From Chloroflexia bacterium (GTDB lineage Bacteria; Chloroflexota; Chloroflexia; Thermobaculales; Thermobaculaceae), in the NCBI GenBank assembly GCA_030446765.1, contig JAUJMR010000001.1, positions 923,706 through 960,338 on the forward strand: a stretch of 36,633 nucleotides of DNA. Reading direction: 5' to 3'. Below the pieces are notes generated by a model. That model did not search any database and was not told the DNA's origin. It was given only the letters and a program-made list of their open reading frames with translations. The position numbers and the translations under genes were made by a program. Below are positions 1 through 36,633 of the stretch, piece after piece (position 1 is the stretch's first letter; each line of letters starts with the position of its first letter).

Positions 1-2522
1 CCGACCTCATGGAGGGTTTGCAAGGAGCGCCGGATCTCCGGCACGTTCTCGAAGAGCGCCAGTGCTTCCTGAACATCCATGTCGAGCACTTCGGCGATGT
101 TCTTGCCCCGGAACGTTATAGCGAGCGTTTCCCGGTTGAAGCGCGTTCCGTGGCACTCCTGGCACATCACCCAAACATCGGACAGGAAGTGCATCTCGAT
201 CCGGCGTTGCCCGTGGCCCATGCACGCCTCACAGCGCCCGCCCTTCACATTGAAGCTGAAGCGGCCCGCCGAATACCCCCGGCTCTTGGCCTCCGGCATG
301 CTCGCGAACAGGCGGCGTATGTCGTCGAAGACGCCAACATACGTGGCCGGGTTCGAGCGCGGGGTGCGGCCGATCGGATCCTGCGTGATGTTTATAACCT
401 TGTCGAGATGCGTCAGCCCCTCCAGCCGATCGTACGATCCTGGCCGCCCCTGCGCATTGTGCAGCGTGCGGGCGAGTGCGGGATAAAGGGTGCCGGACAC
501 GAGGCTGCTCTTCCCAGAACCGCTCACGCCGGTCACGCAGGTCATCAGGCCGAGCGGAAATGAGACATCGACCCGCCGCAGGTTGTTCAGACTCGCCCCG
601 CGGATGCGCACGCGTTCCGCTGATCGACGCCTGCGCTTTGACCCATTCGGTGCACTCACCACGATGTCCCCGCTCAGGTACCGTCCGGTGAGCGAGGTGG
701 GATGCGCGCAGACTTGCTGCGGGGACCCCGCAGCAACGATTTCGCCGCCAAGCACGCCAGCGCCAGGCCCGAGGTCGAGCAGCCAGTCCGATTGCATCAT
801 CGTCTCCGCGTCGTGCTCGACGACGAGCACCGTGTTCCCGAGGTCTCGGAGTTGGATCAGGGTGTCGAGCAGCGCCTGGTTGTCACGGGCGTGGAGGCCG
901 ATCGAGGGCTCATCGAGAATGTAGAGCACACCGACGAGCCCACACCCGATCTGGCTGGCGAGCCGGATGCGCTGCCCCTCGCCGCCGGAGAGGGTCGGCG
1001 CAGGACGGTCGAGCGTGAGGTAGTGCAGGCCGACATTGAGCATGAACTGAAGCCGGTCGCGGATCTCCTTGAGCACCTCCCCGGCGATCTCGAGTTGCTC
1101 GCGACTCAGAGCGTCCCCCGACTGCCCGTCCTCCGGGCTGCTTTGCTGGAGGGACAGAACCCAGGCATGTGCCTCGTCGATCGCCATCGCGCTCACTTCG
1201 GTGATCGCCCTGCCACCGACGGTAACGGCACGCGCCTCGGGACGCATCCGTGCTCCTTTGCAACCGGGGCAGGGCTGCTCGCTCATAAAGCTCGCGTACC
1301 AGCGCCGGGTCTGCTCTGATCCCGTCTGCCGGTACAGCCGGTTGATATTGGCGACGATGCCATCGTACGCGCGGGTGCTCTCGCCCGACCAGCTCCCTTC
1401 TTCGTTCTCGCTACCCCACGTGAAGCGGATCTTCTCCTCACCGGACCCGTACAGGAGCACATCACGGAACCGCTGTGGTAGCTCGCGCCACGGCAGATCG
1501 AGGTCCACCCCGTAGTACCCGGCGATAGCCCGAAGCTGGCGCAGCCCCCACGACTCCTTCTTCTTGGACAGATCGCCATACCACCGCGATGCCCCCTCCA
1601 GCAGCGAGATCTCCGGGTCGGCGATGATGAGCGCGGGGTCGACGCTCGCCTGGGTGCCGAGGCCGTTACAATCGGGGCACATGCCGAGCGGCGAGTTGAA
1701 GCTGAAGAGCTGTGGGGACAGCTCGGGGATGCTGATGTTGCAGTGCGGACACGCTGCCTGCTCGCTGTACAGCAGGTCGCGGCCGTCCAGCATATCCGCG
1801 ACGAGGATACCTTCCGCGGCGCGCAGGGTGGTCTCCACGGCGTCTATGAGGCGTGACTCCCACTCCGACCGATCGGCATCATCCTCCGGGATCCGTAGCC
1901 GGCTGACCACCAGCTCGATCGTATGCGCTTTCGTCTTCTCCAGCTTCGGCGCGGCTTCGAGCTCCACCACCGCGCCGTCGATCCGCGCCCGGACGTAGCC
2001 ATCGAGGCGCGCCTGCTTCAGGATCTCCGTGTGGGCCCCCTTGCGACGGCGCACGACCGGCGCGAGAAGCTGAAAGCGCGTACCGGCCGGCAGCGACGCG
2101 AGCGAGTCGGCAATCTGCTGCGCACTCTGTGACGAGACCTCGCGCGCGCAGTTCGGGCAGTGCGTGATGCCAACACGGGCGTACAAGACCCGAAGGTAGT
2201 CCATGACCTCGGTGACGGTGCCAACGGTCGAGCGGGGGTTCTTGCTCACCACCTTCTGCTCGATGGCGATGGCGGGACTCAGGCCACCGATATAGTCCAC
2301 CTTCGGCTTTTCCATCTGGCCGAGGAACTGCCGGGCGTAGGCCGAGAGGCTCTCGACATACCGGCGCTGGCCCTCGGCGTAGATGGTATCGAACGCCAGG
2401 CTCGACTTGCCGCTGCCGCTCACGCCTGTGAGCACGACGAGCTTGTGGCGCGGAATCGCGACATCGACGTTTTTCAGGTTGTGGTGTTGGGCGCCGCGTA
2501 TGGTGATGTCGGACGGTTCCAT
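1..2522 (-). CDS. uvrA: UvrA, excinuclease ABC subunit A (C-terminus beyond window)
   Basis: Damage-recognition ATPase of nucleotide excision repair, acting as a dimer with UvrB in the cytoplasm. About 840 codons are present; the family is usually about 940-950 residues, so roughly the last 100 lie left of the window. Seen: first Walker A GVSGSGKSS at residues 33-41, a CPHC/CPDC zinc module, the ABC signature LSGGEGQRIRLASQIG, the D-loop/H-loop region LDEPSIGLHARD and VVEHDAETM, then a second Walker A GVSGSGKSSL and the C-terminal zinc finger CEAC...CQEC. No frameshift or internal stop was found. The start is ATG at 2522, preceded by GGGAG. The start region is duplicated just upstream (see repeat at 2487-2596). 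Confidence 0.97.
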   Translation of the reverse strand, partial: MEPSDITIRGAQHHNLKNVDVAIPRHKLVVLTGVSGSGKSSLAFDTIYAEGQRRYVESLSAYARQFLGQMEKPKVDYIGGLSPAIAIEQKVVSKNPRSTVGTVTEVMDYLRVLYARVGITHCPNCAREVSSQSAQQIADSLASLPAGTRFQLLAPVVRRRKGAHTEILKQARLDGYVRARIDGAVVELEAAPKLEKTKAHTIELVVSRLRIPEDDADRSEWESRLIDAVETTLRAAEGILVADMLDGRDLLYSEQAACPHCNISIPELSPQLFSFNSPLGMCPDCNGLGTQASVDPALIIADPEISLLEGASRWYGDLSKKKESWGLRQLRAIAGYYGVDLDLPWRELPQRFRDVLLYGSGEEKIRFTWGSENEEGSWSGESTRAYDGIVANINRLYRQTGSEQTRRWYASFMSEQPCPGCKGARMRPEARAVTVGGRAITEVSAMAIDEAHAWVLSLQQSSPEDGQSGDALSREQLEIAGEVLKEIRDRLQFMLNVGLHYLTLDRPAPTLSGGEGQRIRLASQIGCGLVGVLYILDEPSIGLHARDNQALLDTLIQLRDLGNTVLVVEHDAETMMQSDWLLDLGPGAGVLGGEIVAAGSPQQVCAHPTSLTGRYLSGDIVVSAPNGSKRRRRSAERVRIRGASLNNLRRVDVSFPLGLMTCVTGVSGSGKSSLVSGTLYPALARTLHNAQGRPGSYDRLEGLTHLDKVINITQDPIGRTPRSNPATYVGVFDDIRRLFASMPEAKSRGYSAGRFSFNVKGGRCEACMGHGQRRIEMHFLSDVWVMCQECHGTRFNRETLAITFRGKNIAEVLDMDVQEALALFENVPEIRRSLQTLHEV

Positions 2523-2596
2523 CTCAACTCCCGTGGTCTGCTTGGGCGCCGCGTATGGTGATGTCGGACGGTTCCATCTCAACTCCCGTGGTCTGC
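2487..2596. repeat. Perfect 55-bp tandem duplication covering the uvrA start
   Basis: Two adjacent identical 55-bp units, 2487-2541 and 2542-2596. Each holds the first uvrA codons, the start codon and the upstream GGGAG ribosome site. Because 55 is not a multiple of 3, the upstream copy of the start (ATG at 2577, minus strand) is out of frame with uvrA. It opens a 17-codon ORF whose TGA stop lies one base before the true uvrA ATG. Seen directly; any regulatory role is inference. Confidence 0.9.
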
Positions 2597-3279
2597 TTCT
2601 GGCTGTGAGCACATGCTACGCGCCGAGCGGTTCGCTTTCACGCCGCACAATCGTAGCAGCGTTATAGCAGCCGGGCCGGGCAGCGGGAGCGGAGGAACGA
2701 CGATCGTAAACAAACGTTCACAGACCCACCGGAGCATCACACCGCACCTCCGCCGCGAGGGTCGTGCCGAAGTGGATTGGCTTGGGTCCAATGGGAGCCT
2801 CCCCGAATTATCCGTGTCTACCGCGCTGGTCAGCAAACCTAGACTTATCATCCACAACTCATATCGGTCGTGACGATGGCACGACAACGAGTTGAGTCCG
2901 CGGCAACCTACGCCGAACCCCTGGGCACAACACTGCGTATTAGCATGACTCAGCGGGCTGAACAGCTATGGCGTCGGTGCCCAGTCTCGGCATTGTTACG
3001 CCACGCCGCTGACCCGTATATGGTAGGTGTGTCGTGGTGGAGTGTGTTTGTGGGCGTGTTCGATCCTGGCAAGATCACCGATCTCGCGCACATCGCATCC
3101 CGCCTGCGCGTAGCCACCCCGCGCTACAGCGCCATCGCCCTCTGCGCGGCCGCTACCCCACCCCGCTTCATCGGAGCGTACTCCGGGACGCTCAGTCGGA
3201 ATCCAGCGCGGCTGGAGCGTGCGTGAGCTACAAGTAACACGACCACAGGGATCATATAGTGCACGGGCGACGCGAACAG
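2597..3279. other. Intergenic region with no supported gene
   Basis: About 680 bases between the uvrA start and the end of the TetR gene. Short open frames on both strands show no recognisable domain and no good ribosome site. It must hold the uvrA promoter, but no strong -35/-10 pair or LexA-type box could be picked out by eye. Confidence 0.5.
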
Positions 3280-3921
3280 CTATGGCTCTCTGAGCAACTG
3301 GCGGACGAGGGCATCGGCGAGCCAGTGCTCGAAGCGCTTGTCTGACCACCCGTGATCAAAGACTGCAAGGTAGTACACGGAGGGATGATTGAGCATCCCG
3401 ATGATGGCCGCTGCGTCAGCTACATCCAACCCCTTCCGCAGCACTCCCCTGGCGGCTAGCCGCTCCGCGACCGCCCGCTGGTCTCCCATGTACTGATCCT
3501 GAAAGACCTGCCAGAGCTCCCCTAGCTCCTGATCGGCCTGCACCGCCCGGCGAATCACCTCGGTGAGCGCGGCCGCCCGACGCTTGATCTGGCAGCTGAG
3601 CCGGGCAAAGAGTTCGAGCTGCCGATGGGGGTCCGGCTCCTCCAGCATCTCCCGGAACCACGCACGCTCTGCTACAGGGATCGCGTCATCATCTCCCACG
3701 ATGGAGAAATCCCGGAGCGCGGCAAGCAGCTTCGCCTTGGTGCCGAAGGCCGCCTCAACTGTCTTGATTGACACACCGGCCGCCTGGGCGATATCCCCCA
3801 TGGACGTGCCAGAGTAGCCGCGCTCAATGAAGAGCGGACGAGCCGCGTCCAGGATCGCCCGGCGTGTCTGCCGAGCCTGCTCCTGACGGCGTGGCGAATT
3901 GTAGGGACGGCGCGATTTCAT
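3280..3921 (-). CDS. TetR/AcrR family transcriptional regulator
   Basis: A 213-residue one-component repressor of typical TetR length. Residues about 15-62 form the N-terminal helix-turn-helix (RRAILDAARPLFIERGYSG, then MGDIAQAAGVSIKTVEAAFG). The C-terminal two thirds is helical and variable, as expected for a ligand-binding and dimer domain; its ligand cannot be predicted. It is divergent from a broken M20 peptidase gene at 4228, and an inverted repeat with promoter-like boxes sits between them, so it probably represses itself and that gene. Intact, no frameshift. Confidence 0.92.
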   Translation of the reverse strand: MKSRRPYNSPRRQEQARQTRRAILDAARPLFIERGYSGTSMGDIAQAAGVSIKTVEAAFGTKAKLLAALRDFSIVGDDDAIPVAERAWFREMLEEPDPHRQLELFARLSCQIKRRAAALTEVIRRAVQADQELGELWQVFQDQYMGDQRAVAERLAARGVLRKGLDVADAAAIIGMLNHPSVYYLAVFDHGWSDKRFEHWLADALVRQLLREP

Positions 3922-3923
3922 GC

Positions 3924-3978
3924 TTGACTCTAATTCAATAGGGTGTTATCCTATCCGAAAGGGACACGCCCTATTATA
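3924..3978. promoter_or_regulatory. Divergent promoter region with probable TetR operator
   Basis: Plus strand: TTGACT at 3924-3929, a 17-bp spacer, then TATCCT at 3947-3952, pointing at the peptidase gene. Minus strand: a perfect TATAAT at 3978-3973 pointing at the TetR gene. Between and over these lie inverted arms AATAGGGTGT (3937-3946) and ACACGCCCTATT (3964-3975), plus a nested ATAGG/CCTAT pair. The arms overlap both -10 boxes, as expected for an autoregulating TetR operator. The boxes are seen; binding is inferred. Confidence 0.65.
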
Positions 3979-4227
3979 GCAGAAGAGAGGGCGGGGAGCC
4001 GATCTGACGATCGATATGTGACACCCGAGTTTGCCTTCATCGTTGCGATCGAGCGGTAGAAAGTGAGGCGCAACGCAGGCCAGAAGATGGTGACTCGTGG
4101 GCTCCAGGTGATGATGGTCTTTCATTCCGAAGACCCAAGCTGGAAGATCGTGCACAGGCATATGCAGACCGCCTTCCCACTCGTCGACGGTCAGAATCTT
4201 TCACGTAGCAGTGGATCGAGGGACGTC

Positions 4228-5345
4228 ATGGACATCAATCTCACCGAAGTAGTGGAGCTCACCCGTCAGCTAATCCGCATCGATACATCGAACCCGCCCG
4301 GGAACGAGGCACCCGCGATGCGGCATCTTGGCGCATACCTGTCACAGTGGGGCATCGACGTGGAGTATGTAGAGGTCGAGCCCGGACGCCCCAATCTCTT
4401 CGCACGCCTCCGGGGCGCGGGCAACAGCGGGCATCTCGCCTTCAGTGGCCATATGGACGTGGTTCCGCCCGGCAACGTCCCGTGGGACCACGATCCGTTC
4501 GCGGCCGACCTGGTCGGCACGCGCATCGTCGGCCGCGGCGCCACCGACATGAAGGGCGGCGTGGCCGCCATGGCCGTTGCCCTCACCACGCTGGCGAGGG
4601 CGGGATTCAGGCCCGCGGCCGATGTCATCCTTGCGGTCAGCGTGGGAGAAGAGGTTCTGGGACCAGGTGCGCGGCATATGGTGGCGACCCGCGCATTGGC
4701 AGGCAGTCGCTATCTCGTCGTGGGCGAACCGACCGCGCTCAATGTCTGCATCGCCCAGAAAGGCGCAACTCGCTGGAACGTCACCGCCCATGGTGTTGCG
4801 GCCCATGCCTCGACCCCGCACCTGGGCGCCAGCGCGGTACGCTACGCGGCGAAGGCAGTTCTCGCACTGGAAGCCTGTCCCTACCCATTCACGCCGCATG
4901 CCCTCCTAGGCGAACCAACAGTTACCATCACTAATCTTCAGAGCGCGAGTGCCTTCAACGTTGTGCCGGATATCTGCACTTTCACAGCTGTGGTTCGGAC
5001 CGTCCCTGGTATGGACCCTGTCGAGTTGGACCGATGGACCCGGACCGTTCTGACGGATCTTGCCCAGGAAACTGGAGGCAGAATTAGGGCTGAGACGGAG
5101 TTCCGTGCGGGCATACCGGCAGTGGAAACGCAGCCGGATCACCCGCTGGTGGCAGCGGTCGTCGGGGCCGTGACAGCTGCCACCACTCGCACACCTGCCT
5201 CCCGTTCGCTGTCTGCGGTCCTGGCGATCTTGAGGTAGCACATCAGGTCAACGAGTGGGTGGAGATCGCCGAGCTGGAGGCGGCGGCACAAGCATACGTC
5301 CTGATCGCTCAGCGACTGCTCGGCTCGTGTGACGGGCAGGAATAG
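4228..5345 (+). pseudogene. M20 family metallopeptidase (ArgE/DapE-like), 3' deletion and frameshift
   Basis: Zinc-dependent amidase/deacylase of the acetylornithine deacetylase / succinyl-diaminopimelate desuccinylase superfamily; the substrate cannot be assigned. Seen: HMDVVPPG (metal His/Asp), GRGATDMKGG (bridging Asp), VGEEVLG (catalytic and metal Glu), and the dimerisation-domain His region. The main frame stops at 5236-5238, but the family C-terminus continues in another frame, with GPGDLEVAHQVNEW holding the last metal His, to a stop at 5343-5345. About 20 codons that normally precede GPGDL are also missing near 5190-5205. So a deletion plus frameshift removes the end of the protein. 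Start ATG 4228 is preceded by GAGGGA; an upstream ATG at 4063 is in frame but adds residues that look non-native. Confidence 0.85.
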
Positions 5346-5640
5346 GTTGTTCAGATTCCCTCCAGCAGCCGCAAAAAGCGTCCGAGATTAGCTCTGGCTT
5401 CTTCGGTCGTGAGCAGGTTCACGGCCCGGTGGTCGCTGTGCGCATGTATCCTGAGACCGACGCGTGGCGGAAGGCGGACATGTCGGCGCGCTTCAGGAGA
5501 TGACCTTGTGGGCCTGTGTGATGCGGGCGCAGGACAAGCGTGGAGTATGCCCCTTTCTTGCCAACGTCACGACACGTATGTGCCAGGTAGTCCTGGATAG
5601 GTGCCTTGGTCAGGGACTCGCCCCCAGGTGTACAGGGAGA
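5346..5640 (-). pseudogene. Unidentified decayed ORF downstream of the hydrolase
   Basis: Two minus-strand open stretches in different frames look protein-like. One contains AHTCRDVGKKGAYSTLVLRP and then HHTGPQGHLLKRADMSAF. The other ends in NLLTTEEARANLGRFLRLLE just before a stop at 5346-5348. They read as one short gene joined by a frameshift, immediately after the hydrolase pseudogene in the same direction. The family is not recognised; the tail only vaguely resembles the end of a class V aminotransferase. Confidence 0.25.
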
Positions 5641-5646
5641 TCGCCC

Positions 5647-6585
5647 CTACTCGGCCTGATCTCTATGCTTACCGCTGTCGGGCGCACTACTCGCCGTGCT
5701 CCCGAGGAAAGTGTGTAGCTCTGCGTAAAATCGGTCGGGCTGCTCCAATCACGGGTAGTGGCCGCACTCATTGAGGTACACGATCCGTGTCTGAGGAGCC
5801 CACTCCTTGATGGTGTACGCCTGTGTGATCGGCTCGAAGTCCTGGTAGCCGTACAGCACTAGAGTCGGTGCTTCCCACGCCCCGAGCCGGTCCCACGCGG
5901 CGAACTCCCCGAGTGAGCCTAGTATTCGTTCGCTGACGAGGGCCGCGTTGTAAGCATCGCCTGCCAAGTCCAGATACGTCTCCAGGTAGGTGGACGCTTG
6001 TTCGGGCGAGTAGAACCAGGCGCGGATCGAGAGCGCCACGAGCTGTCGGTCGAGCGCGCGGTAGCTCTCCGCGTCCTCCGCTCCCAGCGCGCGCTCCATC
6101 TAATCGGACAGGTCCGCGTGGCGCGTACGCTCCTCCGCGGTGAGCGGCCGCACCCGGTTGGCGCGGTACACATCAATAAGTTCCCAGGGGATCGGCCCCG
6201 GCGCGATGGCGGCAACCTGTTCTAGACGGTCAGGGTGCACCGCGCCGTACAGCAGCGCGAGCGCCGCGCCCCAGGACCAGCCGATGAGCCGGAGTCGCTT
6301 CTCGCCCAGGTGCTGTCGCAGATCATCGATGTCCTCGATCAGCCGATTTATGTGCAGAGCATCGGCGTCCAGCCTCTCGACCACCGAGCCGCCGCTGCCT
6401 CGCTGATCCGGCAGGATGCAGCGGTACTCCCGCGTTAGGGGCTCTGCGAGAGGACGCAGGAGGCGATGGTCCAGGCCCGGACCGCCATGCAGGAACACGA
6501 GTGTCGGACCATCCCCCGCCTCGTGGAGCGCGATCTCGCCATTTCGCGTCCGAAGGCGACTCTCGCGCCAGTCAACCACGCTCAT
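5647..6585 (-). pseudogene. Prolyl-iminopeptidase-like alpha/beta hydrolase with two in-frame stops
   Basis: A 312-codon frame with the full alpha/beta hydrolase plan: HGGPGLDHRL (oxyanion loop), DQRGSGGS (typical of the S33 prolyl aminopeptidase group), nucleophile elbow GWSWGA, acid in YGYQDF and catalytic His in ECGHYP. The frame never shifts, but TAG at 6102-6100 and TGA at 5751-5749 interrupt it. The TGA stands where the family usually has Trp (GHYPW.EQP). Both are single-transition nonsense changes from likely codons (CAG to TAG, TGG to TGA). The start ATG at 6585 lies 13 bases after the monooxygenase stop, so the two were an operon. ATG 6099 could give a truncated product lacking the nucleophile. 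Confidence 0.85.
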
Positions 6586-6598
6586 CCAACTACCCGCA

Positions 6599-7468
6599 TC
6601 AACCTCGTGGCGGTCCCTGGCGCACACGCTCCGCCATCTCCTCGACCGGCCAGACATACGAGGCATCGTACGTGAACGGGCCGAAGCGCTCAGGGCTGAC
6701 GTCCTCGATCCACCACGTCGCCCCCGCCGCCTCGAACGGGGCAACGACCGCCGCACCGCGGGAGGGATCATCGCCCGGGGTACTCCCGGTATGGACCATC
6801 TCGAACGGCTCGCTCGACGTGCGGAACTGGCCGATGTAGCCGAGGATGCTCTGCAGGTCGCTGGGACCCAGCGGCTTCTCCCACCGCAGCGGGACGACGC
6901 CGTCCCACCGCGACGCCCGGCGCATCGGCGCCAGGTTCGGCCACGCGCCGGCTACCCAGATGGGGATCCGCGGCGACTGCACGGGCGGCGGCCGGAAGCG
7001 CATCTCGGCAAGGCGGTAGTGCGTGCCCTCGTAACTGAACGGCTCGCCGCCCCACAACCCGGTGATGATGTCGAGCCCCTCATCGAGCATTCGTGCCCGC
7101 GCCTTCGTGTCGGTCTCCTCGCCGAACGCCCCAAACTCGATATCCACGGGGTCGCCGATTCCCACGCCGAGCACGAGCCGGCCATGGGAGAGCTGGTCCA
7201 GGCTCACCGCCTGCCGCGCGAGCACCCACGGTCGCCGCCGGGGGAGCGGCGTGACGAGCGTGCCGATCGCGATGCGCTCCGTCGCGGCAGCCACGGCGGC
7301 GAGCACCACCCACGGGTCACCGACGTCGAGGCCGTGCGGATCAAAGAGAATGTGGTCCCAGATGAAGAAGCCGTCCCACCCCGCTGCTTCGGCATCTCGT
7401 GCGAGCTGGGCGACCGCGTTGGGATCGGCATAGGCATCGAAGACCGGCATGTTCGTTCCGTACTTCAC
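6599..7468 (-). CDS. LLM class (luciferase-like, probably F420-dependent) oxidoreductase
   Basis: TIM-barrel flavin/F420-dependent oxidoreductase of the bacterial luciferase-like family, about 289 residues. Seen: N-terminal MPVFDAYADPNAVAQLARDA, the WDGFFIWDHI segment, ERIAIGTLVTPLPRRRPWVL, DQLSHGRLVLGVGIG and PIWVAGAWPN, all typical positions for cofactor and barrel strands. The GTG at 7468 is chosen because AAGGAGA lies 4 bases upstream; the longer open frame to 7507 has no ribosome site. Intact. It leads an operon with the broken hydrolase. Substrate unknown; FMN rather than F420 remains possible. Confidence 0.88.
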   Translation of the reverse strand: MKYGTNMPVFDAYADPNAVAQLARDAEAAGWDGFFIWDHILFDPHGLDVGDPWVVLAAVAAATERIAIGTLVTPLPRRRPWVLARQAVSLDQLSHGRLVLGVGIGDPVDIEFGAFGEETDTKARARMLDEGLDIITGLWGGEPFSYEGTHYRLAEMRFRPPPVQSPRIPIWVAGAWPNLAPMRRASRWDGVVPLRWEKPLGPSDLQSILGYIGQFRTSSEPFEMVHTGSTPGDDPSRGAAVVAPFEAAGATWWIEDVSPERFGPFTYDASYVWPVEEMAERVRQGPPRG

Positions 7469-7547
7469 GACGTCTCCTTCCGCGTGCTGACGGGGGTGCG
7501 CCCACATTGTAGCTGCGAAGCGATGACGATAACAGCCCGTGATCCGA

Positions 7548-7730
7548 CTATCGCACCGCCATTTCGTCGACCGGCAGGCCGCTGCGGTACGCGCGTAGCG
7601 CCGGATACTTCGACGCGATCCACGCCGTCAGCAGCAGCGTGATGAGCCCGCCGGAGACCACGGAGAAGGAGACGCCGAACAGTGCGGCGACCACCTCCGC
7701 CTCCAGCTCGCCGAGCTGTGCTCTACCCAT
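7548..7730 (-). pseudogene. C-terminal fragment of a major facilitator transporter
   Basis: Sixty codons ending in the last transmembrane helix and cytoplasmic tail of an EntS-like MFS permease (VSFSVVSGGLITLLLTAWIA then YPALRAYRSG). It has no start region of its own. It lies in the same orientation as, and about 1.7 kb from, the N-terminal MFS part at 9397-10114, so it is probably the far end of the same gene with the middle (roughly 160 codons) lost and foreign DNA between. Confidence 0.7.
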
Positions 7731-7790
7731 GAAGAACTACATGCGCAACGCGCCCGCACAGCGAACCGTGCAGGATCGTGGTCAGTGCCT

Positions 7791-7944
7791 CTAGGTGCGT
7801 CCCTCGGTCATCGCGAGCAATGCCTTGGCGCGAGCTACCTGACTGGCCGACTCAGCCCGAGCGCGGCTGATGTGAACAAGATACTCTCGTTCCTCCGCCG
7901 TCACTGGGCGCAGAAAGTCTTCTGTCGGCGCGTCATCGGCAGTC
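7791..7944 (-). pseudogene. Remnant of an IS630-type transposase N-terminus
   Basis: The minus-strand frame reads [20 protein letters not shown], then [16 protein letters not shown] and a stop at 7793-7791. This matches the start of the helix-turn-helix domain found at the head of many IS630-like transposases (EER.YL..I.RAR..SA..V.RA..LLA...G). The rest of the domain and the DDE core are absent. It abuts the cut end of the MFS fragment, so it may mark the event that split that gene. Confidence 0.5.
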
Positions 7945-8122
7945 CCCTACCCAACCTGACCATGGAGACCGCAGCGTACACTTCCCGGCACTATATGGCT
8001 AGATCCACCACAACTGACCCACTCGCAATATGTGTCAGGGAGCGGGCGAGTAGGGGCGTCTCAATATCTGTATTCTCTCCAGCGAGTCGCTACATCCTAC
8101 AGCGTGCTTTTCTTCCGACCCG

Positions 8123-8141
8123 GTGGGACAAAATGTCCCAC
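8123..8141. repeat. Perfect palindrome, GTGGGACA arms
   Basis: GTGGGACA, AAA, TGTCCCAC. A third GTGGGAC occurs about 40 bp downstream (near 8166). It could be an operator or part of a mobile-element end; no partner gene is evident. The surrounding stretch from 7945 to 8330 holds no supported gene. Confidence 0.4.
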
Positions 8142-8330
8142 TCAACCTATGACGCTGGGCTCATGACGGTGGGACGCCTGGAGTAGTAGGTTGTATGCAC
8201 GCAGCCAAGCCGAGCCTTGCACCGCTGAGCCACTGGATAACTCCAGGGAACCCGTCGGACACCCGGCGTAGAAACCAACCGTCCACAACTAGATCGTCTG
8301 CTCAACGGTGGAACGCAACGAAGGGAGGTG

Positions 8331-8455
8331 ATACGAACTCCGGCTGAACGGTAGGGTATCTGTCATTCCGAGCCTGCGAGGAATCCGTGGCAGGGAGTAC
8401 GGATCCCTCACTGCGTTCGGGATGACATGCATCATCATTCAAGCGGATCGCGTAT
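8331..8455 (+). mobile_element. 125-bp miniature repeat, copy A
   Basis: One of three copies of exactly 125 bp (others 9913-10037 and 15997-16121). Ends are ATACGAACTCCGGCTGAA and an imperfect inverted partner (about 13 of 18 matching). The core folds into a long stem: GTCATTCCGAGCCTGCGAGG pairs with the complement of the stretch ending GCGTTCGGGATGAC. It resembles the widespread GTCATTCCGAG-type bacterial palindromes. This copy lies about 120 bp before sodC, so its hairpin would be in the sodC 5' region. No clear target duplication. Confidence 0.8.
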
Positions 8456-8572
8456 GACTCGAGGAGCACTGAGATGAACAGGCCGGGCATTGTGCATTCA
8501 TCCCGCCGTACCAGTGCCGGCACGCTCTGACCCAGATAGGCGACGCGTAATAACACGAAGGAGCGTAAAGCA

Positions 8573-9244
8573 ATGCAGACAGGAAACCACATCAAGTCAC
8601 TACTATCCGTCGTTGCATTATTAGTCCTGCTACTGTCGGCGTCCACGGCCAGTGCGGAGGGCAGGAGTGCCACCGCCGAGTTGAAGAATGCTGATGGAGA
8701 GGTGGTCTCCACCGCAACTTTCACCGAGACGGACGAGGGCGTAGAGATCAGTGTCGAGGCGAGCGGCCTAGAACCAGGGCTGCATGGCATTCACATTCAT
8801 GAGACTGGCACCTGCGAGCCCGCGGACTTCAAGTCGGCTGGCGGGCACTTCAACCCCGGCGACGCAATGCACGGCCTGGAGAGTGCCGAGGGGCCGCATG
8901 CAGGCGATCTGCCTAACCTGGAGGTCGCGGAGGACGGCTCCGCTAGCTACAAGGCGACGACAGCGCGTGTGACGCTCGACGAAGGGCAGACGTTGCTATT
9001 TGACACCGACGGCTCCTCGCTTGTCATCCATGCTGGCGAAGACGACCAGGTGACCGACCCCTCCGGCGACAGCGGCGACCGCATAGCCTGCGGCGCGATA
9101 CAGATGTCGGCGGGAGTGCCCAGCACGGGTGAGGGCGGCACGGCCGGTGGCAATGGATTCCCGACTCAGGCTACGGTCCTGATCGGTGCGCTTGCCCTGT
9201 GCACAGGACTGCTCGCGCGCCGGCTTATCACGCGCCTGGGATAG
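8573..9244 (+). CDS. sodC: Secreted Cu/Zn superoxide dismutase with C-terminal PxTG anchor-like tail
   Basis: Converts superoxide to hydrogen peroxide and oxygen outside the membrane. 223 residues. An N-terminal signal peptide (residues 1-28, hydrophobic LLSVVALLVLLLSASTASA) is followed by the SOD fold: Cu ligands in GIHIHE, GGHFNP and VIHAGEDD, Zn ligands in GPHAGDL and nearby, disulfide Cys in TGTCEP and IACGAI, active-site Arg in GDRIACG. The end has PSTG, a Gly-rich spacer, a hydrophobic helix (ATVLIGALALCTGLLA) and basic residues, like a sortase-type signal or a simple membrane anchor. Start ATG 8573 has AAGGAG 9 bases upstream. Intact, inside the split MFS locus. Confidence 0.95.
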   Translation: MQTGNHIKSLLSVVALLVLLLSASTASAEGRSATAELKNADGEVVSTATFTETDEGVEISVEASGLEPGLHGIHIHETGTCEPADFKSAGGHFNPGDAMHGLESAEGPHAGDLPNLEVAEDGSASYKATTARVTLDEGQTLLFDTDGSSLVIHAGEDDQVTDPSGDSGDRIACGAIQMSAGVPSTGEGGTAGGNGFPTQATVLIGALALCTGLLARRLITRLG

Positions 9245-9269
9245 GGACTCGGACCCGAAACCAGCACAA

Positions 9270-9305
9270 CCTGCCGGAGTAGCAACATCCCGCAGCTCCG
9301 GCAGG
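9270..9305 (+). terminator. Hairpin after sodC
   Basis: Perfect 10-bp stem, CCTGCCGGAG at 9270-9279 and CTCCGGCAGG at 9296-9305, with a 16-base loop, starting 26 bases past the sodC stop. No T-run follows, so termination strength is uncertain. Confidence 0.5.
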
Positions 9306-9396
9306 AACACCGATGTCGGCACTAACCAGCGGGTAGGAGGTAGAAACAAATGTCGTCTTAATTTGAATTTCGTGCCGCCCCTGCGCCCGGCCTGCC

Positions 9397-10114
9397 CTAT
9401 GGACGCATGAAAGACAAGGTAAGCAGCAGGACAAGAAACGATATACCGTTCAGCGCGTACACCAGCCCAATGGGGAACGCGCCGATCAGCACGCCCGCGA
9501 TGGCCGGCCCACCGATCGTTCCGAACTGGCGCATCAACTGACTGAGGCTAACGGCGTTCGTGAAGTGCTCCCGCGGCACGAGCTGCGGCAGAAGCGCCTG
9601 CTGCGCCGGCGTCTCGAACGCGCTCACCCCGGAGATCACCGCGGTTAACGCGTACAGCGCGGCGAGGCTGACGTTCCCCGAGAAGGTGATCGCCGCGAGC
9701 GCGGCGGTGAACAGGCAAGCGGCTGACTGCGACCAGATGATAAGCCTGCGCCGATCGTGGATGTCAGCGACCACACCGCCGACCAGCCCGAACAGCATCA
9801 CCGGCAGGATGCGGACTAGCCCGACCACCCCAAGCCCAAGCGCTTGGCCCTGCAGCGCGAACTGGAGTCCGAGCAGCGAGATCGCATACTCGGTGCCTTC
9901 GAGCAGCGCGTAATACGCAATTCGGTTGAATGATTACGCATGTCATCCCGAACGCAGTGAGGGATCCGTACTCCCTGCCACGGATTCCTCGCAGGCTCGG
10001 AATGACAGATACCCTACCGTTCAGCCGGAGTTCGTATAAACATGCCAGTTCGAGCCGGAAATCGCTATATCGGAGCGCGGCGAAACGGGGTATTCGCGGT
10101 TGATCCATTGCCAA
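9397..10114 (-). pseudogene. N-terminal part of a major facilitator transporter, interrupted by a miniature repeat
   Basis: The minus strand begins with MAMDQPRIPRFAALRYSDFRL, a typical start for EntS-like MFS permeases, at 10114. It is then cut by the 125-bp repeat (copy B) and resumes as EGTEYAISLLGLQFALQG, followed by transmembrane helices and the signature loop GLVGGVVADIHDRRRLIIW, ending at a stop right after LLTLSFMRP (9397). The repeat is 125 bp (not a multiple of 3), so it breaks the frame. The C-terminal part of the family is missing here; 61 codons of it lie at 7548-7730. Confidence 0.8.
9913..10037 (-). mobile_element. 125-bp miniature repeat, copy B, inserted in the MFS gene
   Basis: Same element as 8331-8455 in the opposite orientation. 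The first 100 bases match copy A exactly; the last 25 differ at several positions, and its ends match each other slightly better (about 14 of 18). It sits after codon 25 of the MFS gene and disrupts it. Confidence 0.8.
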
Positions 10115-10222
10115 TTAGGCTACCACACGATGCACTGCAAAGATCCGAAAGCAGGTATCACCCCGTGCTACCACACAGCAGGCGCGATGAGCGCGTCCGT
10201 ATTTCACCAAAGCAGGAGGAAA

Positions 10223-10825
10223 ATGCTGCGCATCACACGCCTACTCACCGCCTCAATGTTAGTACTCGCCGTCGGGCTCATCGGGCTCTCACCTCGTTCG
10301 CACGCCGCTCCTACGGCGAAAACCGTCACGGTGCGCGCGGTTGACGGGAACGAGTTTGCCCCTGCGACCGTGACCATCAACGTCGGCGGCACCGTCACGT
10401 GGGTCAACGACGACACGAACACCCCGCACAACTCCGTCTCCAACGACGACCTGTGGGACTCCGGCAACCTGGAGTCTGGTGCAGAGTACTCCTTCACCTT
10501 CGAGAAGGCCGGGACGTACCCGTACGTGTGCACCTACCACCCAGGGATGAACGGCACCGTGATCGTCCGCGCGGCGGGCGCCAGTGACGATCAACAGGCT
10601 GACGACACCGACACCGGTGACACAGACGACAATCAACAGGATGCCGACACCGATACCGGCAACACGGATGATAACCAGGACGAGAGTGCGGGCAGCGGCG
10701 ACGAGCAGGAGGGGGAGATGCCCGAGCACGCTCCGGAGACCGGCGCGGGTGGCCTCGCGAACGGGGCTGCCACGCGGCCAGATCGCCACGATGCTCTCAC
10801 CTGCTCGCGAGTGGCTGGTTCGTGA
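10223..10825 (+). CDS. Secreted plastocyanin-like copper protein; C-terminal tail frameshifted
   Basis: Type 1 copper (cupredoxin) domain, probably an extracellular electron carrier. Signal peptide from ATG 10223 (MLRITRLLTASMLVLAVGLI...), preceded by AGGAGG. The copper domain covers about residues 30-115: GNEFAPATVTINVGGTVTWV, TPHNSV (first His), then YPYVCTYHPGMNGTV with the Cys, His and Met ligands. Next is an Asp/Gln/Thr-rich flexible linker and APETGAGG, a PxTG-like motif. The hydrophobic anchor expected after it is in other frames: QIATML then LLASGWFVIRKQ with a stop at 10837-10839, so two small indels near 10765-10800 have scrambled the tail. As read, translation stops at 10825 without an anchor. 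Confidence 0.85.
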   Translation: MLRITRLLTASMLVLAVGLIGLSPRSHAAPTAKTVTVRAVDGNEFAPATVTINVGGTVTWVNDDTNTPHNSVSNDDLWDSGNLESGAEYSFTFEKAGTYPYVCTYHPGMNGTVIVRAAGASDDQQADDTDTGDTDDNQQDADTDTGNTDDNQDESAGSGDEQEGEMPEHAPETGAGGLANGAATRPDRHDALTCSRVAGS

Positions 10826-10880
10826 TCCGCAAGCAGTAGAACACAGCGTGCGGGCACGGTGTGCCCCGGCTCGCGCGATC

Positions 10881-10908
10881 CACGGGTGCGGCGAATATGC
10901 CGCACCCG
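10881..10908. terminator. Strong terminator hairpin
   Basis: Perfect 11-bp GC-rich stem, ACGGGTGCGGC (10881-10891) and GCCGCACCCGT (10898-10908), six-base loop, followed by TCCTTTG. It lies between the cupredoxin gene and the end of the convergent radical SAM gene, so it probably serves the cupredoxin and perhaps both. Confidence 0.75.
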
Positions 10909-10983
10909 TTCCTTTGCCCACGTCCTGATAGACCGTCGCGGCGAAGCATCACTTGGGCCAGGTAGGGCGGGCGAGATAGGTCG

Positions 10984-12057
10984 CTAGAACGCATAGCGGA
11001 CGGTGCAGTACGGCAGCCGCTCGGCCAGCAGGGCACGGAAATCACGCACGAACCCACGCTTGAGGTCCATCCGGTATCGCAAACCGGGAGCACCCATCTG
11101 ACTGGTCTTCGCCTCCTGCAGGTCGGGTCGCCACAGCAGCGTCTCCGCCTTCGGGTGCCAGTGCATGTTCAGCTCGTGCAACTGCTCGCTGTGGGTGAGA
11201 AAGATGATCTCCGCCGCCAGCTGCTGCTTCGCACGGGGCGAGAGCACATCATCGATCTCATCGAACAGAGCTACCCAATCGCGGAGCCAGCCGTCGTACA
11301 CGATCACGGGCCCGAAGTTGAAGTTGACCTCATACCCGGCATCCACGAACTCGTTCACTGCGGCGATCCGCTCCTCCACGGGGGACGTGCGCACGTCCAC
11401 CAGGCGTGAGACGCCCCGTGGCATCACACTGAAGCGCAGGCGCGTGCGGTTCTGAGGGTCGTACCCCAGCAGGTCTCGGTTCACGTACTTGGTCGCGAAC
11501 GTCGCCTTTGCGTTCGGGAGCTCGCGGAACAGCCGCACCAGGTCACGCACGTTGTCGCTCACCATCGCGTCCACCGCGAGGTCGCTGTTCGTGCCGAGTT
11601 CGTACACCCAGAGGTCGGGGTCGGGCTGCGTCGGCTCCAGCTTCATGCCCTGTTTCGCGGCGTGCTTCGCGATAGCGTCCGACACCGCTTCGATATTCAC
11701 GAACGTCGTGATCGGGTTCGCGGAGCCCTTCCTCCGGCCAACATAGCAGTAGCTGCAGGCCATCGCGCAGCCGTTCGCGGTCGAGGGCGCGATGAAGTCG
11801 GCACTGCGATAGAACGGTCGGATCTGCAGTCCCTTCTTCACCCCGAGCACGAGCACGGTTCGCTTCACCGTGTTCCACTCCGAGACAAGGTCCGCATTGC
11901 CGTGCAGCTCGGGTATGTTCCAGTGCGATGGTACGACGATGCGCTCCGCCCCGGCAAAGCGATCGAGGATCTCCCGGCCGCGCGCGTACTCCGGCACGGA
12001 AGCCTCGTGGTATATCATGCTGATGGTGAGCAGCTTGCTGCGTTCGGCTGTGGTCAT
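10984..12057 (-). CDS. Spore photoproduct lyase family radical SAM protein
   Basis: 357 residues, intact. Radical S-adenosylmethionine enzyme related to SplB, which directly reverses the UV thymine dimer called spore photoproduct. The [4Fe-4S] cysteines are in ANGCAMACSYCYVGRRKG (CxxxCxxC). It also has SADFIAPST, ELGTNSDLAVDAMVSDN, NAKATFATKYVNRDLLGYDP and the end ERLPYCTVRYAF, all conserved in the SPL-like group of non-sporulating bacteria. Start ATG 12057 is chosen as the head of MTTAERSKLLTISMIYHE with GAGGACAGG upstream; the frame is open to 12225. True SPL activity is uncertain, since members of this subgroup occur in bacteria without spores. Confidence 0.9.
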   Translation of the reverse strand: MTTAERSKLLTISMIYHEASVPEYARGREILDRFAGAERIVVPSHWNIPELHGNADLVSEWNTVKRTVLVLGVKKGLQIRPFYRSADFIAPSTANGCAMACSYCYVGRRKGSANPITTFVNIEAVSDAIAKHAAKQGMKLEPTQPDPDLWVYELGTNSDLAVDAMVSDNVRDLVRLFRELPNAKATFATKYVNRDLLGYDPQNRTRLRFSVMPRGVSRLVDVRTSPVEERIAAVNEFVDAGYEVNFNFGPVIVYDGWLRDWVALFDEIDDVLSPRAKQQLAAEIIFLTHSEQLHELNMHWHPKAETLLWRPDLQEAKTSQMGAPGLRYRMDLKRGFVRDFRALLAERLPYCTVRYAF

Positions 12058-12187
12058 CCTGTCCTCGGCAATATCCGGCGAGCGGTGCATCCTCTCATCC
12101 CATGGTACTGCACGCACGGTCCGGTCAGGCACGCGGTCGACCGCTTCGCGCCGCTTCTCGGTCAAGTCACGTAGCAGGAGGTACCTG

Positions 12188-13100
12188 ATGTCGAACCCCA
12201 CGGGCACCGTTGTGGACACCCACAACCACTACTGGGACATCGAGCGCTCGGACCTCTACTGGCTCACGCCGGACGTAGAGCGTTTGTATCGTAGTTTCAC
12301 CCCGCCGGACCTCAAGCCGCACATGGATGCGGTCGGGGTCCAGGAATCCGTGATCGTGCAGGCGGCACACTCGCGCTGGGACAACCTCTGGTGGCTGCAA
12401 CTCGCGGAGCAATACCCGTATGTCGCGGCGGTTGTCGGCTGCGTGGACCTGGAGGATCCAGACGTCGGAATGGCCCTGGATGAGTACCGGCAGCACCCGC
12501 CCTTCCGGGGCGTCCGACGACGGAGTGCGGGCGCTGAGGACGTCAGCGATCCGGACTGGCTGGCTCGGCCCGACGTGCATCGCGGGATCGGGGAGGTGGC
12601 GCGTCGCGGACTATCGCTCGATCTCCTGGTTCGAACGCCGCACCTTAGGCATGTCCCGGCGCTCGCCGCCGAGCACCCTGGGAACTGCCGATGGTGATCG
12701 ACCACCTCGTACGCCAAACCGGAGATCGCTAGTGGTGCCCGGGATCGACGCGTGGTACGCAGGCATGGAGGAGATCGCACGGGACACGGGGTGTGGTGCA
12801 AGGTATCGGGGCTGCTGACCGAGGCCGGGCCGGATCCGACGACGGAGTGCATCCGGTCGGCGAGAACCCATGGCCAGTCAATCGTCGTCTCGGGCATTCG
12901 CCATCGAGCACTTCGGCTCGGACCGGCTGATGTGGGGTAGCGACTGGCCCGTCTGCACGCCTCGCGGCGTCGTACCAAGAGACATTTCACACCGTTACCG
13001 GCGCCCTTGGATCGCTCAATGATGACGATCGGGCGGCGATCTTGGCGCCAACGCGGTCATATTTACCGGCAGATTCTACCGGCTGGATGGGCCAGCCGCA
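12188..13100 (+). pseudogene. Lactonase-like amidohydrolase (Amidohydrolase_2), several frameshifts
   Basis: A metal-dependent TIM-barrel hydrolase like L-fuconolactonase / L-rhamnonolactonase. The N-terminal half is in frame from ATG 12188 (AGGAGGT 5 bases before it): VVDTHNHYWD (metal HxH), SVIVQAAHSRWDNLWWL, VGCVDLEDPDVG, PPFRGVRR. After AAEHP at about 12677 the family sequence jumps between frames: LPMVIDHL, then AWYAGMEEIARDTG, VWCKVSGLLTEAGPD, FGSDRLMWGSDWPVC, SYQETFHTVTGALGSLNDDD, and GANAVIF near 13050. At least five frame changes, so it is not functional as read. The 3' limit is approximate. It starts 130 bases from the divergent radical SAM gene. Confidence 0.85.
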
Positions 13101-13244
13101 GCCCCTTACAGCAGAAAGGGCCCGCTTCTAGAGCCTCACATTATCGGTCGTTCCTGTTCTATACTGCCGGTTCGAAGGTTGACCGGCCACAGGGATGCAT
13201 GCCGGGGCAACGGCAGCGAATGAAGCACGGCAGGAGAGAGCCTC

Positions 13245-14075
13245 ATGCGCACGAACCACGTTCGACAACGGCTGGAGGCGGGGGAACCATCGGTCGGCTG
13301 CTGGCTGTCCCTGCCCAGTCCGGAGGCGGCGGAGTACGTCAGCCACCTCGGCTTCGACTGGCTCGTCGTGGACACCGAGCACAATCCCATCGACATCCGC
13401 ACGCTCGCGACGATGTTCGCCGTGATGTCCGGGTCCGGCACCGCGCCAATGGTGCGCATCCCGTGGAACACGCCGGAACACTTCAAGCGGGTCCTGGATG
13501 CCGGCGCATGGGGCATTGTCGTCCCGATGGTGAACAGCCGGGAGGAAGCGGAGGCCGCGGTGCGCGGCACCCGATACCATCCGCTCGGCGAGCGCAGCGT
13601 CGGTGGCGGTCGACACGCGCTCAGCTTCAACACGGCACCGGCAGAGTACTACCGACGCGCAAACGACGAGGTGCTGCTGGTCGTCCAGATCGAGCACATC
13701 CGGGGCGTCGAGAGCGCGGAGGACATCCTGAGCGTCCCTGGCGTGGATGCGTGCTTCATCGGCCCGAACGACCTCGCCGGATCGATGGGCCTCGGACTGG
13801 GCGTCGCGCTGGAAGTGGAGGATCCGCGAGTCGTCGAGGCGATCGCCCATGTCCGTGAGACGTGCGACAGGCATGGTGTGGCGCCCGGAATCCATTGCTC
13901 GGGCGCGGAGGCGGTCAACGCGCGACTGCGGGAAGGGTTCCGCTACTGCGCGATGTCGAGCGAGTTGAAGTACATGGTCGCCGGCCTGACCGCCGGCCTT
14001 GCCAGCCTCGACTGGTCTCCCGCCGGCGCCGCGCAGGTCGCTGCCGGGGGCCAGGATGCGGTTGTGCGCTATTAA
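13245..14075 (+). CDS. HpcH/HpaI family aldolase (2-keto-3-deoxy sugar-acid aldolase type)
   Basis: 276 residues, intact. Class II, metal-dependent aldolase that cleaves 2-keto-3-deoxy acids to pyruvate and an aldehyde; relatives include RhmA (2-keto-3-deoxy-L-rhamnonate) and HpaI. Seen: GCWLSLPSPEAAEYVSHLGF, WLVVDTEHNP, PMVRIPWN, DAGAWGIVVPMVNSREEA, the metal Glu in VQIEH, and CFIGPNDLAGSMG. Start ATG 13245 follows GGAGAG. Its neighbours are a lactonase-like pseudogene and a broken Gfo/Idh/MocA dehydrogenase, which suggests a non-phosphorylative deoxyhexose or sugar-acid pathway. Exact substrate not known. Confidence 0.93.
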   Translation: MRTNHVRQRLEAGEPSVGCWLSLPSPEAAEYVSHLGFDWLVVDTEHNPIDIRTLATMFAVMSGSGTAPMVRIPWNTPEHFKRVLDAGAWGIVVPMVNSREEAEAAVRGTRYHPLGERSVGGGRHALSFNTAPAEYYRRANDEVLLVVQIEHIRGVESAEDILSVPGVDACFIGPNDLAGSMGLGLGVALEVEDPRVVEAIAHVRETCDRHGVAPGIHCSGAEAVNARLREGFRYCAMSSELKYMVAGLTAGLASLDWSPAGAAQVAAGGQDAVVRY

Positions 14076-14206
14076 CCAGTGGCACGAGTCTCGTGGGCGA
14101 CTCCCGAGTACCGGCTCCGAAGGAACGCTGTTGAGCCACCTCGTAGCAAGGGCGAGAGCGACGTAATCCTGACTATCAGCAGTAATCCGGGACTGGGAGG
14201 CTCGCT

Positions 14207-14431
14207 ATGGGCGAAGGATATATGCGTACCTTCCAGAACAAGGAGGAAACACTGGAGTGGTTCGGTCGGCGCGGCAGCATAGAGAGGGTCGGCGATCCTT
14301 CCGGCGATGGGACGTACCGCTGGGCAGGGCCGCACGGCTGGGAAGTGCTCCTCAGGTTTCCCGAGGGTGGTCGGATCGTGATCACAGATGGTGGTGGCGA
14401 GCATAACATCGCTCCTTGGGTGCGGGGATGA
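14207..14431 (+). CDS. Small hypothetical protein
   Basis: 74 codons with a GGGAGG about 10 bases before ATG 14207; a second ATG at 14222 has GAAGGA close by and could be the real start. The sequence looks soluble and protein-like (NKEETLEWFGRRGSIERVGD, GWEVLLRFPEGGRIVITDGG). No family recognised. The following 350 bases to 14783 hold no supported gene. Confidence 0.5.
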   Translation: MGEGYMRTFQNKEETLEWFGRRGSIERVGDPSGDGTYRWAGPHGWEVLLRFPEGGRIVITDGGGEHNIAPWVRG

Positions 14432-14783
14432 CGACGCGTTGGGAGCGATACTAAGCTCGTCGGTCGACGAGATCGATCAAGCTTGTGAAGGTCTCCGCGC
14501 ACGGCGATACTGTCCAGGCCGCGCCTGATGCGTCAAGCGTTATGGTGACGGGGAGATAACTGGCACGCACCGCGCCGCGACAGGTTCGGCAGGGAGGGCA
14601 ATTCATGGGACGACCGGCAACTTCCCTGTTACCCCTATCTGGTTAATGGGCACCTCATTGCCCGACGGCAACCTCGACTATGCCGCTCTACCGGACGATG
14701 GTGCTGAGACGCCGGTCGTCTCGGCACCGGATACAGCATTACCCGCCGGCCATTCGCGGAGCATGGAGGAGGGAACACTCAGG

Positions 14784-15810
14784 ATGCAGGAAACGTTGCG
14801 CGCCGTGCTCGTCGGATGCGGCGGCATCAGCACCGCGTGGCTCGAGGCAGCAACGAACATCGATGGCCTCGACATCGTCGGGTTGGTCGACATCGTGGAG
14901 GCGGCGGCACAGGGCCGGGCACGGGAGTATGACATCGCCGATGCAGCCATCGGCACCGATCTCGGCAAGGTGCTCGACGCCACGGCACCGGACATCGTCT
15001 TCAACTGCACCATTCCCGAAGCGCACGCCGGCGTGACGATTGAGGCGCTCCAGCATGGGTGCCATGTCCTGAGCGAGAAGCCGCTCGCCGACTCGATGGA
15101 AAACGCCCGCAGGTCGATCGAGACGGCAAAGCAAACGGGCAAGATCTTCGCCGTGATGCAGAACCGCCGCTACATCGAGCCGATCCGCCGTCTTCGCGGC
15201 GTTGTGGACACGGGACAGCTAGGAACATTGACCACCGTGAACACCGACTTCTACCTGGGCGCGCATTTCGGCGGCTTCCGCGACCACATGCCGCACGTTC
15301 TCCTGCTCGACATGGCGATCCACACTTTCGACGCCGCCCGGCTCTAACCGGCGCCGACCCGGTCTCCGTGTACTGCCACGAGTGGAACCCAGCGGGCTCC
15401 TGGTACGACCGGGATGCCTCAGCCATCGCGATCTTCGAGATGACGGACGGCATCATGTACACCTACCGGGGAGCTGGTGTGCGGAAGGGCTACCCACCTC
15501 ATGGGAAGGGGAGTGGCGCATCGTGGGCTCACAGGGCACCGCGACTTGGGACGGAGGCGACGACCTGCGGGCGCAGGTGGTCGCGGAGACCGGCGGCTTC
15601 CAGTCTGTACTCGACGACGTGGACCTCTCCACGCCCGCCCAGACCCCGAAGGTGGGTGGCCATGCAGGCGTCATCGCGGACTTCGTTCGGTGCATGCGCA
15701 CCGGCGAGATTCCGGAGACCATCTGCACCGACAACGTCAAGAGCCTCGCGATGGTCCTCGGCGCCATTGAGAGCGCGGAAACCGGCCACAGAGTCCCGGT
15801 CACGTGGTAG
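14784..15810 (+). pseudogene. Gfo/Idh/MocA family oxidoreductase, two frameshifts
   Basis: NAD(P)-dependent sugar or sugar-acid dehydrogenase family. The Rossmann half is open from ATG 14784 (GGAGGAGGGA 9 bases upstream): LRAVLVGCGGISTAWLEA, VGLVDIVEAA, the signature HVLSEKPLADSMENA, NRRYIEPIRRLR. It stops in this frame at 15347. The C-terminal half continues in a second frame (TGADPVSVYCHEWNPAGSWY, ASAIAIFEMTDGIMYTYRG) and then a third (GEWRIVGSQGTATWDGGDD ... GHRVPVTW, stop 15808-15810). Two indels, near 15340 and 15475. Without them it would be about 342 residues, normal for the family. Confidence 0.88.
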
Positions 15811-15996
15811 ATTTGGTGCACGGTGCGCCGGCCCTGACCGAGTCCTAAGCCAACCTCTGCATCGTGAGACTACGCATCAGCTCCCCGCTCTGCGCCACGG
15901 GAGAATCATGGGGCGGTGACCTGGGCGTTCACCCCCTCGGTGTCTCCTGGTCCCGCCATCGTCGACGGGCCACTGTTGAATCCGCCCGGTCGTGTC

Positions 15997-16121
15997 ATAC
16001 GAACTCCGGCTGAACGATGGGGTATCTGTCATTCCGAGCCCGTGAGGAATCCGTGGCAGGGAGTACGGATCCCTCACTGCGTTCGGGATGACATGCATCA
16101 TCATTCAAGCGGATCGCGTAT
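15997..16121 (+). mobile_element. 125-bp miniature repeat, copy C
   Basis: Same element and orientation as 8331-8455, with only a few substitutions. It abuts the 3' end of a decayed minus-strand ORF (to 16492). The stretch 15811-15996 before it holds no supported gene. Confidence 0.8.
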
Positions 16122-16129
16122 CATTTCAA

Positions 16130-16492
16130 TGCGGTACATCCCGCGCAGCGATCCCCCAGGGTCTTTGCCGCGTACTCGCACGTAGGTGCCTCCTCCTGAT
16201 CATCCACGTCGGGGTAGTCGTCCGTGTCCATCACCAGCAAGCGCTCGCACATCAGGTCCCGGATCGTCGTGGACCGCGGGAACGTCTACCAGCCATCGCC
16301 GTGGATGAGCTGGGCGTACCCCGGCTCGCCCGGATCATGCCCGACCATGTGCGGCGGCAGCAGGTCGACGGCGGGCGTATCGGGGAGCGCGGCCACCGCG
16401 TCGCCGATCGCGGCATCCAGGATGTCCGCGCCTAGCGGGACCGCGTTGGTGCCCGGGTGCCCCTTGCCGTTGATCGTAGTGTAGTTCAGCAC
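16130..16492 (-). pseudogene. Unidentified decayed ORF with in-frame stop, next to the miniature repeat
   Basis: Minus-strand frame from ATG 16492: MLNYTTINGKGHPGTNAVPL, GADILDAAIGDAVAALPD, LLPPHMVGHDPGEPGYAQLI, HGDGW, then TAG (16286-16288). It continues in the same frame as FPRSTTIRDLMCERLLVMD and TDDYPDVDDQEEAPTCEYAA. Another frame at the end reads GTYVRVRGKDPGGSLRGMYR up to the repeat. This looks like one gene hit by a nonsense change, possibly a frameshift and the repeat at its 3' side. Family not recognised. Confidence 0.35.
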
Positions 16493-16606
16493 CGCTCCTC
16501 CATACCCTCATGTCGCCCCGCTGGAATCGGACAGTGAGATAAGTTAGACTCCAATGAGCAAGTCCGGGCTTGTTTACGATGATCCGACAGGAGTGCCAGG
16601 AGCCAC

Positions 16607-18009
16607 ATGGACAGGATCGAGACAGGAGTTCCGGGACTGGATGCGGTGCTCGGCGGTGGGGTACCGAAGGCCTTCCTCGTATTGGTAAGTGGCCCCCCGG
16701 GTCTGGTAAGTCTACGCTCACCGCTCAGGTGGCGTTCCACCACGCCAGAGGGGGCGGGCGCACGCTCGTGCTCTCGACGCTCTCGTCGGCCAACACGAAG
16801 CTTTTTACGCACCTGGCGGGGTTCGGATACTTCAGCGATGAATTGATCGGCCGTGAGCTACAGATGCTCAATGTGCAGCAGCTACTCGCCAGGGCGGGAC
16901 ACCAGGCAGCGATCGGGGAGATTCGCGAGATGGTACTGACGCAGGGCGTCGGGCTGCTGGTACTGGACTCGGTGAGCGGGCTGAAACCACCCCTCTCCGA
17001 TGAAGGGGAGGTCCAGCGCTTTATCATGGACCTGGGCTCCGCCATGTACCTGATCGGCTGCACGACGCTGGTAGTGGACGAGCGGTACGGGCGGGACAGT
17101 GCGATCACGGCCGAGCATAACCTCAGCGACGGTCTGATCTCACTTGAGGTCTCGGCGGTGGGCAGGCAGGATGTGCGGCAACTGCGGGCCATCAAGCTGC
17201 GCGCATCCAGGACACTGCCGGGCGCCCACTCCTTCGAGATCGACAGTGGCGGTGTCCGGGTCTATCCCCGCGTCGAGTCACTCATGGCCGCGCCCGGCAC
17301 CTCCGTATCCGGCGAGAGATTGAAGTGGGGAATACCGGGGCTGGATGCGCTCACGGGCGGGGGGGGTGCCGATCCACGACTCGACGCTCCTGCTGGGACC
17401 CGCTGGAATGGGCAAGACCACGATGGGGGTCTCCAGTTCGTGGCGGAGGGTGTCTCGCAGGGGCAGGTGTGCACGTACGTGACCTGCCACGAGACACAGG
17501 AGGAGTTGCTTTACAAGGCGGAGATGGCCGGGATGGACCTGCGGCAGGCCGTGGAGTCCGGGGCGCTCATGGTGATGTATGTGCCCTCGGCGGAGGCTGA
17601 TGTCGACAAGGTGATTTCTGATGTCCTGGCGGACGTCGAGGGTCGGGGCGTCGGTCGCTTGGTAGTGGATACTATAAACCTCCTGCAGCGCGACGCGGCG
17701 CGTGAGGGGCGCTTCACGGATGTACTGGCTGCACTCGTCCGCCGACTGCGGCAGAGGAGGGTCGCGGCCCTGGTGATCAGGGTCACGGGCCAACTGACGG
17801 GTGTGGAGGCCGAGGCCGCGACCGGCCGGGAGCCGTACTGGATGCTGATGGACAACATCCTCGCCGTGCGTCCCATCCAACTCTCTGCCTCGTTGAGTAA
17901 GACCATCTTCGTGCTCAAGATGCGCTACAGTGCCCAAGACAGCAGGATTCACAGCCTCGGCTTCGGGAGTCGAGGGGTAGAGATCGGTGCCGTCCAGGAG
18001 GGCTCGTAG
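16607..18009 (+). pseudogene. KaiC/RAD55-type double-domain ATPase, frameshifts at both P-loops
   Basis: Two tandem RecA-like KaiC domains (about 465 codons), as in the KaiC-like signalling ATPases of bacteria lacking KaiA. GCCAGGAGCC precedes ATG 16607: MDRIETGVPGLDAVLGGGVP, then VSGPPG in frame 2. One base seems missing at about 16702, because GSGKSTLTAQVAFHHARGGG follows in frame 1. Domain 2 starts with LKWGIPGLDALTGGG, then an 8-G run; its Walker A (LLLGPAGMGKTTMGV) is in frame 2, and frame 1 resumes at LQFVAEGVSQGQVCTY through LVVDTINLLQR to the end. So three frame changes, two at G-runs. Homopolymer sequencing error is possible here. It lies 62 bases before a response regulator. Confidence 0.85.
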
Positions 18010-18111
18010 GGATGACTGACGGATCCACCCGTCGGGTTCTCCTAAGTGAGATATGCAGGCGATGAGTTGAGTTGAAGAAGATCCTTATCGTCGATGATGA
18101 GGCGCAGCTAG

Positions 18112-19109
18112 GTAGTGTCTGATGAATCATGCTGCCAGCCAGAGGATGAGGGATGCGATGATGATGCCGGCTCGGTAGTTGAGAGCCCGCTTGTCGTATC
18201 TGGTGGCGATCGCTCTCCATTGCTTGAGCCTGTTGATACATCTTTCCACTACGTTCCTGCCTCGATACACCTCTTTGTCGAAGCCAGGCTTACGTCCTGT
18301 GCTGGCGGCTCGTCGCCGCCTCTGGTCACTCCTGTGCGGTATCGTATGAGGAATCCCTCGCCCTCTGAGCAATCGCCGACACGTCGGGTAGCTGTAGCCC
18401 TTGTCCGCTACCAAGTGCTCGGCGACGCTTCCTCGGCCTACCCGCACCCTCCCTTGGCACTCTGATGGTGTCGAGCACCATCTGTAGCTGCGTGCTATCG
18501 TGCCTTTGTCCCGGTGTCACCACTATCGACAGCGGCAGCCCTCGACCATCCACCGCCAGATGCACTTTCGACGTCAGTCACCCTCCTCGACTACGACCCA
18601 GCGCCTCACCCTCAGGATTCTGGGTCCCCCCTTTTGTCGCCCTTGCCGAAACGGCTCCTCGCTCCTGCCGCGTGCTGATGCGCTACGACCCAGCTTGCCG
18701 TCGTCCTGCCGCTGTGCGTGATGCACTATTGGCTCGTACTGTCCACCTTACTGTCCATGCGCTCTTGCCCGTATCTCGCCCACTGCATCGGACTTGGTTT
18801 GTACGTGCCCCAGTAAGCATTCCCACGTGCCGTCCCGACTCCACCTCGCGAACCGGTCGTAGCACGTCTGCCACGGTCCGTACCTATCCGGCACATCCCT
18901 CCATGGTGCTCCCGTCCTGAGTCTCCACAAGATGCCGTTTATCACCTGCCTGTGATCGGTCCACTGCTTGCCTCTTCGCCCATTCCTCGGCAGCAGCGGT
19001 TCTATCCGCCCCCAAGCTTCGTCCGTGAGTTCCCCACGCCCTGCCATGGCCTCTCCTCGTCACTGTCAACACGCCAGTATACGAAGCAGACCCATTCATC
19101 AGACACGCC
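18112..19109 (-). mobile_element. IS5-family insertion sequence (IS427-like), about 1.0 kb
   Basis: Flanked by CTAG on both sides (18108-18111 and 19110-19113). The inverted ends share GTGTCTGATGAAT (left from 18115, right complement ending 19106). The transposase is on the minus strand. CTAG targeting and two-part IS5-type transposase fit the IS427 subgroup. It interrupts the response regulator gene after codon 13. Confidence 0.85.
18127..19047 (-). pseudogene. IS5-type transposase, frameshifted
   Basis: The N-terminal part from 19047 reads MAGRGELTDEAWGRIEPLLP, GILWRLRTGAPWRDVPDRYG, PWQTCYDRFARWSRDGTW, the usual first ORF of IS5/IS427 elements. The catalytic part appears in other frames: VAHQHAAGAR, then MHLAVDGRGLPLSIVVTPGQ, HLVADKGYSYPTCRRLLRGR, and RNVVERCINRLKQWRAIATR to the stop at 18129-18127. 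IS427 elements normally need one programmed shift between two ORFs. Here there are at least two shifts and a stop-rich linker, so the copy is probably dead. Confidence 0.8.
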
Positions 19110-19540
19110 CTAGTCGAGCCTGCTCCTGATGGTGCTCGATGATGGTCAACGCTGGTGAGCTGCTCTGTGCCTACGATGGGGAGGAGGCGCTGCAGCTTGT
19201 CCGCCGTGAGCGGCCACACCTGGTTTTGAGCGACGTGATGATGCCTCGCCTCAATGGTCAGGACCTGTGCAGACAGATAAAGGCAGACACCGAGCTAGTG
19301 CATATCGTGGTGATCCTGATGAGCGCGATGCACCGGCTGGACGCATCCGAGTGTGGCGCGGAGGAGCTCATACGCAAGCCTTTCGACATCATGACGGTGC
19401 GCGAAACGGTCAGCCGTCTGCTCTCGAGCGCGGCGTGAAGCTGCGTGCCAGGGCGCACCCTCCAAGCGTCTGTCCTGGCATGGCCTTGACGGCACATGCT
19501 AGCCGTGATAGGGTACGAGGCCAGGCAGAATGGATAAACG

Positions 19541-20635
19541 ATGGCCGAAGTACGTATCGAGCATCTCGAGAAGCGGTTCGACGATACGCTCGCGATCCGT
19601 GACCTGAACCTTGCCATAGCGGACGGGGAGTTCTTGACCCTCCTCGGCCCGTCCGGGTGCGGGAAAACCACGACGCTCCGCTGCATCGCGGGCCTCGAAC
19701 GCCAATCCGCAGGCGACATCCGCATCGGGCGTCGGCTCGTAAACAGTCTGGCGCCCGGGGAGCGCGACGTCGCGATGGTCTTCCAGTTCTACGCGCTCTA
19801 CCCACATTTGACCGTGTATGACAACATGGCGTTCCCGCTCAAGACGCGGAAGGTGGCCCGTGGGGAGGTTGACGAGCGCGTCCGCCGAGCGGCGGGGCTC
19901 CTGAACATCGCGCACCTGCTGGACCGAAAGCCGAGGGCGCTCTCGGGCGGGGAGCAGCAGCGCGTCGCGCTCGGCCGCGCGATTGTGCGCGAGCCGCAGG
20001 TCTTCCTGCTCGATGAGCCGCTGACCAACCTCGACCCCCGCTTGCGCAGCGCGACCCGCGTCGAGATCAAGCGCCTGCAACGGACGCTCGGGACAACGAT
20101 GGTGTACGTCACCCACGACCAGACGGAAGCGCTCTCGATGTCGCAGCGCATCGCCGTAATGAACGGCGGGGAGTTGCAGCAGGTGGGTAGCCCGCTGGAG
20201 ATCTACAACCGACCAGCTACCGTGTTCATCGCGGGTTTCGTCGGACGCCCCCCGATGAACCTCCTGGACTGCTCCCTAGCGGAGGACGGCCAAGCCGCGC
20301 TGCACGACCGGCTGGGCCGGCATGTCTATTCGCTGCCGCCTCCGCAGCACCATCGGATCGCCGCAAGTCCGAACCACGACCGACTGGTGTTCGGCATCCG
20401 GCCCGAAGATATCACCATCCTGCCCGAGCCGGATTCCACGGGCCTCCCCAGCCGGATACTCGTACGCGAGCAACACGGTGACGTTACTCTCTACGATGTC
20501 GTGGTGTCCGAGAAGATGTTCCGCGTGCAAACGGCCGCCGCGTTCCGCCTCCCCGTGGGCGAAACCGTCACGCTCGAGTTCAATGAACTCAAGGCGCACG
20601 TCTTCGATCGGACCACCGGACGCGCTATTTTCTAG
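19541..20635 (+). CDS. Sugar ABC transporter ATP-binding protein (MalK/UgpC/MsmX type)
   Basis: 364 residues, intact. Cytoplasmic ATPase that powers carbohydrate importers of the CUT1 class. Walker A GPSGCGKTTT, Q-loop MVFQFYALYPHLTVYDNM, signature LSGGEQQRVALGRA, Walker B VFLLDEPLTNLDPRL, H-loop TMVYVTHDQTEA, and a C-terminal TOBE/MalK-type domain (about residue 235 on, FGIRPEDITILPEP). No permease or binding-protein gene is nearby, so it may serve importers elsewhere, as MsmX does. ATG 19541 lacks a strong ribosome site. It leads a run of plus-strand sugar genes. Confidence 0.93.
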   Translation: MAEVRIEHLEKRFDDTLAIRDLNLAIADGEFLTLLGPSGCGKTTTLRCIAGLERQSAGDIRIGRRLVNSLAPGERDVAMVFQFYALYPHLTVYDNMAFPLKTRKVARGEVDERVRRAAGLLNIAHLLDRKPRALSGGEQQRVALGRAIVREPQVFLLDEPLTNLDPRLRSATRVEIKRLQRTLGTTMVYVTHDQTEALSMSQRIAVMNGGELQQVGSPLEIYNRPATVFIAGFVGRPPMNLLDCSLAEDGQAALHDRLGRHVYSLPPPQHHRIAASPNHDRLVFGIRPEDITILPEPDSTGLPSRILVREQHGDVTLYDVVVSEKMFRVQTAAAFRLPVGETVTLEFNELKAHVFDRTTGRAIF

Positions 20636-20660
20636 TACCCACTACCTGGAGGCGAACATT

Positions 20661-21074
20661 ATGATCCAGATCACGGACCTCAGCCACGTCACCCTCATCA
20701 TCGGCGATGTTGACGCGTCGAAACGATTCTACGGCGGCGTGTTCGGGATGGACGAAGTGCCCCGTCCATCCACGTTCACGCACGCCGTGACCTGGTTCCG
20801 CAAAGGGGGCGCGGAGGTCCACCTCATCCACCAGCCGGACGCCGCGCAGGAACCTGGTGACAAAGAGGCCCACCCGGACGAGGAGCACGACCTCGGACGA
20901 GCCAGGCACCTCGCGTTCTCCGTCGAGGACCTGGACCAGACAATGCAGAGGCTCGCCGACCACGGCGTGCCCGTCGTCCTCGGACCCCGACCGCGTGGCG
21001 ATGGCGCGGTGCAGCTCTACTGCCACGACCCTGATGGGCACCTGGTCGAGCTCCATACCCCGCCAACGATGTGA
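20661..21074 (+). CDS. VOC superfamily (glyoxalase/dioxygenase-like) protein
   Basis: 137 residues, intact. Paired beta-alpha-beta-beta-beta vicinal oxygen chelate fold: [20 protein letters not shown] (first metal His), [26 protein letters not shown], and [18 protein letters not shown] with the usual end-of-fold metal Glu. GGAGG sits 8 bases before ATG 20661, and the gene begins 25 bases after the ABC ATPase stop, so the two look co-transcribed. Reaction unknown; lyase, isomerase and dioxygenase activities all occur in the family. Confidence 0.88.
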
Positions 21075-21199
21075 CACGCGCGGCACAACTCGTGATGATA
21101 TGGCGGGCAGCATGCAGCCGTCCGAGGTCGCTCAGTTGCGGCGGTCGTGTATGTCGACTGCACACGAAAAACCGAACGCTGAGACGAAGGAGAGATACG

Positions 21200-22195
21200 A
21201 TGCCACGACCCGTGACCCTTTTCACCGGCCAGTGGGCTGACCTGCCGCTCGCAGAGCTCGCGCCAAAAGCAAAGGAGCTGGGCTTTGATGGCCTGGAGCT
21301 CGCCTGCTGGGGGGATCACTTTGAGGTGAGCCGCGCCCTGGTGGAGCCCGATTACGTTCAGAGCAGGCGAGATATTCTGGACCAGAACGAGTTGCAGTGT
21401 TTCGCTATCTCCAACCACCTTGTCGGCCAGTCGGTGTGCGACCCGATCGACAGCCGCCACCAGGCGACCGTGCCCGCGCACGTGTGGGGCGACGGCGAGC
21501 CCGAGGGAGTGCGCCAGCGCGCCGCGCAGGAAATGATGGATACCGCCCGCGCGGCGGCGAGGTTTGGCGTCACGCAGGTCAACGGCTTCTCCGGTTCCAG
21601 CATCTGGCACATGCTGTACTCATTCCCGCCAAACGACTTCGAGCAGATCGAGGCGGGGTATCAGGACTTCGCGAATCGCTGGAACCCAATCATCGACGTG
21701 TTCGATCAGGAGGGTGTGAAGTTCGGCCTGGAAGTTCACCCAACCGAGATCGCGTACGACTTTGTCACGACGCGCAAGGCGCTGGACGCGATCGGCAACC
21801 GGGAGGGCTTCGGCATCAACTTCGACCCCAGTCACTTCGCGCACCAGTTCCTCGATTCCGTCGCCTTCATCGAGGAGTTCGCGGACCGTATCTATCACTT
21901 CCACGTGAAGGATAGCAGGCGGAGACTCAACGGCCGCCGGAGCATCCTGGGCTCACACCTGGACTTCGGTTCCCCGGAGCGTGGTTGGGACTTCGTCTCT
22001 CCCGGCCACGGCGACGTGAACCTGGAAGACTGTATCCGCGCGCTCAACCGGATCGGCTACGAGGGCCCGCTTTCCATCGAGTGGGAGGACTCGGGGATGG
22101 ACCGGGAATGGGGTGCGCGCGACGCCGTACAGTTCGTCCGCCGGACGGACTTCTCTCCATCGAGTGTCGCCTTCGACGCGGCCTTCGCGAAGTAG
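21200..22195 (+). CDS. Sugar phosphate isomerase/epimerase (xylose isomerase-like TIM barrel)
   Basis: 331 residues, intact. AP-endonuclease-2 / IolE-IolI-like TIM barrel with a divalent metal site: [12 protein letters not shown] (Glu), [12 protein letters not shown] (Asp/His), [10 protein letters not shown] (His), [15 protein letters not shown] (Glu). GAAGGAGAG precedes ATG 21200. Downstream are a hairpin and an SDR gene in the same direction. Probably isomerises or epimerises a keto-sugar or inositol derivative taken up by the adjacent transport system; substrate not known. Confidence 0.9.
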
Positions 22196-22212
22196 GGTGA
22201 AAGGATTCGGTC

Positions 22213-22234
22213 AGGGCGTTCTGTTGAACGCCCT
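22213..22234 (+). terminator. Hairpin between isomerase and SDR genes
   Basis: Perfect 8-bp stem AGGGCGTT / AACGCCCT with a six-base loop, 18 bases after the isomerase stop and 22 before the SDR start. No T-run follows, so it could be a partial terminator, an RNA-stability element or an mRNA leader structure for the SDR gene. Confidence 0.45.
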
Positions 22235-22255
22235 CGCCACATCTGATGCCGCGTG

Positions 22256-23059
22256 ATGGTTGACCTCTCGGGCAAGGTCGCTCTCGTCACCGGCGCGAGC
22301 AAGGGAATCGGGCGCTCTCTCGCGCTCGGGCTGGCGGAGGCCGGTGCCGCTGTGGTCGCGAACTACCACACATACCGGGACGGTGCGGAGGCCGCGGTGG
22401 CACAGATGCGCACCGCAGGTGGCCGGGGAGTCGCAGTCGCCGCAGATGTTTCGACGGTGGCGGGCTGTCGAGAGCTAGTCGCCGCCACCGTACGGGAGTT
22501 CGGCCGTCTGGACCTCGCGTACTGCCACGCGGGCATCACCAGCTGGGGGCCGTTCCTGGAGTACTCCGAAGAAGCGTTCGACGCGGTGGTGGGCACGAAC
22601 CTCAAAGGGACATACTTCACCGCCCAGGCGGCCGCACGGCAGATGGCGCAGCAGGGCGATGGCGGGCGGATCATCATCACGTCGTCCGTTACCGGCCACC
22701 AGGCAGTCCAGTACCTTTCCGCGTACGCGATGACAAAGGGCGGCGTGGAGATGCTGGTGCGCAACCTTGTGCTCGAGCTCTCACCACACAACATTACGAT
22801 CAACGCGATCGCACCGGGAGCGATCACGAACGAGCGGAACTTGAACGACGACCCGGACTACGAGACGAAATGGGCCGAGGTCATACCACTGCGCCGTGCG
22901 GGTCAGCCCCAGGATGTACTCGGCGCCGCGCTCTTTCTGGCCTCCGACGCCGCATCGTGGATCACCGGCCAGACGCTCGTCGTGGACGGCGGCTGGACCG
23001 CCTACAGCCCCACGCCGGGCTTCGAGTTCGTCGAGCGCGAGGGACGGATCGGAACGTAG
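22256..23059 (+). CDS. SDR family NAD(P)-dependent oxidoreductase
   Basis: 267 residues, intact. Classical short-chain dehydrogenase: cofactor loop VTGASKGIGRSLA (residues about 11-23), ADV, YCHAG in place of the usual NNAG, catalytic Ser in IIITSSVTGHQ and YAMTK (YxxxK), NAIAPGAI, and end motif ITGQTLVVDGGW. Probably a sugar or polyol dehydrogenase given its neighbours. The start is ATG 22256 (GTG 22253 immediately before it is also possible); no clear ribosome site. The next gene begins 37 bases downstream with AGGAGGGA. Confidence 0.93.
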   Translation: MVDLSGKVALVTGASKGIGRSLALGLAEAGAAVVANYHTYRDGAEAAVAQMRTAGGRGVAVAADVSTVAGCRELVAATVREFGRLDLAYCHAGITSWGPFLEYSEEAFDAVVGTNLKGTYFTAQAAARQMAQQGDGGRIIITSSVTGHQAVQYLSAYAMTKGGVEMLVRNLVLELSPHNITINAIAPGAITNERNLNDDPDYETKWAEVIPLRRAGQPQDVLGAALFLASDAASWITGQTLVVDGGWTAYSPTPGFEFVEREGRIGT

Positions 23060-23096
23060 CGCGGCAATGGCACCCAGCCGCTAGGAGGGACGCGCA

Positions 23097-24161
23097 ATGC
23101 CAAGACTCTTCGGCGCGGAGCACTCACCGGAGGACTTGCGGCGGATGACCGGCCAGATGTCCCAGGTGGCCGGGATCCGACTTTCCGAGCATTTCCTCCG
23201 ACGGACGGGCACGGGGTTGCGCGTCGCGGACGTGTACACGGGCAGCGGGTTCCGGTTTCAAGTACTGCTCGACCGCGCGCTAGACATCGGCGCGGCGGAA
23301 CACCCGGGCGGCTGCTCGCCTGACGCATCCTGCGCTCGGCGGTCCTGAGTTGTACGAGCCCGACGGCGCTGGATGGGGCGCACCTTCGGCGGCGGACTGC
23401 TGACGACGTGCGCGGCCTCACCTTCTTCGGGCAGCCGGAGAACGACGACGACGGAGACGACCTCGGCCTGCACGGGCGTATCCTCCCACCAGTACAGTGA
23501 GAGGATCTCCGTAGCGGAGGAGTGGCGTGGCGACGAGTACGTTGGAGATCGAAGCACACGTCCGGCAGTCCATCCTCTTCGGTGAGAACCTGCTACCATC
23601 AGGAAGATCACCACCTCCCTGGGGGCGGACTCGTTCACGGTCGAGGACCGCGCAATGACGGCTACCGACCCACGCCGCACATGATCCTCTACCACCTGAA
23701 CTTTGGCTTCCCGGTGGTTAGCCTGAATCGAGCCTGGCATCCTCGAAAGCTCGCGTCCGCGCGATGCGGCAGCCGAAGCCGGCTTCGCACGCTTCTCCCG
23801 CTTCGAGCCGCCCGACGCCGGTTACGCGGAGCAGGTGTTCTTTCACAAGCCTCGGGTTGATGTCCACGGGTATGTGCACGCCGCGATCGTGAATCGCCAA
23901 CTCGCCTTTGGTGGATCGCTCCGCTATCGCGCCGATACGCTGCCTTGTCTGGCGCAGTGGAAGATGATGGGTGCGGGTGACTACGTCTGCGCGCTGGAGC
24001 CCGCCAACCAGTGGGAGACGCCACGTCGAGTGCTGCGCGAAGAGGGACGCCTGCGCTACCTGGAACCGGGCGAAGAACTGACGTATCACCTCGAGCTTGG
24101 CGCCTTGCCGAACGCCGAGACTATTGCGGCTTTCGAGTCGACCTCTGTGCCGGCGCGCTGA
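23097..24161 (+). pseudogene. DUF4432 (aldose 1-epimerase-like) protein, many frameshifts
   Basis: A beta-sandwich sugar-binding family related to galactose mutarotase. Start ATG 23097 with AGGAGGGA upstream. Frame 1 covers LSEHFLRRTGTGLRVADVYT and FRFQVLLDRALDIGAAEH. Family blocks then turn up in changing frames: GRTFGGGLLTTC, LTFFGQPENDD, GLHGRILPP, PTPHMILYHLNFGFPVV, AGYAEQVF, and finally one long frame from 23835 (RVDVHGYVHAAIVNRQLAFG, LPCLAQWKMMGAGDYVCALE, LEPGEELTYHLELGALP) to the stop at 24159-24161. At least five frame changes. It would have closed the sugar operon and is convergent with ppc. Confidence 0.85.
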
Positions 24162-24193
24162 CCGCACGCTGGGCGGGCACAAAATCGGGAGCG

Positions 24194-26983
24194 CTATCCC
24201 GTGTTCTGCAGGCCGGCGGCGATGCCGTTTATCGACAGGAACACGGTGTGCAGCAGCGCTTGCCGCTCCGCATCGTGCCCGTCGCCGGCGGGCATCTCGC
24301 GCAGCCGTCGGAGCAATGCGACCTGAATATAGCTCAGCGGATCGACGTATGGGTTGCGCAGGCGGATGGACCGCTGCAATACCGGCGTGTTATCCAGTAG
24401 CTGATCCAGACCGGTCACCCGGACAACCCATTCGCACGTGCGCTCATACTCCTCACGCAGACGTGGCCAGATCGCCTCCGTGACTGCCGGATCGGTAACG
24501 AGACCCGCGTAGATCCCCGCGACGTGGATATCCGCCTTTGAGAGGATCATCTGTGCGTTGTCGAGCGTGCTGCGGAAAAACGGCCACTGCTCGTACATTT
24601 GACGCAGCCGGGCGAGCTTGTCCGTGTCGCCCTCGGCGTATGTCTCCAGCGCGCTCCCTAATCCGTACCACCCCGGCAGTGTGTGCCTGCTCTGCATCCA
24701 TGAAAATACCCACGGGATAGCGCGCAAGGTCTCGATCTCCAGCCCGGCTTGACGCGACGCGGGCCGCGACGCGATGGGCAACTCGCGAATCTCCGAGACG
24801 GGCGTCGCCTCCCTGAAGTAGCGCGAGAACTCCAGTGTCTCGTACACCAGGCTCCGGTACGTGCGCAGCGCGGTCTCGCTGAGATCGTGCGCGGCTTGCT
24901 CCCACTCTGCCTCGACATGCCCGCGGTCCGCAAGCTCGGTGGGGTTCAGCGTCGCCCGCAGCAGGGCGTTCGACACCTGATCCAGATAGCGTTGCGCGAC
25001 GGCCGGGTTGCCATAGCGCGTGAAGATCACCTCCCCCTGCTCCGTCAGCTTCATGCCGCCGTGCACGGTCCCGCGCGGCTGACCGAGGATAGCCTGGTTT
25101 GTCGGACCGCCGCCCCTGCCGATCGCGCCACCCCGCCCGTGAAAAAGCCGCAGGGTCACCCCTCGGGTCTGACAGGCGCGGGCAAGGTCGCGCTGTGCCT
25201 GGTAGAGCTCCCAGTTGCTCGTAAAGAAGCCGCCATCCTTGTTCGAGTCTGAGTACCCGATCATGACTTCCTGGTGCTCGTCGTGCGCGCGCACATTTGG
25301 CCTGTACACGGGATCGTCGAGCAGCTCGCCGACGATCGCACCAGACGCCCGCAGGTCGTCGATGCTCTCGAAAAGCGGCGTCACCTGCAGGCGGCTCCAG
25401 CCGTCGCGGGGTGAGAGCAGGCCCGCCTCCTTGGCCAGGAACAGCACCTCCAGCACGTCGGCGGCGGAGCGGGTAAAGCTGATCAGGTAGGTGTCCAGCG
25501 CCTCCACGCCGATCTCCGCGTGCACGGTGCGAATAGCGTCGAACACGGCAAGCGTTTCCGCCGTCTCCGGGGAGTAGGCGTGCACGGTGCTGATCACCGG
25601 CCTCGGGTTGCTGATCTCGCGCCGCAGCAGCGCAAGCCGCTCCGTCTCCGAGAGCTTGGCATACGCCGGACACACCCCGGCTGTGGCGAAGACCTCCGCC
25701 ACGGCCGCCCGATGCCGGTCGCTGTGCTGCCGCACGTCTATCTTCGCGAGGTGGAAGCCGAAGACGGTGATACTGCGCTGGAGATCCGCGATGCTTCCCC
25801 CCGCCAACCTGCCGCCCTTGTGGCTCCGGAGACTTTCGGCGACGATCTCTACGTCTTCCTGCAGCTCGTGGACACCGACATAGGCGACGCCCGGCTGTGG
25901 TGGCTGCATGCGCTCCATCGCGGCGAGGCTGTTTCGGAGCTTCTGAATCATCAGCCCAACCTTACGCCGGTACGGCTCATTGCGATTACGACTGAGCAAC
26001 GAGGCCGCGGCATCCGGCAGCGCCCGCTCGTCCGCGCGAAGCGACTCCCAGAACTCCTCGCTCATCCCCACCAGCCGCTCGCTCATCGAGAGTGTGCGCC
26101 GAACCGTGTCGAGCTGGGCGATGTAGTGCCGGAGTGCCACGCCCTTCTGCAGCCGCGCCGTGCGGACGGTGATCTCCGGCGTCACATTCGGATTGCCATC
26201 CCGGTCACCGCCCATCCAGGTCCCGAAACGCAGAAAGCTGGGCACCTGCCACTCGTGCTCCGGGTACGCGGCACGGAGCGCCGTACTCATCTCCCGGTAC
26301 ACGCGCGGTACGGTCTCGAAGAGGCTCTGCTGGAAGAAGTACAGATTGTTGTACACCTCGTCGAGCGGTGTGGGGCGTGTCAGCCGCACGTCGTCGCTCT
26401 GCCACAGGGCAGTCGCGACCTCGCGGAGCCGTTCCGCGACCTCCGCGCGTCCGGCAGCGGTCATGAACGCATCGTCGAGCAAGGCGACGAGTCGAGATAT
26501 CCGGGCCAGGTGCATCAAGGTGGTGCGCCGCCGGGACTCCGTCGGATGGGCCGTGAAGACGAACTCGACCGAGATGCCCGCCAGCAAGTCGCGCACCTGC
26601 TCGGCGGAGACGCCCTCCCGCGCGAGCCCTATCACCGCCTCGTGTGCAGAGCCCGGGCGGACAGAACCGTCCTCCAGATCCCGCTGCCGAACGACACGCA
26701 GGCGGTGGTTCTCCTCGGCGATGTTGACCACCTGGAAGAACAGGTTAAACGCGCGGATCACGGAGAAAGCGGTCGCAGGCGGGAGGGATGAGGTGCGCTC
26801 CATCAACTCGCGATACGCCTCATCCGACCAGTTGTTACGCAAGGCAATGCAGCGCGTGCGCAGGTCCTCGACCGTCTGGAAAAGATCGTCGCCCGCCTGC
26901 TCTCGCAGGACGTCGCCGACGACGTTGCCCAGGAGCCGCACATCCTCGCTCAGCCGGTCTCGGGTGCTCTCTCTCACGCTCAT
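24194..26983 (-). CDS. ppc: Phosphoenolpyruvate carboxylase
   Basis: About 929 residues, full length and intact. Carboxylates PEP with bicarbonate to oxaloacetate, refilling the TCA cycle. Seen: catalytic His in SVEFVFTAHPTESRRRT, LRFGTWMGGDRDGNPNVTP, HSDRHRAAVAEV, VMIGYSDSNKDGGF, the glycine loop LFHGRGGAIGRGGGPTNQAI, and the C-terminal SINGIAAGLQNTG that closes the active site. ATG 26983 is preferred over the in-frame ATG 27001: an extended -10-like TGCTAGACT ends only 8 bases upstream, and there is no Shine-Dalgarno, which suggests a short-leader or leaderless mRNA. Confidence 0.97.
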   Translation of the reverse strand: MSVRESTRDRLSEDVRLLGNVVGDVLREQAGDDLFQTVEDLRTRCIALRNNWSDEAYRELMERTSSLPPATAFSVIRAFNLFFQVVNIAEENHRLRVVRQRDLEDGSVRPGSAHEAVIGLAREGVSAEQVRDLLAGISVEFVFTAHPTESRRRTTLMHLARISRLVALLDDAFMTAAGRAEVAERLREVATALWQSDDVRLTRPTPLDEVYNNLYFFQQSLFETVPRVYREMSTALRAAYPEHEWQVPSFLRFGTWMGGDRDGNPNVTPEITVRTARLQKGVALRHYIAQLDTVRRTLSMSERLVGMSEEFWESLRADERALPDAAASLLSRNRNEPYRRKVGLMIQKLRNSLAAMERMQPPQPGVAYVGVHELQEDVEIVAESLRSHKGGRLAGGSIADLQRSITVFGFHLAKIDVRQHSDRHRAAVAEVFATAGVCPAYAKLSETERLALLRREISNPRPVISTVHAYSPETAETLAVFDAIRTVHAEIGVEALDTYLISFTRSAADVLEVLFLAKEAGLLSPRDGWSRLQVTPLFESIDDLRASGAIVGELLDDPVYRPNVRAHDEHQEVMIGYSDSNKDGGFFTSNWELYQAQRDLARACQTRGVTLRLFHGRGGAIGRGGGPTNQAILGQPRGTVHGGMKLTEQGEVIFTRYGNPAVAQRYLDQVSNALLRATLNPTELADRGHVEAEWEQAAHDLSETALRTYRSLVYETLEFSRYFREATPVSEIRELPIASRPASRQAGLEIETLRAIPWVFSWMQSRHTLPGWYGLGSALETYAEGDTDKLARLRQMYEQWPFFRSTLDNAQMILSKADIHVAGIYAGLVTDPAVTEAIWPRLREEYERTCEWVVRVTGLDQLLDNTPVLQRSIRLRNPYVDPLSYIQVALLRRLREMPAGDGHDAERQALLHTVFLSINGIAAGLQNTG

Positions 26984-26991
26984 CAAGCGCC

Positions 26992-27000
26992 AGTCTAGCA
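26992..27000 (-). promoter_or_regulatory. Probable ppc promoter, extended -10
   Basis: TGC TAGACT on the minus strand, ending 8 bases before the ppc ATG. No good -35 is seen, which extended -10 promoters tolerate. The composite transposon target site begins about 30 bases further upstream, so this core is undisturbed. Confidence 0.45.
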
Positions 27001-27029
27001 CACGGGAGCAGGGGGAACGGGCGCGGAAT

Positions 27030-27038
27030 ACAAGGCAG
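27030..27038. repeat. Left 9-bp target-site duplication of the composite transposon
   Basis: ACAAGGCAG directly outside the left end CAGGGTCATG. The identical 9 bases lie outside the far right end at 29905-29913. Confidence 0.85.
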
Positions 27039-28245
27039 CAGGGTCATGTCAAAGTCGTAGTCCATCGCGTATCCTCCGTCTAAGAACCACCAAAGAGGAG
27101 GATTCGCGAGAGACGGGAGCCATTATACGACGCTGATGGCAGCGCTGGCGGACGTGCCCGACCAGAGGGCAAGGCGGGGCGTGAGGCACTCGCGGTGGTT
27201 GCTATTGGTGCTTGTAGTCGCGGCTGTGCTAAGCGGCAACAAGCACGGGAGGGCGATAGCACAATGGGTCAGGGAGCACACCGCAACGTTGGTGGAACTG
27301 CTGGAGCCGGGGGTGGGAAGCTATCGAGTGAGTCAACTCGTAAGCGAGCAATAGCGCTGGTGGATGTGTCCGAGTTGGAGGGGCGGCTGATAGGGTTGTC
27401 GGCTGGGGCGCGGCAGGCTGGAGGGTTGCGCGGTCAGGCTATGGATGGCAAGCAGGTACGTGGGTGTGGGACGCACGGGAGGCTGATGCACTTACTGAGT
27501 GTAGCCAGACACGGGGACGGTGCAGTGCTGGCGCAGGTGGAGGTGGCTACCAAGGAGAACGAGATAGTGGCCGCACCCAAGCTCTTGAAGGGACTGGAGC
27601 TTAGGAGTACAGTCACAACTATGGACGCGATGCTGACGCAACGCAAGCTAGCTGGGCAGATACTGGGGCAGGGTGGGCATTATTTGATGGTGGTCAAGGA
27701 CAACCAGGCGAGTATGCGCGAGTCCATAGCAGAGCTGTTCGAGGTGGGAAGCTGGATGTTTAGTCAGATAGGCACAAGGTACTGGAAGGGTGAGAGCCGG
27801 GGCAAGGGACACGGCAGGATAGAGAAGCGTACCCTGGAGAGTTCTACTGTGCTCCCGGGCTGGCTGCGGTGGCCAGGAGAAGCGCAGGTGCTGAGGCGCA
27901 CCTGCGAGAGGGAGATCATTGCTACCGGGAAGCTACAGCGTGAGGTGAGCTACGGGGTGACTGGCCTTCTGCCTGCTCAGGTGGGACCAAAGGAACTGGA
28001 AGGTTACTGGAGGGATCACTGGACTATAGAGAACCGGCTACACCACGTGCGAGATGTGACGGTGGGCAAGCGTATACGGGGAGCACGCCTCACGCACTCG
28101 CAGCGCTCAGAAACTGCCTCATCAGCTTGCTGCGACGTAGGGGCTGGACAAGTATTGCCGACGCCCTTGTGCACTACGCAGCTCATCCAGCCAAAGCCCT
28201 GTCCTTCATCGGCGCTATCCCTACCTCCAATTTGACATGACCCTG
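27039..28245 (+). mobile_element. ISAs1-family insertion sequence, about 1.2 kb
   Basis: Ends CAGGGTCATGTCAAA and its inverted copy ending at 28245, 16 of 18 terminal bases matching, normal size for ISAs1. It carries one DDE transposase gene. It forms the left arm of the composite transposon. Confidence 0.85.
27136..28240 (+). pseudogene. ISAs1-type DDE transposase, frameshifted
   Basis: Frame 1 from ATG 27136: MAALADVPDQRARRGVRHSR and the hydrophobic LLVLVVAAVLSGNKHGRAIA. It shifts near 27315 to KLSSESTRKRAIALVDVSEL. Catalytic region: AMDGKQVRGC (first Asp), VTTMDAMLTQRKLAGQILGQ (second Asp), GGHYLMVVKDNQ, YWRDHWTIENRLHHVRDVTV (Glu). It shifts again near 28100 to LRNCLISLLRRRGWTSIADA, AKALSFIGAIPTS and a stop at 28238-28240 inside the right inverted repeat. 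At least two frameshifts, so no active enzyme as read; mobility would need a partner copy elsewhere. Confidence 0.85.
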
Positions 28246-28487
28246 CATCTGGCGCCTAGATGACGAAGCGACCCAACACTAATCTGAGCACCGTGCGGTC
28301 ACCACTGCACAGATAGGGGAGAAAATCGGGAAACAAGGGATCTGGGTGAAGCATCCGGGACGAAGGGCCCCTTGGTGTGGACCGCTGGGATCTAACAGTG
28401 ACCATGTGGTGCCCGCAGGCTTGATGGATTGCGCACGGCACGTAGGGATTCTATATGCAGCACACTGCCCGCCATGCCTGGTAGGGC
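28246..28487. other. Cargo spacer with no supported gene
   Basis: About 240 bases between the IS right end and the MarR terminator hairpin. Short open frames only; no recognisable motif. Confidence 0.4.
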
Positions 28488-28528
28488 CAATGCCCGGCAA
28501 CTCGCCTACTCGTCCTGAGCGGGCATTG
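28488..28528 (-). terminator. Hairpin at the end of the MarR gene
   Basis: 9-bp inverted repeat CAATGCCCG / CGGGCATTG around the MarR stop codon (28506-28508). Probable weak terminator for the minus-strand MarR gene; no T-run. Confidence 0.35.
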
Positions 28529-29000
28529 TGTACAGGTGTGCTTGAATTCTGCCCAGGAGTCCGGTCAATGTTTCCTGCTCGTCAGCAGTAAGGCAACCCA
28601 ACCACTGCATCTCGGCCCGCAGTATCTCGGGGAGCAGCTCGCGGTGCAGTATACGTCCCTCATCTGTGATCTCAATGAGGAGCTTCCGCCGGTCGGTAGG
28701 ATGCGCCCGTGCGCCAGATCAAGCCACGTTTCTCAAGGAATCAAGCAGCCCTGTGACGGTAGCTGGATGAGTGAACAGCGCGCGCTGGCTAATGACGCGA
28801 GGCGAGCGCCTCCCCGCGCCCTCGAGAATCCCTAGCACGTTGGAGGCAGGGGCAGAGATGCCATACTTGCGGGCGAGCGGTATGACCCGCTCCATCAGCA
28901 GATCGCTGGTGCGTACTAGATTCACAAGCGCCTCTGTCGCTGACTTCTGCGCCAGGGTACTGGCTCTGAAAAGACTCACCAAATCGGATAGGCGCTTCAA
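28506..29000 (-). pseudogene. MarR family regulator, frameshifted in the winged helix
   Basis: TTG 29000 begins KRLSDLVSLFRASTLAQKSA, LVNLVRTSDLLMERVIPLAR, KYGISAPASNVLGILEGAG, VISQRALFTHPATVTGLLDS (recognition helix). The wing is scrambled: EKRGLI in a second frame, then RRAHPTDRRKLLIEITDEGR (typical wing DRR and TDEG) and a dimerisation helix to the stop at 28506. At least one indel at 28725-28740. An ATG at 29031 in another frame (MTRRIDDAVALE) may be the original start, which would add one more shift. Divergent from the cupin gene, over a palindromic operator. Confidence 0.75.
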
Positions 29001-29056
29001 GGGCTACTGCGTCGTCAATACGTCGCGTCATTTTCACCTCCGGTCTATTCTGCCTA

Positions 29057-29098
29057 TTGACTTATACTCCCTATCAGTATAATATGAAACCATATTAT
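29057..29098. promoter_or_regulatory. MarR-cupin divergent promoter and palindromic operator
   Basis: TTGACT at 29057-29062 and TATAAT at 29078-29083 face the cupin gene (spacer 15 bp, short). A perfect palindrome ATAATATG-AAAC-CATATTAT (29079-29098) overlaps the -10, and ATACT/AGTAT arms lie beside it. This AT-rich patch stands out in the GC-rich window and fits a MarR-type operator controlling both genes. Confidence 0.6.
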
Positions 29099-29178
29099 TT
29101 GGCAGTGTGTGACTTTGTTGTCGGGCTGGGTGGTACGGTGAGTAGCACAAGGAGAGGCAAGAGGATGAAACAGCCACG

Positions 29179-29694
29179 GTGCAGGAGAGCGCCAGCAACG
29201 AGCAGGAAGGGAAGATACCGGCATCGGAGATCCTCCACCTACCGAATGGCGGGGGCGCGCTACAAGTGCTTAGCCAGCGAATCACCTTCAAGAGAAGTGC
29301 CGAGAATAGTCCATATGCCCTCCTTGAGAGCCTAGATGCACCACAGAGCGGGCCGCCTCCACACATACATCACACGCAGGACGAGGCGTTCTATATCCTT
29401 GAAGGGCAGTACGAGTTCTATTGTGGTGACCAGATCATCATGGCTGGGCCGGGTTCTTTTGTCCACATCCCTAAGGGCACCGTCCATACCCTGCGAAACG
29501 TTGGACAGGTGCCTGCGCGCGCCATGGTGATCCTCACGCCACCAGGACCGTTGGAGCGGTTCTTCGAGGAGGTAGGCGACGTAGTCACAGACGAGGACTC
29601 CCGGCCATCCCCCGCTGGACCGCCTGACATTGACAAGTTGATGGCCAGCGCTCGACGCAACGAAATGGAAATAATACTCCCAGACGGAGCATAG
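29179..29694 (+). CDS. Cupin-domain protein (quercetinase-like)
   Basis: 171 residues by GTG start. Single cupin barrel: PPPHIHHTQDEAFYILEGQY (motif 1 with metal His and Glu), PGSFVHIPKGTVHTLRNVG (motif 2, metal His). Similar small cupins bind Fe/Mn/Ni and include dioxygenases and sugar isomerases; the function here is unknown. The strong AAGGAG at 29149-29154 is placed for an ATG at 29165, which is in a different frame (MKQPR), so the original start may be there with a one-base indel a few codons in. It is the only intact-looking gene in the composite transposon and probably under MarR control. Confidence 0.75.
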   Translation: MQESASNEQEGKIPASEILHLPNGGGALQVLSQRITFKRSAENSPYALLESLDAPQSGPPPHIHHTQDEAFYILEGQYEFYCGDQIIMAGPGSFVHIPKGTVHTLRNVGQVPARAMVILTPPGPLERFFEEVGDVVTDEDSRPSPAGPPDIDKLMASARRNEMEIILPDGA

Positions 29695-29749
29695 AGTAAA
29701 CTGGCAGTGATCCCGGAAGTCCTATCCTGAAGACAAGCAGGGCGCGTTC

Positions 29750-29904
29750 CAGGGCGAGGTCAAAGTCCGTGTTAGCGGGAGGCGTACGCTGTAGAGACTA
29801 CGTCTCTACGCCCGCACATGGGCCTCTCTTGATGTCAATGCCGGTCGGTAACGCACCTGAAGGCAGACCGAGGTTGGCTCTAAGCCGACTTTGACATCAC
29901 CCTG
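29750..29904 (+). mobile_element. 155-bp non-autonomous ISAs1-like mini-element
   Basis: Its own inverted ends, CAGGGCGAGGTCAAAGTC (29750) and CAGGGTGATGTCAAAGTC (complement from 29904), match at 16 of 18. They closely match the ends of the ISAs1 element 1.5 kb upstream. No coding sequence. Inside is a perfect stem GTAGAGAC / GTCTCTAC (29791-29809), a motif common in dispersed bacterial repeats. It has no target duplication of its own and forms the right arm of the composite transposon. Confidence 0.8.
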
Positions 29905-29913
29905 ACAAGGCAG
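29905..29913. repeat. Right 9-bp target-site duplication of the composite transposon
   Basis: ACAAGGCAG directly after the outer right end; identical to 27030-27038. Confidence 0.85.
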
Positions 29914-30079
29914 TTGCCGTGACATTGGACACCGCACGCCCGGCACAGGCGGAGGTAAGCGCCCGCACTGCCCGGACCTGTTAGAATACGCTCGGTCGAG
30001 GGACGAACCGGCACGGCACACGATCGGATCCGGATCGGAGAGACATGCGGTTCGCCACCCGCCCGGTACAGGAGCAGGT

Positions 30080-31109
30080 ATGAGCTCGTTGCTGGAACAG
30101 GAGATTCACGAGCAGCCCCAGGTCGTCGCGCGGCTGCTGGAGCGGGAAGCGGAGCGCGCGAGGCGGATCGTTGCGGACCTCCCTGCCTTCACGCACGTCC
30201 TCATCGCCGCACGCGGCACCTCGGATTACGCGGCGACGTACGCGAAGTACGCGTGGGCTGCGCTCGCGAGGTATCCGGTGGCGCTGGCAACTCCTTCGCT
30301 GCACACCCTCTACGAAACGCCCCCGAGACTCGACGGCGCGCTTGTGGTTGGGATCTCCCAATCGGGGCAGTCGCCGGATATCGTCGCCGTGCTCGCGGAT
30401 GGCAAGCAGCGAATCGCCCGACGCTCGCCATAACGAACGACGGCGCATCCCCCTTGCGCAGATGGCCGACCACGTCATCGAGCTGCATGCGGGGCCGGAG
30501 CGCAGCGTGGCGGCCACGAAGACGTACACCGCCCAACTCACGGTGATGGCGCTGCTCGCGGCCACATGGAACGGCGAGGCGGATCACCTCGCGGAGCTGC
30601 AGACCATACCGGACGCTCTGGCGCGGACCCTCGCCGGCGTGCCCGACCGCCACGTCAGGCGGAGCGCTACCGCTACATGGAGCAGTGCGTCGTGATTGGT
30701 CGCGGTTACAACTACGCGACCGCCTTCGAGCTCGCGCTCAAGCTCAAGGAGCTGACCTACGTGGGTGTCGGCCGTACTCCTCGGCGGACTTCCGGCATGG
30801 ACCGATCGCGACGATCGAGCCAGGGCTGCCCGTCGTGCTTATCATGCCAAGGGGACGGTCTTTCGACGATATGCTCGCGCTCGCGCATGAGGTGGATGCG
30901 CTCGGCGCGAGCTGCTCGTCGTCTCCGATTTGAAGGAGGCTGGTTCGCTAGCGCGAACGAGCCTGCCGATCGCGGCGAGTGTGCCGGAATGGTTAAACCC
31001 CATCACCGCGATCGTGCCCGGTCAGATCCTCGCACTGCACCTCGCACTCGCTCGCGACTACGACCCCGACACCCCACGCGGCCTCAACAAGGTTACGCGG
31101 ACGACGTAG
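30080..31109 (+). pseudogene. SIS-domain sugar isomerase (GlmS C-terminal/AgaS-like), many frameshifts
   Basis: Double sugar-isomerase domain of about 340 residues that acts on hexosamine phosphates. ATG 30080: IHEQPQVVARLLEREAERAR, VLIAARGTSDYAATYAKYAW, VVGISQSGQSPDIVAVL (phosphosugar loop). Later blocks are in changing frames: [94 protein letters not shown], stop 31107-31109. At least five frame changes. It fits a GlcNAc/MurNAc salvage role with nagA and namZ 3-5 kb away, now lost from this copy. Confidence 0.88.
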
Positions 31110-31129
31110 GCAGCAGCACTCAGCCGGTT

Positions 31130-31584
31130 TCGGAATCTGCAAATACCGCCCCGAGAACCTTGCGTGCGCGCGGCGGGATCGCACGCCGTCGAGGTCGAGC
31201 GCACCGAAAACCGGATTGCCTTGCCTCTCAGCGTCAACGTCTCGAGCTTGGCGTCCAGTCGGGCGGTAAAGTAGTTGATGAGGTTGCCGTAGTCATCCAG
31301 GATCATCCCGTATGGCTGCAGGTCGATGGCTTCCCAGGTCAGCTCCTCCAGCAATTCCCGCCGTAGCGCCTCCTTGGGGGTCTCGCCCGGCTCCAGCAGA
31401 CCACCCGGCAGGCTCCAGTGGTCGGGATACCGTATCGTCGGGATGTTGTCTCGGAGCTGCAGGAGTACCGCCCCGCCTGGTTGCGCAGGATGGCCGATGC
31501 CCCCTCCTTCTCGTACTGGCCAGAGCGAATCCTCTCCGGATCACCGGTCCGGAAAAACCTCAACCCCTCCCCAGCCAGCGGCAT
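31130..31584 (-). pseudogene. Nudix hydrolase, frameshifted
   Basis: ATG 31584 begins MPLAGEGLRFFRTGDPERIR and SGQYEKEGASAILRNQAG. The frame changes near 31470 to VLLQLRDNIPTIRYPDHWSL and the Nudix box [20 protein letters not shown], which keeps the RExxEE metal site but has Thr for the usual Gly (EELTW). It then reads [20 protein letters not shown], and changes again to [15 protein letters not shown] near 31180. The 3' limit is approximate. Same direction as the PPK2 gene upstream; stop overlaps nothing. Confidence 0.75.
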
Positions 31585-31652
31585 ATTGTTCCTCCAACGG
31601 CCGGGCCAGAACCACGCCCGACCCGCATGGCTGACGGCTGAGCCCCGATCGC

Positions 31653-32590
31653 TCAGTCCGGCACGACGATCTTGTCCAGCCCCTTCTCTCGGGCGGGAAC
31701 TGGGCGCCATCGCCTCCAGCGTGTCGGCGATAGTCCGCGCGACGACGAGGTTCCGGTACCACTTTTTGTTCGCCGGTACAACATACCAGGGCGCGTGTCC
31801 CGTGGAGCAGTGGTTGAGCGCATCCTCGAAAGCGGCCATATACTCGTCCCAGTACGCCCGCTCCTTGAGGTCACCGCTTGAGAACTTCCAGTGTTTGTTT
31901 GGATCCTTGAGCCTGCTCTCAATCGGTGCCTTCTGCTCCGCCTTCGAGATGTGCAGGTAGAACTTGATCACCGTCGTGTTACTGCGAGCAAGCATCTCCT
32001 CGAACTCATTGATGAGGTCGTAGCGGGGACGCCAGACGTCCTCCGGCACCAGTGCTTCACGCGCACCACCAGAACATCCTCGTAGTGCGACCGGTTGAAG
32101 ATCGTGATCATCCCACGGGGCGGTGCCTTGAGATGATAGCGCCACAGGAAGTCGTGCTCTAGCTCCTCCGGTCCCGGCGCCGGAGGACCAAACCTGGCAC
32201 CCCTGGGGTTTACCCCCTGAAACACGCCGCGGATCGTGCCGTCCTTCCCACCCGTGTCTATGGCCTGCAACACGATCAGCAGGCTCTGCCGTCGCTCCCC
32301 GTACAGGCGCGCCTGCAGATCTCGAATGCGCTCACGCTGGCGATCCAGCTCGTCCGCGACATCCTTCTTCCGTGTGTAGTGCTCCGACTCGTCCGCGTCG
32401 ACATCTCCAAGTTTCAGCCAGTGCCCCGGCTCCACTCTATAGCGGGGATAATTTGGGTCGGGGAGGCGGGTCCGAACGACCCCAGCCGTTCCGGGGTGGC
32501 AGCCCCGGAGTGGGACACCTGGTGCGCCTCAGCCTGGGCGGCCTCGTGTACCGCATCATCGCCTTCGAGTCCATCATTCTGATTGTCCAC
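31653..32590 (-). pseudogene. Polyphosphate kinase 2 family protein, frameshifted
   Basis: PPK2 transfers phosphate between polyphosphate and nucleotides. Seen: SLLIVLQAIDTGGKDGTIRG (P-loop DxxGKxG), HDFLWRYHLKAPPRGMITIF, NRSHYEDVLVVRV, then after a shift near 32050 LVPEDVWRPRYDLINEFEEM, VIKFYLHISKAEQKAP, PNKHWKFSSGDLKERAYWDE, APWYVVPANKKWYRNLVVAR. A second shift near 31710 gives the tail LDKIVVPD (stop 31655-31653). GTG 32590 has GGGAGG 5 bases upstream and opens an acidic N-terminal extension, which needs another shift near 32450 to join RYRVEPGHWLKLGDVD. Otherwise the start is GTG 32435. Confidence 0.85.
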
Positions 32591-32758
32591 TTAGGCCTCC
32601 CTCGATCCTGATACGACAATACGAACCGTCAAGCCTGCATCCTGCCCGATCCTTTAGAGCCGGGCGCAACAGGGAAGCAGTATACCGTGCTCCCACCAAA
32701 CGGTTGCCCATAGGGTTGGCGAATGCCTGGCGCGGTCGGTGCTGAGCTTCAGTCGCCG

Positions 32759-33904
32759 CTATCCCGATGCGCCGACAAGGCGCTCAGCACGCAGGAAGTT
32801 CGCGGCAGGGTTTGCCTGGCCCGTGGTCACCAGGTCCGCAAGCACCTCCCCGATCACGCTCGCGAACTTGAAGCCGTGTCCCGAGCACGGGCTCGCGTAC
32901 ACAACACCGGAGTGCTCTGGGTGGCGATCCACGATGAAGTGCTCGTCAGGAGTGTTCGTGTACAGGCACACGACGCCGGATGCCACGTCACCATCGAGCG
33001 CGGGAATATGCCGCCGAACGAACTCACGGACCGCCAACTCATCCGTGGCCACCACCTCGCGGGAGACCGTGTCGGGGTCCACGTACTCGCCGGAGTGGTG
33101 ACGTCCTAGCTTCACCCCCGGCCACTCCAGGTGCGGGAAGCCGTAGAACGAGTGGTCTGCCGATGTCTCCCAGATGTAGATCGGGAAGCGCGCCGGGTCG
33201 AAAAGCTCCGGGCGCTCCTTCGGGTGCAACCACCACACCGTCTGGCGCTCCGGCTTTAGGGGCAGACGGAGGTCCGCCAGCAGCTTCCCGGTCCACGCCC
33301 CCGCCGTGAAGACGACGCGATCCGCCACGTACCGGGACTCATCGGTCGCCACGACGACCACTTCGGACATCGCCTCCCAACTCCGCACCGGCTCGTTATG
33401 GCGAATCACCGCGCCGTGCTCCGTCGCGAGCCGAAGGTGGGTCTGAATGCAGCGCTCGGGGAAGAGGACGCCAGCCGTCGCCTCGAAGAGCGCAACGTCA
33501 TCCGGACCCGGGTGCAACGCAGGGTAGCGGCGATGGACCTCCGCCCCGTCGAGCAGATCATGGGGCAGTTCGTGCAGGCGGGCGCTCCGCAACGAGCCGC
33601 CCACGACATGCCCCTCCAGCGGCCCCACGAACAGCCCACCGGTCTGCCGCAGCAGCTCCGTGCCCGCCTGAGACTCCACTTCCCGCCACAGCTCATACGC
33701 CCGCCGAAGCAGCGGCACGTAGTCCGGATGCTCCATGTACGCCATCCGGATGATGCGCGACTCGCCATGCGAGGAACCAAGCGCGTGTCCCTGAGAGTGG
33801 GCTTCCAGACCCAGCACGCGGAGGCCGCGCGCCGCGAGCTGGTACACAGCGGCGCTGCCCATCGCTCCAAGCCCCACGACGACCGCGTCGTACTCCGTCC
33901 TCAT
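32759..33904 (-). CDS. solA: N-methyl amino acid oxidase (SolA / monomeric sarcosine oxidase family)
   Basis: 381 residues, intact. FAD-dependent oxidase of secondary amino acids such as sarcosine or N-methyltryptophan, releasing formaldehyde and peroxide. Seen: dinucleotide motif VVVGLGAMGSAAVYQLAARG, SSHGESRIIRMAYMEHPDYV (very typical of SolA), VVFTAGAWTGKLL, and YASPCSGHGFKFA, whose Cys is the usual covalent FAD attachment site. ATG 33904 overlaps the nagA stop as ATGA, so translation is coupled to nagA. The exact substrate is uncertain. Confidence 0.92.
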   Translation of the reverse strand: MRTEYDAVVVGLGAMGSAAVYQLAARGLRVLGLEAHSQGHALGSSHGESRIIRMAYMEHPDYVPLLRRAYELWREVESQAGTELLRQTGGLFVGPLEGHVVGGSLRSARLHELPHDLLDGAEVHRRYPALHPGPDDVALFEATAGVLFPERCIQTHLRLATEHGAVIRHNEPVRSWEAMSEVVVVATDESRYVADRVVFTAGAWTGKLLADLRLPLKPERQTVWWLHPKERPELFDPARFPIYIWETSADHSFYGFPHLEWPGVKLGRHHSGEYVDPDTVSREVVATDELAVREFVRRHIPALDGDVASGVVCLYTNTPDEHFIVDRHPEHSGVVYASPCSGHGFKFASVIGEVLADLVTTGQANPAANFLRAERLVGASG

Positions 33905-35085
33905 GGCCGCTCACCGCCGATGCACGCGAGCCGGTCGCGCCACGAGTCCATAGCCCAGGCCAGGGTGCCCTTGCAGATCGCGGCCTGCAGGTTGAGGGCA
34001 TCATCAAAGACCAGCAGGTCGGCGTCGTGGCCAGGTGCAAGCATGCCTTTGCGCCCATCTACTCCCGCTGCGCGCGCCGGGTTCCGGCTCAGCATCCCGA
34101 CCGCCTCGGGCAGGGGCACCGCCGCCAGAGTCACGAGGTTGCAGAGCGCCTGCGCCATGGTGAGTACGCTGCCCGTGATGGTGCCATCCGCAAGCCGCGC
34201 GACACCGCCCTCGACGGTCGCCTCCTGGCCCGCGAACTCCAAGACCGCACCGGATGGCAAGCCAGCGGCGGTGAGGGCATCGGTGACCACGACGACTCGC
34301 TCCGGCCCGAGGGCACCGATCAGCGCGCGCATCGCCGCGGGGTGCACATGCACGCCATCGCCGATGAGCTCCCCGCGCACACTCTCGGCCTCGATCACCG
34401 CGCCCAAGGGGCCGGGTGCTCGGTGCAGCAGTGGCCGCATCGCGTTGAAGCAGTGGGTGGCGTGCGTGATACCGTGGGAGAGGGCATCACGGGCCTGCTC
34501 GTACGTCGCGTCCGTGTGCCCGATGCTCACGGTAACGCCCGCATCTACCAGCGCCCCAATCATCCGCTCCGCGCCCGGCAGTTCCGGTGCCATCGTCACA
34601 AGTCGAAGGTGTCCGCGGGACAAATCCAGGATCCGCGCAGTCTCCGCCTCGTCCGGCATCCGCAGCCACGAAGGGTCGTGTGCGCCGCGCCGCTCCACGT
34701 TGATGTATGGCCCTTCCATATGGATGCCCAACGGCTCAGCACCGGGACCCGGATCCTCCGTGGCGTCGACAGCGGCGCTGAGCTGGCCTTCCGGCATTGC
34801 GCCTGGAACACCGACCACGCCCGCCAAAAAAGAGGTCGTGCCCGATGACGGTGCCCAGCGAGCGTACGCGCGGATCTCGTCCGGATCCGTGGTGTGCAGG
34901 TTGTAGCCTCCGCCACCGTGGGTGTGGACATCGAGAAAACCGGGGGTGATGATCGCACCATCAACATCGATAACGAGGTCCGTATCGACGGAGTTGACGA
35001 TTCGACCGTTTGCGACACCGAGATCAGTTCCCGCCCGCTCGCCGGATGCATCAACCAGCCGTCCGCCCCACACGCGGTATCGCAC
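33901..35085 (-). CDS. nagA: N-acetylglucosamine-6-phosphate deacetylase
   Basis: 394 residues from GTG 35085, which has GGGAGG 5 bases upstream; the open frame to 35199 adds Arg-rich residues that look non-coding. Removes acetate from GlcNAc-6-P in amino-sugar salvage. Amidohydrolase superfamily: ITPGFLDVHTHGGGGYNLH, IHMEGPYINVERRGAHDP (metal Glu), TVSIGHTDATYEQA (His), HATHCFNAMRPLLHR (His), VVTDALTAAGLP (catalytic Asp). Intact. Divergent from namZ, with 120 bases between. Confidence 0.95.
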   Translation of the reverse strand: MRYRVWGGRLVDASGERAGTDLGVANGRIVNSVDTDLVIDVDGAIITPGFLDVHTHGGGGYNLHTTDPDEIRAYARWAPSSGTTSFLAGVVGVPGAMPEGQLSAAVDATEDPGPGAEPLGIHMEGPYINVERRGAHDPSWLRMPDEAETARILDLSRGHLRLVTMAPELPGAERMIGALVDAGVTVSIGHTDATYEQARDALSHGITHATHCFNAMRPLLHRAPGPLGAVIEAESVRGELIGDGVHVHPAAMRALIGALGPERVVVVTDALTAAGLPSGAVLEFAGQEATVEGGVARLADGTITGSVLTMAQALCNLVTLAAVPLPEAVGMLSRNPARAAGVDGRKGMLAPGHDADLLVFDDALNLQAAICKGTLAWAMDSWRDRLACIGGERP

Positions 35086-35194
35086 CTGAACCTCCCTTCT
35101 CCTGCCCCGACAATGGTAACACAGGCGGCAATCTCTACCTTTGTGGTACATGGCTTGAGGGGACGTAGAACCAGCCCTCACTCGAAGTCTGCGG

Positions 35195-35200
35195 TACAAT
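35195..35200 (+). promoter_or_regulatory. Probable -10 box for namZ (leaderless transcript)
   Basis: TACAAT ends 7 bases before ATG 35208, so transcription would start at or next to the start codon. No Shine-Dalgarno and no clear -35 are seen. Confidence 0.5.
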
Positions 35201-35207
35201 GCGGCCG

Positions 35208-36356
35208 ATGATTACCGGACTACACACACTGCTCGAACAAGGTCATCCACAGCTTGATGGGCTGTGCGTCGGGCTCATCACGAACCAGACCGGGGTGGAC
35301 TGCCGGCTGCGCTCGAACATCGACCTGCTGCACGCCTCGGACCGACTGGACCTGCGCGCGCTCTTCGGTCCGGAACACGGCGTGCGCGGCGATGCCCAGG
35401 CCGGTGAAACGGTCAGCACGACCGTGGATGTCCGCACAGGTCTTCCTGTGCACAGCTTGTACGGCCAGACGCACGCCCCTACGCCAGAGATGCTCGCAGG
35501 ACTCGATGCGTTGGTATTCGACCTCCAGGACATCGGTGTGCGCTACGCCACGTACGCATCCACGATGCTCGGTGCACAGGAATCGGCCGCATCGGAAGGG
35601 CTGTTGTTCGCCGTGCTTGACCGGCCCAACCCGCTGGGCGGCGAGCGGGTCGAGGGTCCGCCGCTTGATCGGGAGTTTGCCTCGTTTGTCGGGGCGTACC
35701 CCATGCCCGTCCGCCACGGGCTGACCCTCGGCGAGCTCGCGCGTCTCGCCGCCTCAGAGCGCGGATGGCCGGAGCCGGTTGTGGTGCCCATGGAAGGGTG
35801 GTCGCGGGCCTCGTGGTACGACGAGACCGGCCTCCTCTGGGTCCAGCCCACACCTAACCTGCCGACGCTCGACGCCGTGACGCTGTACCCCGGCACGTGC
35901 CTCATCGAGGGTACGAACGTGTCCGAGGGTCGGGGCACCACCCGCCCGTTCGAGCTGCTCGGCGCGCCCTGGATCGATCCGTACGAGCTCACGGCTCAAC
36001 TGGAGTCGCGGCAGTTGCCTGGTGTGCTGCCGCGACCGGCCTGGTTCACGCCAATGTTCTCCAAACACGCGGGCGAGTTGTGCGGCGGCGTGCAGCTACA
36101 CATCACGGACCGCGACGCGCTGCGTCCCACCGAGCTGGGCATTCACCTGCTGCACGCCATCCGTTCCCTCGCACCCGAATCATTCGCGTGGCATTTCGGC
36201 GGACACGGACGGCATTTCCTTGACCTACTCATCGGCTCCGACGCGCCCCGACGCGCACTGGAGGGGGGCGCAGACCCAGGCGCCGTGGTCGCTGGCTGGC
36301 GTAACCAGGCCGCGGCGTTCGAAGAACGGCGGCGGCCATACCTGCTGTACCCCTAA
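35208..36356 (+). CDS. namZ: NamZ, exo-beta-N-acetylmuramidase (DUF1343 family)
   Basis: 382 residues, intact. DUF1343 members release N-acetylmuramic acid from the non-reducing end of peptidoglycan fragments. Seen: VGLITNQTGVDCRLRSNIDL, LRALFGPEHGVRGDAQAGE, VHSLYGQTHAPTPEML, ALVFDLQDIGVRYATYASTM, LDRPNPLGGERVEGP, YPGTCLIEGTNVSEGRGTTR, PFELLGAPWIDP, all core motifs of the family. No signal peptide is obvious, unlike many DUF1343 proteins, so location is uncertain. ATG 35208 is preferred over in-frame ATG 35199 because 35199 lies inside the -10 box. With nagA and the SIS remnant it suggests wall-sugar recycling. Confidence 0.92.
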   Translation: MITGLHTLLEQGHPQLDGLCVGLITNQTGVDCRLRSNIDLLHASDRLDLRALFGPEHGVRGDAQAGETVSTTVDVRTGLPVHSLYGQTHAPTPEMLAGLDALVFDLQDIGVRYATYASTMLGAQESAASEGLLFAVLDRPNPLGGERVEGPPLDREFASFVGAYPMPVRHGLTLGELARLAASERGWPEPVVVPMEGWSRASWYDETGLLWVQPTPNLPTLDAVTLYPGTCLIEGTNVSEGRGTTRPFELLGAPWIDPYELTAQLESRQLPGVLPRPAWFTPMFSKHAGELCGGVQLHITDRDALRPTELGIHLLHAIRSLAPESFAWHFGGHGRHFLDLLIGSDAPRRALEGGADPGAVVAGWRNQAAAFEERRRPYLLYP

Positions 36357-36374
36357 TCCGGCACGACGCACTGG

Positions 36375-36383
36375 TGCTATACT
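36375..36383 (+). promoter_or_regulatory. Extended -10 promoter for the leader region
   Basis: TG-C-TATACT at 36375-36383, 19 bases after the namZ stop. Start of transcription would be near 36390, giving a leader of more than 240 bases with two tiny ORFs and hairpins. Confidence 0.55.
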
Positions 36384-36427
36384 GACTGGCGCGGGTGCGA
36401 TTACACCGGCTGGAAAGAAGCGACGTG

Positions 36428-36511
36428 ATGACTATCTCTACATGCCCCACCATCACTGCTGCGGTCCACCGGACCAGTTTCTACCGCCCCCACAAGGAGG
36501 CTGCCTTATGA
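36428..36511 (+). CDS. Leader ORF 1, Thr/Ile-rich (27 codons)
   Basis: MTISTCPTITAAVHRTSFYR then PHKEAAL. Four Thr and two Ile codons occur within the first nine. A modest GGAAAGAAG lies upstream. Its TGA stop overlaps the ATG of leader ORF 2 as ATGA, so the two could be coupled. It may be a regulatory peptide; a chance ORF is also possible. Confidence 0.45.
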   Translation: MTISTCPTITAAVHRTSFYRPHKEAAL

Positions 36512-36543
36512 TCAGCAACCTGATCCTCATACCCCCCAACTAG
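36508..36543 (+). CDS. Leader peptide 2, Ile/Leu-rich (11 codons)
   Basis: MISNLILIPPN, with three Ile and two Leu codons, behind a full AAGGAGG ribosome site 7 bases upstream. Followed within 10-75 bases by two stem-loops. This is the layout of a branched-chain amino acid attenuator (ilv/leu type). The target operon would lie beyond the right edge. Confidence 0.65.
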   Translation: MISNLILIPPN

Positions 36544-36549
36544 TCCAGA

Positions 36550-36615
36550 GGCGGCTGTAGCCGTGCACCGCCAGCCTTCCGTCTTTCGAGTCGTTCAACC
36601 CGAAAGCACGGAAGG
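36550..36615 (+). promoter_or_regulatory. Leader hairpins (putative attenuator)
   Basis: First hairpin GGCGG / CCGCC (36550-36572), with a competing GGCT/AGCC pair inside. Second, strong: CCTTCCGTCTTTCG (36575-36588) pairs with CGAAAG-C-ACGGAAGG (36601-36615), 14 base pairs with one bulge. No T-run is visible before the window ends, so it may pause, terminate further on, or mask a ribosome site. Confidence 0.6.
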
Positions 36616-36633
36616 TGACAGTTGGATACCATA

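Follow-up and report, generated by a model that had tools for sequence, protein, structure and literature searches.

The window, meaning the whole 36,633-nucleotide stretch of DNA that was analysed, carries in the ppc/SIS intergenic region a unit of 2,866 bp (2.87 kb, positions 27039-29904). It consists of a full IS, a segment holding divergent marR and cupin genes, and a 155-bp MITE, and is bordered on both sides by the same nine bases (Table 1). The palindrome between the two cargo genes is a likely operator. A class-wide search with the cupin returned a single close relative, in genome G003 (67%), and a scan of the genome contigs with this protein gave no confirmed relatives.

Table 1. Features of the unit and its borders (window coordinates)
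Feature	Position	Strand	Evidence and remarks
Left 9-bp target duplication ACAAGGCAG	27030..27038		Sequence; single copy at the G001 empty site
ISAs1-family IS, 1,207 bp	27039..28245	+	Left end CAGGGTCATGTCAAAGTC, right end CAATTTGACATGACCCTG (16/18); NF033564, PF01609
Transposase ORF, 346 aa open	27195..28235	+	Covers profile positions 42-288 of 314
Cargo segment	28246..29749		G+C 57% vs 64-66% in flanks
MarR-type regulator gene	28531..29031	-	Frame broken in assembly; 74% nucleotide match to a G003 MarR gene that is intact (178 aa)
8-bp palindrome ATAATATG-N4-CATATTAT	29079..29098		Divergent marR/cupin promoter region; read from sequence
Cupin-domain protein, 171 aa	29179..29694	+	PF07883, E 1.4e-16; 67% amino acid match in G003
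Type II MITE, 155 bp	29750..29904		Ends CAGGGCGAGGTCAAAGTC (inner) and CAGGGTGATGTCAAAGTC (outer, reverse strand)
Right 9-bp target duplication ACAAGGCAG	29905..29913		Sequence

Judged by its sequence, the left component is an IS of the ISAs1 family. Its transposase matches the NF033564 model with an E-value of 4e-40 (137.8 bits, cut-off 70) and also PF01609, and it is the sole ISAs1 transposase above the model cut-off in the home genome; a scan of the genome contigs with it gave no confirmed relatives. Besides the transposase, the element has short inverted ends, and its 9-bp target duplication (9-10 bp in its relatives) lies within the range of about 8-10 bp expected for the family. Apparent one-base frame breaks occur in the transposase near positions 27315 and 28085, possibly as assembly errors, and the missing ends of the profile sit in the neighbouring frames (both placed by eye). 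The right end of the IS departs from the form common in the bacterial family: other IS right ends read CGACTTTGACA, as does the outer end of the MITE, and the motif GACTTTGACA found in these right ends is kept by the MITE outer end, while CAATTTGACATGACCCTG deviates from it.

The quality of the home assembly bears on how broken frames are read. The SIS-domain gene to the right of the insertion (30080-31000) shows several one-base gaps against its counterpart in G001, which is open over 383 codons, and these gaps suggest indel errors in the home assembly. Because this gene is intact in G001, no decay is claimed for the transposase or for marR, whose frame likewise has a one-base break. Their treatment as true pseudogenes was set aside, since the assembly itself carries one-base indels.

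The right component is non-coding and resembles the IS only at its ends, its interior being unrelated, and it therefore belongs to the type II MITEs as PMC10969869 uses this category. It folds better than 200 of 200 shuffled sequences (z -3.5). Furthermore, a solo relative with 70% identity (L004) was found in G006, which belongs to another genus of the same family, flanked by its own 9-bp repeat, ATCCTGGGC. Short length, lack of coding capacity, IS-like ends and solo copies with their own duplications together indicate a genuine type II MITE. Of the two kinds of copies that had been suggested for a search, the 155-bp element alone is represented by the G006 relative, the class-wide search with it returning nothing else, and the searches did not recover the whole unit a second time. 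In G003, a 130-bp ISAs1 left end (L014, C239:55313-55442) gives way to unrelated sequence with a GTAGAGACGTTGC palindrome resembling that of the window MITE.

The borders of the unit are defined to the base. The two copies of ACAAGGCAG abut the outer ends CAGGGTCATGTCAAAGTC (from 27039) and GACTTTGACATCACCCTG (to 29904) exactly; CAGGGTCATGTCAAAGTCG begins directly 3' of the left copy, and CGACTTTGACATCACCCTG terminates at 29904, where the right copy begins. These are the only two occurrences of ACAAGGCAG on the plus strand of the window, and identity at nine of nine bases at a fixed position has a chance probability of 3.8e-6. The inner flanks (CATCTGGCG... and ...GGCGCGTTC) show no mutual match. 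When 18 bases are compared, the outer ends have 17 in common, against 16 for the two ends of the IS and 16 for those of the mini-element. Both the restriction of the exact repeat to the outer junctions and the better pairing of the outer ends than of the IS ends had been put forward in the sequence-only reading, and both stand. An independent repeat finder paired 27039-27057 with 29886-29904 (95%), the ends of the IS with each other (27038-27053 with 28231-28246) and likewise those of the mini-element (29750-29767 with 29887-29904). In addition, a scan of the 36.6-kb window with the consensus end, allowing up to three mismatches, gave four sites against 0.69 expected, namely both IS ends and both mini-element ends only.

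A relative of the same genus, G001, preserves the empty site. Its PEP carboxylase is 98% identical, window positions 26003-27038 align to L022:3307-4342 of this genome, and the sequence from 29905 onwards aligns from L022:4334 onwards. The two alignments overlap by nine bases (L022:4334-4342), which are the one copy of ACAAGGCAG present there, so that position 27029, ACAAGGCAG and position 29914 are contiguous in G001 with correct spacing and at base resolution. The empty site that had been predicted, with the ppc-side and SIS-side flanks joined across one ACAAGGCAG, is hence found. A second relative from this genus, G002 (91%), also lacks the unit, with a diverged intergenic sequence. Because the G001 flanks meet at a single ACAAGGCAG, the 2,866-bp unit came in as one insertion with a 9-bp duplication; on the simplest reading, this was a single event in the lineage of the home genome. 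The mark of a composite transposon, a duplication outside the outer ends that is single at the empty site, is present here, and no solo element occupies the ACAAGGCAG site in the relatives examined.

Elements with such ends are common in the bacterial family. A search for ends in seven genomes, after which end pairs were read, revealed a clan of ISAs1-ended MITEs of 152-174 bp with many members, most of them bordered by exact 9-bp duplications. One member of 164 bp occurs in three copies in the home genome (98-99% identity); for two of the three, G001 retains the empty site, where the aligned flanks overlap by 9 bp, and over 18 bases the left ends of two are identical to the IS left end and that of the third differs by one base. 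These copies, their empty sites and their matching left ends indicate that machinery cutting such ends was active in the lineage. In G003, the homologues of marR and of the cupin gene lie on separate contigs, each about 2 kb or less from a clan MITE flanked by a target duplication. This arrangement shows a route by which such genes can come to adjoin a spare end, and the proximity may also be due to chance.

Several other observations were made on these elements. In G006, an inverted pair of 164-bp MITEs (L075 and L076; C77:7635-7798 and 9920-10083) has flanking duplications that are swapped and reverse-complemented (GGTACCGAC and CCGTCCGGAA), a signature of recombination inverting the intervening ~2.1 kb. 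Next to one MITE lies a dispersed repeat of another kind, about 125 bp long (L060:431-554), with about 40 hits each in G001 and G002. Two genomes assigned to different genera (L006 in G001:C121 and L013 in G006:C106) have the same sequence flanking an ISAs1-type end at the edge of a contig, which suggests either cross-contamination of assemblies or recent transfer.

Altogether, the 27039-29904 unit is very probably a composite transposon in which a full ISAs1-family IS, the marR/cupin cargo and the 155-bp MITE were moved as one by the IS left end and the MITE outer end, through an ISAs1-type transposase. Joint mobilisation of the cargo by the IS and the MITE had been proposed from the first inspection, and it gains support from the G001 empty site, the ISAs1 model match and the duplication-flanked relative of the MITE. 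The IS left end would be bound by an ISAs1-type transposase, in the simplest case that encoded by the IS itself and possibly one acting in trans. The outward-facing MITE end would be taken as a substitute right end, bypassing the slightly degenerate right end of the IS, and all DNA between the two outer ends would be inserted into the ppc/SIS region with duplication of the 9-bp target. The departure of CAATTTGACATGACCCTG from the family form, which the MITE has kept, may have led to use of the farther end. Such surrogate-end transposition is the likely mechanism and the most economical account. The composite is known from one instance: neither a second copy of the unit nor a donor locus was found by plasmid search and other sequence searches, and inspection of outer duplications around the remaining ISAs1-type ends of the retrieved loci gave no second composite.

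How the cargo came to lie between the IS and the MITE cannot be proved from the inner junctions, and use is proven for the outer ends only. A simple element of the mobile insertion cassette or transporter IS type, carrying cargo between these outer ends, would give the same target duplication, its inner IS and MITE ends being later additions or chance matches. This explanation is unlikely, however, as both ends and a recognisable transposase make the left part a complete IS, and the right part, with two ends of its own, is matched by a solo relative from a different genus, so that the IS and the MITE exist as independent elements. Stepwise build-up has a precedent in the MITESen1 composites, which were proposed to arise when a circular molecule recombines with a MITE already in place (PMC13367494). 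Applied here, a single element would have produced the ACAAGGCAG duplication, and the rest would have been acquired through homologous recombination or gene conversion between related ends. The left and right components differ, however, and have only ~18 bp of end in common, which is too short for ordinary homologous recombination, and none of the relatives examined has a solo element at the site; this scenario is therefore highly improbable. The many one-base indels in the window's assembly might raise the question of an assembly artefact or a coincidental repeat, but this is hardly credible given a contig of 984 kb, an exact duplication and joined flanks that equal the G001 sequence at base resolution. 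The composite transposon mobilised by one IS end and one MITE end is thus the preferred reading.

Tn5 is an example of the classical IS composite transposon. Another is the ISApl1-mcr-1 transposon (PMC5821093). The unit shares with these systems the use of the outer ends of two flanking elements, a cargo between them and a duplication outside only. Whereas classical composites have two copies of the same IS, the right flank here is a MITE that has only its ends in common with the IS and an unrelated interior, and the unit is therefore a variant rather than a classical IS-IS composite. One-sided mobilisation of the ISEcp1 type depends on a single IS, its far end and a substitute end downstream. 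Transposable modules of the IS1380 family similarly comprise a single IS that moves neighbouring DNA by its far end and a downstream substitute end (PMC3281130). In both, the substitute is a weakly similar genomic sequence, whereas here it is a true MITE end with a near-perfect match.

Mobilisation of enclosed DNA by MITE ends is known from MITE-MITE composites, termed TIME-COMP (PMC4133298, PMC13367494), and from MITE-flanked integrons (PMC10969869, PMC3934969), TIMEs being Tn3-derived (PMC4133298, PMC13367494, PMC3934969). These rely on two MITEs and a transposase supplied in trans, whereas the present unit has a full IS on one side and belongs to the ISAs1 family. Mobile insertion cassettes (MIC/MICE) also hold cargo between IS-type ends but lack a transposase gene (PMC5444012), which the unit carries. 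Among the open-licence papers searched, no IS-plus-MITE composite of ISAs1 type was found, in keeping with the initial remark that such composites are rarely described for this family.

MITEs are usually deemed passive, yet here one gave the end that mobilised chromosomal genes, and searches for mobile cargo restricted to paired identical ISs would overlook such units. It is conceivable, though rather doubtful, that the family's abundant ISAs1-ended MITEs serve as spare right ends with which a lone IS copy can capture adjacent genes, as a general route favoured by degenerate IS right ends. The unit varies a theme that is already known, and, together with its empty site, it is a clean natural record of joint action by a MITE and a full IS as one transposon.
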